Origin: Cytobacillus gottheilii
GTDB taxonomy: Bacteria > Bacillota > Bacilli > Bacillales > Cytobacillaceae
Length of the DNA stretch: 64,000 bases
Assembly: GCF_900166665.1 (NCBI RefSeq)
Contig: NZ_LT800494.1
Coordinates: 3,308,061-3,372,060, forward strand
Direction: 5' to 3'
This document shows, piece after piece, positions 1 through 64,000 of the stretch. The notes beneath the pieces were generated by a model. That model did not search any database and was not told the origin of the DNA. It saw only the letters and a list, made by a program, of their open reading frames with translations. The first letter of the stretch is position 1. Every line of letters starts with the position of its first letter. The translations under genes were made by a program, and so were the position numbers.

Positions 1-230
1 TGCGCTGCGGACCCTCGCTTTCCGTGGGGAGGAAGCTGAGCCTCCTCGGAGCAAGCTCCTGCGGGGTCTCACCTTTTCCTCTATTGCCCACAGGAGTCGA
101 GGGTCCTCCGCTCCATTTCACTCATGCTAATAAAACACATTTTATAATCGTAAAAAAACCGAATGATTAGAAAGATGACTTCCTAACCATTCGGTTCTAT
201 GAGAGTGTTAAATACTTATGACCCAGCCTC
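1..230 (-). repeat. Dispersed structured repeat, family 1, copy R1 (cut by window edge)
   Basis: This is the right-hand part of an element found four times in the window (R1 to R4). It holds the GC-rich core (1-125), whose outer arms GCGGACCCTCG and CGAGGGTCCTCCGC can pair. An inverted repeat follows (152-196), and the end reads CTTATGACCCAGCCTC, matching the right end of R4. Read on the minus strand, the 152-196 hairpin runs into a T-stretch, so it can terminate the S9 peptidase gene that ends at 244. The left part lies outside the window. Confidence 0.85.
152..196 (-). terminator. Hairpin plus T-run inside repeat R1, likely terminator of the S9 peptidase gene
   Basis: The arms AACCGAATGATTAG and CTAACCATTCGGTT surround a short loop. 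On the minus strand they are followed by about seven T residues. The hairpin lies 48 bases past the stop codon of the minus-strand peptidase gene. Confidence 0.6.
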
Positions 231-243
231 GTTTTTTTCTTTT

Positions 244-2229
244 TTATAAGTAGGCATTAAACCAACCTGTAATATAGTTTAGTCTGTCTATTCTCAAGTT
301 TGGCTTTCCGCTTCTCGATAGTTCATGATTGGCTTCCGGGAAACGGATGAATTTCGTTTCTTTCTTCCGATGCTTCAGGGCAATAAATAATTGCTCCGCC
401 TGCTCAATTGGACAGCGATAATCCTTTTCACCATGCAAAATAAGCAGTGGTGTTTCTATGTTATTCACATAAGCAAGCGGGGAATGCTTCCATAGCTTCT
501 CTATATCATTCAAGTCCGCCTGAATTTGCCAGTCTGTGAAATAATAACCGATATCACTTACTCCATAGAAGCTGATCCAATTGGATATTGATCTCTGCGT
601 AACAGCTGCTTTAAAGCGATTTGTATGACCAACAATCCAGTTTGTCATAAAGCCGCCATAGCTGCCTCCGGTAACTCCGAGACGATCACTGTCAATAAAG
701 TCATAATTAGCCAGCACATGATCAACTGCTTCCATAATATCTTCGTAGTCCTTGCCGCCATAATCTCCTCTTACAGCATCTACGAATTTCTGGCCATACC
801 CGTGGCTACCGCGCGGGTTAATAAATAAGACAGCATTTCCTTCTGCTGTAAGACATTGAAACTCGTGAAAATACGAATTAGCGTACATTGCATGTGGTCC
901 GCCATGAATCTCCACGACTAGAGGGAGCTTATCTCCTTCTTTATATCCTGCCGGCTTCATGAGCCAGCCATGAATATCCCAATCATCTGAAGACTTAAAC
1001 TGCAGCGGCTCTGCGTCTGCTAACTCAACTTCCTGTAAGAACTCGGCATTGACACTTGTCAGTCTTTTTAATTCACCGGTTGATATCGTTAAATAAAATA
1101 GGTCACCAGGCTCTGATGGTTTGCTGATGGCAACTACTGCTTTATCAAGGCTTCCTCCCGTAGTCAATCCATACACATGCTGACGTTCATGCAGGGTTGG
1201 GTACATCTCTCCATCAATTGACCCATAATAAACAGCGGTACTGCCATGATCAGTCGTAATGAAATAAAAGCTGCGGCTATCATCTCCCCAAAGAATTCCA
1301 GGGTTAACCGCACCCTGCTGAAAATCACCAATGGCGAAATCGCCAACAAGAGTATCCCATTCCTCCGTAAGACATGTTAATGCCGCTTCTTCCAGATGAT
1401 ATAGCCAGATTTTTGTTAATGTAGCATTTTCATACTCACGCGTATGCCCTGTCATCCCTAAATATTTTCCATCTGGCGAATACGAAATATTTCCAAAAAA
1501 GCCTGTACCATTAGTTAAATTCTTCAATTCCTTAGAAGACATATCTAACAGAAAAACGTCATTTTGAAATGAAAAATCTTTATCCTCGGCTAAATCTGCC
1601 GTCACTACCATTGTTTGTCCATCAGGCGACCAGCAGTGCACATGATAATCATATTGTCCTGAAGTTACTACTTCAACCTCACCAGTCTCAACAGCTACAA
1701 CAGCTGCATATTTATATTTGCCATCCCAAAAGGCAGCAGCATCCGACTTATGCTTCATCACATCAATTTCTAGAGGAGCCGGTTTCTCCTCTTTATCTTT
1801 ATCAGGCTGATCTGAAACAGACTCTCCTTCTTTTAAAGAAGTAGTAAAAGCAATTTTTGTGCCGTCTGGCGACCAGATTGGATTGGATGCACCGTGCAGG
1901 CATGAGGTCAGCTGACGGGCTTCACCACCATCTTTATTCAATATGTATATTTGTGATTTGCCATCACGATCAGACACAAAAGCAATGCTTTTCCCATCTG
2001 GAGACCAGCGCGCTGAATGATTTCTGGCTTTTCCGAATGTCCATTGCACTTCTATTCCCTGCTCTGTATTCAAATAATAAATATTAGAGCAGTATCCGTT
2101 TTTCTCTTCGCTGGCAATTGTTTGTGTGTAAACAAGATCACTGCCATTAGCAGCAAGCTGAGGATCCACAACCGACTTTAAGTTATATAAATCCTCAGCC
2201 TTTATTGCACGCAATTGCTTCTTTTCCAT
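244..2229 (-). CDS. S9 family (prolyl oligopeptidase-type) serine peptidase
   Basis: A 661-residue cytoplasmic peptidase of the acylaminoacyl-peptidase/dipeptidyl-peptidase group. The N-terminal two thirds hold repeated WSPDGxxI/YSPDGKYL blades typical of the TolB/DPP-type beta-propeller. The C-terminal third is an alpha/beta-hydrolase with nucleophile motif GGSYGGF (Ser about 523), Asp in HGEKDYRCP (about 603) and His in EANHELS (about 635), so the triad looks intact. No signal peptide or membrane segment is visible. The ATG at 2229 follows a GGGGATG ribosome-binding site. The family trims short peptides; the physiological substrate cannot be read from sequence. It is transcribed alone and ends at the hairpin of repeat R1. 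Confidence 0.9.
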   Translation of the reverse strand: MEKKQLRAIKAEDLYNLKSVVDPQLAANGSDLVYTQTIASEEKNGYCSNIYYLNTEQGIEVQWTFGKARNHSARWSPDGKSIAFVSDRDGKSQIYILNKDGGEARQLTSCLHGASNPIWSPDGTKIAFTTSLKEGESVSDQPDKDKEEKPAPLEIDVMKHKSDAAAFWDGKYKYAAVVAVETGEVEVVTSGQYDYHVHCWSPDGQTMVVTADLAEDKDFSFQNDVFLLDMSSKELKNLTNGTGFFGNISYSPDGKYLGMTGHTREYENATLTKIWLYHLEEAALTCLTEEWDTLVGDFAIGDFQQGAVNPGILWGDDSRSFYFITTDHGSTAVYYGSIDGEMYPTLHERQHVYGLTTGGSLDKAVVAISKPSEPGDLFYLTISTGELKRLTSVNAEFLQEVELADAEPLQFKSSDDWDIHGWLMKPAGYKEGDKLPLVVEIHGGPHAMYANSYFHEFQCLTAEGNAVLFINPRGSHGYGQKFVDAVRGDYGGKDYEDIMEAVDHVLANYDFIDSDRLGVTGGSYGGFMTNWIVGHTNRFKAAVTQRSISNWISFYGVSDIGYYFTDWQIQADLNDIEKLWKHSPLAYVNNIETPLLILHGEKDYRCPIEQAEQLFIALKHRKKETKFIRFPEANHELSRSGKPNLRIDRLNYITGWFNAYL

Positions 2230-2459
2230 CTTTTCATCCCCTTATTAAATATTCCACCTTCAATATTTCGACATCTGAAATAAATACCCTTCTTATTTCT
2301 ACAATTTTTTTCAATGAGCTACACATATTAAGAATAGAGGCGGTTCCCGATCATCACAAAATAAGAAGTGATTTTTTGGAAACAGTTGCGATGTAAAAAA
2401 ATCCGTTGTAGAATAAAAAGAGAACAAATGTTCTATACCAAGTGAGGGAGCAGGAAAAA

Positions 2460-2858
2460 ATGACGAGAATTCCAGAAGCAGATCGGGACATCATGGAGCA
2501 AGCCATCTATTTGCCGATGGTTTTAACTATTTTAAATCGCGATCTTCAAGTCATCCAAAAAAGCCCTTTTAAATTAAAACAGCCTTATTTGAATTTAGTG
2601 GAAGAAACCCTGAAGGCAATTCAGAGGGAACTTGCAGAGGTAAAAAAGTATATGAGCAATAACCGCCTGAAAGTAGAACAGATTAAAAGCGATGATGCGT
2701 TCACCATGTTTATGTTTCTTTACAAAGGCTATGAAGAACATCACAATTACTTTAATCCGCGAATCCGCAATAAAGTTCAGGAGCTCCTTGAATATTATTT
2801 ATTTAAAAGATACATTATTCAGCTAAAGATATCCGACCGAACACGCTCTGAAGCATAA
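2460..2858 (+). CDS. yhjD: Small conserved protein, YhjD-like
   Basis: A 132-residue soluble, mostly helical, charged protein beginning MTRIPEADRD. The longest open frame starts at a GTG (2442), but that codon sits inside the GAGGGAG ribosome-binding site, so I chose ATG 2460. I relate it to B. subtilis YhjD from recalled sequence similarity and because yhjD lies close to comK there; no biochemical function is known to me. It has no signal peptide, membrane segment or catalytic motif. It is transcribed convergently with comK. Confidence 0.6.
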   Translation: MTRIPEADRDIMEQAIYLPMVLTILNRDLQVIQKSPFKLKQPYLNLVEETLKAIQRELAEVKKYMSNNRLKVEQIKSDDAFTMFMFLYKGYEEHHNYFNPRIRNKVQELLEYYLFKRYIIQLKISDRTRSEA

Positions 2859-2948
2859 TTTTTTAAACAAGTGAGGAAACAGATTTATAATTTCAAAAAG
2901 CCAGCAGTCCCAAGGTGATTTCCATGACCTCACCTGCTAAAACCACGA

Positions 2949-3506
2949 TTAATCGCGTTCTTTCCTTAGCTGTTTTTTATATGATGACCTTCTAGGCCTC
3001 TTTTCGCTTACAAAAAAAAGCGTTTTTCTTTCCGATTCTTCAATTCTGCGCATTAAGGTTGTTTTTAATACTGCTGTTCGCATGATCTGATTTCTAAACG
3101 TATTGTACGAAACAGGCAGCCTGAGACTTAGCTGATTCTTAAACGTAATCTCTGTTTCTCCATCCTCCGTGCGCTTATGGGAATAAATATGCTCAGCAGA
3201 AATCCATGTGCATCCATTTTTTGTAGCAGATGAGGTAGGGAAAAAATAAAGATAATTTGTGGAGTCAATGGTGATTGGAAGCTTATGAGTGTATCCAGTC
3301 AATTGCTTAGTGCCTTCCCTGCGTCCTTCATAGCTTGATCCAAAAAACCTGCAGCCTTCCTTGATAATATCCAATGGTTTAAAAGGGGAAGTCATTTCAT
3401 CATCCAATTCAATAATATGGGAGTATATTTTACTGCCATATGGAATTGGGCGAATAATCATGGTGTTAGGGTTGATCTCATATTCGTCAATAATTGTCTT
3501 TGACAT
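2949..3506 (-). CDS. comK: Competence transcription factor ComK
   Basis: A 185-residue protein matching the ComK family along its length: N-terminal DEYEINPNTMIIRPI, a central block with EGCRFFGSSYEGRREGTKQLTGYTHK, and a basic C-terminal tail. In B. subtilis ComK binds paired AT-rich boxes and switches on DNA uptake and recombination genes, including its own. ComK binds DNA as a tetramer and has no classical helix-turn-helix. The gene starts at ATG 3506 behind AAAGGAGC. The divergent AT-rich region 3507-3690 probably holds its promoter. Length is close to the B. subtilis protein (192 residues), with no truncation. Presence of comK does not by itself prove that the strain is transformable. Confidence 0.93.
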   Translation of the reverse strand: MSKTIIDEYEINPNTMIIRPIPYGSKIYSHIIELDDEMTSPFKPLDIIKEGCRFFGSSYEGRREGTKQLTGYTHKLPITIDSTNYLYFFPTSSATKNGCTWISAEHIYSHKRTEDGETEITFKNQLSLRLPVSYNTFRNQIMRTAVLKTTLMRRIEESERKTLFFVSEKRPRRSSYKKQLRKERD

Positions 3507-3698
3507 TCTTTTCAGCTCCTTTTACATAATCTCCCTTCAAGTATAACGAAATGTACAGGTTATGAAATTAAATTGTGCCAATATTCCTAAAATGTTCACA
3601 ATTATACCCCTGAATAAATATTTTCTAAAAATTCAAAATAAAATGATTGCACATGCCCTTCTTACATACACTATTAAAAAGCAGCTGAGGTGATTTTC
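3507..3698. promoter_or_regulatory. Divergent AT-rich promoter region between comK and the IDEAL-domain gene
   Basis: This 190-base gap is strongly AT-rich, with A- and T-tracts around 3590-3650. It must contain promoters for two divergent genes. ComK autoregulation in B. subtilis uses AT-boxes in this position; I could not find a clean AAAA-N5-TTTT pair here, so I call only the region. Confidence 0.4.
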
Positions 3699-3935
3699 TT
3701 GAAAGAACATTCAAACACCGAACTGACAAAAGCCCGTATGATGAAGAGAAAAAGATTGAAGGAAGATTTTGTTTTAGATCTCTATCTTGACATGCTCGTG
3801 TATGAAGCTACATTACTGCAGAAAAAAGAAACCTTATTGAAAAAGATTGACAATGCCATCGATCAGCATGATAAGCAGCAATTTATGTCGTTAGCAAACG
3901 AATATAAGGAACTCACAAAACAATTTGGAACATAA
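3699..3935 (+). CDS. IDEAL-domain small protein
   Basis: A 78-residue protein whose C-terminal half (LLKKIDNAIDQHDKQQF, then LANEYKEL) matches the IDEAL domain, a short helical module seen in Bacillus YpiB-type proteins. The N-terminal part is basic (KARMMKRKRLKED). A GTG at 3690 is inside the AGGTGA ribosome-binding site, so I prefer the TTG at 3699. The function of stand-alone IDEAL proteins is not established. It is transcribed away from comK and ends at a strong hairpin terminator. Confidence 0.75.
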   Translation: MKEHSNTELTKARMMKRKRLKEDFVLDLYLDMLVYEATLLQKKETLLKKIDNAIDQHDKQQFMSLANEYKELTKQFGT

Positions 3936-3938
3936 TTG

Positions 3939-3969
3939 AAAAACCTCTCCTAACTTTGGAGAGGTTTTT
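3939..3969. terminator. Bidirectional intrinsic terminator
   Basis: AAAAACCTCTCC pairs perfectly with GGAGAGGTTTTT across a 7-base loop. A-run and T-run flanks allow it to serve both the IDEAL-domain gene and the convergent yhfN. Confidence 0.9.
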
Positions 3970-3986
3970 CATTAGAAGCGAGCAGA

Positions 3987-5279
3987 TCATTGACCCTGCT
4001 CGCTTTTTTCTTGATTTCTTTTTTCAATTGCATATTCCTCCAGCATAGAAATTCTCTCTAGCATGGTTGGATGTCCATAGCGGAAAATCTTTACTAAAAG
4101 CGGCGGGTTCACTTGACTTCGTCCTGCACGAGTCAGCTCTTGAAAAGTACCTATGGCAGCATCCGCGTTTTCAGTCATTTCAATTGCATAAGTATCTGCC
4201 CGTGTCTCCTGATACCGGGAAACCAGATTCTCAAAAGGACTTGCCACAAAAAGCAGCATTGAAATAATCATCAAAAACAACGGAAAAGAGCGAATATCAT
4301 CAACCGCTGGAATTCTCAGCGCTTTGCCAAAACGAGCAACAACCGCTTCCATTATTTTTGCAGCTAAAAACAAACCAATTAAGGTGAGCAGCAAATAACC
4401 CGCGATACCAATATAAATATGCTTTTCCACATAATGGGCCATTTCATGTGCCATGATAAAGAGAATTTGGTCATCATCCAGTCTGTTTAAGGTCGTATCC
4501 CAAAGCACGATTCTGGAGTTAGAGCCAATACCCGTCACATACGCATTCAGAGCATTTGTTTTCTCAGCCATATTTACTTCAAACACGTGCTCAGCAGGTA
4601 TGTTCGCCTGATCAGCAAGGTTTAATATCTTCTCTTCAAGTTCTTGGTTTTTTAACGGATAAAAGTCATTGTAGAGCGGGTCAATGATTACCGGCTGTAA
4701 AAACATAATAAATAATGAAAACGGCACGGATAGGAGCCATGCATAAAGCCACCAGCGTTTAATGCTTTTTTTCATTAGCCAATATAGAACGGCTGCAATG
4801 ATCGCTATTGTGCCAAAATTAATCCAGAAATCGATTAACTCATCCTTCATCCAGCTGCTGAAGCTTTGTGTTGAAATATTATATGTTTTAGATAAGGAAT
4901 AGCTGATATAGCTTAAAGGCAATGTTGCTGCAAATGCAATAAACGAAAGCCATGCCACATATATAACGGTTTGTACAAATTTATAAGTTGAAGATTGCTC
5001 TGCCCATTTTTTAAAAACGCCCGAAAGACCGAATAATAAGATAAATAGGTAAAGCAGCCATTCAAATGGCGTAGACAAAAAGAAGAGCAGATTTCTAATC
5101 TTTGAATATTCCTCACTCAGCATCAGCTCTCTGCCATTTAAAAATGTCGCAGGGTCTGCGCGCGAACCTTCATATTCAAACGGAAGACTTGCATCCGCAA
5201 AATAAAATAAATACCAATAAAAAAATAACCCATATAAACAATAGGCTAAAATCCCATATAAGCCAATTTTCCTTGCCAT
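3987..5279 (-). CDS. yhfN: Membrane-embedded M48 zinc metalloprotease, YhfN-like
   Basis: A 430-residue protein with several hydrophobic segments before and after the catalytic region. The zinc site is HEMAHY (His about 278 and 282), with the third ligand in QETRADTYA (Glu about 358). This arrangement is that of the M48A (CAAX prenyl protease/Ste24-like) family; B. subtilis YhfN is the same size. Such enzymes cleave peptides at the cytoplasmic face of the membrane; the bacterial substrates are largely unknown. ATG 5279 follows GGGGGGATGAG. The C-terminus is charged and cytoplasmic. It appears to be a single gene that shares a terminator with its convergent neighbour. Confidence 0.88.
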   Translation of the reverse strand: MARKIGLYGILAYCLYGLFFYWYLFYFADASLPFEYEGSRADPATFLNGRELMLSEEYSKIRNLLFFLSTPFEWLLYLFILLFGLSGVFKKWAEQSSTYKFVQTVIYVAWLSFIAFAATLPLSYISYSLSKTYNISTQSFSSWMKDELIDFWINFGTIAIIAAVLYWLMKKSIKRWWLYAWLLSVPFSLFIMFLQPVIIDPLYNDFYPLKNQELEEKILNLADQANIPAEHVFEVNMAEKTNALNAYVTGIGSNSRIVLWDTTLNRLDDDQILFIMAHEMAHYVEKHIYIGIAGYLLLTLIGLFLAAKIMEAVVARFGKALRIPAVDDIRSFPLFLMIISMLLFVASPFENLVSRYQETRADTYAIEMTENADAAIGTFQELTRAGRSQVNPPLLVKIFRYGHPTMLERISMLEEYAIEKRNQEKSEQGQ

Positions 5280-5396
5280 CTCATCCCCCCTTGTACAAAC
5301 TTGTCCTTATTAGTGTAGTATAAATCACAAAAATTAGAACTGCTAATTTGGACAATTTGAAGATGAGATGACGATAAGGAAATACGAGTAGAAAAA

Positions 5397-5702
5397 CTAA
5401 ATTAAATAAGAGTAAACCGCTAAACATGCAATCGATCCTAGCACCACAAAAATAACATTTACCCCTATATACGCTAATAAAAAGGCCGCACAGGCTCCAA
5501 GCAGACCAAACCAAATATCTTCCCCGATAAATAAAACCCCCGGAAAAATTAATGCTCCCAGGGTGGCATATGGAACATTTTTCAAGACCCCTTGAACAAA
5601 GGCAGGAAGCTCTGCTCCTTTAAAGAGAATAAAAGGAAGCAGCCGCGGAAGGTATGTAACCACTCCCATTCCAATGATCATCCACATGATTTCACTATTC
5701 AC
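5397..5702 (-). CDS. azlD: AzlD-family branched-chain amino-acid exporter subunit
   Basis: A 101-residue very hydrophobic protein with about four membrane segments, including the family signature TYLPRLLPF near residue 20. AzlD is the small partner of AzlC; together they export branched-chain amino acids or analogues such as azaleucine. It starts at GTG 5702 and overlaps the end of azlC by 8 bases, which suggests translational coupling. The substrate is inferred from the family only. Confidence 0.85.
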   Translation of the reverse strand: MNSEIMWMIIGMGVVTYLPRLLPFILFKGAELPAFVQGVLKNVPYATLGALIFPGVLFIGEDIWFGLLGACAAFLLAYIGVNVIFVVLGSIACLAVYSYLI

Positions 5703-6426
5703 TGGACTTCCCGCCTCCTTCTCTTATATATTGTACAGCCTCAACCACTACAGCTGAGATCAGCGTAGCCGCGACAATTGACCAGCCCGTCGATAAACTT
5801 TCCGTTACAGTAAAAATACTGTTCAGGCACGCCGATGTGGCAGCAAGAATGACAACCTTTACTCCTTTTTTCATCGAAGGAACGAGCAGTCCAATAAACA
5901 TGGCATAAAGAGCAACCGACATACTGTCCTGTAAAACACCTGGAATACTCGCTCCAATGACATGGCCTACTCCCGAAAATACAACCCAGCTTGCATAAGC
6001 GATTAGATTAACACCAAGCATGTAGCCTGCCGAAATGCTCCCTTCCTTGACAGCTGCGATCGAAAAGGTTTCATCCGTGATGCCAAACGAATAAACAGCT
6101 TTTGAGAAGGTAGAATCATTATCCGCTTTTTCATTTAATGCTGCGGACATCAAAAAATGTCTGATATTCACAATAAAAGTTGTCGTAATGATCTCAAAGA
6201 TACTCGTTCCTAAAGTAAGCATGGTCAGCGACATATATTGAGAAGCCCCAGCAAATACAACCATACTCATCATAACGGTTTCAACAAGAGTTAACCCAGT
6301 CGACTTAGCTAATAACCCAAATGTTAAAGCAATCGGTGCATAGCCGATTGCAATCGACAGCCCTGAATGCAGCCCTCTTTTAAAATCAGAAGGAGAAGTC
6401 TGTTCTTTCATTGCAATTTCAGTCAT
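5695..6426 (-). CDS. azlC: AzlC-family amino-acid exporter large subunit
   Basis: A 243-residue membrane protein with about seven hydrophobic segments. The family block GLHSGLSIAIGYAPIALTFG lies near the N-terminus and AGASQYM is at about residue 80. It forms an exporter with the overlapping azlD product. ATG 6426 follows AAGGTGG. It is divergent from an XRE-cupin regulator gene (from 6571), the usual arrangement for AzlCD operons controlled by a local repressor. B. subtilis azlC is regulated by Lrp-type AzlB, so the regulator class differs here. Confidence 0.88.
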   Translation of the reverse strand: MTEIAMKEQTSPSDFKRGLHSGLSIAIGYAPIALTFGLLAKSTGLTLVETVMMSMVVFAGASQYMSLTMLTLGTSIFEIITTTFIVNIRHFLMSAALNEKADNDSTFSKAVYSFGITDETFSIAAVKEGSISAGYMLGVNLIAYASWVVFSGVGHVIGASIPGVLQDSMSVALYAMFIGLLVPSMKKGVKVVILAATSACLNSIFTVTESLSTGWSIVAATLISAVVVEAVQYIREGGGKSSE

Positions 6427-6493
6427 ACCGTAACCACCTTAATCGAAAAAGTGTAAACGCAAATAGAGTGCTCTTTTCACTAAATCATTTATA

Positions 6494-6511
6494 ATGAATA
6501 TACTTATTCAT
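6494..6511. promoter_or_regulatory. Candidate operator in the azlC/XRE divergent promoter region
   Basis: ATGAATA and TATTCAT form a perfect 7-bp inverted repeat with a 4-base centre. It sits between the divergent azlC and XRE-regulator genes and close to TATAAT-like hexamers, as expected for an autoregulatory operator. Assignment to the XRE protein is inference. Confidence 0.45.
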
Positions 6512-6570
6512 ACTTTTCCATTATATTATACATATGTGCGTTTTATCAGACAACCATATTGGAGGTAAAT

Positions 6571-7122
6571 ATGGAGAATATTCAAAAAAACATTGGAAGC
6601 AACTTAAAGGATATAAGACGATTGCGCGGACTTTCATTAGATGGATGTTCAGCCCTAACAGGCGTAAGTAAAGCGATGTTAGGACAAATTGAGCGCGGAG
6701 AATCAAACCCAACAGTAACAACATTATGGAAAATAGCCAAAGGACTGCAAATATCATTTTCCTCCCTCATAAAAGAAGATCCCTCTACGATCCAGATGAT
6801 TGAATTAATGTCCATCGACCCCGTGGTGGAAGAGGATGGAAACTATCGGGTTTATACAGTATTCCCTTTTGATCCCCGCAGAAAGTTTGAAGTATTTACA
6901 ATTGAATTAGAATCTGGATACACTCACACTTCCCAAGAACATACAAAAGGCGTAGAAGAGTATATAACTGTCATGTCCGGGGTACTTGAACTTGATGTAA
7001 ACGGACAAATTTTCACCATATATAAAGGAAATTCTATTAAATTTGTCGCAGATCAGCATCATGCATATAAAAACTCCGGGAATGAAGTCACTCGCTTTCA
7101 GGCTATTATGTATTACCCCTAA
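6571..7122 (+). CDS. XRE-family regulator with C-terminal cupin sensor domain
   Basis: A 183-residue DNA-binding protein. Residues 1-65 form a helix-turn-helix (IGSNLKDIRRLRGLSLDG, then GVSKAMLGQIERGESNP). Residues 105-180 form a small cupin barrel with GVEEYITVMSG. This two-domain layout is typical of metabolic regulators that sense a small ligand in the cupin. The open frame extends to TTG 6559, but that codon overlaps the GGAGG ribosome-binding site, so ATG 6571 is the start. Its divergent position next to azlCD suggests that it controls that exporter. The usual cupin metal histidines are not all evident, so the ligand may bind without metal. Confidence 0.85.
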   Translation: MENIQKNIGSNLKDIRRLRGLSLDGCSALTGVSKAMLGQIERGESNPTVTTLWKIAKGLQISFSSLIKEDPSTIQMIELMSIDPVVEEDGNYRVYTVFPFDPRRKFEVFTIELESGYTHTSQEHTKGVEEYITVMSGVLELDVNGQIFTIYKGNSIKFVADQHHAYKNSGNEVTRFQAIMYYP

Positions 7123-7140
7123 GCACCCTTTTATCCATGC

Positions 7141-7180
7141 AAAGGCAGGATCACCTAGTAGAAGCTGATCCTGCCTTTTT
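7141..7180. terminator. Bidirectional intrinsic terminator
   Basis: AAAGGCAGGATCA and TGATCCTGCCTTTTT form a 13-bp stem with T-runs on both strands. It separates the XRE gene from the convergent ABC transporter ATPase gene. Confidence 0.88.
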
Positions 7181-7192
7181 ATGAACATATCA

Positions 7193-7999
7193 TTAAATTA
7201 ATATAGCCTGGTCATTTGTTAACTGTTCACCGCGAATGCGCTGGAATTCTTCTAGCAGACTTGTAACAGTCAGCCCTTGCTTTTGCTCTTCAGTAGCTTC
7301 CATAATAATTTGGCCTTTATCCATCATAATCAGTTTATTTCCAAGATCAAGTGCCTGCTGCATATTATGGGTCACCATTAAGGTCGTAAGTCCAAAATTG
7401 GCCACAATGGTTTTCGTCAGTTCTGTAATCAGTTCGGCTCTTGAAGGATCAAGTGCAGCCGTATGCTCATCCAGCAGCAAAATTTTCGGTTCAGTAAAAG
7501 TCGCCATTAATAAGGACAATGCTTGACGTTCTCCTCCTGATAAAAGACCAACCTTTGCCTGCAGGCGATTCTCCAATCCTAAGTGAAGCATTTCAAGCTT
7601 TTCCTGAAAGAAACTGCGTCTGTTCTTTGCTACTCCCATTTTCAATCCGCGCCGGTGTGTTCTCGTATATGCAATAGCCAGGTTTTCTTCAATCGTCATG
7701 GAAGGAGCTGTGCCAGCCATAGGATCCTGAAAGACTCTTCCGATAAGCTCTGAACGTTTATGTTCTTTCCAAAACGTTACATCACTTTCAGCGATCCTGA
7801 CTTCCCCAACATCGGGTATCATTTTTCCAGAGATTACATTCATCAATGTAGACTTGCCTGCACCATTGCTGCCAATGACGGTCATAAAGTCACCAGGTGC
7901 AAGATGAAGATTGAGATTTTTGAGCGCCGTCTTCTCGTCCGCGGTTCCCTCATTAAACACTTTATGAATCTGTTTTAGCTGCAGCAAGCTGTTCACCAC
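7193..7999 (-). CDS. ABC importer ATP-binding subunit (PF04392-type system)
   Basis: A 268-residue ATPase with Walker A GSNGAGKST (about 40), Q-loop VFQDP, signature LSGGERQAL (about 150) and Walker B ILLLDEHTAALD. It is the last gene of a binding protein-permease-ATPase operon and overlaps the permease gene by 38 bases. The double GTG start lies behind GGAAAAGA. Systems of this build (ABC_sub_bind protein with a BPD_transp_2 permease) include the tryptophan importer TrpXYZ of streptococci. I infer an aromatic amino acid or similar small substrate, without direct evidence. Confidence 0.88.
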   Translation of the reverse strand: MVNSLLQLKQIHKVFNEGTADEKTALKNLNLHLAPGDFMTVIGSNGAGKSTLMNVISGKMIPDVGEVRIAESDVTFWKEHKRSELIGRVFQDPMAGTAPSMTIEENLAIAYTRTHRRGLKMGVAKNRRSFFQEKLEMLHLGLENRLQAKVGLLSGGERQALSLLMATFTEPKILLLDEHTAALDPSRAELITELTKTIVANFGLTTLMVTHNMQQALDLGNKLIMMDKGQIIMEATEEQKQGLTVTSLLEEFQRIRGEQLTNDQAILI

Positions 8000-8969
8000 T
8001 CTTTTCCATCATGTTTCTGCTTACCTCTGCCATTCTTCTTTTACGCCGCTGCCTTTCACGCTGATTTTCAATCAGCTTCGGAACGACAAGGGCACCAATA
8101 ACAATTAAAGCAGTAATAAGCTTCATATCTCCTGTATCTAGAAACTCAACACGAAGTGCCAGCGTTACAATAATTCGATAAAGGATTGCTCCTCCAATGA
8201 TGGCAAGTGTTGCTCTCACAATCGTTTTTGCACCAAAGACCGCTTCGCCAATAATGACCGATGCAAGCCCAATCACAATCATGCCGATTCCCATGCCAAT
8301 ATCACTGAAGCCATTATATTGGGCAATTAATCCTCCAGAAAGGGCAACGAGTGCATTGGATAATCCAAGGCCAAGCACCTTCAATAAATCTGTATTGGCT
8401 GAGAAGCTGCGAATCATTGTTTCATTATCTCCTGCCGCCCGAATGGCCAACCCGATATCTGTTTTTAAGAACCAGTCAATCAGGAATTTAAACAAAAAGG
8501 CAAGCAGCAGCATCAGGATAATAATTCCCCATGTTTTTGGAATAAATCCTGGCATCATACTCTCCAAAAACTCATCAATCCCTAAGCTTTTCCAGAATGA
8601 AGTAAGCTTTGTCATCATCGTTTCTTCAGATAGTAAAGGTATATTTGATTTCCCCATTATTCTTAAGTTAATTGAATATAAGGCAATCATCATAAGAATC
8701 CCTGATAATAAAGGATTGATTTTTCCTTTAGTATGAAGCAGACCCGTTAAGCAGCCTGCCAGAAAACCGCTGAGCATGGCTGCGGCAGTGGCGATAAATG
8801 GATTCACTCCTCCGACGATCAGCACCGCAGCCACAGCTGCACCAGTCACAAAGCTGCCATCGACCGTTAAATCGGGAAAATCAAGGATTCTAAATGATAA
8901 ATACACGCCCAATGCCATTAAGGCATATATCGCACCTGCCTCTATAGAGTTAAAAATTGCAATAGGCAT
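7962..8969 (-). CDS. ABC importer permease (BPD_transp_2 family)
   Basis: A 335-residue integral membrane protein with about eight to nine hydrophobic segments. The block LDFPDLTVDGSF near residue 30 is typical of permeases that pair with PF04392 binding proteins. The C-terminus is basic and cytoplasmic (ENQRERQRRKRRM). It starts at ATG 8969 behind GGAAGAG, 28 bases after the binding-protein gene, and overlaps the ATPase gene. It should form the channel, probably as a dimer. Confidence 0.88.
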   Translation of the reverse strand: MPIAIFNSIEAGAIYALMALGVYLSFRILDFPDLTVDGSFVTGAAVAAVLIVGGVNPFIATAAAMLSGFLAGCLTGLLHTKGKINPLLSGILMMIALYSINLRIMGKSNIPLLSEETMMTKLTSFWKSLGIDEFLESMMPGFIPKTWGIIILMLLLAFLFKFLIDWFLKTDIGLAIRAAGDNETMIRSFSANTDLLKVLGLGLSNALVALSGGLIAQYNGFSDIGMGIGMIVIGLASVIIGEAVFGAKTIVRATLAIIGGAILYRIIVTLALRVEFLDTGDMKLITALIVIGALVVPKLIENQRERQRRKRRMAEVSRNMMEKSGEQLAAAKTDS

Positions 8970-8997
8970 ACAAGCTCTTCCTTTCTATTTGCCGCTA

Positions 8998-9987
8998 TTA
9001 TTCTTCAAACTCCGCAATCTCTTCCCATTCTGTCTTTAGTTCTACACCCATTTCAGCTGCAGCATTTTTATTGATTAATAGCTTTAGATTTTGAGGATAT
9101 TGAACAGGAAGCTCTGAAGGCTGTTTTTCTCCCTTTAATACTTGTGCTGCCATGATGCCTGCTTCATAGCCAATATCATCATAATTAAATCCATATGCTG
9201 CAAAGCCCCCGCGGCTGACAGAATCTAATTCTCCTACAAACAAGGGCAGGTCTTCATCATTTGCGACTTGGATAACAGACTCAAGCGCTGAAACAACGGT
9301 ATTATCTGTAATAATATAAATCATATCTGCTTTACCAATTAGAGATTCGGCAGCTTGCTTTACTTCTGAGGAATTTGAAACCGTCGCTTCTACAAGTGAT
9401 AAATCTGTAGACTTCATCGCTTCCTTTACAAGGTCAATTTGCGCTACGGAATTTTGTTCACCAGCATTATAAACGACTCCAACACTGTTACCGTCGATCT
9501 CTTCATCCATAAACTTCACTGTATTCGGTATAGCATCTGGATGATTATCGATCGTACCTGTAATATTTTCACCTGGCTCATCCACTGACTTGACCAGCTC
9601 CGCCCCGACAGGATCTGTAACAGATGTAAAGATAATCGGAATATCACTTGTCGCATTCAGAGCACTTAAAGCACTTGGCGTTGAATTAGCAAAAATCAAA
9701 TCCACACCATCTCCAACAAAATTGTTTGCAATGGTTTGATTATTATTTTGATCTCCCTGTGCAATTTGCACATCATATTCAACTTCAAGACCTTCCTCTT
9801 CCAGCGCCTTTTTAAATCCTTCAAAGGCAGCATCCAATGACGGGTGTTCGACCAATTGTGTTACACCGATTTTATAAGTATCCTCACCGTTGCCAGTACC
9901 ATTTGCTTCATCACCGCTTGCAGAGCTTCCGCAGCCGCTAAGCAGCAGCATACTTAATAACCCTGCACTATAAATTAATTTTTTCAT
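8998..9987 (-). CDS. ABC importer substrate-binding lipoprotein (PF04392)
   Basis: A 329-residue exported lipoprotein. The signal peptide ends in lipobox LLSG-C (Cys about 19), followed by a Gly/Ser/acidic linker. The mature part has the ABC_sub_bind fold pattern: GVTQLVEHPSLDAAFEGF, then IPIIFTSVTDPVGAELV and YNAGEQNSV. Family members bind tryptophan, tyrosine or other small molecules. It is the first gene of the three-gene operon, with ATG 9987 behind GAGGGGGAA. The substrate is unassigned. Confidence 0.88.
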   Translation of the reverse strand: MKKLIYSAGLLSMLLLSGCGSSASGDEANGTGNGEDTYKIGVTQLVEHPSLDAAFEGFKKALEEEGLEVEYDVQIAQGDQNNNQTIANNFVGDGVDLIFANSTPSALSALNATSDIPIIFTSVTDPVGAELVKSVDEPGENITGTIDNHPDAIPNTVKFMDEEIDGNSVGVVYNAGEQNSVAQIDLVKEAMKSTDLSLVEATVSNSSEVKQAAESLIGKADMIYIITDNTVVSALESVIQVANDEDLPLFVGELDSVSRGGFAAYGFNYDDIGYEAGIMAAQVLKGEKQPSELPVQYPQNLKLLINKNAAAEMGVELKTEWEEIAEFEE

Positions 9988-10305
9988 TTCTTGTTCCCCC
10001 TCTACTTTAACGCTTTTATGCTTTTATTCACTAAATTATAAAGCTGCTTTATAACAAATTCAAGGGATTTTTTATAATTGAGGGATAATTTTGAAATTTA
10101 TGTGTCAGGATTGGTTATTTAACATGATGTTACGGCGTATTAGGGAGAGTGACATAGACTGAGGAAGTATATTCGATGAAAAGTGGGGATTTAAGTGAAA
10201 TTTTAATTAAATAGTGGGTTTATTATTAAAAATATGCCGTTTTCTAATCCTTAAATTAGGAGATTCCCTTTTAGATTGAAGTAATCAAAGCAAATTTATT
10301 GCGAT

Positions 10306-10452
10306 CCTATCAAAATTTTCGAGTTTCCTATCAAAATTATTGGTTTTCCTATCAAACTTCCCCGCTTTCCTATCAAACTTCCCCGCTTTCCTATCAAAAT
10401 AAAAGCTTTTCCTATCAAATTTGCGAGGTTTCCTATTAAATACTATTTCCCC
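10306..10452. repeat. Seven tandem 21-bp repeats
   Basis: Units start at 10306, 10327, 10348, 10369, 10390, 10411 and 10432, exactly 21 bases apart. Each begins CCTATCAAA (CCTATTAAA in the last) and the first six end in TTT; the middle 8-9 bases vary, except that units 3 and 4 are identical. All copies face the same way. Because 21 is divisible by three, every open frame shows heptapeptide repeats, but none has a plausible start and ribosome-binding site, so I treat the array as noncoding. Confidence 0.9.
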
Positions 10453-10538
10453 CTTAATTAAGCTGGATAATACTCTCTTTTAAATGAGCAGCAACCTCCT
10501 ACTCCTCCGCTTCTATCTTTATATCTTTTAAAAAGAAA

Positions 10539-10564
10539 AAGATCATACGCCCAAGTATGATCTT
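10539..10564 (-). terminator. Intrinsic terminator of the enoyl-CoA hydratase gene
   Basis: AAGATCATAC pairs with GTATGATCTT over a 6-base loop. On the minus strand it is followed by TTTCTTTTT. Confidence 0.85.
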
Positions 10565-10580
10565 AACGACAATCACTTTA

Positions 10581-11360
10581 TTACTCCCCTCTAAAAACAG
10601 GTGCTCTTTTTTCCGCGAATGCCCCCAATGCTTCTACCCTGTCTTTTGTAGGAATCGTTACTTCATATGCTTTTCTCTCTATATGTAATCCCGTTTGCAG
10701 ATCCGCATTCATGCCTTGTTTAATTGCAAATTTTGCCTGCTGAAGGGCAATCGGGCCGTTTTTGAGTAAGAGCCCAGCAAAGGCATGGCATTCATCTAAT
10801 AACTGCTGCGGCTTTTCGGATACCCCTGTCATTAGTCCCCATTCCAGTGCTTCTTCTGCCAAAAATCGCTTCGCCGTTAAAATAAGTTCAAGTGCTTTTG
10901 CTTCTCCAATAATCCGCGGAAGCCTTTGTGTCCCGCCTGCCCCTGGAATGATCCCTAGACTAGTCTCTGTTAATCCCATTTTGGCATCTCTCACAGCAAA
11001 TCGAAAATCACATGATAAAGCCATTTCCATGCCGCCTCCGAAGGCAAAACCATTAATCGCTGCAATCGTAGGCTGCGGAAGTGTGTCAATTGCTGTAAAC
11101 ACCTCTCCAATCTTGTAAATATTTCGGCGTACTTCCTCCTGTGATAATGTTTTGCGCTCTTTTAAATCAGCGCCTACACTAAATGACTTTTCTCCCGCTC
11201 CCGTAAAAATAACGGCTCTGACATCCTTATCTACCCGGATTCCTTCTATTACATTTTGAAGTTCATTTAGCATTTCATAATTAAAGGCATTTAAAGAATC
11301 TGGACGATTTAAATGGATAACACTAAGAAAATTAACCTTTTCTACTAAAATACTACTCAT
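10581..11360 (-). CDS. Enoyl-CoA hydratase/isomerase
   Basis: A 259-residue crotonase-fold enzyme. Both hydratase glutamates appear to be present: one in the oxyanion-hole region GGGMEMALSCD and one in GLTETSLGIIPGAGG, matching the two glutamates of classical enoyl-CoA hydratases. It should hydrate trans-2-enoyl-CoA in beta-oxidation or branched-chain/aromatic degradation. The open frame begins at 11381, but the seven extra codons contain the GAGGAGGGG ribosome-binding site, so ATG 11360 is the start. It lies 143 bases downstream of lcfB on the same strand, so the two may act together on fatty acids, although a hairpin stands between them. Confidence 0.88.
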   Translation of the reverse strand: MSSILVEKVNFLSVIHLNRPDSLNAFNYEMLNELQNVIEGIRVDKDVRAVIFTGAGEKSFSVGADLKERKTLSQEEVRRNIYKIGEVFTAIDTLPQPTIAAINGFAFGGGMEMALSCDFRFAVRDAKMGLTETSLGIIPGAGGTQRLPRIIGEAKALELILTAKRFLAEEALEWGLMTGVSEKPQQLLDECHAFAGLLLKNGPIALQQAKFAIKQGMNADLQTGLHIERKAYEVTIPTKDRVEALGAFAEKRAPVFRGE

Positions 11361-11440
11361 AACGGCCCCTCCTCTATACATCTATATAAATACAATTCAA
11401 TAACAACAGATGTAAACCCTTTCAATTATAGTAATCTAAT

Positions 11441-11491
11441 AAAAAAACCGCTATAAAGCTCATGCAGGAATCACATAAACCTTCAAGCGGT
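11441..11491 (-). terminator. Weak hairpin with T-run after lcfB
   Basis: AAACCGCT and AGCGGT pair across a long loop of about 33 bases, and the minus strand then runs into seven T residues. It may terminate or attenuate transcription from lcfB into the hydratase gene. Confidence 0.5.
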
Positions 11492-11503
11492 CTGCTCGGC
11501 ATA

Positions 11504-13057
11504 TTATTTTTCTGCCAGTTGATTTCGTAAAGCTCTGCGCAGAATTTTTCCGGTCGTATTTTTCGGCAGCTCCTCAATAAATTCAATCGAAGTGGGTACT
11601 TTATATTTTGCCAGATGCGCACCGCAGTAACTCAACAGGTCTGCTTCGGTTAGCTGCGTATTTTTGCTGACAATAAAACAGTGCACCGCTTCACCTAAAT
11701 TAGCATCAGGTATACCAAGAACTGCTGTTTCAATCACATCTGGATGATCGTATAAAACTTCCTCTACTTCCCGCGGATATACATTGTAGCCGCCGACAAT
11801 AATCATATCCTTTTTGCGATCAACAATATAAAAATATCCTTCATCATCCTGTCTGGCTAAATCTCCTGTATACAGCCACTCTTCCCGAAGAGCCGCTGCA
11901 GTATCTTCTGGTGCTTTATAATAGCCCTTCATAACATTGGGACCCCGGACGATTAATTCACCGACCTCACCAGGCTTAACTTCTTCTCCAAGTTCATTAA
12001 CAATCTTATTCTCAACATCAATGATGGACTGTCCAATCGATCCAGGCTTTCTCGGGGAATCTAACGGATTAAAGCAGGTCACTGGAGAAGCCTCAGATAA
12101 TCCGTAGCCCTCCGAGATCACAACATTAAATTTCTTTTCAAAGCTGGTTAATAGGGCTACAGGCATAGATGCACCGCCGGAAATACAAAGACGCAGGCTT
12201 TCTAGCGCAGAAGCTTCGCCTTCTTCATACTGAAGCAGAAAATTGTACATCGTCGGCACCCCTGCAAAAACAGTCGGCTTATATTCCTTCGCCAGCTTAA
12301 AGATTTCTTTTGGACTAAACTTTGGATCAATTAAAATGGTTGCTCCATTCAAGAGGGGAGCATTTAATGCAACGGTTAAACAAAACACATGAAACATTGG
12401 CAGAGTGGTGATCACAATATCATTTTCATTCATATGAAGAAAATCACTCACGCTTTTGGCGTTGCTGTATAAATTACCATGTGTTAGCATCGCACCCTTA
12501 GGTTTGCCTGTTGTTCCAGAGGTATATAAAATAACCGCTACTTCATCATCTTCAATATCAGGACCTTGAAAGTGATGATTTCCTGCCGAAAGCATACTTG
12601 TAAACGATTTCATTTTACTAGACTGTGTTATGGAAGAGTCAGCTTGTTGGGCTGCCTGTCCACCCGGTGTTTCACATACGATAAAATGTTCAACCGTCGG
12701 CAGCGACTGATGCATTTTTTCGGCAAGCGGTACAAGTAAATCAAGCATAATTACAACCTTCGCATCGCCGTTATTCACAATATAAGCAATTTCATCTGGT
12801 GTGTAAATTGGATTAATGGGGATCACAGTAGCCCCAAGTCTAAGCGCTCCATGCAGGGAGATCACAAAATGCGGTGAGTTCCCAAGCAGCAATGCAATAT
12901 GATCGCCTTGCTTTACCCCTAAATCAGCCAGCGCAGATGCAAACTTTGTAACTGCTCCATCTAATTCACCATATGTGCTGCTTTCTCCCATAAAATAATA
13001 CGCCGTTCTGCTTCCATTTTTTAAAGCTGTCTCATGCAATTGCTTTGTCAGATTCAT
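11504..13057 (-). CDS. lcfB: Long-chain fatty-acid-CoA ligase LcfB
   Basis: A 517-residue AMP-forming ligase. Motifs in order: P-loop YTSGTTGKPKGAMLTH (about 165), GYGLSEASP (about 305), and the C-terminal hinge and lysine regions YTGDLARQDDEGYFYIVDRKKDMI and PKNTTGKILRR. It activates fatty acids to acyl-CoA for beta-oxidation or lipid remodelling. I chose ATG 13057 (MNLTKQLHE) with AAAGGGG upstream rather than the longer frame to 13102. The B. subtilis counterpart lcfB (yhfL) is regulated by the fatty-acid repressor FadR. The sequence 13085-13105 just upstream contains the inverted repeat ATGAATGA/TCATTCAT, which resembles a FadR-type site. Confidence 0.92.
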   Translation of the reverse strand: MNLTKQLHETALKNGSRTAYYFMGESSTYGELDGAVTKFASALADLGVKQGDHIALLLGNSPHFVISLHGALRLGATVIPINPIYTPDEIAYIVNNGDAKVVIMLDLLVPLAEKMHQSLPTVEHFIVCETPGGQAAQQADSSITQSSKMKSFTSMLSAGNHHFQGPDIEDDEVAVILYTSGTTGKPKGAMLTHGNLYSNAKSVSDFLHMNENDIVITTLPMFHVFCLTVALNAPLLNGATILIDPKFSPKEIFKLAKEYKPTVFAGVPTMYNFLLQYEEGEASALESLRLCISGGASMPVALLTSFEKKFNVVISEGYGLSEASPVTCFNPLDSPRKPGSIGQSIIDVENKIVNELGEEVKPGEVGELIVRGPNVMKGYYKAPEDTAAALREEWLYTGDLARQDDEGYFYIVDRKKDMIIVGGYNVYPREVEEVLYDHPDVIETAVLGIPDANLGEAVHCFIVSKNTQLTEADLLSYCGAHLAKYKVPTSIEFIEELPKNTTGKILRRALRNQLAEK

Positions 13058-13082
13058 CCTTTCATCCCCTTTGTATGACGAA

Positions 13083-13104
13083 ATGAATGAATAGTCATTC
13101 ATTT
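13083..13104. promoter_or_regulatory. Candidate FadR-type operator upstream of lcfB
   Basis: The interval contains ATGAATGA, then ATAG, then TCATTCAT: a perfect 8-bp inverted repeat. B. subtilis FadR sites have a TGAATGA-TCATTCA core of this kind and lie upstream of lcfB, which supports the call. FadR itself is not encoded in this window. Confidence 0.65.
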
Positions 13105-13170
13105 CATAATTAAAAATTTTCTAAATTTATTATATTAAAAGATCTTTCCTGCCGCAATAGATGGAGCAAA

Positions 13171-13195
13171 AAAGAAGTGCAAAATACGCACTTCT
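13171..13195 (-). terminator. Intrinsic terminator of lplJ
   Basis: AGAAGTGC and GCACTTCT form an 8-bp stem. The minus strand continues with a T-rich tail TTCTTTTTTG. Confidence 0.75.
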
Positions 13196-13207
13196 CTCTG
13201 TCTTCCA

Positions 13208-14197
13208 TCAATATATTAATTGTAAAAAGTCTTCCATCGTAATATTTCCAAAATAATGCTTGATGTCTGTCCCTTTTAAAGCTTCTTCAATCGCAGCTCT
13301 TTCATAGCGCTGACCAGTCAGTTTCTCTTCAATTTCCCCAACATCACCTACACCAAAAAAGTCACCATATATTTTGCATTCTTCAACGATGCCTTTATTG
13401 ACATTTAGTCTGATATCTATTGAACCAACTGGAAAGCGGTGAGAATGCTGCAAATCAAATTTTGGAGATTTCCCATAATTCCAATCCCAGTTTTGGTATC
13501 TTTCTTTAGAAAGCTGATGAATTTTTTCCCAATCTTCCTCTGTCAGGACATATTCAGGAATATCGTCAATATCGCCAAAGATATTTTTTAATAGAAGTGT
13601 ACGGAATTCCTCAATTGTTACCTTTTCATGCAGGAATTCTGAGATATTTGCCACTCTGCTTCGAATCGATTTAATTCCTTTAGATTCTATTTTATCCTTT
13701 TTAACTCTTAGGGAGGATACGACATGATCAATCTCAGAATCAAACATTAACGTACCATGACTAAACATTCTGCCTCTAGTAGAAAATTGTGCGTTTCCGG
13801 AAATCTTACGGCCCTCAACCGTTAGGTCATTACGACCGCTAAGTTCAGCATTAACGCCAAGCTTTTTTAATGCGTTAACAACAGGTTCGGTAAATTTACG
13901 GAAGTTGTGAAAGCTTTCTCCATCGTCTTTTGTAATAAAGCTAAAGTTTAAATTTCCAAGATCATGGTAAACCGCTCCGCCGCCAGAGAGTCTGCGTACG
14001 ACTGTAATCCCATTCTTTTCAACATACTCTGTGCTGATTTCTTCAATTGTATTTTGGTTTTTTCCAATAATAATGGAAGGAGCATTAATATAAAACAATA
14101 AATAAGTTTCATTGATGTCCAAGTTTTTTAACGCGTACTCTTCAATCGCAAGGTTAATTTGCGGATCATTAATGCCTTTGTTATCTATAAATAACAT
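13208..14197 (-). CDS. lplJ: Lipoate-protein ligase LplJ
   Basis: A 329-residue ligase with the family motifs RRLSGGGAVYHDLGNLNFSF (about 70), GRNDLTVEGRKISGNAQ (about 125) and the C-terminal accessory domain of bacterial LplA-type enzymes. It activates scavenged lipoate with ATP and attaches it to GcvH and the E2 subunits of 2-oxoacid dehydrogenases. B. subtilis LplJ is 331 residues, so this is full length. ATG 14197 follows AAGGAGTG. The gene lies 13 bases downstream of yhfI on the same strand, so the two are probably cotranscribed, as in B. subtilis. Confidence 0.93.
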   Translation of the reverse strand: MLFIDNKGINDPQINLAIEEYALKNLDINETYLLFYINAPSIIIGKNQNTIEEISTEYVEKNGITVVRRLSGGGAVYHDLGNLNFSFITKDDGESFHNFRKFTEPVVNALKKLGVNAELSGRNDLTVEGRKISGNAQFSTRGRMFSHGTLMFDSEIDHVVSSLRVKKDKIESKGIKSIRSRVANISEFLHEKVTIEEFRTLLLKNIFGDIDDIPEYVLTEEDWEKIHQLSKERYQNWDWNYGKSPKFDLQHSHRFPVGSIDIRLNVNKGIVEECKIYGDFFGVGDVGEIEEKLTGQRYERAAIEEALKGTDIKHYFGNITMEDFLQLIY

Positions 14198-14210
14198 TTC
14201 TGTTCACTCC

Positions 14211-14945
14211 TTATATATGTATGCATTCACCTGTTTTTGCAAGCGATATAGGGCCGTTAAACACTTGCCCAGCCTCTTCAATCAGCATTTCAAGTTTACC
14301 ATAATGGGGTAAATGAGTTAAGACTAAGTGCCCAGCATTCGCACTATTTGCGAGCTTCCCTCCATCAAAACTATTCATGTGCCCTGCATTTCTGCCATCC
14401 TGATCTCCATAAAAATTACACTCAGCCACTAACAAATCCGCATCCTGGCTAAAGCTGGCCAATTCATCCTTGTAGGCAGTATCAGCCGTGTATACCAGCA
14501 CTTTTCCGCCAGCTTCAATGCGCATGGCATAACAAAGAACAGGATGAACCGTTTCCATAAAGGTAATTTTAAATGGGCCGACAGTTAAAGGCTGATTAGG
14601 ATTATACTTAATACCTTTTGTAATATTTTTATAAGAGAGCTTTTTAAATTCAGTTCCATCTCCATCATGAGCGTATATAGGCAGCTCCGGCATGTCTTTT
14701 CCTAGGAAACCCTGAATTAATCTGGCATGCTGCAGAACACCAATATCTGCATTATGATCAGGATGATAATGAGAAAGAATAACAGCATCCAGTTGTTCCG
14801 GCTGAATATATTCCTGCATTTTCGAAAGTACACCGCTGCCGCAATCTACAAGCAGATGAAAACCTTCATGTTCTAAAAGATAGCCAGAGCTTGCTTCGTT
14901 CATCTTTGGATAGCCGCCCCAGCAGCCAATAACCGTTAGTTTCAT
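14211..14945 (-). CDS. yhfI: Metallo-beta-lactamase-fold hydrolase YhfI
   Basis: A 244-residue cytoplasmic protein with the metal-binding motif SHYHPDHNADIG (HxHxDH, about 58-63), a downstream Asp in YTADTAY (about 155) and a later His in THLPHYG. It resembles RNase Z-like MBL hydrolases but lacks their exosite, so a tRNA role is unlikely. The substrate is unknown. ATG 14945 follows TTGGAGG. It appears to form an operon with lplJ. Confidence 0.88.
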   Translation of the reverse strand: MKLTVIGCWGGYPKMNEASSGYLLEHEGFHLLVDCGSGVLSKMQEYIQPEQLDAVILSHYHPDHNADIGVLQHARLIQGFLGKDMPELPIYAHDGDGTEFKKLSYKNITKGIKYNPNQPLTVGPFKITFMETVHPVLCYAMRIEAGGKVLVYTADTAYKDELASFSQDADLLVAECNFYGDQDGRNAGHMNSFDGGKLANSANAGHLVLTHLPHYGKLEMLIEEAGQVFNGPISLAKTGECIHI

Positions 14946-15123
14946 CCGATAACCTCCAAATTAAATTTCTTAATTCCAATATACTTTATCATGTCCATAA
15001 ATTCACTTTTTTGATATTGGCATATTAAATAAATACTATAGTCTTCAGGAAATTGGCACCTCTCTCTATTAAAACATGTTTCTCAGCAGACTGAAGTGTG
15101 TATTCTCACTGCTATAGGCATCA

Positions 15124-15183
15124 AAAAACCCAAACAATCCGGCAGATCATCACTGAAAGGATCTGCTTAAATGTTCGGGTTTT
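15124..15183 (-). terminator. Two-step hairpin terminator of yhgE
   Basis: The outer arms AAAACCC/GGGTTTT and the inner arms GGCAGATC/GATCTGC form a long interrupted stem, with T-rich sequence beyond it on the minus strand. It lies 23 bases past the yhgE stop. Confidence 0.7.
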
Positions 15184-15205
15184 GGTTTGATAAATATTTA
15201 TGGTA

Positions 15206-17374
15206 TCAATGTGTTAAGGTTTCTGTTCCTCCGTGCAATCGTTTATATAATAATTGAAAGTACAGCATGCTTCCCATTATGAAGACAATCATATATCCTG
15301 CTAAGAAGCTTGCGTTATGCCACATAAAGCTGAAATCTCCGCTAGAAATGACTGCTCTAAAGCCAGCAACAGAATAAGTCATTGGCAGAAGGGCATGAAT
15401 TGGCTGTAAAACATCTGGAATTAACTCGAGCGGGAATGTCCCTGCACTAGTTGTGAGCTGCAGAATTAAGATGATAATGGCGATAAAGCGGCCAGGATCT
15501 CCTAAGCTTGTAACTAGGAATTGGATGATTGCTATATAGGTTAAGCTTGTAATGATCGCAAAAAGAACAAACAAGCCTATATTTTGCACCTCAAGGTTTA
15601 ATCCAACCAGCATCACAAACGCAGCAATCAGTGCTTGAATCACACCAACACCAGCAATCACGCCAAATTTGCCGATAAACCAGCTGAATGCATTTTTAGG
15701 CTCTGCCGCAGGTTCTTTCACCGGAAAAACAATTGTTAGCAATAAGGCACCGACAAATAATCCTAGTGATAAAAAGTAAGGCGTTAAGCCAGTTCCGTAG
15801 TTTGGCACATCACTGATGCCATCAGAGTCGAGTTCTACTGGACTCGCCATCATATTAACTGTCTGATCTGTAGCCTGAACCGAACCAGCCTGATCGGCAC
15901 CTTTAGCTAAACTGTCTGCAAGCTGGCCAGAACCGTCAGACATTTTGGCGTTTCCATCTGCAAGCTTTGTTGAACCGTCCGATAATTTTCTGGTACCATC
16001 TGCAAAACTGGCAGATCCATTCGTAAGCTCACCAACACCGCCTGATAATTCACCTGCTCCTTTAGCAAGCTCAGCTGCTCCTGTCTGTGCTTCTGTAAAT
16101 TTAGCAGCATATTGCTCCATGCCTGCTTGAAAGTCTGAATGTCCTTGCACAAGTGAGTCAGAACCGCTTTTTAAAGCTCCAGACCCTTCTGCCATTTTTT
16201 GTACTCCTTGCTGTAATCCTGTTTGACCTTCATGTAAACCCGTTAGTCCAGCAGCAAGCTCGGTCGCACCAGCAGACAAATCGGAAGCAGAGTCTGCAAG
16301 CTGTGTTGTTCCAGCTATAAGACTTTCTAAGCTTGATTCTAAAGCAGCTCTTCCAGGAGAATCTTTTGGAAGCTGTGAGATCATTGCCTGCAGATTAGCC
16401 TTTAAATCTTTAACACCATTACTTACCTTATCAGCACTAGATTTCCACTGTACTAAAGATGATGATAGTGTTTTCGCACCTGACTCTAATTCTTCTGTGC
16501 CGCCTATTAATGCGGGAAGTTTTTCGGCAATAGCATGGATCCCTTCCTCAGTCTGCTGAATACCTGAGGCTAAATCGCTTTGACCGGCTGTTAGCTGTCC
16601 TGCTGCTCCTTCAAGCTGTTTATGTCCTTCCTCCAGCTGCTGCAGGCCGCTGGCCAAATTCTCGGCACCATTTGCAACCTCTTTTGAACCATTATTGATT
16701 TCACCTACTCCATTATTAAATACAATGGATTTTTCTGCTAATGTGACTAGATTCTTATGAAGTTCTCCTGACCCCGTTTTTAATTCTTTGGCAGCTGCAT
16801 CAAGCTCAGCTGCACCATCACTTGCCTCGCCAAGACCGTCAGCAACCTCTGTCATTTTATCAAACATCTTTTCAGCGTACGTTTCCGTAATTTTTTCTGA
16901 TAGAGAAGATTTAATCTTTTCGATTGCTGAATCTCCTATTTTTCCGGATAAAAAGTTATAGCCTTCGTTTGTAACATATTTTAAACCTAATTTCTTCGGA
17001 TGATCTTTCAGCAAAGTTGTCGCGTTTTCAGAGAAATCTTGAGGAATCTCAACGAGCAAATAGTATTGTTCATTTTTAAGGTCCTCATAAGCTTTGTCTT
17101 TTTCTAGAAAATGAAAGGAAAAATCAGCGCTTTCCTTTAAGTTTTCCACCAGATCATTTCCCAGCTGCAGTTCTTCACCTTCAAAATCAGCACCTTTGTC
17201 GTCGTTTACAATTGCAACAGGTAATTGATCTAAATGCCCATATGGATCCCAAAATGCCCAAAGGAACATGCCCGCATATAAGATGGGTATAAATAAAATA
17301 GCCATAATTGGAATCAGCACTTTTTTATTGCCGAAAATGGATTTAAGTTCTGCTTTTAGTAAACTTTCCTTCAT
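15206..17374 (-). CDS. yhgE: YhgE/Pip-type membrane protein
   Basis: A 722-residue protein with one N-terminal membrane segment, a large extracellular region (about 40-505) rich in repeats of the type LxxGxxxLxxG (for example ELAKGAGELSGGVGEL), and five to six C-terminal membrane segments. This is the YhgE/Pip (phage infection protein)/ABC-2-permease-like architecture. Relatives act as phage receptors in Lactococcus or in secretion, but the YhgE role is not settled. The start is ATG 17374 behind CTGGAGGAAGG; the open frame to 17413 runs through an operator. It lies downstream of the TetR gene yhgD, and a TGACC-N13-GGTCA site just upstream suggests direct control by YhgD. Confidence 0.88.
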   Translation of the reverse strand: MKESLLKAELKSIFGNKKVLIPIMAILFIPILYAGMFLWAFWDPYGHLDQLPVAIVNDDKGADFEGEELQLGNDLVENLKESADFSFHFLEKDKAYEDLKNEQYYLLVEIPQDFSENATTLLKDHPKKLGLKYVTNEGYNFLSGKIGDSAIEKIKSSLSEKITETYAEKMFDKMTEVADGLGEASDGAAELDAAAKELKTGSGELHKNLVTLAEKSIVFNNGVGEINNGSKEVANGAENLASGLQQLEEGHKQLEGAAGQLTAGQSDLASGIQQTEEGIHAIAEKLPALIGGTEELESGAKTLSSSLVQWKSSADKVSNGVKDLKANLQAMISQLPKDSPGRAALESSLESLIAGTTQLADSASDLSAGATELAAGLTGLHEGQTGLQQGVQKMAEGSGALKSGSDSLVQGHSDFQAGMEQYAAKFTEAQTGAAELAKGAGELSGGVGELTNGSASFADGTRKLSDGSTKLADGNAKMSDGSGQLADSLAKGADQAGSVQATDQTVNMMASPVELDSDGISDVPNYGTGLTPYFLSLGLFVGALLLTIVFPVKEPAAEPKNAFSWFIGKFGVIAGVGVIQALIAAFVMLVGLNLEVQNIGLFVLFAIITSLTYIAIIQFLVTSLGDPGRFIAIIILILQLTTSAGTFPLELIPDVLQPIHALLPMTYSVAGFRAVISSGDFSFMWHNASFLAGYMIVFIMGSMLYFQLLYKRLHGGTETLTH

Positions 17375-17397
17375 AGTTGTCCTTCCTCCAGTACTAT

Positions 17398-17420
17398 TGA
17401 CCGTAATGTTCAATTGGTCA
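17398..17420. promoter_or_regulatory. Candidate YhgD operator upstream of yhgE
   Basis: The site has TGACC at the left and TTGGTCA at the right, i.e. TGACC-N13-GGTCA over 23 bases. It lies 24 bases before the yhgE start. The same outer half-sites at the same spacing occur upstream of yhgD (18034-18056), and the centres also share AATG- and CAA-like bases. Confidence 0.72.
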
Positions 17421-17444
17421 TTTTAATAAAAAATGGAGGATTAT

Positions 17445-18017
17445 CTACACAGATAATCCTTTAAATACGTATTGCTCAAATATTTTTGCTATTCTTTCCT
17501 TTTCGAGAGGTTCGTGCTCTTTCTCCCAATCAAAAATGAGTGAGACATACAGTTTTAACATGATAAAGGCGGTCAATTCTGGATCACATGCTTGTATCTC
17601 ACCTTTTTTAATCGCCTCAATCACCTTTTCCTTCACATAATGGATGATGGCATTCTCGAGCCTCGTCATCACCTCTAATACAGCCGGTGTGCCCATTTCC
17701 TTTTCTTCCTGAAAGAGTTTAATTGTCAGCTGATGCTCTTTGCGGAATTCGAGAATTTTGTAAAGTGCCCGATGGACATTTTCATGAAAAGGCAGCTCCG
17801 GATCAATCGCCTCATCGGCTTCCCTTTTCATTTCAGAAATTAATGTTGAAATGATTTCATCAAAGAGCTCCTCTTTGTTTTTAAAAAAAGTATAAATCGT
17901 TCCTTTACCTACATTTGCAATTTTTGCTACCTGATCCATCGTTGTTGCTTTGTAGCCAAATAAAGAAAAGCTCTTTGTTGCACCCTCAATGATTAACCTT
18001 TTACGATCAACAGACAT
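17445..18017 (-). CDS. yhgD: TetR/AcrR-family regulator YhgD
   Basis: A 190-residue repressor-type protein. The N-terminal helix-turn-helix (residues 10-55) has the TetR pattern FSLFGYKATTMDQVAKIA, then VGKGTIYTFFKNKEEL. The remainder is an all-helical ligand/dimer domain. B. subtilis YhgD is 191 residues and also precedes yhgE. ATG 18017 follows GGGGTG. Matching inverted repeats at 18034-18056 and 17398-17420 indicate autoregulation and control of yhgE. The inducer is unknown. Confidence 0.9.
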   Translation of the reverse strand: MSVDRKRLIIEGATKSFSLFGYKATTMDQVAKIANVGKGTIYTFFKNKEELFDEIISTLISEMKREADEAIDPELPFHENVHRALYKILEFRKEHQLTIKLFQEEKEMGTPAVLEVMTRLENAIIHYVKEKVIEAIKKGEIQACDPELTAFIMLKLYVSLIFDWEKEHEPLEKERIAKIFEQYVFKGLSV

Positions 18018-18033
18018 TCCTTCACCCCAAAAC

Positions 18034-18056
18034 TGACCAAATGAACAAATTGGTCA
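18034..18056. promoter_or_regulatory. Candidate YhgD autoregulatory operator
   Basis: TGACCAA and TTGGTCA are a perfect 7-bp inverted repeat separated by 9 bases. The site lies 17 bases upstream of yhgD and would cover its promoter or transcript start. It shares half-sites and spacing with the site at 17398-17420. Confidence 0.78.
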
Positions 18057-18194
18057 TTTCAATAGATGTAATTTATCATGAATTCTATTTTATTGCAACT
18101 GCCATATTGTTCTTGATGCTAGATGTGAATGATTAACAGTTAAAATCAAAAAAATTCACAAAGTTTAAACTTAAAGTGATTTCGAAAACTTATC

Positions 18195-18221
18195 TATAAA
18201 AAACATTTTCATTACCGATAT
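18195..18221 (+). promoter_or_regulatory. Possible SigD promoter of the chemoreceptor gene
   Basis: TATA, then 15 bases, then ACCGATAT, close to the SigD consensus TAAA-N15-GCCGATAT. Chemoreceptor genes are typical SigD targets. It lies about 250 bases upstream of the start codon, which is rather far. Confidence 0.4.
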
Positions 18222-18468
18222 AGTTAAAGTGATTTAAATTTTCCTTATTTGAATGCCTGTTCTAGTATTTTTACAATGAAAATGATTTTTGGTTCAGAAA
18301 TTGCCGTGAATAGAAACAAAGCTTTTTGCAACTACAATGGTTTATCCCCTTTCCCTGCAGTAGCATCTTTCACTATTAAACGACATTCTTCTTATTAACA
18401 GCCTGCTTTTTCATTTTGATGCTGACATCATTTCATCAACTAGGAATCATCCAGGAGGATCAGACAAC

Positions 18469-20574
18469 ATGAAAAAAATATTCAAACCCGTAACTTCCTT
18501 AATGAACTCAATGAAGTTTGGAGCAAAGTTTAGCCTTATTGGAGCATTAATAGCTGTTCCGATCATCATTTTGCTGTATTTGTATTTAACAGATATAAAT
18601 GAACAGCTCACAGCTTCAAAAACACGCCAAATAGGTGCAGAACATAGTGTACAGTTAAAAAATCTGCTTGAAAATGTTCAAAAACATAGAGCACTATCAG
18701 TTAGTTTGCTTGAAGGAGACTCTTCTTTCAAAAACCAAATAGAAGAAAAACAATCTGAAATTCATGATGCCTTTCAGGGAATAGAAGAGTATATTCAGAA
18801 AAATAGCAGTACCATTCAAGGTGGAGAAGAGTGGGAAATACTGCTTCGTGATTGGGATGAAATCGAATCGTCTCTAGACACACTTACAGCAAATGAAGCT
18901 ATTGAAGTCCATAATCAATATATTGAATTGCTATTATCACATATCTTAAATTCAGCTGAAGACACAGGATTATTACATGCAGACAGCACACCGGGGTTGA
19001 ACCTAGCTCAAATTAATGTCAAAACAATCCCACAATTGACGGAAACTTTAGGACAAGTCCGGGCTTATGGACTTTCTGTCATATCTTCTGGTGAAATGAC
19101 AGCTTCTGATAGGAGTAAGCTTCGATCCTTAGAATCATTGATTCATAAATATGTACAAAACTTACAGCATGAAGTGGAAATGGTCAGCATTGATGAGCAA
19201 ATGGAATCAGCTTTTAAAGTGCCAAACGAGAAAGTAATCAATGACACGAATAAGCTATTGTCAATTCTTGAACAAGAACTCTTTAATGCAGAAGAGATTT
19301 CTATTAGTTCAGAAGAGTTTTATACTGTTTCAACAGAAACGATTGATAAAGCATTTGAACTTGAAGAAGAAAGTATGAATCAAATTGTCAGCAGAGTAAA
19401 CGGATCGGTTGAAAGCAGAGTAATGAAAATAGCCTTTGTCCTTTCACTAACTATAATTGTGTTTCTCTTGCTGACCTACGTCTTTATAGGATTCTACTTT
19501 TCGATTCGCAACAATATCATCAAATTAAGTGAATCGGCTGAAAGGGTTGCAAAAGGGGACTTAACAGAAATAGTTTCTCTGCAAACAAAAGATGAAATGA
19601 AGAATATTGAGACTTCCTTCAATGAAATGATCGGCAGCCTTAAGCATCTGGTTATTCAAATTAATGATAGCTCTAATCAAGTTGCTGCTTCATCTGAAGA
19701 ACTTACAGCAAGCTCTGAACAGACAACGAGTGCAACGGAACATGTTGCCAATACAATTCAGCAAGTCTCAAGCGGTGCTGACAGTCAATTAAGCGGCATC
19801 AGCGAAAGTACAAGAGCACTTGAAGAAATTTCAACTGGCGTTCAGCGAATTGCAGAAAACAGCAGCAGCGTTGCTCACTTAACATCCAAAACAAGTGAAC
19901 ATGCAGACGAAGGCGCAAAATCGATTCAACTTAATGTGAGCCAGATGAACAGCATTCAATCATCCGTCATAGAGTCCAGTAAAATCATTAAGGCATTATA
20001 TGATCGTTCACAGGAAATCGGCAAGATATTAGAAGTGATTAAAGGCATTACCGATCAGACAAACCTGCTTGCCTTAAATGCATCCATTGAAGCAGCAAGA
20101 GCTGGTGATCATGGTAAAGGGTTTGCGGTTGTTGCAGAAGAAGTAAGAAGTTTAGCAGAACAGACGCAAAGCTCTTCTTTACAAATTGCTGACCTCATTA
20201 AAGGAATGCAAATTGATACAGAAAAATCCGTAGAAATGATGACAGAAGTATCTAGCAACGTAGAATCAGGCATGAGAATAACAAAAGAAACGGAAGAAAA
20301 ATTTGATCAAATACTAGAGGGAATGAAAGAAATTGCTCCGCAAATAGAAGAAGTTTCGGCTACAGCTCAACAAATGTCTGCCGGTACACAGCAAGTATTA
20401 GCAGGTGTAGTGGAGATTGCTAATATTTCAACAGAGAATGCAGCTTCTTCTGACGAAGTCGTTGCATCAACACAAGAGCAATTAGCTTCTATGGAAGAAA
20501 TCACTACCTCTGCAAATGCATTGACCCAAATGGCAGAAGATTTGCAGGAGCTGGTTAAAACATTTAAGCTTTAA
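18469..20574 (+). CDS. Methyl-accepting chemotaxis protein
   Basis: A 701-residue transmembrane receptor. It has a first membrane segment at about 22-44, a large extracellular helical sensor domain (about 45-315) with [16 protein letters not shown] as in nitrate/nitrite-sensing (NIT) domains, and a second membrane segment at about 320-343. A HAMP linker follows ([16 protein letters not shown]), then a long signalling coiled coil whose hairpin tip [20 protein letters not shown] lies at about 528-547. It should dock CheA/CheW and steer motility; the ligand is unproven. ATG 18469 follows CCAGGAGGA. It has no operon partner. Confidence 0.9.
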
Positions 20575-20661
20575 GATTTTTTCAGTGTATAAAGAGGATA
20601 TGAGAAAGCAACAATAACTATTTTAAACACGAACAATTAGATTTATGTTTAGATGTTAAAA

Positions 20662-20908
20662 CAAAGACCGTTACACTGCGCTGCGGTCCCTCGCTTTCCG
20701 CGGGGAGCAAGCTGAGCCTCCTCGTCACTTCGTTCCTGCGGGGTCTCACCCTTTGCTCTGCAGCCCGCTGGAGTCGAGGGGCCTCCGCTCCATTTCACTC
20801 AAATTTCCAAATTATATTTAGCAGTAGCAACAAAAAATTGGAATGATTAGAATCTTTTAGTTCTAATCATTCCAATTTATAGTTAACTTAAATACATATG
20901 CACACCTT
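20662..20908 (-). repeat. Dispersed structured repeat, family 1, copy R2 (ends degraded)
   Basis: The core (20675-20801) matches R1, R3 and R4 closely, with paired arms GCGGTCCCTCG and CGAGGGGCCTCCGC. The 20835-20878 hairpin follows. The outer GGGACA-type ends are not recognisable, so this looks like an old or partial copy. It lies directly 3' of hemY. Confidence 0.8.
20835..20878 (-). terminator. Perfect 18-bp hairpin inside R2, likely hemY terminator
   Basis: AAATTGGAATGATTAGAA and its exact complement flank an 8-base loop. On the minus strand the stem ends in a run of six T residues. It is 60 bases past the hemY stop codon. Confidence 0.75.
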
Positions 20909-20937
20909 CTAATTATTCCACAAAAAAACAGCCTTTA

Positions 20938-22374
20938 TCAAAAAGCTGCCTTCTGAATTGGGTCATGCAAATATTCTAAAACCTTGCGGACTGCTTCTTC
21001 TCCCTGATCTATACAATCAGGCATGCCCAAGCCTTCATAAGAACTTCCCGCAAAGAAAACGCCAGGCATTTTTGCTGACAGCTGTTCTTGTGTACTGCTG
21101 ACTCGCTTTTTATGACCAACGGTGTATTGCGGCATTGAATCCTTCCATCTTGAAACAACAGAAAATTCAGGTTCCATCGTGATATCCATTGTTTTTCTTA
21201 AGTCTTCTAAAACACTTGCAATAATGGCATCATCTGATAAGTCGACGATTGTCTCATCGTTTGCGCGGCCAACATAACATCTGAGCAGCACTTTTCCTTT
21301 TGGAGCTGAATGCGGCCATTTTTTATGCGTCCATGTACAAGCTGTTATCGTGTAATCGCTATTTCTCGAAACGACAAATCCGCTGCCGTCTATATCTTTG
21401 ATGATGGCTTTTTCCGGAAATGCTAACGCAACTGTAGCAACAGAGGTGGAAGGCATTTCTTTAAACTCATCCATTATCTCTGTTTTGTTAAGGATGGCTG
21501 CGGCAGCATGATGCGGAACAGCCAAGACAACACTATCAGCGAAAATCTCCACTCCGCCATTCATTGAAACTTTGTAGCCTTTTGAGAGTTTTATTACGTT
21601 CTCTGTTCGGAGACCTTTATAGACAGAACCACTTTCAAGCTTTGATTCTATAGCATGAATAAATGATTCTAACCCGGATTTAAATGTTAAAAATGCACCT
21701 TGTTTCTCTTCCTTATGCTGCTCCTTTTTTGGAGCTGCTGGCGCTGCTTTTTTCATTCCGAGAATTAAACTTCTATGTTTCTGTTCTACCTGGTAAAACT
21801 GAGGAAATGTTGACATTAAGCTTAATTGATCAATGTCCCCAGCATAAATTCCTGATAATAAAGGTTCTATCAGATTTTCTACAACTTCATTCCCAAGCCT
21901 TCTGCGGAAAAATCCGCCGAGAGACTGATCAGAAACCGGAGCTGACCGAGGCAGCAGAAAGTCTGCTGCTGCCCGCAGTTTGCCTCCTGGCGAAAAGAGA
22001 GCTGTTGTGATAAATGAAGCAATCTCAGTAGGGATACCCATAATAGAGCCTCCTGGCATCGGATGCAGGCGCTCCCGTGCAAGAACAAATGATTTGCCTG
22101 ATGTGCTTGTAACAAGTTCTTTTTCCAGTCCCACTTCCTCTGCAAGCCGATAAGCACTTCTCTTACGGGCGAGGAAGGAATCCGGACCTCTTTCAATTAC
22201 ATAGCCATCTCTCTTTACGGTATGTACCTTCCCTCCAAGGCGATGTGTTGCTTCAATCAGCTTTACATCAAGGGACTTTCCTGATTCCTTTGCAGACTTC
22301 TGCAAATAGTAAGCAGTTGCCAAACCAGTTATGCCGCCTCCAATAATAACCACCTTGTGATTGTCTCCCTGCAC
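20938..22374 (-). CDS. hemY: Coproporphyrinogen III / protoporphyrinogen oxidase HemY
   Basis: A 478-residue FAD enzyme with an N-terminal dinucleotide motif VVIIGGGITGLATAYYL, a central membrane- and substrate-binding domain, and a C-terminal FAD motif GVFFAGSSYEGLGMPDCI. In Firmicutes the HemY enzyme oxidises coproporphyrinogen III to coproporphyrin III in the coproporphyrin-dependent heme route (synonym cgoX). It starts at GTG 22374 behind AAGGCGAG; a downstream GTG is possible. It is the third gene of hemE-hemH-hemY and sits 27 bases after hemH. Confidence 0.93.
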   Translation of the reverse strand: MQGDNHKVVIIGGGITGLATAYYLQKSAKESGKSLDVKLIEATHRLGGKVHTVKRDGYVIERGPDSFLARKRSAYRLAEEVGLEKELVTSTSGKSFVLARERLHPMPGGSIMGIPTEIASFITTALFSPGGKLRAAADFLLPRSAPVSDQSLGGFFRRRLGNEVVENLIEPLLSGIYAGDIDQLSLMSTFPQFYQVEQKHRSLILGMKKAAPAAPKKEQHKEEKQGAFLTFKSGLESFIHAIESKLESGSVYKGLRTENVIKLSKGYKVSMNGGVEIFADSVVLAVPHHAAAAILNKTEIMDEFKEMPSTSVATVALAFPEKAIIKDIDGSGFVVSRNSDYTITACTWTHKKWPHSAPKGKVLLRCYVGRANDETIVDLSDDAIIASVLEDLRKTMDITMEPEFSVVSRWKDSMPQYTVGHKKRVSSTQEQLSAKMPGVFFAGSSYEGLGMPDCIDQGEEAVRKVLEYLHDPIQKAAF

Positions 22375-22401
22375 GATTCTCGCCTTCTTTTCATTTTTCT
22401 A

Positions 22402-23337
22402 TTATTTTTCTTTCAGTTTATTTAAAACAACAGCTGCCATTGCATCAATAAATTCTGGTTTCGCATTTGGCATCGCTGGACGATAATAGCTCGCACCAAC
22501 CTCATCCGTGACTACCTTGCACTCATAATCATTGTCATATAACACTTCCAGATGCTCAGCAACGAAGCCAACAGGAGCATATACAAATGCTTTATAGCCT
22601 TTTTGTTCGTATAAATCTCTCGTTAAATCTTGAACATCTGGTCCCAACCAAGGCTCTGGCGTATTGCCGGCACTTTGCCAGCCAATCTCATAGTTCTTGA
22701 TTTGGGCAGCTTCTGCAATTAAGTCAGCCGTTTCCTTGAGCTGATCTGGATATGGATCGCCCATTTGTATAATTTTTTCTGGCAGGCTATGTGCAGATAC
22801 AACTAGCACAAAGTCATCCTTTTCTTCCTCTGGCATTGAATCTACAACCGTTTTTAGAGCGTCTGACCAATATTGAATGAATCTCGGCTCCTTATACCAG
22901 CTTTCAACGGATGTTATCGTTAAACCGCCAAGTTTCTCTGCTTCCTCTTTTGCTCTGCCATTGTAAGACTTTATACTGAAAGTCGAAAAATGTGGCGCAA
23001 GCACAATGCTAACAGCTTCTGTTATGCCATCTGCATGCATCTGCTGTACTGCATCCTCAACAAAAGGTTCAATATGCTTCAATCCGATATACATTTTAAA
23101 TTCGTACTCGTCTTGAATGTCATTTAAATGCTGCTCTAATCCCTCAGCCTGTTCTTTTGTAATTTGTGCAAGCGGTGAGATGCCTCCAATTGCCTCATAT
23201 CTGCTGCGCAAATCCTCGAGCATTTCGTCAGAAGGCCTTCTTCCATGACGAATATGTGTATAGTACCGTTCAATATCTTCCTCACGATACGGTGTTCCAT
23301 ATGCCATAACTAATAATCCAAGTTTCTTTCTTTCCAT
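22402..23337 (-). CDS. hemH: Coproporphyrin III ferrochelatase HemH
   Basis: A 311-residue ferrochelatase (synonym cpfC). It contains [15 protein letters not shown], the [17 protein letters not shown] region with the catalytic His, and the C-terminal [17 protein letters not shown] with the conserved acidic helix. It inserts Fe2+ into coproporphyrin III. The open frame reaches GTG 23346, but this codon lies within the GAGGTGA ribosome-binding site, so ATG 23337 is the start. It lies 25 bases after hemE in the operon. Confidence 0.94.
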
Positions 23338-23362
23338 GCTGTTCACCTCTAAGTTTCTTAGC

Positions 23363-24409
23363 TTACTTGCTTAATTTTTCTGCAGAATATTCATGAACAA
23401 ATGCTGTGAGTTTTCTTAATGTTTCCGGATTCACCTCAGGAAACACACCATGTCCTAAGTTAAAGATATAACCTGGTGTTTGCAGCCCTTGATCAAGTAT
23501 TTCAATCGTTCTTTTCTCAATTTCACTCCAAGGAGCGAGTAAAATGGCCGGATCCAGATTTCCTTGAACCGCTTTTGTGATTCCGAGCTCTCTCGCTTCT
23601 TTAATTGGAAGCCGCCAATCAAGACCCACTACATCAAGCGGCAAATCATGCCATTCCAATGCTAGGTGGCTCGCACCGACACCAAACATAATTAATGGCA
23701 CATTTTCTCCCTTTAATTCCGTAAATATTCTTGTCATGACCGGCTTAATAAAATGACGGTAATCCGCTACATTTAATGCACCAACCCATGAATCAAAAAT
23801 CTGAATAGCTCTTGCTCCAGCTGAAATCTGAGATTTTACATATGTAATGGTCATGTCAGCAAGCTTGTCCATTAATGCAAACCAAGCAGCTGGCTCAGAA
23901 TACATAAATGCTTTTGTTTTGTTGTAATTCTTTGAAGGACCTCCCTCAATCATATAGCTTGCAAGCGTAAACGGTGCTCCCGCAAAACCGATTAGCGGAA
24001 CTGACAGCTGTTCTTGTGTCAGGAGTTTAATGGTATCTAACACATACGGCACATCTTCTTCTGGATGGATTTCCCCCAATTTATCAACATCTGCTTTTGA
24101 TCGAATAGGATTATCAATCACAGGGCCGATTCCAGATTTGATTTCAACATCGACACCGATAGCCGGCAATGGTGACATGATGTCTTTATATAAAATAGCT
24201 GCATCATTGTTGTACTGATCCACCGGCAGCTTTGTTACATAAGCACAAAGCTCAGGCTGATGCGTAATTTCAAATAAAGAGTATTTCTCCTTAATCGCTC
24301 GGTATTCCGGCTGAGATCTGCCAGCCTGGCGCATATACCAAACAGGCGTATAGTCTGTCTTTTCCCCTTTTGCTGCTTTTAAAAATGTTTCATTGATTAC
24401 TTTTGTCAT
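23363..24409 (-). CDS. hemE: Uroporphyrinogen decarboxylase HemE
   Basis: A 348-residue enzyme with the signatures [11 protein letters not shown] near residue 25 and [17 protein letters not shown] at about 140. It removes four carboxyl groups from uroporphyrinogen III to give coproporphyrinogen III. It is the first gene of the hemE-hemH-hemY operon. ATG 24409 follows AGGTGG. The 260-base gap upstream is shared with the divergent hmoB gene, so heme synthesis and heme breakdown genes are back to back. Confidence 0.95.
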
Positions 24410-24670
24410 TTACATTATATCCACCTTTCAAAACCTGTCTGCCTTACATTGTAATATATATAATTTAAAAATAGAAATTTGAAGATTAGCTTGTTTGTGA
24501 TTGCTTACAATATATCGTTTTTCCCCGTATTTTGTATAGAAAATCAGACAAAATGTCAAAAAATATTCTTTTTTAGCGAACAAAATGAAAGCGTTCTATA
24601 TTATTAGGATATTCATTTTCCAGCATGTATAATAGAACTGAGCATTTGAATTTGAAAGGAGTGTTGAAGA

Positions 24671-25186
24671 ATGTTTATGTATTTTACTTCCGGCACCTAT
24701 GATTTCTTAAAGAATATTAAAGAAAAACACACAAATGAAAAGCTTGTCCTGCTGGAGAATGAAAACAATGCACTGCTAATCCATGAATCTTCTGGCAGCA
24801 CCTTTTTTAGTGCACCAAGATCCTATGAAATCTTTGAAAGTGCTGGTGAGTTCTCAGAACCCGGCTTTGCCGTATTAAACAATATCCCTGTTACAGATGA
24901 AGGAAGACCCCTTTTTGAATATCGGTTTAAGAACCGGAAAGGCAAAATTGAAAATGAACCTGGTTTTATCGGTCTGCGCGTTTTGCGTCCCCAAAAAGAT
25001 AATACATATATCGTTTTAACCTTTTGGGAAGATGAAAAATCGTTCAACAACTGGCAAAAATCAAATAGTTTTAAACAGGCGCACAGCAAACCAGACGGAC
25101 AAAAAGAAGAACAGAGCAAACCGCCGCAGATTTTTGCCGGTGCTTCCTACATTACCAAATACTATCGTACAAATGAAGATGAATAA
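24671..25186 (+). CDS. hmoB: Heme-degrading monooxygenase HmoB
   Basis: A 171-residue protein of the antibiotic-biosynthesis-monooxygenase (ABM) fold. The C-terminal half contains NNIPV, PGFIGLRVLRP and FWEDEKSFNNWQKSNSFKQAH, which supply the Asn, Trp and His expected in IsdG-type heme oxygenases such as B. subtilis HmoB (YhgC, 166 residues). It opens the heme ring to release iron and avoid heme toxicity. ATG 24671 follows GAAAGGAG. It is divergent from hemE. Confidence 0.87.
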   Translation: MFMYFTSGTYDFLKNIKEKHTNEKLVLLENENNALLIHESSGSTFFSAPRSYEIFESAGEFSEPGFAVLNNIPVTDEGRPLFEYRFKNRKGKIENEPGFIGLRVLRPQKDNTYIVLTFWEDEKSFNNWQKSNSFKQAHSKPDGQKEEQSKPPQIFAGASYITKYYRTNEDE

Positions 25187-25487
25187 ATGATATAAAGCGG
25201 AATCACGAGGAGTTTCATTCCTTTGTCATTCCGCTTTTTATTTTGTTCTCTATTTACATTTTTTAATAGACGTCACTCATTGCAGATCATTCATATTCAG
25301 CTTTTCCAGCACCTTCTTACAGCTATGCCTCTATTCTCCTGCTTCGAGTTATGAATCTAGTAACTCCATTTATTCATCCAATCCGCCAGTCTATTAGCCC
25401 AAATTTAATTTCATTCACACCTGCACGCCTTTTTCATAATCTGTATAACAGGCGATAGCCTAATGTTTTATGAAAGGGGAATTCCTT
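25187..25487 (+). other. Intergenic region hmoB to yhfA
   Basis: About 300 bases that begin with the hmoB terminator and end with the yhfA leader. I see no small gene or other structure. Confidence 0.6.
25194..25239 (+). terminator. Intrinsic terminator of hmoB
   Basis: AAAGCGGAAT and ATTCCGCTTTTT form a 10-bp stem around an interrupted loop, followed by T residues. Confidence 0.8.
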
Positions 25488-26894
25488 ATGGGGGTTGAGC
25501 TTACTTTACTTCATTGGATTTATGTCCTGTTTATTATAGCAATAATCGGCTTTATGGTGATGAGAAGAGATACGACCATAGTTTGTATCGTTGGCATATT
25601 TCTAATTGCTATTGCAGCCTCTGGTTCCTTAAGTGCATCTGTCAGCAGTATTTTTTCCAGTTTTATTTATGCCATCACTGAGCTTTTGCCAACCATTCTC
25701 ATTATTTCTATTATCGTTGCCATGAGCAAAACACTGACAAAAACCGGCATTAATGATGTGATGATTTCTCCTTTTGCGAAATTTATTAAAACACCTGCTT
25801 TAGCTTATTGGACAATCGGAATATTAATGATGGTTATTTCTTATTTTTTCTGGCCATCTCCCGCTGTTGCTCTACTTGGAGCTGTCCTGCTTCCAGTAGC
25901 TATTCGTGTCGGTTTACCGGCTTTAGGCGTGGCAATGGCAATGAACCTATTCGGCCATGGAATTGCACTATCAGGAGATTTTATTATTCAAGCTGCACCA
26001 AAGCTTACAGCCGATGCGGCAGGACTGCCCGTATCTGAGGTTGTTTCCGCAAGCATACCGCTTGTCATTGTCATGGGTGCAGTTACAACGATCACCGCGT
26101 TTTACTTTATTAGAAGAGATATGAAAAGCGGAAAATTAACTGCACAAACCGGCAAGTCAAAAGAAGAAGAAGTTTTAGAAAAAGAAGATCATGTTCAAGA
26201 ATCACTGCTGACACTTGGCCAGAAGCGCTTTTTCGCCTTGTTCATTCCCCTCCTGCTTATTGCTGACGTGGCAGCGATGTTTGCATTAAATCTTCAAGGC
26301 GGAGATGCTACGGCACTGGTTGGCGGGACCTCGATCTTTATCCTTCTGATCATTTCCATTGTCGCTCATAAAAACAAAGGGCTTGAAAAAACAACAGGCT
26401 ATTTAATCGAAGGCTTTCAATTTGGGTTTAAAGTATTTGGTGCTGTAATCCCAATTGCTGCATTTTTCTATCTGGGCGATGCTGGCTTTACCGCCATTAT
26501 CGGTGAATACTTACCAGAGGCTTCATCTGGCATTGTCAATGACCTTGGGCTTGCACTTGCCTCCATTGTTCCATTATCCGCAGAGGTTGGAGCCATAACT
26601 TTAACAGTTGTTGGTGCCATAACTGGTTTAGATGGATCTGGCTTTTCAGGCATTTCTCTCGCTGGATCTATTGCCAGCTTATTTGCAGCTGCCATCGGGT
26701 CAGGTGCAGCCGTATTAACAGCTCTTGGGCAAATAGCTGCCATTTGGGTAGGCGGAGGCACGCTTGTCCCTTGGGCGCTCATTCCTGCTGCAGCCATTTG
26801 TAATGTCGACCCTTTTGAATTGGCTCGCAGAAACTTGATTCCTGTAGTTATAGGACTTACAGTGACTACTATTGTTGCTATGTTTTTAATTTGA
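25488..26894 (+). CDS. yhfA: Integral membrane transporter YhfA
   Basis: A 468-residue protein with eleven to twelve hydrophobic segments and a charged cytoplasmic loop at about 225-250 (KSKEEEVLEKEDHVQE). It matches B. subtilis YhfA (463 residues), an uncharacterised transporter. The many Gly/Ala/Ser-rich helices and two similar halves suggest a secondary transporter; the substrate is unknown. I chose ATG 25488 (MGVELTL) behind AAAGGGG rather than ATG 25470, which lies upstream of that site. It is a single gene with its own terminator. Confidence 0.82.
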   Translation: MGVELTLLHWIYVLFIIAIIGFMVMRRDTTIVCIVGIFLIAIAASGSLSASVSSIFSSFIYAITELLPTILIISIIVAMSKTLTKTGINDVMISPFAKFIKTPALAYWTIGILMMVISYFFWPSPAVALLGAVLLPVAIRVGLPALGVAMAMNLFGHGIALSGDFIIQAAPKLTADAAGLPVSEVVSASIPLVIVMGAVTTITAFYFIRRDMKSGKLTAQTGKSKEEEVLEKEDHVQESLLTLGQKRFFALFIPLLLIADVAAMFALNLQGGDATALVGGTSIFILLIISIVAHKNKGLEKTTGYLIEGFQFGFKVFGAVIPIAAFFYLGDAGFTAIIGEYLPEASSGIVNDLGLALASIVPLSAEVGAITLTVVGAITGLDGSGFSGISLAGSIASLFAAAIGSGAAVLTALGQIAAIWVGGGTLVPWALIPAAAICNVDPFELARRNLIPVVIGLTVTTIVAMFLI

Positions 26895-26925
26895 TGAACT
26901 GAAAAGAGACAGTAAGAAGAATAAA

Positions 26926-26956
26926 GAATGCTTGGAACACAGTGTTCCAAGCATTC
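26926..26956 (+). terminator. Near-perfect palindromic terminator of yhfA
   Basis: GAATGCTTGGAACAC is followed almost directly by its complement GTGTTCCAAGCATTC and then CTCCCTTTT. The short T-tract makes it only moderately convincing as a terminator, but the stem is strong. Confidence 0.7.
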
Positions 26957-27009
26957 TCCCTTTTCACTTACCTTAAATATCGAGTTAGATTATTCACTAT
27001 AAATTCCTG

Positions 27010-27672
27010 CTAATTTCCTTTCGCTTTCCTCCGCTCTCCTAAAACGCCAAGCAAAAGCTCATACAAAATAATGCACAGAAACACCCATATAAAACCAAAT
27101 GTATAGCCGGCAGCAACATCTGTTGGGTAGTGGACACCTAATACAATTCTGCTGATGCCCATGAGAAGAATCATTGTTGCTGCCAATACTCCAATAAGCC
27201 ACCTAGCTGCACTTTTCTGAAGAGACATAATGATTAAATAGGCCATCATAAAATATAAGATCATGCTGATCATCGCATGGCCGCTCGGAAAACTTAAACT
27301 GTTGACCTCTACTAAATGTTCAGCATCGGGGCGTTCTCTGCCGATTGTATTTTTCAGCCACTTATTAACCTCATTTCCTACAGCCACAGCAAATACAAAA
27401 ACAGCAATTCCCACAAAATCTTTTTTAAAGAAACCAAGCCAAAGAATAAATATAATGGCAACTATGCCTACTCCCATTGTATTGCCCAGCCAATTCAGAC
27501 CAATAAACAACTCATGAAGCAGCTCGCTGCCAAAAAGCTCGCTTGAAACTGCTGTAACTTGCACATCGAAACTCAAGCGCTCACCTGTTTGGACAACCAT
27601 TACAAGCAATATAGTAAAAATAATGGCAATGGCTAAAAGAACATAAGATAATTTTGACTTTCGTACATTCAT
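27010..27672 (-). CDS. PAP2-family membrane phosphatase
   Basis: A 220-residue protein with about six membrane segments and the three PAP2 motifs in order: KNTIGRERP, PSGHAM and SRIVLGVHYPTDV. The active-site His residues of motifs 2 and 3 are present. Such enzymes dephosphorylate undecaprenyl pyrophosphate or phosphatidylglycerophosphate on the outer face of the membrane. ATG 27672 follows GGGAGAGAGG. Which lipid it acts on is not evident. Confidence 0.88.
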   Translation of the reverse strand: MNVRKSKLSYVLLAIAIIFTILLVMVVQTGERLSFDVQVTAVSSELFGSELLHELFIGLNWLGNTMGVGIVAIIFILWLGFFKKDFVGIAVFVFAVAVGNEVNKWLKNTIGRERPDAEHLVEVNSLSFPSGHAMISMILYFMMAYLIIMSLQKSAARWLIGVLAATMILLMGISRIVLGVHYPTDVAAGYTFGFIWVFLCIILYELLLGVLGERRKAKGN

Positions 27673-27942
27673 AACCTCTCTCCCTCTAAATAAGGCTTCA
27701 TTTAAAAACTTTTACACAATAACAAATATCGATACTTATTTTACCATCTTTTACATATTCTTTTTTGTACCTTTTAAAAATTTTATCCAGAGTAAATCCT
27801 ATTGTGCACTTAAATGATTCTTGTATGAGGAGATGTATCCAGAAATTTATTTCGGAAACAGAAAAAAATTCTCTTATATAATTTTAAAAATGTTCATAAT
27901 ATTATATAATATAGTACAAAAAAGAAGTTAGGGGAGATTTTT

Positions 27943-29148
27943 TTGCTAGAACAGCTCTTTAGCTCTTTAGAAAAATATTATGATGAAATGGTTTCCATTC
28001 GCAGGTATCTTCATCAGCATCCAGAACTATCATTTAAAGAAGAGAAAACAGCATTATATATTAAAAACTATTATGAAAACCTCGGCATTGATGTCCGCGC
28101 TAATGTCGGCGGCAATGGTGTGGTTGCAACCATTAAAGGACAAAAGGCTGGCAAAACAGTTGCTTTGCGTGCCGATTTTGATGCACTTCCTATTCAAGAT
28201 GAAAAGGATGTACCTTACAAATCTCTTGTACCTGGTGTGATGCATGCTTGCGGTCATGATGGCCATACTGCTACTTTACTTGTATTAGCTAAGGCGCTTC
28301 ATGAAATGAAAAATGATTTGCACGGTACATTTGTCATGATTCATCAGCATGCAGAGGAATATGCCCCAGGCGGTGCAATTTCTATGATCGAGGATGGCTG
28401 TCTGGATGGTGTTGATGTTATTTTCGGAACTCATTTGTGGGCATCTGAACCAGTTGGAAAGATTCAATACAGAGTCGGGCCAATTATGGCAGCTGCAGAC
28501 CGCTTTGAAATAACGATTCAAGGGAAAGGCGGCCATGGTGCACAGCCTCATCGCACAAAAGATGCTATTGTTACTGCTTCTTCTCTTGTTGGGCAGCTTC
28601 AGCAAATTGTCAGCCGCAAAGTGAACCCTATTGACTCGGCTGTTGTAACAGTTGGCTCATTTGTTGCTGAAAATGCATTTAATGTAATTGCAGACAAAGC
28701 AAAGCTGACTGGAACAGTTAGAACTTTTAATGAAGAAGTGAGAACTTCAATTGAACAAGAAATAGAAAGAATCGTTAAAGGCATTTGCTATACTTCCGAC
28801 AGCTCTTACAGCTATGAATTTGAAAGAGGCTATCCTGCTGTCGTGAATCATGAGGAAGAAACAGATTACCTTGTTAACTGCGCACGCAATATCGCAGAAG
28901 TAACAGCTGTTGAGGAAACAGAACCGCAAATGGGCGGAGAAGATTTTGCCTACTATTTGCAGCATGTGAAAGGAAGCTTCTTCTTCACTGGAGCAAAACC
29001 TGAAGGCAATGAAAACTACCCGCATCATCACCCTATGTTTGATATTGATGAGAAGTCCATGCTGATTGCTGCCAAAACATTAGGCAGTGCAGCTTTAAAT
29101 GTTCATAACGAACAAAATGCTTTGGAAACGGAAAGTGCACAAGTATAA
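27943..29148 (+). CDS. yhaA: M20-family amidohydrolase YhaA
   Basis: A 401-residue metal-dependent amidohydrolase of the M20D group. It has HPELSFKEEKTA near the N-terminus, metal-site motif MHACGHDGHTA (about 98-108), a dimerisation domain with GGHGAQPHRTKDA, and C-terminal GGEDFAYYL. Relatives deacylate N-acyl amino acids, indole-3-acetyl amino acids or N-acetyldiaminopimelate. B. subtilis YhaA is nearly the same size and also neighbours ecsC. It starts at TTG 27943 behind GGGGAGA. The exact substrate is unresolved. Confidence 0.88.
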   Translation: MLEQLFSSLEKYYDEMVSIRRYLHQHPELSFKEEKTALYIKNYYENLGIDVRANVGGNGVVATIKGQKAGKTVALRADFDALPIQDEKDVPYKSLVPGVMHACGHDGHTATLLVLAKALHEMKNDLHGTFVMIHQHAEEYAPGGAISMIEDGCLDGVDVIFGTHLWASEPVGKIQYRVGPIMAAADRFEITIQGKGGHGAQPHRTKDAIVTASSLVGQLQQIVSRKVNPIDSAVVTVGSFVAENAFNVIADKAKLTGTVRTFNEEVRTSIEQEIERIVKGICYTSDSSYSYEFERGYPAVVNHEEETDYLVNCARNIAEVTAVEETEPQMGGEDFAYYLQHVKGSFFFTGAKPEGNENYPHHHPMFDIDEKSMLIAAKTLGSAALNVHNEQNALETESAQV

Positions 29149-29161
29149 GATCAATAAAATA

Positions 29162-29203
29162 AAAAAGCGTTCCTCCGGTTATTGAACGGGAGGAACGCTT
29201 TTT
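29162..29203. terminator. Bidirectional terminator between yhaA and ecsC
   Basis: AAAAGCGTTCCTCC and GGAGGAACGCTTTTT form a 13-bp stem with A- and T-runs outside, serving two convergent genes. Confidence 0.88.
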
Positions 29204-29904
29204 ATTAATCTTAACCTGTAGGCATTTTTAGCTGTCATTCCTAACGCATCAAGTAAGTTATAATTGGCATAAGCCCCTATTGCAGCACCTACTCCTGGAA
29301 CAAGCTGCAGCATTTTCACAAAATCAATGTGATCGCGGTACTCCTGCTGAAATTCCCGCCAGTCCATATCCTGCAGTTCTTCTTTATACTGATCCCAATT
29401 TTCAATGATCGGCAGCACTTGCCTTCTTTTTTCATCACTTGAAAAAGCCAGCTGGAATATATGAAGAATAAACAGCCGTTCTTCATAGTTAGAAGTATCA
29501 TAGCCATAAATAGATGCCGCTTCAAACAACAGCTTCATTTTAATGGAGAGCAAAAGCGGAAAATCAGCAAGTCCTAACAGGATTCCGCCTGCCCCGGTCC
29601 CTGCTCCCTCCACCGTTGCGGTTCTTCTATAAAAAGTCATCTTCTCAGCGAATACAGCATCTCGTTCCTTCATGCTCAAACCAGTTGACTGAGAACGTTT
29701 CGTTGTAAAATCAGAACCTGTTAATGTCGCTTTAACCATTTGCTTAATGCTATTGGTGATGATTTCATGCGCTCTCTCAGGGATAAATGAATTAACCCTT
29801 GTCTGAGCTTTTTTCGATATTCGGCTGATCAGACTTGAGCGCTTTAGCAAACCTCTTTTCCACTCAACAATTTCTTCATATACCTGCAGTTCATATTCAT
29901 TCAT
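29179..29904 (-). CDS. ecsC: EcsC family protein
   Basis: A 241-residue protein of the EcsC family, with a Gly/Ala-rich central segment (GTGAGGILLGLADFPLLLSIK, shortened here to its key GAGGILLGLADFP) and a second Gly-rich hydrophobic patch VPGVGAAIGAYANYN near the C-terminus. Both may insert into or lie on the membrane. It is the third gene of ecsA-ecsB-ecsC; its own role is unclear. I placed the start at ATG 29904 (MNEYELQ) because the upstream ATG 29913 abuts the AAGGGA ribosome-binding site. The stop region overlaps the shared terminator. Confidence 0.85.
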   Translation of the reverse strand: MNEYELQVYEEIVEWKRGLLKRSSLISRISKKAQTRVNSFIPERAHEIITNSIKQMVKATLTGSDFTTKRSQSTGLSMKERDAVFAEKMTFYRRTATVEGAGTGAGGILLGLADFPLLLSIKMKLLFEAASIYGYDTSNYEERLFILHIFQLAFSSDEKRRQVLPIIENWDQYKEELQDMDWREFQQEYRDHIDFVKMLQLVPGVGAAIGAYANYNLLDALGMTAKNAYRLRLIKSVPPVQ

Positions 29905-29968
29905 AGAAAACATTCCCTTCGTCTTGTGCTATTTTATACGAGACAATAACGAAAAATGTTTCCTTTTT

Positions 29969-31186
29969 TTAATCCTTTGTCTGCAATCGCTTCGGCATAT
30001 AGAGAAAAACATAAAGATAAGAAAAGAGCAGACCAGCTGTAAGCGTTAGAATAGCAGTTGTAAACTCTCCTTTTAAAAGGACTGTCAGTGCCAATAGAAA
30101 CGCCTGCAGTGATAGTATACTTCCCATTAATTGTTTAAAAGATGTTTCCTTATATGCATCACCAGTTGGATATAATTTCACCCATAATTTGTTTTCATGA
30201 TGATAAAACAGCGGAAGAAGCTGAAAAGCCGTTAAATACATGAATAGGATCGCAAGCAGGATTTGACCATACCCATATGAGATAAAATAGATAACAGCAG
30301 CCCCAATAAGCGTTAAACGAATAAATAGCCCTAAATAATCACCTGATCTTGAAAATGTCCGAATATACAAATGCGCATATATTTTTTCCGGTAAAAAAGG
30401 AACGCCTGAATACAGAGGGTCCAGCCACTTTCTTCTTTTAACTGCATTTTTTAATTTTGGGACATCTGTAAACATATTGGCAATCCGATAAAATGCTGTC
30501 ATTCTTCGTTCTTCTTGTTCAATTAAATATTCCCATTTTAAGCCTCTGTTTTTGATTTTCCCATTGAAAAAGACGAGCAGCAAGATCAAAAGCATGCCAA
30601 CGGGGATCATAAATAAATAGGACGCACCAGAGAATAACAGGTATAAAAAACCGGTATTAACCGCAAAGCGCACTGCTGAATCAGATCTCAGCACATTTTG
30701 CTCTGTGTAATACTGAATTCTCCAGCGAATCTCCAAATTCAGCCATTTCACCAAAAGTAAAACGGCTAATAAAGGGAAAAAGCCCTGAAAGCTCCCTCCG
30801 TTCACCTTTGCATACATCGGCATAAACAATGCCAGCAGCATCAGTAGTAAATACGCCTGTAGAAAAAAACTAACCATTAAGGATTTGCGGAAATACCCGT
30901 GTAATTTTGTTTCAAGCGGCAAAAGAAAAATCCGATCAGCCTCCGTTAAAAATGTAAAAATCGGGCTATATGTAAGCAATATTCCCAGAAATACAGCCAT
31001 GATGGCTGGGACGGGATAATCAAGGGGCATCTCTTTTACCCAGCCTTGATAATAATAAGCTCCAGTTCCAAGGAGAAAAACGAGCACGATCACTAGATGG
31101 CCGTTAAATATGTACCTCAGATAAGAACTCAGCTCTTTGCTGGTGCGCGCCAGTCTTTCTTTCCATAATGTATTCTCATTAAACAT
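29969..31186 (-). CDS. ecsB: ABC transporter membrane subunit EcsB
   Basis: A 405-residue membrane protein with about eight to ten hydrophobic segments. The N-terminus ENTLWKERLARTSKELSSYL resembles B. subtilis EcsB. With EcsA it forms the Ecs transporter, needed in B. subtilis for efficient RasP intramembrane proteolysis, protein secretion, competence and sporulation. The real start is ATG 31186, overlapping the ecsA stop by 8 bases; the longer open frame to 31297 lies inside ecsA. Confidence 0.9.
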   Translation of the reverse strand: MFNENTLWKERLARTSKELSSYLRYIFNGHLVIVLVFLLGTGAYYYQGWVKEMPLDYPVPAIMAVFLGILLTYSPIFTFLTEADRIFLLPLETKLHGYFRKSLMVSFFLQAYLLLMLLALFMPMYAKVNGGSFQGFFPLLAVLLLVKWLNLEIRWRIQYYTEQNVLRSDSAVRFAVNTGFLYLLFSGASYLFMIPVGMLLILLLVFFNGKIKNRGLKWEYLIEQEERRMTAFYRIANMFTDVPKLKNAVKRRKWLDPLYSGVPFLPEKIYAHLYIRTFSRSGDYLGLFIRLTLIGAAVIYFISYGYGQILLAILFMYLTAFQLLPLFYHHENKLWVKLYPTGDAYKETSFKQLMGSILSLQAFLLALTVLLKGEFTTAILTLTAGLLFSYLYVFLYMPKRLQTKD

Positions 31187-31919
31187 AATCTTCTTCCTTT
31201 GTGAGCTGTATATATAGATCATCAAGAGTCGCATCCGGCATTTTAAATTGCTGCTGAAGCTCCTGCAATGTCCCTTTTGCCCGCACCTTTCCTTCATGTA
31301 AAATTACAAAACGGTCGCAATAGCGTTCAGCTGTAGCAAGAATATGAGTTGACATAAGAATTCCTGCTCCCTCTTCCTTCATCTTTTTCATTAAGTCAAG
31401 CAGGGATTGAATCCCAAGCGGATCTAACCCAACAAAAGGTTCATCTACAATATAAAGGGACGGCTGCACTAAAAAAGCACACATAATCATAACCTTCTGC
31501 TTCATTCCCTTAGAAAAATGAGCAGGAAACCATTTTAAGCGCTTTTCCATTCGAAATTCTTTTAACAGCTTTCCTTTTCTTTCTTTAAATTCCTCGCTGC
31601 TGATTCCATAGGCCATCGCCGTCATCTGCAGATGCTCGTCCAGTGTTAGTTCATCATATAAAATCGGCGTTTCTGGAACAAACGTGAATTGCTTCCGATA
31701 CTCTTCCTTATCTTCAAGAAAAGATTTGCCGGCAATTGAAATTTCTCCCTTATGAGGCTCCATTAAGCCAATCACATGTTTTATGGTAGTACTTTTACCT
31801 GCCCCATTTAATCCGATTAAACCAACAATTTCATTTGCTTTCACGTCAAAACTCACATCTTTTAATACAGGATTTCTTGTGTATCCGCCTGTGACATTCT
31901 TTATCTCCAATAGAGCCAT
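31179..31919 (-). CDS. ecsA: ABC transporter ATPase EcsA
   Basis: A 246-residue ATPase with Walker A GLNGAGKST (about 37), signature FSKGMKQKVM (about 137) and Walker B YIVDEPFVGLDP. It powers the EcsAB complex. ATG 31919 follows AGAGGACG. It is the first gene of ecsABC and divergent from hit, but separated from hit by a 740-base block with repeated units. Confidence 0.93.
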   Translation of the reverse strand: MALLEIKNVTGGYTRNPVLKDVSFDVKANEIVGLIGLNGAGKSTTIKHVIGLMEPHKGEISIAGKSFLEDKEEYRKQFTFVPETPILYDELTLDEHLQMTAMAYGISSEEFKERKGKLLKEFRMEKRLKWFPAHFSKGMKQKVMIMCAFLVQPSLYIVDEPFVGLDPLGIQSLLDLMKKMKEEGAGILMSTHILATAERYCDRFVILHEGKVRAKGTLQELQQQFKMPDATLDDLYIQLTKEEDYV

Positions 31920-32112
31920 CTTAAAACGTCCTCTCCATATATCATGATTTCATTGTAAAAAAGGGTGAGTGCATTGTCCAGTGTCGTCATTTTTCGCATA
32001 CATTTTGCTGCTTGTTGTCTTAAATGCTTGATATAAGCAGTTCTCTAATTTTAAAATTTTTTCTCCGTAAAAAAATGTATATAAGCTTCATATGCGGGCA
32101 TTCTAATTCTTG

Positions 32113-32508
32113 AAGGGGAAACAAATCATTAATTGAACATCTAACCGATATTCAAAATTTGAAATGAGGTGCTTGTCGCAGACAGCAATCTTTCAATAAA
32201 CGTGATTTAACCTGAAACGTTCCTAAGATAAGGGGATGGTTGCATTGCACGAAAGTAATGAAAACCGCAGATCTTAAACACTCTAGGCCGTATAACCGTA
32301 TATTGCCTTAAATCATTTAAAATGAGGTGTTTATCAAAGACTAACATCACTTTCTTTATAAGTTGTGAAACATATAAAGACAAATAGGGGATGGTTAGCT
32401 TGAACAAAGATCGAATGTCTCTATTGTAAACACAATTCATGTAAAAATGAGGTGTTTGTTAAAGAGTACTTCCCGTTTTAGAACATATTCAGAAGTTTCT
32501 CCTTCACG
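32113..32508 (+). repeat. Three diverged repeat units with small open frames
   Basis: The motif ATGAGGTGYTTR recurs at 32164, 32322 and 32447. A second motif AGGGGATGGTT recurs at 32231 and 32386, with a weaker AGGGGAA at 32114. Units are thus 125-158 bases. The first motif opens short frames that all begin MRCL: MRCLSQTAIFQ (11 residues), MRCLSKTNITFF (21 residues in all) and MRCLLKSTSRF. The second motif resembles a ribosome-binding site followed by TTG and 9-10 codons. Whether any of this is translated is unknown. Confidence 0.65.
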
Positions 32509-32537
32509 AGGCAGGATTCCCAAGCGGGATCCTGCCT
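32509..32537 (+). terminator. Hairpin closing the repeat block upstream of hit
   Basis: AGGCAGGAT and ATCCTGCCT form a strong stem followed by TTCCTTTG on the plus strand. It implies a plus-strand transcript that ends before hit. Confidence 0.65.
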
Positions 32538-32659
32538 TTCCTTTGTTCTTATGCTCGACAGATTTCGAGATGTTTCGGGACGTCCCAGTGACGCGTCGAA
32601 TTTTCATACATTTTATGATAAAATTCAAACAACAAAAAAAATTGATTGGAGTTGTTTAT

Positions 32660-33079
32660 ATGAGTGATTGTATTTTCTGCAGCATTATAAATGGAGATAT
32701 TCCAGCTGCTAAGGTTTTTGAAAATGAGCATTGTTTGGCATTTTTAGATATCAGCCAAGTAACAAAAGGACATACACTTGTGATTCCAAAGGTACATAGT
32801 GAAAATGTATATGAATTAGATGAGGAGACAGCTGCCAATTATTTTAAAGCCATTCCAGAAATTTCCCGTGCCATTAAAGCAGCTTATAATCCTATCGGGT
32901 TAAACCTGCTGAATAACAACGGAGAAGCTGCCGGACAATCTGTATTCCATTATCATATGCACCTCATCCCCCGTTATGGTCAAGGCGATGGAATGGGTGT
33001 TGTGTGGAAATCAAACCAATCAGCCTATACTCCAGCAGATTTGCAGGAAATTGCTTCTTCTATTAAAAATCAATTATAA
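32660..33079 (+). CDS. hit: HIT-family nucleotide-binding protein Hit
   Basis: A 139-residue histidine-triad protein. It starts SDCIFCSIINGDIPAAKVF and ends with the catalytic triad HYHMHLIP (HxHxHxx, about 97-104). HIT proteins hydrolyse phosphoramidates and adenylated small molecules. The open frame continues upstream to 32447 into the repeat block, but the family always begins near the CxFC motif, so ATG 32660 behind TTGGAG is the start. It is divergent from ecsA, as in B. subtilis. Confidence 0.93.
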   Translation: MSDCIFCSIINGDIPAAKVFENEHCLAFLDISQVTKGHTLVIPKVHSENVYELDEETAANYFKAIPEISRAIKAAYNPIGLNLLNNNGEAAGQSVFHYHMHLIPRYGQGDGMGVVWKSNQSAYTPADLQEIASSIKNQL

Positions 33080-33088
33080 GAAAGCATG

Positions 33089-33120
33089 ATGCTTCTCTAT
33101 TTAGAGAAGCATTTTCTCTT
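33089..33120 (+). terminator. Intrinsic terminator of hit
   Basis: ATGCTTCTC and GAGAAGCAT form a 9-bp stem followed by TTTTCTCTTTTT. Confidence 0.85.
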
Positions 33121-33203
33121 TTTAATTTTCATAATATTCTTATTTACCCTCTGTACAAATTCACAAAGTCTGTTAACATATATGTATCTTTAGCTCTTTA
33201 CAG

Positions 33204-33218
33204 TGTAATCGTATTACA
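33204..33218. promoter_or_regulatory. Palindrome just upstream of serC
   Basis: TGTAAT and ATTACA flank a 3-base centre, 20 bases before the serC start and directly before its ribosome-binding site. The position suggests an operator; no regulator is assigned. Confidence 0.45.
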
Positions 33219-33238
33219 GCATAACGGAGGTTATTGAA

Positions 33239-34321
33239 ATGAAGCGTGCGCTAAACTTTAATGCTGGACCAGCTGCAATGCCGGCAGAAGTCTTACAAAA
33301 AGCCGAAAAGCATTGGCTCAATCTTGCTGATACCGGCATGGCTGTCATGGAATTAAGCCATAGAAGCAAAGAATATGAACAAATCCACGAAAACGCCATA
33401 CAAGGACTGAGAAAGCTGCTTTCCATTCCAAGTGACTATGAAGTTTTATTTATTCAAGGCGGCGCAAGCCTCCAATTTTCAATGATCCCCATGAACTTCT
33501 TACATGAGAACACTTCAGGAAATTATGTTTTAACAGGATCATGGTCTGAAAAAGCATTAAAGGAAGCTCAAAAGATCGGCAGCACTGCTGCAATAGCTTC
33601 CACCAAAGAAAACTCCTATCGTTCAATCCCACAACTATCAGATCTCAACACTACGGAGAATGCAGCCTATTTGCATATAACAAGCAATAACACGATTTTC
33701 GGCACACAATGGCACACTTATCCGACACAGCTGCCTATGCCTTTAATCGCTGATATGTCCAGTGATATTTTAAGCAAGCAAATTGACATACGTCAGTTTG
33801 GGATGATCTATGCTGGTGCACAAAAGAATCTTGGACCATCTGGAGTAACGGTTGTGATTATTCATAAAGATCTCATTTCACAGGATAATGATCACTTGCC
33901 AACTATGCTTCAATATAAAACCTATGCTAATAACAGCTCTTTATACAATACACCTCCTACACTTGCGATCTACCTACTGTCCCTTGTTCTGGAATGGGCA
34001 GAGGAAAAAGGCGGACTGCAAGCCATTGAAAAAATGAATGAAAACAAAGCGAAATATTTATATGATACCATAGACGAAAGTGACGGTTTCTATTTAGGGC
34101 ATGCAGAAAAAAACAGCCGTTCATTGATGAATGTTACCTTTAATTTAGCTGATAAAGAGAAAGAAGCTTTATTTTTACAATCGGCATCTGATGCAGGTTT
34201 TATCGGACTAAATGGCCATAGATCAATTGGCGGCTGCCGCGCCTCCATTTACAATGCAGTACCTGAAGATCATGTATATAAGCTTGCACAATTTATGAAA
34301 AGCTTTAAACAAAATTCTTAA
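33239..34321 (+). CDS. serC: Phosphoserine aminotransferase SerC
   Basis: A 360-residue class V PLP aminotransferase. It begins LNFNAGPAAMP and contains FIQGGASLQFSMIPMN and the PLP lysine in YAGAQKNLGPSG (about 198). It makes phosphoserine from 3-phosphohydroxypyruvate in serine synthesis and can also serve pyridoxine synthesis. ATG 33239 follows ACGGAGG. No obvious terminator separates it from trpP, so some read-through is possible, although trpP has its own regulated leader. Confidence 0.95.
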   Translation: MKRALNFNAGPAAMPAEVLQKAEKHWLNLADTGMAVMELSHRSKEYEQIHENAIQGLRKLLSIPSDYEVLFIQGGASLQFSMIPMNFLHENTSGNYVLTGSWSEKALKEAQKIGSTAAIASTKENSYRSIPQLSDLNTTENAAYLHITSNNTIFGTQWHTYPTQLPMPLIADMSSDILSKQIDIRQFGMIYAGAQKNLGPSGVTVVIIHKDLISQDNDHLPTMLQYKTYANNSSLYNTPPTLAIYLLSLVLEWAEEKGGLQAIEKMNENKAKYLYDTIDESDGFYLGHAEKNSRSLMNVTFNLADKEKEALFLQSASDAGFIGLNGHRSIGGCRASIYNAVPEDHVYKLAQFMKSFKQNS

Positions 34322-34390
34322 AAAACAAAAAAAACATGCTAAAAAAAAATCATTCTGTGGTATAATGAGTGAAAGTTTTTCGCTGCAGGC

Positions 34391-34464
34391 AAAGAGTGCA
34401 CTGCAGGAGAGACAAAGAATAAAAAAGAGAACAGCAGAGCAGAGGAGAGATTAGAAATGAATAG
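34391..34464 (+). promoter_or_regulatory. TRAP-type (NAG-repeat) leader covering the trpP start
   Basis: Triplets GAG, CAG, GAG, GAG, GAG and TAG at 34427, 34432, 34437, 34442, 34447 and 34452 are spaced exactly 5 bases apart. The start codon ATG follows at 34457 and another TAG at 34462, both in register. Further GAGs lie upstream at 34394, 34407 and 34409. B. subtilis trpP is repressed by TRAP bound to such repeats over its ribosome-binding site. The gene for TRAP (mtrB) is not in this window. Confidence 0.75.
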
Positions 34465-34978
34465 TAAGAATATTGTAGCATTGGCGCTACTCGTTGGAAT
34501 GGGTGCCGTTTTGCACACCGTTGTACCTGGATTTGTATTTGGCATGAAGCCGGACATGATGCTGACCATGATGTTTCTTGGAATTTTATTATTCCCTGAC
34601 ATGAGAAGTATTTTATTATTAGGTATTGCTACTGGAGTTATTTCTGCACTAACTACATCATTCCCATTAGGACAGATTCCAAATATGATCGATAAACCGA
34701 TTACAGCCTTTTTGTTTTTCGGAATCTATCTAGTCATTAGAAAATTTAACAAACCAACATTATCTGTTGCCATATTAACAGCAGCTGGAACGCTGATTTC
34801 TGGAGTTATTTTCTTAACATCAGCCTATCTGCTAGTCGGCCTGCCTGGTGCATTTGCCATTTTATTTACTGGCACTGTACTTCCTGCAATGGCCATCAAT
34901 ACAGTGCTGATGCTGGTCCTTTATCCAGTTGCACAAACTATTGGCAAACGTACAAAATTAATACCAGCAGGTAACTAA
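34457..34978 (+). CDS. trpP: Probable tryptophan transporter TrpP
   Basis: A 173-residue membrane protein with five to six hydrophobic segments, matching TrpP (YhaG). It starts MNSKNIVALALLVGMGAVLH and has PGFVFGMKPDMMLTMMFLG at about 25-43. It likely imports tryptophan. Its ribosome-binding site is embedded in regularly spaced GAG/TAG triplets, the hallmark of TRAP translational repression. It has its own terminator. Confidence 0.9.
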   Translation: MNSKNIVALALLVGMGAVLHTVVPGFVFGMKPDMMLTMMFLGILLFPDMRSILLLGIATGVISALTTSFPLGQIPNMIDKPITAFLFFGIYLVIRKFNKPTLSVAILTAAGTLISGVIFLTSAYLLVGLPGAFAILFTGTVLPAMAINTVLMLVLYPVAQTIGKRTKLIPAGN

Positions 34979-34989
34979 CTATAACCGTT

Positions 34990-35022
34990 AAAGGTCCAAA
35001 TCAACTGATTTGGACCTTTTTT
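34990..35022 (+). terminator. Intrinsic terminator of trpP
   Basis: AAAGGTCCAAATCA and TGATTTGGACCTTTTTT form a 13-14 bp stem with a short loop and a T-run. Confidence 0.9.
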
Positions 35023-35074
35023 ATATAGACATTAAATAAGTGCAGCTGTGCCCTCTTTCATACAATCATACTCC

Positions 35075-36529
35075 TCAACGTCTACTCATTTCACCGATGA
35101 TCTCAGCCAGTCTTTTTAACCCTTTCTCAAGCTGTGCAGGCTCTGCGTATGAATACGATATTCGGATATGTGAGGAATCTTTATAATCGTATATATTGCC
35201 GGGATTAATAAGAATCCCCGCCTTTAACGCTCTTTTAAACAACTTATCCATTGAAACAGCTTCATAAAGCTTCAGCCAAATATAAAAACCCCCTGCAGGA
35301 TTGTTCCATGTCGCAATTCCGCTATAATACTTTTCAAGAATTCGAATAGCTGTATCTCTGCGAAACTTCAATTTTTCTCTCAGATGAAAAATATGCTCAT
35401 CATAAAGGCCGCTTTGAAGCCATTGTGCAACAGCATATTGTGACAATGTGCTCGATCCATAATCTGTCTGCATTTTAATATCAGCCAAACGGTCAATTAC
35501 TTGCTCCGGACCAACTAACCAGCCTATTCTTAAGCCGGGACCTAGTGTTTTTGAGATACTGCCCATATATAAAACAAGCCCTTGTCGATCATTTGCTTTT
35601 AACGGCTGCGGCGGTGGTTCCTCAAACCATAAATCACCATATACATCATCTTCAAGAATGGGCAGTCTTTCATGGCTGCAGGTCTGCAGCAGTTCTTCCC
35701 TCTTAAGTACTGGCATTGTATGACCCGTGGGATTATGAAACGTAGGAATAGTATACAGCAAGGATGCATGATGCTGGCGTCTTAATTTCGGTAACAGCTC
35801 GGTTTTCATTCCCTTATCCCCCATAGGCACACCAAGCAAATTCATTCCTGCAGATTGAAAAACATTAACAGAAGTAACGTATGAAGGAGATTCATGAAAG
35901 ACAACCGATCCTTTTTGCAATAAGCCCAGAGAAATCAATTGAAGTGCCTGCAATCCTCCTGAAACAATTAATACCGATGATGGACTTGCTTCGATCCCTT
36001 TTCTCTTCAAATAATCACAAATAGCTGCTCGCAATGAATAACTGCCTTTTGGCTCTGTGTAGCTGAGTGATAACTCTTGAGCTGTTTTTTGCTGAAAAAT
36101 GCCTTTCATCTTTTTCCTGGGTAAAAATTCTGGAGCTAGTTCACCTGTCCCGAGACGGATCATATCCGCTCTAAACTCGGATCTATTGATTTCCTGAATA
36201 ATAGACTGATTTGATTTATGCACACCTGAGTCAACGTACGTTTTCCAATCTGGTGCTGCACCTGAAGAAATAGTGCTCCAGGTGTTATTCGCTACGAATG
36301 TCCCATAACCAACCCTAGAATCGATAAAGCCGTCAGCAGCCAACTCTTCCAGTGCTGCTACCACCGTACTTCGATTCACATTAAGTTGTTCGGCCAAGAT
36401 CCTTAGAGGTGGAATTTTAACACCAACTGTCCATTCTCCATTTAAAATTTTCTGTTTTAAATATTCGTATATTTGCTGATGTAATGGATATTGAGCTGAA
36501 CGAATTGGCTTCCAATCTACTTGATCCAT
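35075..36529 (-). CDS. MocR-type GntR regulator with aminotransferase domain
   Basis: A 484-residue fusion protein. The N-terminal GntR winged helix (about 10-80) reads PLHQQIYEYLKQKILNGEW, then LAEQLNVNRSTVVAALEEL. The C-terminal part is a class I aminotransferase fold with the PLP lysine in YMGSISKTLGPGLRIGW. MocR proteins sense amino acids or vitamin B6 through bound PLP. The start is ATG 36529 behind GAGGAG; the frame to 36592 enters the divergent promoter. It faces a LysE-type exporter across an inverted repeat, so it probably activates or represses that gene. Confidence 0.88.
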   Translation of the reverse strand: MDQVDWKPIRSAQYPLHQQIYEYLKQKILNGEWTVGVKIPPLRILAEQLNVNRSTVVAALEELAADGFIDSRVGYGTFVANNTWSTISSGAAPDWKTYVDSGVHKSNQSIIQEINRSEFRADMIRLGTGELAPEFLPRKKMKGIFQQKTAQELSLSYTEPKGSYSLRAAICDYLKRKGIEASPSSVLIVSGGLQALQLISLGLLQKGSVVFHESPSYVTSVNVFQSAGMNLLGVPMGDKGMKTELLPKLRRQHHASLLYTIPTFHNPTGHTMPVLKREELLQTCSHERLPILEDDVYGDLWFEEPPPQPLKANDRQGLVLYMGSISKTLGPGLRIGWLVGPEQVIDRLADIKMQTDYGSSTLSQYAVAQWLQSGLYDEHIFHLREKLKFRRDTAIRILEKYYSGIATWNNPAGGFYIWLKLYEAVSMDKLFKRALKAGILINPGNIYDYKDSSHIRISYSYAEPAQLEKGLKRLAEIIGEMSRR

Positions 36530-36567
36530 ATATATAAATACTCCTCGTTTTCTTTCTATTATAACGT

Positions 36568-36593
36568 ATTGGTTGGTATAATCCCCAACCAAT
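36568..36593. promoter_or_regulatory. Candidate MocR operator in the divergent promoter
   Basis: ATTGGTTGG and CCAACCAAT are a perfect 9-bp inverted repeat with an 8-base centre. The centre includes TATAAT (36577-36582), a likely -10 hexamer for the exporter gene. Binding by the MocR protein is inferred from position. Confidence 0.6.
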
Positions 36594-36659
36594 TGGATGG
36601 AGACTTTTCAGACTGTCTCTTTTAAAATATGATTTATCAGCTTTAAGGGGGACATTACA

Positions 36660-37277
36660 ATGATTGAAGCTTTGATTCATGGAACCGCCTTGGCATTCGG
36701 TCTTATTTTGCCGCTTGGCGTTCAAAACGTTTTTATTTTTAACCAAGGAGCCATTCATAAAAAATTCACCCGCAGTCTTCCTGCCATTTTAACAGCTGCG
36801 GTCTGTGATACTCTATTAATCCTTTTAGCCATCACTGGAGTATCTCTTATCATTTTCCAGTTTGAATGGTTAACCACGCTTATTTATATCATAGGATTTA
36901 TTTTTCTGATTTATATGGGATGGACTATATTAAAAAGTGACCCAGCAGCGGATCATCAAAAAACAAATATACATTTTACAGCTAAACGCCAAATTACATT
37001 TGCTGCGTCCGTGTCCTTACTAAATCCTCATGCCATTATTGATATCATTGGTGTAATTGGTCCAAATTCATTAGGCTATAAAGGGGTTGAACTAGTTGTT
37101 TTCACACTTTCTTGTATAAGCGTTTCTTGGATTTGGTTTTTCGGACTGGCAATTACGGGAAAAATTTTGGGGAGAGTTGATACAACAGGCAACTTGGTCA
37201 GAAGGTTTAACCAAGTATCAGCATTTCTTATATGGGGGATCGCCATTTATCTTGGAGTGAAAGTGTTTAGCGGTTAA
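36660..37277 (+). CDS. LysE/ArgO-family amino-acid exporter
   Basis: A 205-residue protein with six hydrophobic segments and the LysE-type N-terminus ALAFGLILPLGVQNVFIFNQG. The fifth segment region contains the conserved LLNPHAIID. ArgO/LysE proteins export basic amino acids and toxic analogues. ATG 36660 follows AAGGGGGA. It is divergent from a MocR regulator. The substrate is inferred only from the family. Confidence 0.88.
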   Translation: MIEALIHGTALAFGLILPLGVQNVFIFNQGAIHKKFTRSLPAILTAAVCDTLLILLAITGVSLIIFQFEWLTTLIYIIGFIFLIYMGWTILKSDPAADHQKTNIHFTAKRQITFAASVSLLNPHAIIDIIGVIGPNSLGYKGVELVVFTLSCISVSWIWFFGLAITGKILGRVDTTGNLVRRFNQVSAFLIWGIAIYLGVKVFSG

Positions 37278-37374
37278 ACAATTGCTATATCGTTCTACTT
37301 ATTTAAACGTTTATTACGATTCAATCCTGACAATCTTGGCAGTAAAGGGCTTATCAGCATTTTCACTCTGCCGA

Positions 37375-37572
37375 CTACTTTCCCATTAATGCTTTAAAAA
37401 AGAGTGTGACAATTGCTAAGAATAAAAGCAAGCCTCCTATTGCTCCTAGTGCAGCAGCTCTTTTCTTCAACAAATATTTGGGAGGATACATGCCAGGTTT
37501 TTTGATTAAAAGAAAACAATATCCGGCACAAGCCAGCATGATGAAGCACAAAATAAATAAAATACTTGTCAT
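37375..37572 (-). CDS. Small two-helix membrane protein, unknown function
   Basis: A 65-residue protein with two hydrophobic segments (about 3-22 and 41-60) joined by a basic loop KKPGMYPPKYLLKKR. ATG 37572 has possible ribosome-binding sequences AAGGAGTGGTGG 10 or more bases upstream. I do not recognise a family. The basic loop suggests that both ends lie outside. Confidence 0.6.
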   Translation of the reverse strand: MTSILFILCFIMLACAGYCFLLIKKPGMYPPKYLLKKRAAALGAIGGLLLFLAIVTLFFKALMGK

Positions 37573-37751
37573 CCTTTAACCACCACTCCTTCTTAGCACT
37601 TGTACCAATGTATGCTGACTAAAGCTTTCTTATTAAACACAAAAACGTTTATATAAGGCAATATTGTGTTAAATACATAAAAAGGTGTTTATTGATCGAC
37701 AAAATTTGTGTAAGATAAAACTATGAAAACGTTTTATCTGGGGAGGTTACC

Positions 37752-38123
37752 ATGATGAAGGCAAAATCTTTTCTATTAGGTTTGATTGCCGGAGGTGCGG
37801 CTGCCAGCATTTCTGCCCTTTTAACAGCACCCGCATCCGGGAAAGAAACAAGAACTGTCATTCATACAAATAAAAATATCGTCAAACATCAATTAGATCA
37901 TGTAAAGGAACAGCTCTTAGATATAAAAAGGGCTACTACAACAGTAACAAAAGAAGGAAAAGTGGCTTTTGCGGCAATGTCCAAGGATCTGAAAGGCTCC
38001 GTCAATGACTGGAAAAATGAAATTCGCCCTCATGAACAAAACTTAAAGCGGGAAATCCAAGAGATTGAAACAGCCATTCAAGAATTAGAGACGACATTAA
38101 ATCAAGGCAAAAATTCCAATTAA
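37752..38123 (+). CDS. yhaH: YtxH-domain general-stress-type protein YhaH
   Basis: A 123-residue protein with an N-terminal hydrophobic glycine-rich segment SFLLGLIAGGAAASISALLTAPASGKETR, described here by its core GLIAGGAAASISALLTAP, followed by a long charged coiled-coil-like helix. This is the YtxH/YhaH family; members in B. subtilis belong to the general stress or sporulation response, but the function is not known. ATG 37752 follows GGGGAGG. In B. subtilis, yhaI and scoC follow; here yhaI is absent and a repeat array intervenes. Confidence 0.82.
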   Translation: MMKAKSFLLGLIAGGAAASISALLTAPASGKETRTVIHTNKNIVKHQLDHVKEQLLDIKRATTTVTKEGKVAFAAMSKDLKGSVNDWKNEIRPHEQNLKREIQEIETAIQELETTLNQGKNSN

Positions 38124-38127
38124 GCAC

Positions 38128-38170
38128 AGCATCTTTCCAAGAATTAAAATTCTTAGGAAAGATGCTTTTT
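38128..38170 (+). terminator. Intrinsic terminator of yhaH
   Basis: AGCATCTTTCC and GGAAAGATGCTTTTT pair, with an inner AGAATT/AATTCT stem, followed by a T-run. Confidence 0.88.
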
Positions 38171-38410
38171 AATGCTTTTTCAATATTTTTAAGTTTAATA
38201 CATTAGAAAAGAAGGATTTTTGTCTTTTTACACGAAAACTAATATATTATAAAAATGCTTTTATCCAAAGAAAAGATGAAACAAATCGCCTATTTTAAAA
38301 ACAAAATAACTGAAACACATAACAAGCAACTTCCCAAGAAATAATTTCTAAAAATTTCGCAAATTTATACCTTTATTAATTTTTGTTTTATTGGCATAAT
38401 GATAATATGA

Positions 38411-38948
38411 AATGTGGAAACGGCTTGCTCAGCCCCGACAAGCATAAGGCAAGTCATTTAGAAGGTTGTTCTTTAACCTTCTGGATGGATTGACTTATGA
38501 CCTCGAGGGGCTAGCCGTTGGAACTGGACTACTTAGAATGTGGAAGGCGCTTGCTCAGGGGCGACAAGCTTAAGACAAGTCGGCTGGAAGGTTGTACTTT
38601 AACCTTCTAGACGGATTGGCTTAAGACCTCGAGCCCCTAGCGCCCTGGAACTGGACTACTTAGAATGTGGAAACGGCTTGTTCAGCCCCGACAAGCATAA
38701 GGCAAGACATATAGAAGGTTGGTCTTTAACCTTCTGGATGGATTGACTTATGACCTCGAGGGGCTAGCCGTTGGAACTGGACTACTTGAAATGTGGAAGG
38801 CGCTTGCTCAGGGGCGACAAGCTTAAGACAAGTCGGCTGGAAGGTTGTACTTTAACCTTCTAGACGGATTGGCTTAAGACCTCGAGCCCCTAGCGCCTGG
38901 AACTGGACTACTTAGAATGTGAAAACGGCTTGTTCAGCCCCGACAAGC
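38411..38948 (+). repeat. Tandem array of about 126-bp hairpin units (family 2) upstream of scoC
   Basis: Units start at AATGTGG/AATGTGA at 38411, 38537, 38664, 38790 and 38916, spaced 126-127 bases; the last is a 33-base fragment. Two subtypes alternate, A-B-A-B-(A). Each unit contains the central stem AGAAGGTT/AACCTTCT (GGAAGGTT in B) and complementary outer arms. The A arms are AGCCCC/GGGGCT and AACGGC/GCCGTT; the B arms are AGGGGC/GCCCCT and GGCGC/GCGCC. Both arms change together, so pairing is kept. The array ends 34 bases before the scoC ribosome-binding site, in sense orientation. Confidence 0.92.
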
Positions 38949-38995
38949 AAAAAAACCGGAATTTTAATTTCCTTATAAAGCAGGTGAATATGTGT

Positions 38996-39571
38996 ATGTC
39001 AAATAAAGAATATACAATGAAAGAAGCATTACTTTTCAGCCAAAGAATAGCGCAGTTAAGTAAAGCATTATGGAAAGCTGTTGAAAAGGATTGGCAAAAT
39101 TGGATTAAACCATATGATCTTAATATTAACGAGCATCATATTTTATGGATTTCGTATCACTTGAATGGAGCATCTATTTCAGATGTAGCCAAATTTGGGG
39201 TTATGCATGTTTCTACTGCGTTCAACTTTTCAAAAAAGTTAGAGGAACGAGGCTATTTGCGTTTTTCTAAGAAGGAAAGTGATAAAAGAAATACGTATAT
39301 TGAAATTACGCAAGAAGGTGAAAACGTTTTACTAAATATGATGGAGTCTTATAAACCTGAAGAAAACTCAGTATTTTCAGGGGCATCACCTTTGCGGGAA
39401 CTATATGGAAAATTCCCTGATGTCATCGAAGTAATGACAATCGTACGAAATATTTATGGTGATGATTTTATGGAGATTTTCGAGAAATCGTTTGCAAACA
39501 TAGAAAACGAATTTACCGATAACAATGGAACAATTGAGAAAAAAGATAAATCGGAAAAAGAACTCGTTTAA
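38996..39571 (+). CDS. scoC: MarR-family transition-state regulator ScoC (Hpr)
   Basis: A 191-residue winged-helix regulator with [20 protein letters not shown] and IAKFG-type core [20 protein letters not shown] nearly identical to B. subtilis Hpr. It represses extracellular protease, peptide-transport and sporulation genes during the transition phase. Of two ATGs, 38996 ([10 protein letters not shown]) is best spaced from AGGTGA; 38990 is too close. The upstream region is a hairpin-repeat array rather than ordinary promoter DNA, so its control may differ from B. subtilis. The C-terminus is highly charged. Confidence 0.92.
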
Positions 39572-40004
39572 TCAAAGCTAGGCTTCCCCACTTCCCCGGA
39601 GAATTCGTTTGGCCCAATGCGCCTCATTCAAGTCCAGCTGTAACTATGCATCTCGTTTTATGATCACCACACAGCTGGACCACTTAAATCATTTCCAAGT
39701 TCTCATTGATACCATCTTTAAAACCCAAGTAACACTACGCATGCATATTTCTTAGAAAACCACCGATGGCAATGCAATCAACTTGGCTTCCTTGCACTCA
39801 TTTTTCCTTCTGAATGAGATGCTTCGTCTAATCCGATCCTATGCTGCTTATTTATACTTCCTTTTCTGCTATTATAGAAGAAAAAATTGTCCATCGGTTT
39901 GTAAAATTAACCATAAAAATACCTATTGATTTTTCATGCTATTCATCGTAAAGTATCTTAGTAAGTTTGGTCTTACTTAATACTTCTCCCTTTGGAGGTC
40001 CGAC
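39572..40004 (+). other. 430-base intergenic region after scoC
   Basis: It contains an inverted repeat AAGTCCAGCTGT/ACAGCTGGAC (39631-39681) with a long loop and no T-run, perhaps a weak scoC terminator. The inverted repeat TTAGTAAG/CTTACTTAA (39958-39980) lies just upstream of the next gene. I see no small gene. Confidence 0.6.
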
Positions 40005-40553
40005 ATGATGAACTGCTGGAAGACGATTAATTTCACAAAACAATATAGACCCGAGCGGCTTTTTATATTGTCTTCCTTAACTATGCTACTTACATTTATT
40101 ACAGTGTATGTACCTGCAACCTATATTTTTGTTCCGAATTCGTTTTATGATAATTATTTTATTTTATTTGTGGCAGGGATGTGGATTCTTTATCCGCTTC
40201 ATAAGATTCTCCACTTTATTCCCTTAATGCATTGCGGAAAAAAAATCAAGAAAACGGCTGAAATGAGATTTGGCATTATTCCGATTCTGCACTTTATGGT
40301 CACTGAACCTATATCGCGGTTTGTATTTGTTATTGCACTTTGCACACCTTTTATTGTGATTAACTGTTTGCTGATTGCCGGATGCTTTCTTCTACCTCAT
40401 TATGTTCACTATTTTGTTATCTTAATAGCTTACCATACGGGGATTTGTTTTTTTGACATGATTATTATGAAAGATATAATGAGAGCACCTGCACACTCCT
40501 TTATAGAGGAAAATGAGGATGGCTTTGAAATTTTACTTCAAAGAGAAGGATAA
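40005..40553 (+). CDS. DUF3267-like membrane protein
   Basis: A 182-residue protein with four hydrophobic segments. The sequence HKILHFIPL at about residue 67 resembles the HExxH-like motif of DUF3267 proteins, but Glu is replaced by Lys, so zinc-protease activity is doubtful. ATG 40005 lies 6 bases after GGAGG; a second ATG follows immediately. A terminator hairpin lies downstream. It sits between scoC and the prsA region, as related genes do in other Bacillaceae. The function is unknown. Confidence 0.7.
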   Translation: MMNCWKTINFTKQYRPERLFILSSLTMLLTFITVYVPATYIFVPNSFYDNYFILFVAGMWILYPLHKILHFIPLMHCGKKIKKTAEMRFGIIPILHFMVTEPISRFVFVIALCTPFIVINCLLIAGCFLLPHYVHYFVILIAYHTGICFFDMIIMKDIMRAPAHSFIEENEDGFEILLQREG

Positions 40554-40626
40554 AAAACGCAAATAAACCATTACTGTAAGATAATAAGAAGTATTTACAC
40601 AGAACTGTATGATACCCTTTTATCTT

Positions 40627-40658
40627 AAAAGACATCCTCATAAAGGATGTCTTTTTTT
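40627..40658 (+). terminator. Intrinsic terminator
   Basis: AAAAGACATCC and GGATGTCTTTTTTT form a 10-bp stem with a 6-base loop and a T-run after the DUF3267-like gene. Confidence 0.9.
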
Positions 40659-40778
40659 CATAAGCTTATTGTAAATGGGAAAGATTATCATGTTACAGTC
40701 TTAAATACTATCTTTTTTATTTAAATTTTGTTATTGTAATTAAGTAAGAAAACTTCGCCGATGGGGAGGGAATCTTCG

Positions 40779-40958
40779 TTGATCTCCATTTTTATTGTGT
40801 TTGCTATATTTATTTTATTCTATATTAACAAAATGACATATTCCCTTTGTCTGCAAAAGGAAATACCTGAAGAACGCCAGCCAAAGGTTTATAGGACAAT
40901 TAATGTTCTGATCACGATTCTTCTTATTTCTTCTTTTGTAGAAATTTCATTTACGTAA
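40779..40958 (+). CDS. Small membrane protein, unknown function
   Basis: A 59-residue protein with two hydrophobic segments (ISIFIVFAIFILFYI and VLITILLISSFVEIS) and a charged loop CLQKEIPEERQPKVYR. The frame extends to ATG 40761, but GGGGAGGG inside it is a good ribosome-binding site for TTG 40779. A strong terminator follows, which supports a real gene. No family is recognised. Confidence 0.65.
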   Translation: MISIFIVFAIFILFYINKMTYSLCLQKEIPEERQPKVYRTINVLITILLISSFVEISFT

Positions 40959-40962
40959 TGCC

Positions 40963-40999
40963 AAATAACCAAGCTGTATAGAACAGCTTGGTTATTTTT
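40963..40999 (+). terminator. Intrinsic terminator
   Basis: AATAACCAAGCTGT and ACAGCTTGGTTATTTTTG form a 14-bp stem with a short loop and a T-run. Confidence 0.9.
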
Positions 41000-41040
41000 G
41001 TTTCATTTTTTATAAATGGTATAAGAATATGAATTGCATA

Positions 41041-41070
41041 TGCAAAGGACGCTGTTTAGCGTCCTTTGCA
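41041..41070. terminator. Strong hairpin between convergent small genes
   Basis: TGCAAAGGACGC and GCGTCCTTTGCA are perfectly complementary around a 6-base loop. The T-run is poor on both strands, so terminator function for the minus-strand spore protein gene is likely but unproven. Confidence 0.6.
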
Positions 41071-41170
41071 TTTCCCCGGCTAAATCCGGGAGATACTCAT
41101 ACTGATATAATACCATCAGCATTCCTTATATAAGAAAGTATCCTTCATTTACAAGGTACGGTCTTCTAAA

Positions 41171-41266
41171 TTACAGCCAAGAAGCTCCGATGATAATTAA
41201 CAGAATGAAAAGAACTACGATTAACGCGAAACCTCCACCATAACCATATCCGTTTGAACCAGACAT
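41171..41266 (-). CDS. YjcZ-family sporulation micropeptide (31 residues)
   Basis: A 31-residue peptide starting MSGSNGYGYGGGFALIVVLF and ending in a hydrophobic stretch to GASWL. Short Gly/Tyr-rich heads followed by FALIVVLFILLII define the YjcZ/SscA-type spore assembly peptides. ATG 41266 follows AAGGAGGAA. Such peptides are made in the mother cell under late sigma factors in B. subtilis; here that is inference. It has a paralogue immediately upstream. Confidence 0.88.
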   Translation of the reverse strand: MSGSNGYGYGGGFALIVVLFILLIIIGASWL

Positions 41267-41295
41267 TCAAATTCCTCCTTTCTCGTTGGGACAAA

Positions 41296-41310
41296 GGGTT
41301 CAGAGAACCC
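41296..41310 (-). terminator. Short hairpin after the upstream YjcZ gene
   Basis: GGGTTC and GAACCC form a 6-bp stem with a 3-base loop in the gap between the two micropeptide genes. Without a T-run on the minus strand it may only attenuate or stabilise the transcript. Confidence 0.35.
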
Positions 41311-41324
41311 AATGTCTTTTTAAA

Positions 41325-41408
41325 TTAAAGCCATGCTGCACCAACGATGATCAATAAGATGAACAACACAACGATTAAAGCGAATCCGCTGCCGTATGCA
41401 CCGCCCAT
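41325..41408 (-). CDS. YjcZ-family sporulation micropeptide (27 residues)
   Basis: A 27-residue peptide, MGGAYGSGFALIVVLFILLI followed by IVGAAWL. It shares the FALIVVLFILLII core with the peptide at 41171-41266, so the two genes are a tandem duplication. ATG 41408 follows GGGAGGTG. It would be a small membrane-spanning or spore-coat assembly peptide. Confidence 0.88.
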   Translation of the reverse strand: MGGAYGSGFALIVVLFILLIIVGAAWL

Positions 41409-41839
41409 GATAACACCTCCCTCATAGGTTGCTACCATATACTATTCAAAGCCTTCTGTTTTCGAGTAGGCATTTTCACCAGGAATCTGAAATTTCTTTC
41501 CTGGCTGTTTTTCAAAACCGCTTATCGCAGTTTCTATGTATCATATGTAGCAAATCAAAATTCGGGATAGGCAAATACCCAAATTTTTTAAATTGACTAT
41601 GTAGTTTTATTTTTTTTATTAAATACATTATGGTATAGTAATGGATGTGTATAAAAGATAGGCTTATTTCTAAATGTTGGTTGTTTCTTTAATGAATCGA
41701 ATGCAATGCAACGATGATGGGCTGCCATCAGCATCTGGAAAACCTTTCATTCATTAACTAGCGTGAAGCACTAAATCACTTTAAAACAACTGCGTTTATG
41801 AAAGCTGCCAATTGAAATTAACGATTAGGAGTGTTCAAC
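41409..41839 (+). other. 430-base region between micropeptide genes and prsA
   Basis: It holds the minus-strand promoter of the YjcZ pair, an inverted repeat CCAGGAA/TTCCTGG (41479-41505), an A/T-rich prsA promoter zone around 41590-41645, and a structured prsA leader (41689-41757). No additional gene is seen. Confidence 0.6.
41689..41757 (+). promoter_or_regulatory. Structured 5' leader of prsA
   Basis: The outer arms TTAATGAAT (41689-41697) and ATTCATTAA (41749-41757) are perfectly complementary. Inside them GATGG (41716-41720) pairs with CCATC (41725-41729) across GCTG. The nested arrangement lies 80 bases before the prsA start and suggests a folded leader. No known riboswitch class was recognised. 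Confidence 0.5.
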
Positions 41840-42766
41840 ATGAAGAAATGGGTTATTTCCTTCTCCCTTGCTGCTGGAGTTTTAGGATTAAGTGCATGTA
41901 GCAGTGGAGGTTCTGATGCTGTTGTTGAAACAGGAAATGGCGATATAACGAAGGACGAGCTTTATGAAGCAATGAAGGAAAAATATGGTGAGCAGACACT
42001 TCGAGAACTTGTTTATGAAAAAGTTCTTTCCGAAAATTATGAAGTTTCAGATGAAGAATTGAATGAGCAAATTGATGAACTAAAGCAGCAGCTTGGCGCA
42101 AACTTTGAGCTTGCATTACAGCAATATGGTTATCAAGATGAAGATCAACTTAGAGAAACACTGCGTGCTACTTTATTGCAGGAAAAAGCAGCTGTGAAAG
42201 ATGTTGAAGTGACTGAAGAAGAAGTTCAGGAGTACTATGACAATTATCAGCCTCGAATTAAAGCACGCCATATTCTAGTAGAAGATGAGGCAACTGCAAC
42301 CGAAGTAAAACAAAAGCTTGATGATGGCGGAAACTTCGAAGAATTAGCAACTGAATATTCTCAAGATCCTGGCTCTGCTGCTAATGGCGGTGACCTAGGC
42401 TGGTTTGGACAAGGTCAAATGGTTGCAGAATTCGAAGAAGCGGCATATGCGCTTGATGTAGATCAAATTAGTGAGCCTGTTCAATCTCAACATGGTTTCC
42501 ATATAATCCAAGTAACTGAAAAAGAAGAGAAAAAATCTTTTGACGAGATGAAAGATGATATGGAATATGATCTTAAAGTAACTAAACTTCAACAGGATCC
42601 AACAATTGTACAAGCTGCACTTGATAGAGAATTAAAAGATGCGAATGTAGATATTAAAGATGAAGATTTGAAGGGCATCATTAGTGACAGCTCTGCAGCA
42701 GATGAGAATGCTGACGAAGAGGGCGCTGACGAAAGCACTGAAGAATCAGAAACTGAAGCAAAGTAA
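41840..42766 (+). CDS. prsA: Foldase lipoprotein PrsA
   Basis: A 308-residue exported lipoprotein. The signal peptide ends in lipobox LSA-C, then a Ser/Gly linker. The central parvulin-type prolyl isomerase domain (about 130-220) contains [33 protein letters not shown] and [10 protein letters not shown]. The C-terminus is very acidic. PrsA folds secreted proteins at the membrane-wall interface. ATG 41840 follows AGGAGTG; the GTG at 41831 is inside that site. It is a single gene with its own terminator and a structured leader. Confidence 0.94.
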
Positions 42767-42776
42767 AATAAAATTA

Positions 42777-42808
42777 AACGGGCTCCTGAAAAGGAACCCG
42801 TTTTTTTA
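42777..42808 (+). terminator. Intrinsic terminator of prsA
   Basis: AAACGGGCTCC and GGAACCCGTTTTTTT pair (one bulge) around a short loop and end in a long T-run. Confidence 0.9.
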
Positions 42809-42831
42809 TTCAAGCATGTTTTTATACGTAC

Positions 42832-43017
42832 TCAGCCAAAGGAGCGTTCTCCCGCCTTTTTCTCTTCCTTCTTTTCTTCCAGCCGCTGCATATACACTTC
42901 ACCTTCGCGCTCAATGATTTCATTTTCCTCTCGTCTTTCATCTCTGCCTGTTTTTATGGCCATAATCGCACAAAAAACGATTCCTGCCGCAATAAAATAG
43001 ACCCACATTGGAATCAT
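42832..43017 (-). CDS. yhaL: Sporulation-associated small protein YhaL
   Basis: A 61-residue protein with one N-terminal membrane segment (WVYFIAAGIVFCAIMA) and a charged helical tail EREGEVYMQRLEEKKEEKK. It resembles B. subtilis YhaL, which lies beside prsA and is linked to sporulation. ATG 43017 lies behind a GGGATGGGGG ribosome-binding region. It is convergent with prsA. The exact role is unknown. Confidence 0.8.
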   Translation of the reverse strand: MIPMWVYFIAAGIVFCAIMAIKTGRDERREENEIIEREGEVYMQRLEEKKEEKKAGERSFG

Positions 43018-43140
43018 GTTATACCCCCATCCCGATTGGTTTGTCCTGCTATCTATTAAACTTTATGCAAATTTCATAGATTTTATGCTATTTTTTTATA
43101 GAATTAGAGTCTATGCTGAACTGCTGATGTTCAAATAAAA

Positions 43141-43172
43141 AAAACCAAGATTTTTTAAAATCTTGGTTTTTC
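43141..43172. terminator. Terminator of yhaM
   Basis: AAAACCAAGATTTT and AAAATCTTGGTTTTT form a 14-bp stem, with A- and T-runs on both sides. Confidence 0.88.
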
Positions 43173-43178
43173 TATGTT

Positions 43179-44123
43179 TTATTTATGAAAGGTTGGTTTA
43201 TAAAAGGAACGATTATCAAGTGCAAAAACTCGTTCTGTAAATTCACCTGGTTTGGTGCGGTCAAGTGCACGGTCTAGCATATTCATTTTTGCATCTAAAT
43301 TATCAATATAATGGAGGATTTCTGCTTCTTTAATCATCGGCGGTTTCGGACTCCCCCACTCTGCCTTTCCATGGTGAGAAAGAACGAGATGCTGAAGAAC
43401 CATAATCTCTTCTCCGCTTATAGAAAGCTCCTCCGCTGCCTTGCCGATTTCATTTACCATAATGGTAATATGTCCAAGCAAGTTCCCTTCGATTGTATAC
43501 ACAGTTGAAATGGGCCCAGAGAGCTCTGTTACCTTACCTAAATCATGAAGAATAACACCTGCATATAGAAGGTCTTTATCCAGACTAGGATAGAGTCCTG
43601 CAATAGATTTTGCCAGATCAAGCATAGATACAACATGATAGGCTAAGCCGGAAACAAATTCATGATGGTTTTTGGTTGCAGCTGGAAATTCCAAAAACGC
43701 TTTCTGGTGTTTTTTCAGCAAATGCCTTGTAATCCTTTGTACATTCGGATTTTTCATTTCGAATATATATTGAGTGATTTTACTCATCATTTCATCAGTA
43801 CTTACTGGCGCAGTTTCCAGGAAATCTGCTAGTTTTACCGGATCTGTTGGAGACGCTGGTCTAATTTGGCGGATACGAAGCTGATTACGTCCACGATAGT
43901 TTAATATATCTCCAGCGACTTTTACAATGGTTTCAGGACTATAGCTTTTTTCATCATCATCTGAAACATCCCAGAGCTTCGCTTCAATCTCCCCGCTCTG
44001 ATCCTGAAATATTAAGGTTAAAAACGGCTTCCCGTTGCTGGCAATCCCTTTTGTTGCGTTTTTGATCAGCAGAAATACTTCTATTTGTTCTCCAACTTCG
44101 TAATATACAATTCCTTTGCTCAT
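43179..44123 (-). CDS. yhaM: 3'-5' exoribonuclease YhaM
   Basis: A 314-residue nuclease identical in length to B. subtilis YhaM. It has an N-terminal OB-fold (about 15-85) and a C-terminal HD domain with [19 protein letters not shown] and VILHDLGK (about 160-215), which holds the metal-binding His and Asp residues. It trims RNA 3' ends and single-stranded DNA with Mn2+. The frame reaches 44222, but ATG 44123 ([13 protein letters not shown]) matches the family start. It lies 99 bases downstream of yhaN and probably shares its transcript. Confidence 0.94.
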
Positions 44124-44222
44124 ACGTGCACCGACGCTCCCTTCTATGAAAATAGTATAACATAGAAAGCAATCGTTTCGAAATTCATGTAAGAACTGCC
44201 AGCCTGCAGCACACATGATCAA

Positions 44223-47207
44223 TTACTTTTGTGTGAGTGCAGGGGCTGTCAGCTCAATTATTTCCTTATTATAAAAATGAGAAAGCAAGTGCTGGTGACA
44301 GGTGAAGAAAAGGATTTGCCTGTTTGTCAATGAGCGAAGAAGCTTGATCATTCGTTCTGTCCTGTTATGGTCGAAATTGACAAAGCTATCATCTATGATC
44401 AGCGGATAGGTCTCTTTATCATATGCTGTTTCCGCGAGTGCAAGTCTAAGGGCGACATATACTTGTTCCTTTGAAGCTTGACTAAGTTCATAGACCTCAA
44501 AAGCAGTTTTTCTATTGTTTTCAATCAGAAAACCACTTTCCTCCTGCTTTGGCCATATTCGTACATATTGACCGCCTGTCAGTGTGCTCAAATGTTCCTC
44601 AGCTTTTGCTATGATTTTTGGCAGCCGTTCATCTTTAAAGGCAGTAATTGTTTTTTTCAAAATATGCTGTGCGGCTGCATACTTAGCCCATTCCGCTGCA
44701 TCCTTTTCCAGTTCGGACTTAATCTGCTTATACCGATGGAGCAATTCTGCGTGTGTACCGCCTTCTTCAATCAATTTTGCTTCATACTTCATCTCAGCCA
44801 ACTTTTTTTGCTGAGCGGGAATGGACAGTTCAAGTGAATCAATACGTTCTGTTAATTCTTCAATCGAATGCTCGTCCTCCATTCCTTCCAAAGACTCCAT
44901 CTGTACTGAAGTTAACGGTGTGATTTGAAGCTGCATATGTAAGGCATCTATTCTGGCTATTATTTGCTCTTTTGTGTCAGCTTGTTTAGCAAGTTCACGA
45001 AAATGTTCTTCACCTGCAGCCTTTGCTTGCTTCAGCAGGTCAGATAGCTCTGCTTGATATTGATTTATTTCCAGTACACACTTTCGCTCTTCCTCTTCAA
45101 GCTTTTGCTTTTCACGTGCAGCTTCCTCTTCCTTCCCTTTTTTCGCGATTTCATTTTTAAGCAGTTTTCTTAATTCATAAACCTGTTCTTCATAACTCAT
45201 CAATGGATGAAGCTGAAATGTCCTTGCCAGCATATCTGTTTTTCCCTGCAGTGCTTGTAAGCTTTCGTTTGTTTGCCGATGCTCTTCAACAATATGTCTT
45301 TTTTCCTTTACAATGGATTTTAATTGTTCAAGCAGCCGATAGACTTCACCAATCTGTTCAAGTGTCTCTTCATTTTGAGAAGGCAAATGAAGCTGAACGC
45401 AGAGCTCCTGTATATTCCTTGTAGCCTGCTGAAAAGCCGCTTCCCAGCGCTCAAAACTGGCAATGATTTTTTCATTCGTGTGCAGCTCCTGCTGCAAATA
45501 AATATCCAGCTCTTTCAGTTTCTGCTTGCGTTCATCGTTTTGTGCTTTTAAAACCGATATAGCTTTTATATCATGTACTCGCAGCTCTTGTAGGCGATTT
45601 TCTATATCTTTCTGCTGCTGCTCAAATCCAGTGTACTCTGCATCCGTTTTTGCTTTAGATTTCATAACAAAATGATATAGAACATACAGTAACCCTGCAG
45701 CACTTGCAACCCCTATTAGCCATTCTCGACTAACTACTGCCCAAATCGATAAAATAAGGAACAAGCTGGCAAAAATAATGGCGGGAAGCCCTTCATTTTT
45801 TGGTTTGGCTTGCTGCCTCTTTGCTGTGCGCCCCGTATTTGCAGTTTTTTGTTTTTCCATCATTTCCTGAAGCTGCTGCTCAAGTTTGGTTCTTTCCTCT
45901 ACTTCATCATGTTTCTTCTGTAATTCCGCCTCTTCTTTAGATGATAGCAGCAGATTCTTTAGGTCGTTCACTTGCTTCTCAAGTGCATCCAGTTCCCTTG
46001 CACTTTCATTAAACTGCTCATCTAAATCCGCTTTTTTGGCAATGAGTCTTTTATATTCATCCTCTGCTTCCGTTACTTTCTTCTTTTTATGAATGCTCGT
46101 ATCAATAGTGGCAACTTCCTGATCTGATAAAGATAGATTTAATTTTTCACTCAGATCTCGAATGTCACTTTCTTTATTTGAGAGCTTAATAGAAAGAGCT
46201 CTTTCTTCTTCTCTAAGCTTTTGCATAAGCGGGAGCTGCTCAGAAATATGCACTATTTCCTTTTCAGCTGCCAGTATCTCTTTATTCGCCTGGCCATCAC
46301 AAATCTCATCAGATAGTTGTTGGATTTGCTGCTTGACCACAGTATGCTTTGCTAGAAGGGGACGCTGTCCTTCATGAAGCCGTTCGTATCGAGCCAACCC
46401 ATCGATTGGGAAGACAAGCTCTTTATACGCAGACAATTCTTTTTCAAGAAGTTTATGTTCCTTAAAGACTGTCTCTATCTGTTTCCAGGAAGTAAGAATA
46501 TGTATATTCCCTTTGCTCTCTGCCAGCTCCTTCTGCATGCTCTTAATTTGTGCCTCAAGCTTTTCTATTTCTTTTAAAAGCTCCCAATATTCTTCGTTTT
46601 TTTGCTGTGCGGATTGTAGCTTCTTATACAGCTCTTTCACTTCTGAAAGCTTTTGATTTAGTGCCGGCTTTTTTCCATTCGGTTTAAAACGCGACTCCAG
46701 CTCCTTTTGCAGCGTTTGCTCTGCCAGCAGAAGCTGATCTGTTCCGAGGGCTCCAGCAGAAAAGAGAAGCCTGCCTAAATCTTCACCATTCATTTGATGA
46801 ATATTCTGCAAGCCATGAACATTAAACGAAAAAATCGACTGAAACATTTTTTTATCCATGTCATGCAATAATTCTCTTAGGAGTGCTTCAGAACCAACCG
46901 TTCCATCCTCCATTCTGACCGATACATCTCCGGCTGATTTTCCCTTCACCCGCTCAATAACGGCTTTACCTTTGCCAGGAAAAAAAGCCGTCAGTTTTCC
47001 TCCATATTTGTTTCCTTCTTTAGGTTCATATCTTGACTCATTCTGCTGTTTTGCCGGGAAACCAAAAAGGATTGCATGAATAAAAGCCATAATGGTCGAT
47101 TTGCCTGCTTCATTTTCACCATAAAACACTTGAAAATCGCCAATTGATGAATAGGTTTTATCCACTAGTTTGCCGTAACCATAAATTTGCATATCTATAA
47201 TTTTCAG
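44223..47207 (-). CDS. yhaN: SbcC/Rad50-like ATPase YhaN with internal membrane hairpin
   Basis: A 994-residue SMC-type ATPase. The N-terminal lobe has Walker A GENEAGKST (about 35). Two long coiled-coil arms surround a hydrophobic hairpin at about 474-516 (IIFASLFLILSIWAVV and a second segment). The C-terminal lobe has signature ELSQASKEQVYVALRLAL and Walker B YPLIIDDSFVNFD. It pairs with YhaO as an Mre11-Rad50-like complex. The open frame begins at GTG 47216 inside the ribosome-binding site AAGGAGG; CTG 47207, 8 bases after it, gives the expected N-terminus LKIIDMQIYGYGK, and ATG 47192 is a further alternative. Confidence 0.87.
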   Translation of the reverse strand: MKIIDMQIYGYGKLVDKTYSSIGDFQVFYGENEAGKSTIMAFIHAILFGFPAKQQNESRYEPKEGNKYGGKLTAFFPGKGKAVIERVKGKSAGDVSVRMEDGTVGSEALLRELLHDMDKKMFQSIFSFNVHGLQNIHQMNGEDLGRLLFSAGALGTDQLLLAEQTLQKELESRFKPNGKKPALNQKLSEVKELYKKLQSAQQKNEEYWELLKEIEKLEAQIKSMQKELAESKGNIHILTSWKQIETVFKEHKLLEKELSAYKELVFPIDGLARYERLHEGQRPLLAKHTVVKQQIQQLSDEICDGQANKEILAAEKEIVHISEQLPLMQKLREEERALSIKLSNKESDIRDLSEKLNLSLSDQEVATIDTSIHKKKKVTEAEDEYKRLIAKKADLDEQFNESARELDALEKQVNDLKNLLLSSKEEAELQKKHDEVEERTKLEQQLQEMMEKQKTANTGRTAKRQQAKPKNEGLPAIIFASLFLILSIWAVVSREWLIGVASAAGLLYVLYHFVMKSKAKTDAEYTGFEQQQKDIENRLQELRVHDIKAISVLKAQNDERKQKLKELDIYLQQELHTNEKIIASFERWEAAFQQATRNIQELCVQLHLPSQNEETLEQIGEVYRLLEQLKSIVKEKRHIVEEHRQTNESLQALQGKTDMLARTFQLHPLMSYEEQVYELRKLLKNEIAKKGKEEEAAREKQKLEEEERKCVLEINQYQAELSDLLKQAKAAGEEHFRELAKQADTKEQIIARIDALHMQLQITPLTSVQMESLEGMEDEHSIEELTERIDSLELSIPAQQKKLAEMKYEAKLIEEGGTHAELLHRYKQIKSELEKDAAEWAKYAAAQHILKKTITAFKDERLPKIIAKAEEHLSTLTGGQYVRIWPKQEESGFLIENNRKTAFEVYELSQASKEQVYVALRLALAETAYDKETYPLIIDDSFVNFDHNRTERMIKLLRSLTNRQILFFTCHQHLLSHFYNKEIIELTAPALTQK

Positions 47208-47220
47208 GAAAAGCACCTCC

Positions 47221-48444
47221 TTATTCTTGATATAATAACTGCATTAACAGATTTTCCGCTTCTTTGGAAATAGAGTTCAGATCTTCTTCATTCTTTTTTT
47301 GTAAAAATCTTCTCGCTTCCGGATGCTTATATAGAAGCTCTAAGGTTGTACCGATTCCTTCCAAATCGTCAGCTGCATGAAACATTTCTGCAAAAAAAGC
47401 TGATTCGGACATCAGTTTCTCTTTGTTCCATTTCTTTCTTTCATTTACATGGATATCAGCAACCCAAGTAAAGCTGTCCTTCACGTCCGCTTCATGTTCC
47501 TGAAGCAACTCGAGCAGCTCCCCATCACGAATAGCAGCTGCATCTTTTGAAGGAAGATCTGTATTTTGCAGAGATAGGGTTAAAATTTTTGCTTGGCCGT
47601 TCAATTTTTCTTCATCTAAAAGATCCAGGCACTTTGAATAGATTTCCTGAAAAGAAGAAGCTTCCTCACAGTTTAATTCTTTTTCGGACCATACAACTGG
47701 GGCTGTCTTTATAAACGCCATCTCTGCACCTTTTTCTGAAAGCTGAACGAGATAACAGCCCTTATCTCCTGTTTCCTTCACATGCCGGCCTTGGGTATTG
47801 CCTGAATAAACAATTGGAGGTTCATTTTGGATCACATTTCTTTTATGTATATGTCCGAGTGCCCAATAATCAAAGTTCTTATCTGCCAGCTCAGAGATGG
47901 TAAAAGGAGCGTAGGCTCCATGCTCACTTTCTCCTTCAAGCTGTCCATGCAGAATCCCAATGTCAAAATCGGCTCCATCTCTTTTTTTATAATGCTGAAT
48001 CATTCGCTCATATACATGCCTGCTATGATAGCTAAACCCATATAAGTGAATTCTGGTTTGAGATTCTGTTAAAAATTCCATTGTTTCAACTTGATGCGAG
48101 AAGAGATGAACATTGTCTGGCAAAGGCAAATGTACCCAGCTGCCCTCCATGTGGTCATGATTGCCATGCACAGCGAATACAGAAATACCCTCCTCTGCTA
48201 GGCGTTCCATTTCTTTTATAAAAATGATCTGCGCACGAATACTGCGGTCTTCAGCGTCAAATAAATCCCCAGCCAGCAGGACAAAATCGACATGATGATA
48301 TATTGCTGCATCCACAATTTTAGAAAGCGACTCAAATGTGCTTTCTCTCAGCTTTGAAAAAATAGGCTGAGGCAAATGCCGCAGTCCAGCCATTGCGCTG
48401 TCGAGATGCAAATCCGCAGCATGAATAAATGATACTTTTTTCAT
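47221..48444 (-). CDS. yhaO: SbcD/Mre11-like nuclease YhaO
   Basis: A 407-residue calcineurin-type phosphoesterase with motifs HAADLHLDSAM (about 9), LLAGDLFD (about 57), VHGNHDHMEG (about 96), HGQLEG (about 166) and LGHIHKR (about 197), the complete metal-binding set. It would supply the nuclease for the YhaN ATPase in DNA end processing or repair. ATG 48444 follows AAGAGGGA. The stop codon lies within 14 bases of the yhaN start, which supports co-translation and a shared complex. Confidence 0.92.
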   Translation of the reverse strand: MKKVSFIHAADLHLDSAMAGLRHLPQPIFSKLRESTFESLSKIVDAAIYHHVDFVLLAGDLFDAEDRSIRAQIIFIKEMERLAEEGISVFAVHGNHDHMEGSWVHLPLPDNVHLFSHQVETMEFLTESQTRIHLYGFSYHSRHVYERMIQHYKKRDGADFDIGILHGQLEGESEHGAYAPFTISELADKNFDYWALGHIHKRNVIQNEPPIVYSGNTQGRHVKETGDKGCYLVQLSEKGAEMAFIKTAPVVWSEKELNCEEASSFQEIYSKCLDLLDEEKLNGQAKILTLSLQNTDLPSKDAAAIRDGELLELLQEHEADVKDSFTWVADIHVNERKKWNKEKLMSESAFFAEMFHAADDLEGIGTTLELLYKHPEARRFLQKKNEEDLNSISKEAENLLMQLLYQE

Positions 48445-48556
48445 TCCGATCCCTCTTTATACAGGTTTTATGCATTTATTGTACATGAATTTAAAAGCGA
48501 ATGCACGTTCTGTATTCATCTATTATTTTTATATGAGACAAATAAAAATACCATAG

Positions 48557-48580
48557 AAAAAGCCCCCAAACGGGAGCCTT
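48557..48580 (-). terminator. Intrinsic terminator of yhaP
   Basis: AAAAGCCCCC pairs with GGGAGCCTT around a short loop; the minus strand ends in a T-run after GGGGGC. Confidence 0.7.
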
Positions 48581-48587
48581 AAACATT

Positions 48588-49841
48588 TTATTCTTTATTC
48601 GACAGCTGCAATGCTTTCTTTATGTCTTTAAATGAAGAGGACTTGCCGTATAGTAATACGCCGCCCTTGTATACCTTAGCTCCAAAAATCGCCAGCACAA
48701 TGATTGAAATCAGCAGGATTGCAATTCCTAAAATAGGTTCCCATACCGGAAGAGTCAGCATGCCCACCCTCATAAACATAATCATTGGTGTGAAAAATGG
48801 AATATAGGAAGTAATCGTTACAAAAGATGCTTCAGGGTCCGTCAATCCAAACATGGCTATTAAAAAGGCAGCAACAATAACCATAGTCATTGGAGTAATC
48901 ATCTGCTGCACATCTTCAATTTTGCTGACAAGTGATCCTAAAAATGCAGCAAGAGTGGCATACAGGAAGTATCCTAAAATAAAGAATACGACAGCATAAG
49001 TAATGGTGCTGGCAGGAACATCGCCAAATCCAAAGAATTCAAAAAATCCGCCCTGCATGGAGTCTAGATTTTGTTTAACAAAATAATAACCCACTGCAAG
49101 AATTACCAGCATTTGTGTCAAGCTTAATAACGCGACACCTAGTATTTTGGCGAACATTTGGCGGATCGGCGGCACACTTGAAATAAGAATCTCCATAACT
49201 CGGGATGATTTCTCTGTGGCAACCTCCATCGCAATCATATTTGCGTACATAATTACCGCAAAATAAATAACGAAGAGAAGAACATAAACGAGACCGCGTG
49301 CTTGATTCAATTCCTCTGCCGATTTAGCATTATCCTCAAGTGCAGCTGTATTAAAAGAAACTGGATCATAAAGCTGATTTAATTGCTCTTGTGTTAAGTT
49401 TACTTCAGATGCTGCTATCAGTGTTTTCAATTGCTGAAGAGCAGCCTGTAATTCTCCCGAAATTGTGGAATCTGCCACACTTCTTGCTTTATATAATCCC
49501 TCTGGCATATTATCACTATTTATCGATAAAAGCAGTAAGCCGCTATACTCGCCATTTGTTACTGCTTCCTCTGCCTCTTCTTCTGTTCCAGTGAACTGTT
49601 CAACGATCAGTTCACTTTCTGCAAGCTGCAGCTGCTCTGATAATGAAGCGTATAAGCCGGAATCCTGATCCATTACAAGCACTTGATCTGCCGCTTCATC
49701 TCCTTCAAAGAAGCTGATGATATTGTTCATGTTTGCCAATCCTGCTACAAGCAAAGCTGTAATGATCGTGGTAATAATAAATGATTTCGTTTTTAGCTTA
49801 GAAAAGTAGGTATGAGATAATATAATCCAAAAACTATTCAT
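48588..49841 (-). CDS. yhaP: ABC exporter membrane subunit YhaP
   Basis: A 417-residue ABC-2-type permease. The first membrane segment is at about 25-42, followed by a large extracellular acidic loop and six segments in the C-terminal half. It resembles NatB and other sodium or drug efflux permeases. The frame extends to 49862, but ATG 49841 (MNSFWIIL) behind GCAGGTG matches the family start. It overlaps the yhaQ stop (ATGAATAG), so YhaP and YhaQ are translationally coupled. Confidence 0.88.
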   Translation of the reverse strand: MNSFWIILSHTYFSKLKTKSFIITTIITALLVAGLANMNNIISFFEGDEAADQVLVMDQDSGLYASLSEQLQLAESELIVEQFTGTEEEAEEAVTNGEYSGLLLLSINSDNMPEGLYKARSVADSTISGELQAALQQLKTLIAASEVNLTQEQLNQLYDPVSFNTAALEDNAKSAEELNQARGLVYVLLFVIYFAVIMYANMIAMEVATEKSSRVMEILISSVPPIRQMFAKILGVALLSLTQMLVILAVGYYFVKQNLDSMQGGFFEFFGFGDVPASTITYAVVFFILGYFLYATLAAFLGSLVSKIEDVQQMITPMTMVIVAAFLIAMFGLTDPEASFVTITSYIPFFTPMIMFMRVGMLTLPVWEPILGIAILLISIIVLAIFGAKVYKGGVLLYGKSSSFKDIKKALQLSNKE

Positions 49842-50733
49842 ATGCCGCACCTGCTTTCTCAATAAAGATATCGTTTAAAGAAGGCTCTTCTAATTCAAAT
49901 TTGCGGATAAATCCCTTCCCGACTATTTCCTTTAAGATAGCCTCAGCATCTTCTTCTTTTGAAATTTGCAGATGTGCACCCTCTGCGGTTAGCTTCGCCT
50001 TCAGAACAAGCGGATGCGACTTGAAAAATTCCATTGAAAAATCGCCATGAACAATTAAATTTTTTCGCCCGAATGACCGTTTGATCTCTTTAAGGGATCC
50101 GTGAACAATCGGCTTTCCTTTTTGCATTATACACAAATGTTCACATAGTTCTTCGACATGCTCCATTCGATGAGACGAAAAAACAATAGTTGTTCCTTTT
50201 TCTTTTAAATCTACAACTGCTTCTTTTAATAGTTCAACATTAACTGGATCCAGTCCGCTGAATGGCTCATCTAGGATTAATAGTTCCGGTTTATGTATAA
50301 CAGCTGTGATAAATTGAATTTTTTGCTGGTTTCCTTTAGAGAGCTCCTCCACTTTCTTGTCAGCATATTCTGGCACCTTAAATCGATTCAGCCAATAATC
50401 AAGCTCAGACAGAACATCCTGCTTCTGCATTCCCCGCAGCCGAGCTAGATAGACAATCTGATCTTTCACCTTCATTTTTGGATATAAGCCACGTTCTTCC
50501 GGCAGATAACCGATAATATGACTTGTCTTATAGTCGATTCTGTTCCCTTTCCATGTAATGGTTCCATCGGTAGGATCGATTAATCCAAGGACCATGCGAA
50601 AGGTAGTTGTTTTACCTGCACCGTTTGCTCCAAGAAAGCCAAACATTTCTTTTGCTGGAATCTCCAGTGATAGATCATCAACAGCTGTAAACGAACCAAA
50701 TCTTTTTGTGACTTGGACCAGCTTTAATGCCAT
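49834..50733 (-). CDS. yhaQ: ABC exporter ATPase YhaQ
   Basis: A 299-residue ATPase with Walker A GANGAGKTT (about 34), signature ELSKGNQQKIQ (about 135) and Walker B LLILDEPFSGLDP. It carries the C-terminal extension typical of NatA-like subunits. It powers the YhaPQ exporter; the cargo is unknown. ATG 50733 follows AAGGAGGAG. Confidence 0.9.
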   Translation of the reverse strand: MALKLVQVTKRFGSFTAVDDLSLEIPAKEMFGFLGANGAGKTTTFRMVLGLIDPTDGTITWKGNRIDYKTSHIIGYLPEERGLYPKMKVKDQIVYLARLRGMQKQDVLSELDYWLNRFKVPEYADKKVEELSKGNQQKIQFITAVIHKPELLILDEPFSGLDPVNVELLKEAVVDLKEKGTTIVFSSHRMEHVEELCEHLCIMQKGKPIVHGSLKEIKRSFGRKNLIVHGDFSMEFFKSHPLVLKAKLTAEGAHLQISKEEDAEAILKEIVGKGFIRKFELEEPSLNDIFIEKAGAAYE

Positions 50734-50872
50734 ACAATCTCCTCCTTTAAATCAGCTATACTTTATATACGATTTAGTAAAGCCAAAAGTTCCATTTAAA
50801 AATTGCGTTCATTACATTTGTATGATTGAATAGTGGTAACAATCTGAATTATTTACACAAAGGAGAATTCTC

Positions 50873-51058
50873 ATGCAAACTTATAAACTGACAGCATTCG
50901 AACAAAACGGAGAAAAAATTCTGGATGAAGCCTTCGTGGCACAAAATGACCAAGAAGCAAAAACAAAAGGAGAAACCCTGCTCCAAGAAAAAAACATGCA
51001 CGAAAAGACGCACCGCTGCACCTCCCCTGCCGGCAAACTGATTCTATTTCACCGCTGA
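50873..51058 (+). CDS. YhzD-like small protein
   Basis: A 61-residue soluble protein, MQTYKLTAFEQNGEKIL at the start and THRCTSPAGKLILFHR at the end. The THRC and GKLxLFHR ends fit the YhzD-like family recalled from B. subtilis near yhaQ/yhaR; I am only moderately sure of the name. ATG 50873 follows AAAGGAG. The function is unknown. Confidence 0.7.
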   Translation: MQTYKLTAFEQNGEKILDEAFVAQNDQEAKTKGETLLQEKNMHEKTHRCTSPAGKLILFHR

Positions 51059-51183
51059 CCACAGGCGGGCTCTGCTGGTTTTTTCAATCTTATTTTTTAG
51101 CATTCACTTTCCAGGAGCAAAACAATCCCTCTTACAGAAGATATTTTATTAATAGAAATGTATTGAGCTGCTTAAAAATAATA

Positions 51184-51225
51184 ACGGGCTATCCAAGATG
51201 CGATCAGCAATATTGGATAACCCGC
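51184..51225 (-). terminator. Intrinsic terminator of yhaR
   Basis: CGGGCTATCCAA and TTGGATAACCCG form a 12-bp stem with one mismatch; the minus strand continues TTATTATTTTT. Confidence 0.78.
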
Positions 51226-51235
51226 TTAATAAATA

Positions 51236-52009
51236 TTATTTCCCCTGAAAGACAGGCTTTCTCTTTTCTATAAATGCTTGGATCCCTTCTTTATGATCCT
51301 GTGTTTCTCTCATTTTGGCCTGTCCCAGCTTTTCAAGCTCTAACACCTTTAAGAGCAGTGGACGGTTTTTATCGGATAGGATTTTTTTCGTTTTAATCAT
51401 AGCCTGTACAGGACTGTTTAACCATTTATTAACCTTTGCGGCAAGTGCATCATCCAGTTCTCCCGCAGCAATTTCATGAATAATCTCTTTCGAAAACGCC
51501 TCGTCAGCGCTCATCACCTTCCCTTCCCAGATCAGCTGTTTAGCCTTATCTTCACCAATTCTATTTTCAAGGAAGAAATGTGCTCCGCCATCGGGAATTA
51601 AACCGATGCCAATAAAATTCATTGCCAGCTTGCTGGCAGAATCAGCGATAATATAGTCGGTTGCAAGAGCTAAACTCAGCCCAAGACCAGCAGCTGCGCC
51701 CTTCACCGCACTGATCGTCAGCATAGGCATACTGTAAAGAGTAACAACCAATTCGTTAATACAGTCCATCACCTGATAGAAATCGCTTTCATTTTCAGCC
51801 GACATCATGGTCTTAATATCCCCGCCAGATGAAAAAGCTCTGCCTTTTCCAATCAGGACGACGATATCTATTCCATCCGAATTGCTCACATCCTTTAACA
51901 CACTTAATAGCTCCCGCAGCATCTCCACATCAAGTGCATTTAAAGCATCAGGTCTGTTCAGCTCTACCGTAGCCACTCGGTCGTTCACACTTAGATTTAC
52001 CTTCCCCAT
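51236..52009 (-). CDS. yhaR: Enoyl-CoA isomerase/hydratase-like protein YhaR
   Basis: A 257-residue crotonase-fold protein, similar in length to B. subtilis YhaR. The oxyanion-hole region is GAAAGLGLSLALATD, but Ser stands where hydratases have the first catalytic Glu, and the second Glu is also missing. Instead GLIPDGG carries the Asp used by PaaG-type isomerases. It is therefore more likely an isomerase (ring-opening or double-bond shifting) than a hydratase. ATG 52009 follows AAAGGAGG. It lies 234 bases downstream of an acyl-CoA ligase gene. Confidence 0.86.
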   Translation of the reverse strand: MGKVNLSVNDRVATVELNRPDALNALDVEMLRELLSVLKDVSNSDGIDIVVLIGKGRAFSSGGDIKTMMSAENESDFYQVMDCINELVVTLYSMPMLTISAVKGAAAGLGLSLALATDYIIADSASKLAMNFIGIGLIPDGGAHFFLENRIGEDKAKQLIWEGKVMSADEAFSKEIIHEIAAGELDDALAAKVNKWLNSPVQAMIKTKKILSDKNRPLLLKVLELEKLGQAKMRETQDHKEGIQAFIEKRKPVFQGK

Positions 52010-52198
52010 TGTAATTCCTCCTTTACCATCTCACTTCCATTATAAAGAGATCGTCACCATTTTAACATCATTTCATATGCTGTTTTCAAAAAATTTAGAG
52101 TAGTGAGATTCCTAGTGATTGCTTGTGCCACCTATCAAAGGGAGTATTAGCCGTTTTTCTACTTAAAATTTCTTTGGCTCAGTTAAAGCATCAAAAAT

Positions 52199-52226
52199 AG
52201 CGCTCGGAAGAAAATACCCAAGCGCC
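52199..52226 (-). terminator. Terminator after the acyl-CoA ligase gene
   Basis: AGCGCTCGG and CCCAAGCGC pair (minor mismatch); the minus strand then reads TATTTTTG. Confidence 0.65.
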
Positions 52227-52242
52227 ATAATTTTTCCTAGAT

Positions 52243-53865
52243 TTAATTCACCTTCGAACTCATCGTTCGAACTTGATCTCTCAATCTCATTTTCAAAAAT
52301 TTCCCGACCGAGGTTTTCGGTATTTCGTCCATGAAAAGAATATCATCAGGCAGCCACCATTTTGCAAACTGAGGCCGTAAGAAGCTGTAGAGCTCTTCTT
52401 TCGTTACTCTCTCTTTATATCCTTCCTTTATAACTACACATGCGATCGGGCGTTCCTGCCATTCTTCATGCGGAACAGAAACGACGGCTGCTTCAAAAAT
52501 GGCTTCATGTGCCATTAATGCATTTTCAAGATCTACCGAGGAGATCCACTCACCACCGCTTTTAATTAAGTCCTTTGTCCGGTCTACAATTTTCATAAAG
52601 CCTTCTTCATCCACCGTCACTACATCACCGGTATAAAGCCAGCCATCCCGAAACGCTTCATCCGATCGCTCATCACGATAATATTCTGAAGCAATCCACG
52701 GTCCTCGTATCGCTAATTCGCCCATTTCCTTGCCATTCCATGCAGCATCTCCATCTTTTCCGATCACCTTCATTTCCAAGCCTGGTACAAGGATGCCTTG
52801 CATGGCTTTAATGTTTAACTTTTCATCATCTGAAAGTTCTTCCTGATAGCTTTTTAACGAAGAAATCACAACAAGCGGACTCGTTTCTGTCATTCCATAT
52901 GCATGCATAAACGGTATGCCATGCTTTTGTTCAAAGGCTTTAATCATCCCGCGGGGTGCTGCAGATCCGCCGCAGAGGACACTCCGCAGGGAACTCATAT
53001 TATAGTTATGTTCATCCAATTCTTTTAACAGTCCAAGCCAAATGGTAGGGACGCCAGCTGTAATGGTCACTTTCTCAGACTCTATTAATTCTGCTATTAA
53101 TTTTGGTGTAAAGTACGGACCAGGCAAAACTAAACTTGTTCCAAACCAAACCGCGGCAAATGGCAGCCCCCAGGCATTCACATGGAACATTGGTACAACA
53201 GGCAAAGCGATATCCTTTTCACTGACAGCTGCACTATCGGCCATTCCAAGCGCCATACTGTGTAAAACGATTCCGCGGTGAGAATAGACTACTCCTTTTG
53301 GATTGCCTGTTGTTGCTGAAGTGTAGCACATCCCTGCCGGTGCATTTTCATCTAAATCATCAGGATATTCATAGTTTCCGCTTGCTTCCTGGAGCAGCTT
53401 TTCATAGTTGTAAACAGATTCTATTGTTGTTTCTGGCATTTCATCTTCAGCACACATGACAATAAATGCCTTCACCGTTGGCAGTTGCTCCTTTACCTTC
53501 TCAATTAAAGGCAAAATATCGGGATCAATCAGCAGCGCCTGATCTTCTGCATGATTGATAATGTATATAATATGCTGTGGAGAAAGACGGATATTGATTG
53601 TATGCAGAACAGCCCCGCTGCATGGAATTGCAAAATATGCCTCCAAGTGACGATGATGATTCCATGCCATTGTCCCAACTTTATCTCCACGCTTAATGCC
53701 CAGCTTCTGGAGACTTTCAGCCAGCTTTTTAGTCCGTTCAGCAATTGTTTTGTACGTAAAGCGCTGCATTCCGCTGCCTGTTCTTGATACAACCTCTTTT
53801 TTCGGAAAAAACTTTTCAGCTCTTCTAATCATTTGCGTCATTGTCAAAGGTGTTTGCATCATCAT
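52243..53865 (-). CDS. Fatty-acid/medium-chain acyl-CoA ligase (AMP-forming)
   Basis: A 540-residue ligase of the AlkK/FadK-like group. The P-loop reads YTSATTGNPKGVVYSH (about 187) rather than the usual TSGTTGKPKG. HAYGMTETSP (about 327), GWLYTGDVVTVDEEGFMKIVDR and the C-terminal catalytic lysine region PKTSVGKFLK are present. It activates fatty or aromatic acids to CoA esters. ATG 53865 (first of three ATGs) lies 7 bases after AAGGAGG. With yhaR downstream it forms a degradation pair. Confidence 0.9.
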   Translation of the reverse strand: MMMQTPLTMTQMIRRAEKFFPKKEVVSRTGSGMQRFTYKTIAERTKKLAESLQKLGIKRGDKVGTMAWNHHRHLEAYFAIPCSGAVLHTINIRLSPQHIIYIINHAEDQALLIDPDILPLIEKVKEQLPTVKAFIVMCAEDEMPETTIESVYNYEKLLQEASGNYEYPDDLDENAPAGMCYTSATTGNPKGVVYSHRGIVLHSMALGMADSAAVSEKDIALPVVPMFHVNAWGLPFAAVWFGTSLVLPGPYFTPKLIAELIESEKVTITAGVPTIWLGLLKELDEHNYNMSSLRSVLCGGSAAPRGMIKAFEQKHGIPFMHAYGMTETSPLVVISSLKSYQEELSDDEKLNIKAMQGILVPGLEMKVIGKDGDAAWNGKEMGELAIRGPWIASEYYRDERSDEAFRDGWLYTGDVVTVDEEGFMKIVDRTKDLIKSGGEWISSVDLENALMAHEAIFEAAVVSVPHEEWQERPIACVVIKEGYKERVTKEELYSFLRPQFAKWWLPDDILFMDEIPKTSVGKFLKMRLRDQVRTMSSKVN

Positions 53866-53990
53866 AAACATTCCTCCTTTATATAGTAAACGCTTACATT
53901 TTACTCTAAGAAGTATATGATTGATTGTCTTTATATCATTCGTCTCACATGATGATTATCCTGCTTTAGTGCAAATTTTTTATTGAAAAA

Positions 53991-54313
53991 GAGAAAGTGG
54001 CTTGGACAAAACGAAATTCTATTTCTAAGACTTGAATATAAATGTAATTGGTTTGGTCATTTAAACAAGCGCGTTCCATTGCGCTGCGGACCCTCGCTTT
54101 CCGCGGGGAGGAAGCTGAGCCTCCTCGTCGCACGGCTCCTGCGGGGTCTCACCTTTTCCTCTATTTCCCTCCGGAGTCGAGGATCCTCCGCTCCATTTCA
54201 CTCATATTTAAAAGAACTATTTTTAAATAACAAATAAAAAACCGAATGATTAGAAAGATGAACTTCCTAATCATTCAGTTCTATGTCATGGTTAATACTT
54301 ATGTTACAGCCTT
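53991..54313 (-). repeat. Dispersed structured repeat, family 1, copy R3
   Basis: A copy with left end GAGAAAGTGGCTTGGACAAA, the GC-rich core (54074-54205) with arms GCGGACCCTCG/CGAGGATCCTCCGC, the hairpin 54236-54280, and a decayed right end CTTATGTTACAGCC. It lies directly 3' of hemZ. Confidence 0.88.
54236..54280 (-). terminator. Hairpin in R3, likely hemZ terminator
   Basis: AACCGAATGATTAG and CTAATCATTCAGTT pair; the minus strand runs into six T residues. It is 46 bases past the hemZ stop. Confidence 0.7.
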
Positions 54314-54325
54314 TTTCTTGAAGGT

Positions 54326-55834
54326 TTATTCTTGTTTTTGTAAAAATAGATGGTTCAATATATCAATTTTTTCTTGCGTGTACGCTTCGAAGCTTTCATT
54401 ATAGGTTTTTGGATCCTTTGGATTGGCAAAATGCGTGATTTTTCCTGATTGAGGATCAATGAATTTGCTTGCCGCACCGCAGCCGATTCCAATAATTGTC
54501 TGCAGCTCTTCCATAATCATAATATTATAGATGCTCTCCTGATCTGGAAGGGCATAGCCCACATTTTCCAGGTTTCCGAGGATATTTTTTTGCCTGTATA
54601 AATAATACGGTTCATATCCCTTTTTAACAGTCCACTTTTCAGCCATTTCCATCATTTTTTCAACTTCATCCCGTTCTGCCACTTTATACTTCGCTTTATT
54701 TCTTGTCATTTCAGAAGCACGTTTAAACGAAAGTGTATGAACAGTCAGAGATTCAGGCATTAACTTTTCCGTTTCATCCAGAGAATGAGAAAATTCTTTA
54801 ATTCCCTCACCTGGTAGTCCGATAATTAAATCCATGTTTATATTATTCATGCCCATATTTTTAGCAAGATGATATTTTTCAATCGTTTCTTCAACACTAT
54901 GATGTCTGCCGATAGCCTTAAGTGTTTCTTGTGTATATGATTGCGGATTAATGCTGATCCGGTCAATATTCCATTTTTTTAATATATCTAATTTTGCCGT
55001 AGTAATCGTATCCGGACGGCCAGCCTCGACCGTAATTTCACGGATATTTTCTACATCCGGAAAGGATGTGTACATTTCTTCATAAAGCATGTCCATCTCT
55101 TCAGCCGAAATGCTCGTCGGTGTGCCGCCGCCATAATAAACAGTCGTAATTTTTACGTTTTTTTCTTGCAGCCATTCACCGATTTTTCTAATTTCAAAAT
55201 GAAGGCCGCCTAAAAATGAATCAACCGAGCCTTGTCTGCCGTTGATTGCATAAGCGGGAAATGTGCAATACGCACATTTGGTTGGGCAAAAAGGAATGCC
55301 GATATAAATGCTGACTTCCTTTTGAAGATTATATAGATCGGGTACAACAGCAAGCTGGCGATCCACAATCCTTTGCATTAATTCTATTTTCTCATCCGTA
55401 ATTAAATAATCTTCTTTTAGCTGCTGATGTGCTGCTGTAGGCGAAGATCCGTTTTGCATATGGCGGTGCAAAAGCTTAGTTGGACGTATACCGGTTAAAA
55501 TGCCCCATTTTTGCCTTACACCCGTCCAATCCTGCAATACTGTTAAATACACATAAGAAACAGCATGCTTCAGCTGTTTAAACTGTTCTTTTTCTGTCAG
55601 ATCTGCTTCAAGAATACGTTCATACTGAGCAGAATAGCTTACTCCGTTTTGATCTTTCAGCTTTACAGTTACTTGAACTGCTGTATCCATAGATAGCTCA
55701 AACATGATGTTTGCATCAGCATTCTCTTCCTCATTGTCCATCACGATGTCACTTTCTTCAAAAAATAAATTAGCAATCAGACGGAGCGGACGATGAAAAC
55801 GCTCATCTTCTATACCTTGTATCATTAGTTTCAC
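54326..55834 (-). CDS. hemZ: Oxygen-independent coproporphyrinogen III dehydrogenase-like radical SAM enzyme HemZ
   Basis: A 502-residue radical SAM protein. An N-terminal extension of about 170 residues precedes the cluster motif CPTKCAYC (Cys 183, 187, 190; CX3CX2C), then YYGGGTPTS and ITVEAGRPDT. This layout is specific to Bacillus HemZ rather than HemN. It is thought to decarboxylate coproporphyrinogen III without oxygen. GTG 55843 is inside the AAAGGTGAT ribosome-binding site, so GTG 55834 (MKLMIQGIEDERFHRP) is the start. It lies between repeats R3 and R4, which are in the same orientation. Confidence 0.92.
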   Translation of the reverse strand: MKLMIQGIEDERFHRPLRLIANLFFEESDIVMDNEEENADANIMFELSMDTAVQVTVKLKDQNGVSYSAQYERILEADLTEKEQFKQLKHAVSYVYLTVLQDWTGVRQKWGILTGIRPTKLLHRHMQNGSSPTAAHQQLKEDYLITDEKIELMQRIVDRQLAVVPDLYNLQKEVSIYIGIPFCPTKCAYCTFPAYAINGRQGSVDSFLGGLHFEIRKIGEWLQEKNVKITTVYYGGGTPTSISAEEMDMLYEEMYTSFPDVENIREITVEAGRPDTITTAKLDILKKWNIDRISINPQSYTQETLKAIGRHHSVEETIEKYHLAKNMGMNNINMDLIIGLPGEGIKEFSHSLDETEKLMPESLTVHTLSFKRASEMTRNKAKYKVAERDEVEKMMEMAEKWTVKKGYEPYYLYRQKNILGNLENVGYALPDQESIYNIMIMEELQTIIGIGCGAASKFIDPQSGKITHFANPKDPKTYNESFEAYTQEKIDILNHLFLQKQE

Positions 55835-55990
55835 TAGAATCACCTTTTTATAAAAACTATTTCCCTGTTGAAAATAGGATCGTATTTAAACAAACTTCTT
55901 TAAGTTTACAAAAGAGAGTATACAAGGTCAATATAAGAGTAACCTCAATGTGTAAACGAACCTCCCTTTCATTTAGCTTTATATTCAAAA

Positions 55991-56297
55991 GAGGGTGGGA
56001 CAAAACGAAATTAATCTTTCTAAAACACGAATATTCAATTTAAACAAGTCCGTTCCATTGCGCTGCGGACCCTGTTTTTTCGTGGGATCAAAAGCTGAGC
56101 CTCCTCGAAGCAAAGCTTCTGCTGGGTCTCACCCTTTCCTCTATTGCCCACAGGAGTCGAGGGGCCTCCGCTCCATTTCACTCATGTTTAGAAACATTAA
56201 ATGTTAAACAAAACAAAAAAAAAACCTAATGATTAGAAAGATTCACTTCCTAATCATTCGGTTCTGTGGTTGTGTTAAATACTTATGTCCCAGCCTC
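55991..56297 (-). repeat. Dispersed structured repeat, family 1, copy R4 (most complete)
   Basis: The best-preserved copy, 307 bases. The left end GAGGGTGGGACAAAA and the right end TTATGTCCCAGCCTC are imperfect terminal inverted repeats (GAGGCTGGGACATAA when the right end is complemented). Between them lie the core (56057-56190) and the hairpin 56223-56262. Ends plus internal structure resemble a MITE, but no target-site duplication was clear by eye. It lies directly 3' of yhaX. Confidence 0.9.
56223..56262 (-). terminator. Hairpin in R4, likely yhaX terminator
   Basis: AACCTAATGATTAG and CTAATCATTCGGTT pair; the minus strand then carries a long T-run. It is 50 bases past the yhaX stop. Confidence 0.72.
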
Positions 56298-56311
56298 CAG
56301 GACAGGCAATA

Positions 56312-57178
56312 TTATTTTAATAAGTTCATTTTACGCAAAAATTGGATAGGCTGCTGTTTGCGGAAGTGTTCTTTGACCATGTATGTGACGCCATGCTGAT
56401 CGTTCGTTCTTGTCAGCCAGTCTGCTGCATTTTTGACCTCAGCTGGGGCGTTGCCCATTGCCACACCTAATCCGGCTGCTTCAATCATTTCCAGATCATC
56501 CAAGCCATCTCCAATGACAACCATTTGGTTTCTGCGGATGCCGAGCTGCTCGCCTAAGTATAGAAGACCATTAAGCTTTGAAACACCAGCACTCACTATT
56601 TCAAGGCGAAGGTCATTGAGCTGAAGCATGTCTACTTCTGAGAACATTCCTCTGATGGCCGTTCTTGCGTCCTCTAGATCCTCGCTGTTTTCAAAATACA
56701 CTTCGATCTTTGGCGGTGAAACCGGCTCTTCTAAAATGGTCTCACTTACTGATTCTACAAATTGCTGTGAGTAGAAAACAGGATCTCCTGATGAAAACAC
56801 TGTTTTAGCCATTAGATTATGATTAAGCTTATATTTGTTGGCTAACGCAAATTTTTCATGAACAATTCTTATTTGACAAGGAAACCCTTCAAGAAAGCGG
56901 ATAATATCATATGTGACTTCTTCTGCAATTCTCTTCACAAGAACAGGTTTATCGATTGTTTTGCCGATAAATGCTCCTCTATGTGTCACAATCTGTGTGT
57001 CCAATTTTAAAGCCTTCGCCACCTTTTTAGCCGATGGAAAGCTACGGGATGTAATTAATGTTACGTATATGCCTTTTTCCTGCACATACTCAATTGCTTC
57101 CTTTGTAGATTTGTGCAGCCTGCCATTTGACTGCAGCAGTGTTCCATCAATATTTAAAGCGAGCAGTCGATAAATCAT
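56312..57178 (-). CDS. yhaX: Cof-type HAD phosphatase YhaX
   Basis: A 288-residue HAD-superfamily (Cof/IIB) protein, the same length as B. subtilis YhaX. Motif I is LLALNIDGTLLQ, where the first Asp of DxD is replaced by Asn (NID), motif II is TLITSRSF, and motif IV is VIGDGLDDLEMI. If the Asn reading is right, nucleophilic catalysis would be impaired and the protein may be a non-classical phosphatase. The frame reaches 57250, but ATG 57178 (MIYRLLALN) behind GGGGG fits the family start. Confidence 0.87.
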   Translation of the reverse strand: MIYRLLALNIDGTLLQSNGRLHKSTKEAIEYVQEKGIYVTLITSRSFPSAKKVAKALKLDTQIVTHRGAFIGKTIDKPVLVKRIAEEVTYDIIRFLEGFPCQIRIVHEKFALANKYKLNHNLMAKTVFSSGDPVFYSQQFVESVSETILEEPVSPPKIEVYFENSEDLEDARTAIRGMFSEVDMLQLNDLRLEIVSAGVSKLNGLLYLGEQLGIRRNQMVVIGDGLDDLEMIEAAGLGVAMGNAPAEVKNAADWLTRTNDQHGVTYMVKEHFRKQQPIQFLRKMNLLK

Positions 57179-57292
57179 ATTTTTGCCCCCATTCATGGTG
57201 TAAATTGTCCCTATAACACTTGTATGAGAACGGAAGCAGAAATAGAACAATCACTGTAGCAGGCATGGACTTATCTGATTTCTAATCAGCAG

Positions 57293-57817
57293 CTATGCCA
57301 GCAGTTCCAGAATCAGCGATACTGCATCTTTTAGAGAATTTGCTTTTCGATCTGCTTTTGTTTCCCCATCACCGATAAACACCGTTTTGCAGCCCGCTTT
57401 AATCCCTGCCTCTATATCACGTTCATGGTCGCCAACCATCACACTGTTTACGAGGTCAATTTCATATTTTTCAGCAAGCCTTATAAGCATCCCTGCATTT
57501 GGCTTACGGCATTCACAGCCTTCTTTTGGTTTATGAGGGCAATAGGCCACCTCTGTAATGCTGCCTCCATGCTCCCCAACTAGCTCTTCCAGCCTGCTAT
57601 GTATTTCTACCAGTTGTTTTTCCTTCATGAATCCTAAGCCTACTCCGCCCTGATTCGTCACAACGAATATTTCATAACCGCTTTTTGTTAGTTCTCCAAC
57701 TGCTTCAGCTGCACCTTCCAGTAAATAAAGCTGTTCAGGTTTGTTAACAAATTTGACCCGATCGGTCAGCACTTCGTTTAGAACACCGTCGCGGTCAAGG
57801 AAAATTGCTTGTTTCAT
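57293..57817 (-). CDS. HAD-IIIA phosphatase, GmhB-like
   Basis: A 174-residue enzyme of the histidinol-phosphate/D-glycero-heptose-bisphosphate phosphatase group. Motif I is AIFLDRDGVLNE (DxD intact), motif II is VVTNQGG, and the zinc loop is CPHKPKEGCECRKP (CxHx7CxC). In Gram-positives it may act on heptose or other sugar bisphosphates. ATG 57817 is the family-type start; the frame to 57880 is extended. The substrate is uncertain. Confidence 0.86.
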   Translation of the reverse strand: MKQAIFLDRDGVLNEVLTDRVKFVNKPEQLYLLEGAAEAVGELTKSGYEIFVVTNQGGVGLGFMKEKQLVEIHSRLEELVGEHGGSITEVAYCPHKPKEGCECRKPNAGMLIRLAEKYEIDLVNSVMVGDHERDIEAGIKAGCKTVFIGDGETKADRKANSLKDAVSLILELLA

Positions 57818-57923
57818 ACAATCTCTTCTCCTTTCTTTTATCTTTATATAGTAACGGCAATTTGTCTTAAAATCATACATTGAAACCTGTTAAGATTCTC
57901 ATTAAATAACTTTAAAAATGTCC

Positions 57924-57960
57924 ACAAAAAAAGGATAGATCTTATAGCAAAGATCCATCC
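57924..57960 (-). terminator. Intrinsic terminator of yheA
   Basis: GGATAGATCTT and AAGATCCATCC pair with one mismatch; the minus strand then has seven T residues. Confidence 0.85.
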
Positions 57961-57969
57961 CGTTCACTC

Positions 57970-58320
57970 TTACTCGCCGGCTCCGTATAAATCTTCAAGC
58001 GGCTTCATAATGATTTTGTTTAGTTCAGCGATGACCATGCTCATACGCTGTTCTGCTTCCATTAGTGCGGAAATTTTGTCATGCTGCTGAACGAGCGCAA
58101 CCGCTTTTTGAGCCTGCTCGACTTCTTCCTGACTGATTTCCTGGCCAGACATTTGCTTTTGCTGAAGCTCTAATTGAATGTTACGGAAGTTATCAAACAT
58201 TGATTTTGCAGAAGGATCTGCGTTCACTTCATCGTACGCTTTTTTTAATGAAACATATTCTTCACTCTGACGCACTGTTTTTTCAAGTTCATATGCTGAA
58301 TCAAATACGTTTACTGCCAT
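57970..58320 (-). CDS. yheA: YlbF/YmcA-family protein YheA
   Basis: A 116-residue all-helical protein with DEVNADPSAKSMFDNFRNIQ and AQKAVALVQQHDKI, and C-terminal ELNKIIMKPLEDLYG, nearly identical in pattern to B. subtilis YheA. The family includes YlbF and YmcA, which regulate RNA decay, but YheA itself is uncharacterised. The frame to 58329 begins within the ribosome-binding site; ATG 58320 lies 8 bases after AGGAG. A family-2 hairpin repeat abuts its leader. Confidence 0.9.
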   Translation of the reverse strand: MAVNVFDSAYELEKTVRQSEEYVSLKKAYDEVNADPSAKSMFDNFRNIQLELQQKQMSGQEISQEEVEQAQKAVALVQQHDKISALMEAEQRMSMVIAELNKIIMKPLEDLYGAGE

Positions 58321-58338
58321 AATAGACACTCCTTTTTC

Positions 58339-58497
58339 TAGCTGCTGGCGCTAAGCAAGCGCCTTCCGCTTTTCTTTGTCTAGCTTCAGGCGCTAGGGAC
58401 TCGAGGTCTTAAGTCAATCCATCTTGAAGGTTAAAGGACAACCTTCCAGCCGTCTCGCCTTAAGCTTGTCGTCCCTGGGCAAGCGCCTTCCGCTTTT
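58339..58497 (-). repeat. Family-2 hairpin repeat upstream of yheA (one unit plus a short remnant)
   Basis: Read on the minus strand, the unit (58497 to about 58385) carries AGGGAC at 5' and GTCCCT at 3' as paired arms, GGCGC/GCGCC outer arms, CTTAAG/CTTAAG and the central stem GAAGGTT/AACCTTC, like the scoC array. A second short piece (58372-58339) has only GGCGCTTGCTTAGCGCC. It ends next to the yheA ribosome-binding site, in sense with the gene. Confidence 0.88.
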
Positions 58498-58551
58498 CTG
58501 GATACCAAACCACTATAACAGACTGGTTCTTTGAAATCTAATCATATACCT

Positions 58552-59691
58552 TTAATTCATTAATAGTGCAATAATCCCTTGGACTATTCCGATTATTCCT
58601 CCAAGAAGAGCGCCTAAATACGTAATCATTTTCAGCTCGCTTTTAATAATAGAGAAGACCATTTCTTCGAGCCTTGCTACTGAGAATCCGCTAACCTGTT
58701 CTTTTACAATATCTGCTATGCGCAGGCGTTCCATTAGTGTTTCTATTTTTTCTGATAGCTCGGTTACACCAAACGCAACCATTTTTGGCGCCATGTCATC
58801 CACAATAGTGTCATGATATTTGGCAGTCAGCTCCGAAACTGGTGTATTATATAACTTTTCTGCGTTAACAGCTTTCTTTACATATCGTTTGGCCATCCCA
58901 ACGAGCTTTTCTTTTTCAAATTGATCTTCAAAAAAAGCAGCTTCGCGTTCAAGCAGTTTTTCCCATTCATTTTTTATTAAAGTCGTAATTAGATCTGCCG
59001 TTCCTTCACTTTTTAGAAACTTAATGATTTCCGGCTGAATTTTATCTGCGAGATTGATGTTTCCAGCCAGCATTTGCAGCATATTGCCAAACATTCCATT
59101 TCTTTCGCGGACGAAATCATCGACCATGCGCTGAATGCGCATATACCCATCCATGCTGGAAAAATAAGAAATTCCCTTTTGCAGAATCATTAATGTAATG
59201 AGCGGTATTTTACTGTTTGCTTTTTCAATAATCTCAGCTGGCAAAGCGTCACGCAACGGCTTATCACGGTATTTGCCCATAAACTGCTCATATTTATTTT
59301 CCACTAGTAAGTCAAGTTGTGTTTCTGTTTTTTCCACTGCATTTGTAATGCCCATTTTTTTAAATAGCTGTTCTGGTGTTTGTTCTGACGTTAAAAAACT
59401 GCCAAGCTGCTTTTGAACGAGAAGAGTCAATTCAGTTCGAAACTTTTCATTCATAAATTTTTGTTTAATGCTTGCTGGTGTAAGCAAGTGATTGACAACT
59501 AGCTTACCCATTTGATCAGCGAGCTCTCCTCTTCGCTTCGGAATTAATCCCGGGGTAAATGGCAGCTGCCATTTTCCAATAAAAACAGGATTATATGGTT
59601 TAAAAAGCATCTTGATCGCCAGATAATTTGTAAAGCCGCCGATTGCAGCTCCAATACCGGCCATAAGTAAAATGGTTATCGTGATTTGCAT
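58552..59691 (-). CDS. yheB: DUF445-family membrane protein YheB
   Basis: A 379-residue protein with one hydrophobic segment at the N-terminus (ITILLMAGIGAAIGGFTNYLAIKML) and one at the C-terminus (GALLGGIIGIVQGIIALLM), and a long charged helical middle, as in the DUF445 family. The KPYNPVFIGKWQLPFTPGLIPKRRGELA block is the family signature (given here by position, about 32-58). B. subtilis YheB has nearly the same length. The function is unknown. ATG 59691 follows AGAAGGTAGAGGG. Confidence 0.88.
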   Translation of the reverse strand: MQITITILLMAGIGAAIGGFTNYLAIKMLFKPYNPVFIGKWQLPFTPGLIPKRRGELADQMGKLVVNHLLTPASIKQKFMNEKFRTELTLLVQKQLGSFLTSEQTPEQLFKKMGITNAVEKTETQLDLLVENKYEQFMGKYRDKPLRDALPAEIIEKANSKIPLITLMILQKGISYFSSMDGYMRIQRMVDDFVRERNGMFGNMLQMLAGNINLADKIQPEIIKFLKSEGTADLITTLIKNEWEKLLEREAAFFEDQFEKEKLVGMAKRYVKKAVNAEKLYNTPVSELTAKYHDTIVDDMAPKMVAFGVTELSEKIETLMERLRIADIVKEQVSGFSVARLEEMVFSIIKSELKMITYLGALLGGIIGIVQGIIALLMN

Positions 59692-59812
59692 TCCCTCTAC
59701 CTTCTTTCATAAAAGCACAAAAAGTCCACGTAAATCATACGATGCTTTATCAGCTTTTGCCTATTTTTTCATTATACTAACACAATCGAAGACGAGCAAA
59801 TGAGGAATGTGT

Positions 59813-61192
59813 ATGAGTGTTTCTTTAACCCCTATTACGATTGCAGCACTTAAAACGTTTCAAAATGACCATAAATATATGCATATTAGCCAGTCACTGG
59901 CAAAACACTTGAAAATCAATACCGATCTCCCGCTGAACATAAAGATTGGCAGTACCGTCGTACCTGTACATGTGCGGATTGAAGCGATTGAAACAAATCA
60001 TATTCATTTAAGCAGTCATATTTTACAGCAGTGGAAATTAGATTCAGCTCCCTTTCAACTGCTTGCCCGTTTTCTGCGGAATCAAAACACGCTTGTGCTT
60101 GGTCCTGTGATCGGGATTTTAACAGATTATAAAGAGAAAAATGGAGAAGCGAATTTTCGCTCCATTCATAGCTTTTGTTTGGAATTACATCAGGCAGCTG
60201 CTGATATTGGCGGAATACTGTATGTATTTAAGCTTCAAGACTTCGTTAACGGAGAAGTAAACGGCTATATTTTTAAAGATGATCAATGGATCAAAACAAG
60301 TCTCCCGCTGCCTGGTGTTATTTACAATCGTCTTCACTCCAGAAAGCTTGAAGGCAGCCATCATTTTCAAACATTTCGAGAGACAATCAATGAACTGAAT
60401 ATCCCCCTTTTCAATGACCGATTCCTGGCAAAAGATGATGTACATGAGCTGCTTTATCCTGAGGAGCATATGCAGGCCTATATCCCAGAAAGTGCTGTGG
60501 CAGATAAGCAAACAATTAAAGATTTTCTTGATTTGTATGAATGCATTTATCTTAAACCTGTAACAGGAAGTCAAGGGCGCAGCATTCTGCGCGTGCATTA
60601 TTCAGATGGAGTTATTTATAGTGAAGCCTCAACTTCCGGGAAACGAGGATCGGTTAGAGAGTTTAAGGATTATGACCACTTTAGCAGATTTTTTTCGCAC
60701 TATTTAACAAAGCAAAGCTATATTGTTCAAAGAGCTTTATCTCTTAAAACATTTGAAAATCGTCAGCTCGATTTTCGGATTCTTTGCCATAAAAACTATC
60801 AAAATATCTGGAAAGCTACTTCTGCTGTTGCCCGGATCTCAGCTGAAGATCAGTTTGTCTCCAATTTAGCGCGTGGAGGAGAAATGTTAAAGCCATTGAA
60901 AATCCTTTCAATCTATACGGACCACAAACAGGCTGTACAGCAGCTCTCACTTATGAAGGAGCTTGCCGTAGAGGTTTCGTCGATCATTGACCAAAAATCC
61001 GGAGGGCTCTTTGCTGAACTCGGCATTGATATTGGGTTAGATGAAGAAGGAAAACTGTGGATTATTGAAGCAAATGTGAAACCCTCAAAAAATACAGAGG
61101 AGCAAACAAGCAAAGTTCGCCCCTCTGCCCGCGCTGTCATTGAATATTGTCTATCTATGGCGTTTCGCCAAACTGCTAAAGGGGAGGAATAG
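59813..61192 (+). CDS. YheD-like ATP-grasp protein (paralogue 1)
   Basis: A 459-residue protein of the YheC/YheD family. The N-terminal domain (about 1-130) carries TLVLGPVIGILTD. The ATP-grasp domain (about 245-450) has YLKPVTGSQGRSI, RQLDFRILCHKN and, near the end, GIDIGLDEEGKLWIIEANVKPSKN, matching ATP/Mg-binding elements. YheC/YheD proteins are associated with endospore development in B. subtilis; the reaction is unknown. ATG 59813 is better spaced from AGGA than ATG 59807. It is the first of four related genes in tandem. Confidence 0.85.
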   Translation: MSVSLTPITIAALKTFQNDHKYMHISQSLAKHLKINTDLPLNIKIGSTVVPVHVRIEAIETNHIHLSSHILQQWKLDSAPFQLLARFLRNQNTLVLGPVIGILTDYKEKNGEANFRSIHSFCLELHQAAADIGGILYVFKLQDFVNGEVNGYIFKDDQWIKTSLPLPGVIYNRLHSRKLEGSHHFQTFRETINELNIPLFNDRFLAKDDVHELLYPEEHMQAYIPESAVADKQTIKDFLDLYECIYLKPVTGSQGRSILRVHYSDGVIYSEASTSGKRGSVREFKDYDHFSRFFSHYLTKQSYIVQRALSLKTFENRQLDFRILCHKNYQNIWKATSAVARISAEDQFVSNLARGGEMLKPLKILSIYTDHKQAVQQLSLMKELAVEVSSIIDQKSGGLFAELGIDIGLDEEGKLWIIEANVKPSKNTEEQTSKVRPSARAVIEYCLSMAFRQTAKGEE

Positions 61193-61195
61193 AAA

Positions 61196-62296
61196 TTGCG
61201 ATCCATTGGAATTATGACTCTTAGTAAAACGAGTGAAACAACCTATCACACTGAAATGGCAAAAAGAGCTTCAGCGTTAAATCTATTATGTTACCGGTTT
61301 ATTCCAAGCAGCATTAATCCCATGACTGAGAAAGCAGATGGAGAACGATATAATCCTGCGAACGACAGGTGGGAAAGCTGTCAATTTGATATTCCTCCCA
61401 TACTTTACGATCGCTGTTTTTATTCAGATAGTGTTTATTCAAAGCATAATGCATCGATTGTTGACTGGCTGAAAAAGCGGGAGGATCTAACTTTTATAGG
61501 ATATGGTCTGCCGAATAAACTGACATTATACGAACAGCTGCGCCAAACTGTGCTTAATCCCTATTTACCTATAACAACAACATTTACTAGTCCAGATGCA
61601 TTTATTAAAAGTTTACAAGATACTGTGCCTGTCGTATTAAAACCTGCTAACGGCTCTCAGGGGCGCGGCATCTATAAAGTAACAAAGCTGAAGGATCATA
61701 TCTTAATTGAAACAGATAAACAAAATCAGCATATGACTAAAACCTTTCCTGCCCCAAAAGCAGCATTATGGCTTGAACAGCTCACTGAAAATAATTCTTA
61801 TTTTTATCAGCCATACTTAACACTTGTCAATCAGCATCAGGAGCCTTTTGATCTTCGCTTTCTTCTGCAAAAAGATAAAAGTGGAAAGTGGCATCAGGCT
61901 GGAAACGGCATTCGAACAGGCAGAAAAAATGGACTCATTTCAAATATGAGTGCAGGCGGATTGGTTTCAAAAACAGATGATTGGCTAAAAACCTTACCAG
62001 CAAAACAAAGTGCCTTTATCATCGAGGAATTGCAATATATTTTAGAGACCATCCCTGTATTGCTGGAAAAACATTTTCCGCCCTTGTTTGAATTGGGCAT
62101 TGATATAGGGATTGATACAAATGGAGCCATTTGGATCCTAGATATCAATTCAAAGCCCGGCAGAAAAGTAATGCTCACATTGTATCCAGAAAGCTCTGAT
62201 GATCTATATAAAGCCCCCCTTCTATACGCTAACTATTTAGCTGATAAGAATCTGCCATCTAAGGAGGACCACCATGAAAAAACAATATCAAATTAG
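61196..62296 (+). CDS. yheC: ATP-grasp protein YheC
   Basis: A 366-residue member without the N-terminal domain of YheD. It starts SIGIMTLSKTSETTYHTEM and contains LYDRCFYSDS, VVLKPANGSQGRGIYKV, DLRFLLQKDKSGKW and GIDIGIDTNGAIWILDINSKPG. This fits YheC (363 residues in B. subtilis). It starts at TTG 61196 behind GGGGAGG, four bases after its upstream paralogue, and overlaps yheD. It is spore-associated in B. subtilis; the substrate is unknown. Confidence 0.88.
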   Translation: MRSIGIMTLSKTSETTYHTEMAKRASALNLLCYRFIPSSINPMTEKADGERYNPANDRWESCQFDIPPILYDRCFYSDSVYSKHNASIVDWLKKREDLTFIGYGLPNKLTLYEQLRQTVLNPYLPITTTFTSPDAFIKSLQDTVPVVLKPANGSQGRGIYKVTKLKDHILIETDKQNQHMTKTFPAPKAALWLEQLTENNSYFYQPYLTLVNQHQEPFDLRFLLQKDKSGKWHQAGNGIRTGRKNGLISNMSAGGLVSKTDDWLKTLPAKQSAFIIEELQYILETIPVLLEKHFPPLFELGIDIGIDTNGAIWILDINSKPGRKVMLTLYPESSDDLYKAPLLYANYLADKNLPSKEDHHEKTISN

Positions 62297-63635
62297 CAGA
62301 TCTGAGGATTTGCATAATACGATTATTGTACCAAGCAGCCTAAAGCTGCCACAGCAGATGAAAATAACATTTGGCACCCATTCAGCAGAAAACGTAGAAG
62401 TAAAATCAGCAGGAAAAGAAGGAAGAGTCATCCTTAGCTCTGAGCTTGCAAAACGTTTATTACTTCCGGATCTAAAGGTGCCTCTTCATTTATTTATTGA
62501 AGGAGAGGAAATGGTCATCGGACCGCTAATTGGCATTTTCACTTCCGGATTTACCTCCTTCCCAATGAGACCAATTGGTGATCGGACGATGTTTTTTGCC
62601 AAGCTGCTGTCTGTGAAAAGCAACATAGGTGCGATTCCATTTGTTTTTGGAGAACAGCATATCAATTGGGAACAAGGCACGATTAATGGATACTTTTACT
62701 TTAAAGAAGGCTGGATTACAATGGAAGTCCCTTACCCTAATGCTATTTATGATCGCTTGCCGAACCGAAAAACAGAAAGACAAAAGCAATATCGTGCCGT
62801 TAAAGCACGGCTGCAGGAAGAATACTTCATTCCTTGGTATAACCCAGGATTTTTTAACAAGTTGGATATCAGTGAAAGACTTCAGCAAACTTCTGTAGAA
62901 AAATACTTGCCGGAAACACATCCTTTCACTTCTTTTTCCATTGTTGAAAGAATGCTGGCTGACTATGGGCATGTTTATATGAAGCCAATAAACGGCAGCC
63001 TGGGACTGGGTATTCATCAGATTATTTATGATCGCCAAGGTGAGGCTTATTATTGCCGATACCGAGATGAAAATAAACAAAATAAATTGCAAAAGTTCAG
63101 CAGCCTTGAGGCTTTAAGTAAATACATTTTTAAAAGCAGAAATCTTAATAGTATGCTTGTTCAGCAAGGTATTCATTTAATCCGCAAAGAACAGCGTCCT
63201 ATTGATTTCCGTGTGCATACAAACAAAGATGAACATGGAGAGTGGCAGATTTCTGCCCTCGCAGCTAAGGTTGCCGGCCGGGGAAGTGTGACGACACATG
63301 TAAAAAGCGGTGGAGTCATTATGACAGCTGAAGAAATCTTTACAAACAAAGAGGAACAAAAACAGGCTGTAGATGCATTAAGTAAAGCAGCTCTAGAGAT
63401 AAGCAAAGCTTTGGAAGGAACAGTAGAAGGGCTAATCGGTGAAATCGGTTTTGATCTTGGACTCGACCGTCTGGGAAATGTATGGCTCTTCGAAGCTAAC
63501 AGCAAACCTGGCCGCTCTATTTTTAAACACCCTGAGCTGAGAGAATTTGACTTGCTGACCCGGAAGCTCAGCTTATCCTATGCTGTCTTTTTGACTGAAA
63601 AGTCCATCACTTCACCTGGGGAAGTTATTAAATGA
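62274..63635 (+). CDS. yheD: ATP-grasp protein YheD
   Basis: A 453-residue protein, the same length as B. subtilis YheD. N-terminal domain: MVIGPLIGIFTSG at about 80. ATP-grasp domain: YMKPINGSLGLGIHQI, PIDFRVHTNKDEHGEW, IGEIGFDLGLDRLGNVWLFE and ANSKPGRSI. In B. subtilis YheD forms rings around the forespore early in sporulation. ATG 62274 follows AAGGAGGA and overlaps the yheC end by 23 bases. It is followed by a fourth paralogue with an ATGA overlap. Confidence 0.9.
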   Translation: MKKQYQISRSEDLHNTIIVPSSLKLPQQMKITFGTHSAENVEVKSAGKEGRVILSSELAKRLLLPDLKVPLHLFIEGEEMVIGPLIGIFTSGFTSFPMRPIGDRTMFFAKLLSVKSNIGAIPFVFGEQHINWEQGTINGYFYFKEGWITMEVPYPNAIYDRLPNRKTERQKQYRAVKARLQEEYFIPWYNPGFFNKLDISERLQQTSVEKYLPETHPFTSFSIVERMLADYGHVYMKPINGSLGLGIHQIIYDRQGEAYYCRYRDENKQNKLQKFSSLEALSKYIFKSRNLNSMLVQQGIHLIRKEQRPIDFRVHTNKDEHGEWQISALAAKVAGRGSVTTHVKSGGVIMTAEEIFTNKEEQKQAVDALSKAALEISKALEGTVEGLIGEIGFDLGLDRLGNVWLFEANSKPGRSIFKHPELREFDLLTRKLSLSYAVFLTEKSITSPGEVIK

Positions 63636-64000
63636 ATGTATTCTATTGCCTTTCTGACAAAAGCTGGTATAGCGATGAAGTCCTGACATTTGGAAGCAGC
63701 GGGAAGCCAGTTGAAAGGAGGGAGACAGGGAATCATGAGATGATTCCTTTCTCTCTCTCCTTAAAGGGCAACAGTGCTGGCCCCTTAGTCGGTATTTTAA
63801 CAGGTGAAGATAAACACGGAAACCTTGCCGGAAACGGACCTTTGTTTATGCGCCTGCAGAAAGAGCTCCTGCACCAAGGGGGAGTTTCTGTTGTGTTCAC
63901 CTCAAAACATTTGCACGAAAACGGTGTAAACGGCTTTCTTTATTTGCCTGCAGAAGAAAGATGGATTCCCGTGTCATGTCCATTGCCCCATTTAATTTAT
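63632..64000 (+). CDS. YheC/YheD-like ATP-grasp protein, 5' part only
   Basis: The first 123 codons of a fourth family member; the rest lies beyond the window. It starts MNVFYCLSDKSWYSDEVL, contains the family motif GPLVGILTG (about 51) and ends near SCPLPHLIY, which matches the LPxxIYxR region of its neighbours. ATG 63632 overlaps the yheD stop (ATGA), which indicates translational coupling. It has a shorter N-terminal domain than YheD. Confidence 0.8.
   Translation, partial: MNVFYCLSDKSWYSDEVLTFGSSGKPVERRETGNHEMIPFSLSLKGNSAGPLVGILTGEDKHGNLAGNGPLFMRLQKELLHQGGVSVVFTSKHLHENGVNGFLYLPAEERWIPVSCPLPHLIY

Follow-up and report, generated by a model that had tools for sequence, protein, structure and literature searches.

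The gene scoC, which encodes a global regulator, is preceded in the DNA studied here by a tandem array of long hairpins, and the question raised by this locus is whether the array was built to control scoC or belongs to a wider class of repeats. An earlier note on this DNA had proposed that it replaces the promoter-proximal region of the gene and could tune its expression through copy number. Positions given below refer to the window, meaning the whole stretch of 64,000 nt that was analysed.

Organization and folding of the array

Tandem Repeats Finder describes the region 38411-38949 both as 4.3 copies of a 126-nt period (78% matches, score 698) and as 2.1 copies of a 253-nt period (97% matches, score 1020). 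Folding agrees with this analysis, which bears out the original description of four hairpin units of about 126 nt and a fragment. Specifically, the forward strand carries units A1 (38411-38536), B1 (38537-38663), A2 (38664-38789) and B2 (38790-38914), followed by a terminal fragment (38915-38949) that corresponds to the first ~35 nt of an A-type unit. A2 differs from A1 by 5 substitutions over 125 sites and B2 from B1 by none over 124 aligned sites, plus one inserted base, while A and B units at scoC are separated by 23-27 differences over about 125 sites. The suggestion that an A+B dimer was duplicated is upheld by the 97% matches at period 253, as well as by the occurrence of A-B-fragment at the same site in Cytobacillus gottheilii.

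When folded alone as RNA of the forward strand, each of the four units reaches -48 to -52 kcal/mol (z -3.3 to -5.3), and for each unit none of 200 shuffles folded as well. Two units were folded in both senses, and in each the forward strand was the more stable. With respect to known RNA families, a search of the whole window against Rfam 15 gave no match at the gathering score, and the only Rfam hit in the array, mir-628, scored 23.5 bits where the cut-off is 75.

Probable promoter and leader of scoC

The gene that follows the array is indeed scoC (hpr), as NCBIfam NF010349 matches it at 333.7 bits against a cut-off of 153. We place the coding region at 38996-39571 on the forward strand, with the start at 38996 because the ATG at 38990 is missing from C. 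gottheilii. The ribosome-binding site GCAGGTG (38980-38986, forward strand) lies 30 nt downstream of the array end, a distance first given as 34 bases, and in most relatives this site is AGTAGGTGA-like. The gene upstream (37752-38123), which from its position we take to be YhaH-like, ends at an intrinsic terminator of its own on the forward strand (38129-38170, a 10-bp perfect outer stem followed by a T run; the fold of 38124-38185 has -21.2 kcal/mol), and this implies that scoC has its own promoter.

Comparison of orthologues points to the location of this promoter. We compared 80 named scoC loci, chosen as the best of 402 relatives. A block like TTTATTGGCATAATGA is found 5′ of scoC in all 80 with at most 3 mismatches, and its extended -10, TGGCATAAT (38392-38400, forward strand, in the window), recurs as an exact 9-mer in 76. 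The block begins 38-101 nt upstream of the start of the protein match in 74 of the 80 loci. Larger distances occur at L063 (359 nt, array) and L116 (227 nt, one unit), and we also observed blocks 146-187 nt before the protein match at L112, L127, L128 and L129, where the leaders contain no family match. In public records titled Chryseobacterium sp. ISL-80 (L066), Pseudomonas sp. ISL-84 (L113), Paenibacillus sp. FSL R5-0490 (L092) and Paenibacillus sp. BSR1-1 (L130), the scoC locus resembles that of Cytobacillus, Mesobacillus or Neobacillus, and the organism labels look wrong.

Judging from the position of the -10 block, scoC transcription would start at about 38406-38410, that is, at the edge of the array. 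Above the block, a CodY-box-like motif at 38342-38356 (forward strand) is a candidate by sequence match, with 3 mismatches to AATTTTCWGAAAATT, the consensus given in a table of PMC4608796. The best CodY-like match within 100 nt above the -10 block has at most 3 mismatches in 59 of the 80 orthologues, as compared with 27 of 400 shuffled stretches, and in B. subtilis CodY represses scoC (PMC4608796). A consensus scan, which demands a -35 box and did not flag the extended -10 at 38392-38400, found two promoter-like sites on the forward strand farther upstream, at 38220-38256. The scan total over both strands (3, against 2.2 in shuffles) is at chance level, and a AATATATTA motif at 38241 is retained in 29 of the 80 orthologues. 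A second or different scoC promoter around 38220-38256 is possible on this evidence; all of the candidates sit above the array, and the leader would be longer if 38220-38256 were used.

Taken together, these observations contradict the proposal that the array replaces the scoC promoter region, since the conserved block is still present just upstream, and for the same reason we reject the array as a replacement promoter. They agree with the companion proposal that transcription into scoC passes through the hairpins, which is very probable given the upstream block and a consensus scan that found no promoter-like site on the forward strand inside or below the array. A role as terminator or attenuator was likewise considered and rejected, as no terminator-like site was found on the forward strand of the array by a scan that also missed the terminator at 38129-38170 and is to that extent weak evidence. 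The sole terminator-like site reported in the array is on the reverse strand (38735-38713; 1 found, 1.1 expected).

In terms of the leader as a whole, every unit retains its own hairpin when 38411-39020 is folded. The ribosome-binding site is partly paired in this fold, with an unpaired probability of about 0.2-0.6, and its partners are linker bases after the array rather than the units. An effect of this predicted pairing on scoC translation is possible.

The scoC site in related species

In the sister species, represented by C. gottheilii FJAT-2394 (L063), scoC is preceded by one A-B dimer and a fragment, giving 2 units against the 4 of the window, and the promoter block lies directly upstream of the array in both. 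Neobacillus paridis has a single unit at the same place and in the same direction in its scoC leader. These two species account for all cases among the 80 named orthologues; the remaining 78 have no element between the promoter block and scoC. Since this position is empty in other members of Neobacillus, N. mesonae among them, the simplest reading is that there were at least two independent insertions.

The C. gottheilii A unit differs from A1 at 5 sites, two of which form a compensatory pair (C-G to T-A), and its B unit differs from B1/B2 at 6-7 sites, with one compensatory pair change (G-C to A-T). Because A1 and A2 differ by the same number of sites (5) as A1 and the C. gottheilii A unit, the duplication may, for the A units, predate the species split.

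A dispersed hairpin family

The scoC units are far from alone. A covariance model built on 51 copies (49 of the window genome, 2 of C. gottheilii) finds at least 100 matches in the window genome, where 70 matches to A and 111 to B were also counted (overlapping sets, fragments included). The family therefore has many similar hairpin copies at unrelated intergenic sites, which is the defining feature of dispersed intergenic hairpin repeats. One further copy lies in the window itself as a single unit on the reverse strand (58377-58496, a covariance match), with an orthologous copy in C. gottheilii (L158). The array is accordingly not specific to scoC, since it is one among these matches and the family shows no preferred orientation relative to genes.

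Specifically, 13 clusters have the same orientation as their neighbouring genes, 13 the opposite one, 7 lie between convergent genes and 6 between divergent ones. This count covers 39 of 40 clusters, the other having no upstream ORF; gene calls were simple ORFs of at least 80 codons, and L060 (contig C3), the same array as L039, was left out. The lack of preference over 39 sites indicates that the repeats are not general leader regulators, and a cis-regulatory role at all family sites was rejected on this basis.

Every one of the 36 genomes of the genus carries the family, with from 1 to at least 100 matches each. The surveys of the order and class scored no more than 12 and 9 candidates in each genome, respectively, and therefore report presence rather than copy number. 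They found it in 183 of the 299 order genomes sampled (71 of 117 genera) and in 49 of 398 genomes of the class-level sample; 22 of these 49 lie within the order, and a single family, f49, accounts for the remaining 27. Literature searches, mainly outside subscription journals, returned no description of the hairpin family, and six element motifs searched as letters gave nothing relevant. With its presence across the order, no Rfam match and no description in the literature searched, the family is common and apparently unannotated. A plasmid or phage vehicle was considered and rejected, as 72,556 plasmid records yielded a single one with the family (from Cytobacillus spongiae, at 72% identity) and 50,697 phage records yielded none.

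Several other repeats were observed alongside the family. A giant array at L041:1821-6433 (C4:356320-360932 of the same genome) contains 30 family hits at 312-bp spacing, made of a B-type unit and a variant unit with an extra two-hairpin module, and begins beside the stop codon of the upstream ORF. At L054 (C4:3195357-3201406) a tandem duplication of ~2.7-2.8 kb has a hairpin array in each copy, with the same flanks and 3 and 2 units. The window also contains a different dispersed repeat of about 330 bp, whose large structured core includes CGCTGCGGACCCTCGCTTTCCGCGGGG, at 1-229, 20656-20872, 53990-54318 and 55988-56296. This repeat has copies at other loci of both species, adjoins some hairpin arrays (L045, L049, L058) and gave no Rfam match within the window. 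A short tandem array with a 21-bp unit was reported by Tandem Repeats Finder at 10292-10441.

Structure and strand of the repeat unit

The unit spans 120 model positions and begins AAAGCGG. Base pairs have changed on both sides at 18 of 35 paired positions, and 97.5% of 1783 cells are paired, as compared with 84.4% in shuffles. Covariation is 0.393 against 0.164 in shuffles (0 of 500 as high), with all slid versions far lower; this test leans in favour of the structure, which was itself obtained from the alignment being scored. Columns belonging to the unpaired stretches TTGCTCAG, CGACAAGC and GACCTCGAG rank with the best conserved in the window genome. In a second alignment of 49 distinct rows, mostly from other genera and fitted to the model, towards which it leans, CGACAAGC and GACCTCGAG are still conserved and TTGCTCAG less so.

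In the first set there are 129 G-U cells against 6 A-C cells, or 79 against 6 once the G-U pair that closes the loop is left out; the second set, of 49 rows, has 111 against 19. These cells are not independent and the excess rests mainly on the upper stem; counted by pairs, the figures are 10 to 3 and 12 to 9. Together with the compensatory changes and the conservation of the internal loops, the surplus of G-U over A-C points to a single folded strand, and it suggests that the form under selection is the forward strand, as RNA or single-stranded DNA.

Units with mismatched A and B arms are present at two loci (L051 and L058). We also observed a recurrent insert module (CGCAGAC...CCACGTCCTGTGG...CCCACATCCTGTGGG or a sequence close to it) that sits at about one position within the unit, where it replaces the GCCCCGAC stretch; it is seen whole or in part at L041, L049, L053, L058, L059, L176 and L185.

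Variation in unit number and site occupancy

Comparison of flanks identified 20 sites among the fetched loci that are filled in both the window genome and C. gottheilii, with L050, which is duplicated in the window genome, counted through one of its two identical copies. Full-unit counts differ at 11 of the 20, scoC included. The copy-number variation anticipated in the earlier note is therefore real in that the sister species differ (4 versus 2 units), but unit number also varies at the 10 other shared sites, so that variation alone is no evidence of scoC tuning. The closest units at shared sites have 1-9 differences over about 120 positions in 17 of the 20 pairs and 20-32 in the other three, where one subtype has probably replaced another.

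For 16 loci of the window genome there was no C. gottheilii orthologue among the fetched loci, and the search for empty sites located 13 of them (14 sites), all but L045, L052 and L059. By our reading of the junctions, 7 of these 14 sites have a clear unit remnant in C. gottheilii and 6 do not, and at L044 only the repeat of a neighbouring copy is left. The remnants are mostly the first ~25 nt of the unit, or a unit with its hairpin deleted. At many family loci there are 3′ remnants like the terminal fragment at scoC, and at many arrays the truncated last unit resembles, by eye, the first unit of the array. The remnants and truncated last units fit a process of tandem growth and of palindrome deletion between direct repeats.

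The clearest filled and empty pair, L074 (filled) and L080 (empty), has an exact left end before GAAAAGCGG, then the hairpin, then an AT-rich tail ~31 nt beyond the hairpin. No target duplication is present at this pair, and the other filled and empty pairs are too divergent to read. As regards the terminal inverted repeats of a classical MITE, the unit itself is one inverted repeat, with the tail lying outside it at some sites, and no parent transposon was found among the Y1 and TnpB enzymes searched.

Interpretation

Overall, we hold with good confidence that the array is a dispersed hairpin repeat inserted at the start of scoC and then expanded, and not a switch built for scoC. In the ancestor of the window species and C. 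gottheilii, an element (a ~120-nt unit forming one long hairpin with conserved internal loops and, at some sites, an AT-rich tail) would have become established immediately 3′ of the scoC -10, with the orientation of the gene. Duplication of the A+B dimer would have followed in the lineage of the window genome, with unequal recombination or replication slippage across the direct repeats as the most likely mechanism. With the conserved promoter driving scoC, the mRNA leader would be roughly 590 nt here and about 350 nt in C. gottheilii, as compared with roughly 20-90 nt in most relatives. This leader would consist of independently folding hairpins that are not terminator-like. The array is presumably read through, and any effect on ScoC would be small and exerted via leader stability or processing. 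We expect it to be modest at most.

The idea that dimer number acts as an expression rheostat, a contingency locus that tunes ScoC and hence proteases and sporulation, appears improbable. It is in keeping with the placement of the array in the predicted leader and in the direction of transcription, with the 4 versus 2 units of the sister species, and with the independent N. paridis insertion at the same place and in the same direction. Unit number varies just as readily elsewhere, however, with differences at 11 of the 20 shared sites, and the scan of the array gave no terminator-like or promoter-like site on its forward strand. Moreover, 78 of the 80 named orthologues lack the element between promoter block and scoC, and with tens of element loci per genome the 2 occurrences in 80 are, by a rough estimate, about what random placement might give. 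A leader RNA selected for scoC control, whether attenuator, riboswitch or protein-binding leader, is less probable still and we give it very little weight. The strong covariation, the conserved internal loops and the greater stability of the forward strand in the two units folded both ways are what such an RNA would display, but dozens of unrelated sites carry the same structure without favouring either orientation, there is no Rfam match, and conservation with the gene is lacking, as 78 of 80 named scoC leaders are without it.

A more serious challenge concerns the structure itself, which could be kept by a mutational process, namely palindrome correction by template switching, with the repeats being inert DNA and no selection involved. 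Compensatory double changes do separate the orthologous copies (A1 and B against C. gottheilii). Over the 20 shared sites, pairing survived in 32 pairs that had changed on both sides and in 13 that had changed on one; the three divergent sites, where a subtype was probably replaced, supply 25 of the 32. A further 24 changed pairs are no longer paired in one copy or more. Pairing is thus kept, but not without exception, and the mismatched arms at L051 and L058 show that it is not strictly required for persistence. Template switching would nevertheless erase the unpaired internal loops, which are among the most conserved columns, and would not be expected to yield an excess of G-U over A-C without a preferred strand, an argument tempered by the ratios of only 10:3 and 12:9 when pairs are counted. 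We regard this explanation as unlikely, if less so than the two that invoke scoC control.

Returning to the inserted and expanded repeat, a broader proposal is that the family is a very widespread mobile hairpin element with one selected strand (the forward one, as RNA or single-stranded DNA), an exact left end and no target duplication, moved by neither Y1 nor TnpB and forming arrays at its own 5′ repeats. We put this forward tentatively, as plausible but short of probable. If this is true, the leader of a global regulator has been remodelled by a mobile element on two independent occasions. The strand-biased covariation raises the testable question of what folds and moves the family, and the 0, 2 and 4 units found in related species under one conserved promoter block provide a natural series for the effects of leader hairpins. 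For the window genome, the scoC array is ordinary, one of many copies, and the interest lies more in the family than in scoC.

Comparison with known systems

With respect to candidate enzymes, a Y1 transposase (PF01797) is found in 23 of the 36 genomes of the genus and is absent from 13, whereas the repeat is in all 36, and only 2 of 30 fetched Y1 loci (about 1.5 kb flanks) have a family copy nearby. TnpB is above the cut-off in 5 of the 36 genomes, with 7 at E 0.001 or better, and genome G013 has at least 100 family matches with no Y1 or TnpB match. An association with Y1 (RAYT) or TnpB is therefore not borne out by their distribution across the 36 genomes, and neither is a good candidate for the mover of the family.

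REP and BIME sequences are dispersed palindromes between genes, often clustered, and the family to which the scoC array belongs resembles them in this respect. It differs in its unit of ~120 nt that starts AAAGCGG, as REPs are described as 20-40 bp long with GTAG or CGTC tags (PMC3733652), and in lacking the association with Y1 (RAYT).

Non-autonomous derivatives of IS200/IS605 elements that contain palindromes make no target duplication, have a hairpin inside and an exact left end. The L074/L080 pair is similar on each of these points, with no target duplication, an exact left end and an internal hairpin, but TnpB is rare in the genus and G013 has its many copies with neither enzyme.

The bcr1 repeat is reportedly specific to the B. 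cereus group. Like the present family, bcr1-bcr18 are high-copy intergenic repeats in Bacillaceae. About half of the bcr1-bcr18 copies are transcribed, some in 5′ or 3′ UTRs (PMC3446304), and Bcr1 forms stem-loops, with a length given as 147 or 167 nt (PMC2267715). The present family appears to differ in its wide occurrence, in 71 of the 117 sampled genera of the order. The family of the scoC array belongs among the dispersed hairpin repeats, a kind already known from bcr and REP.
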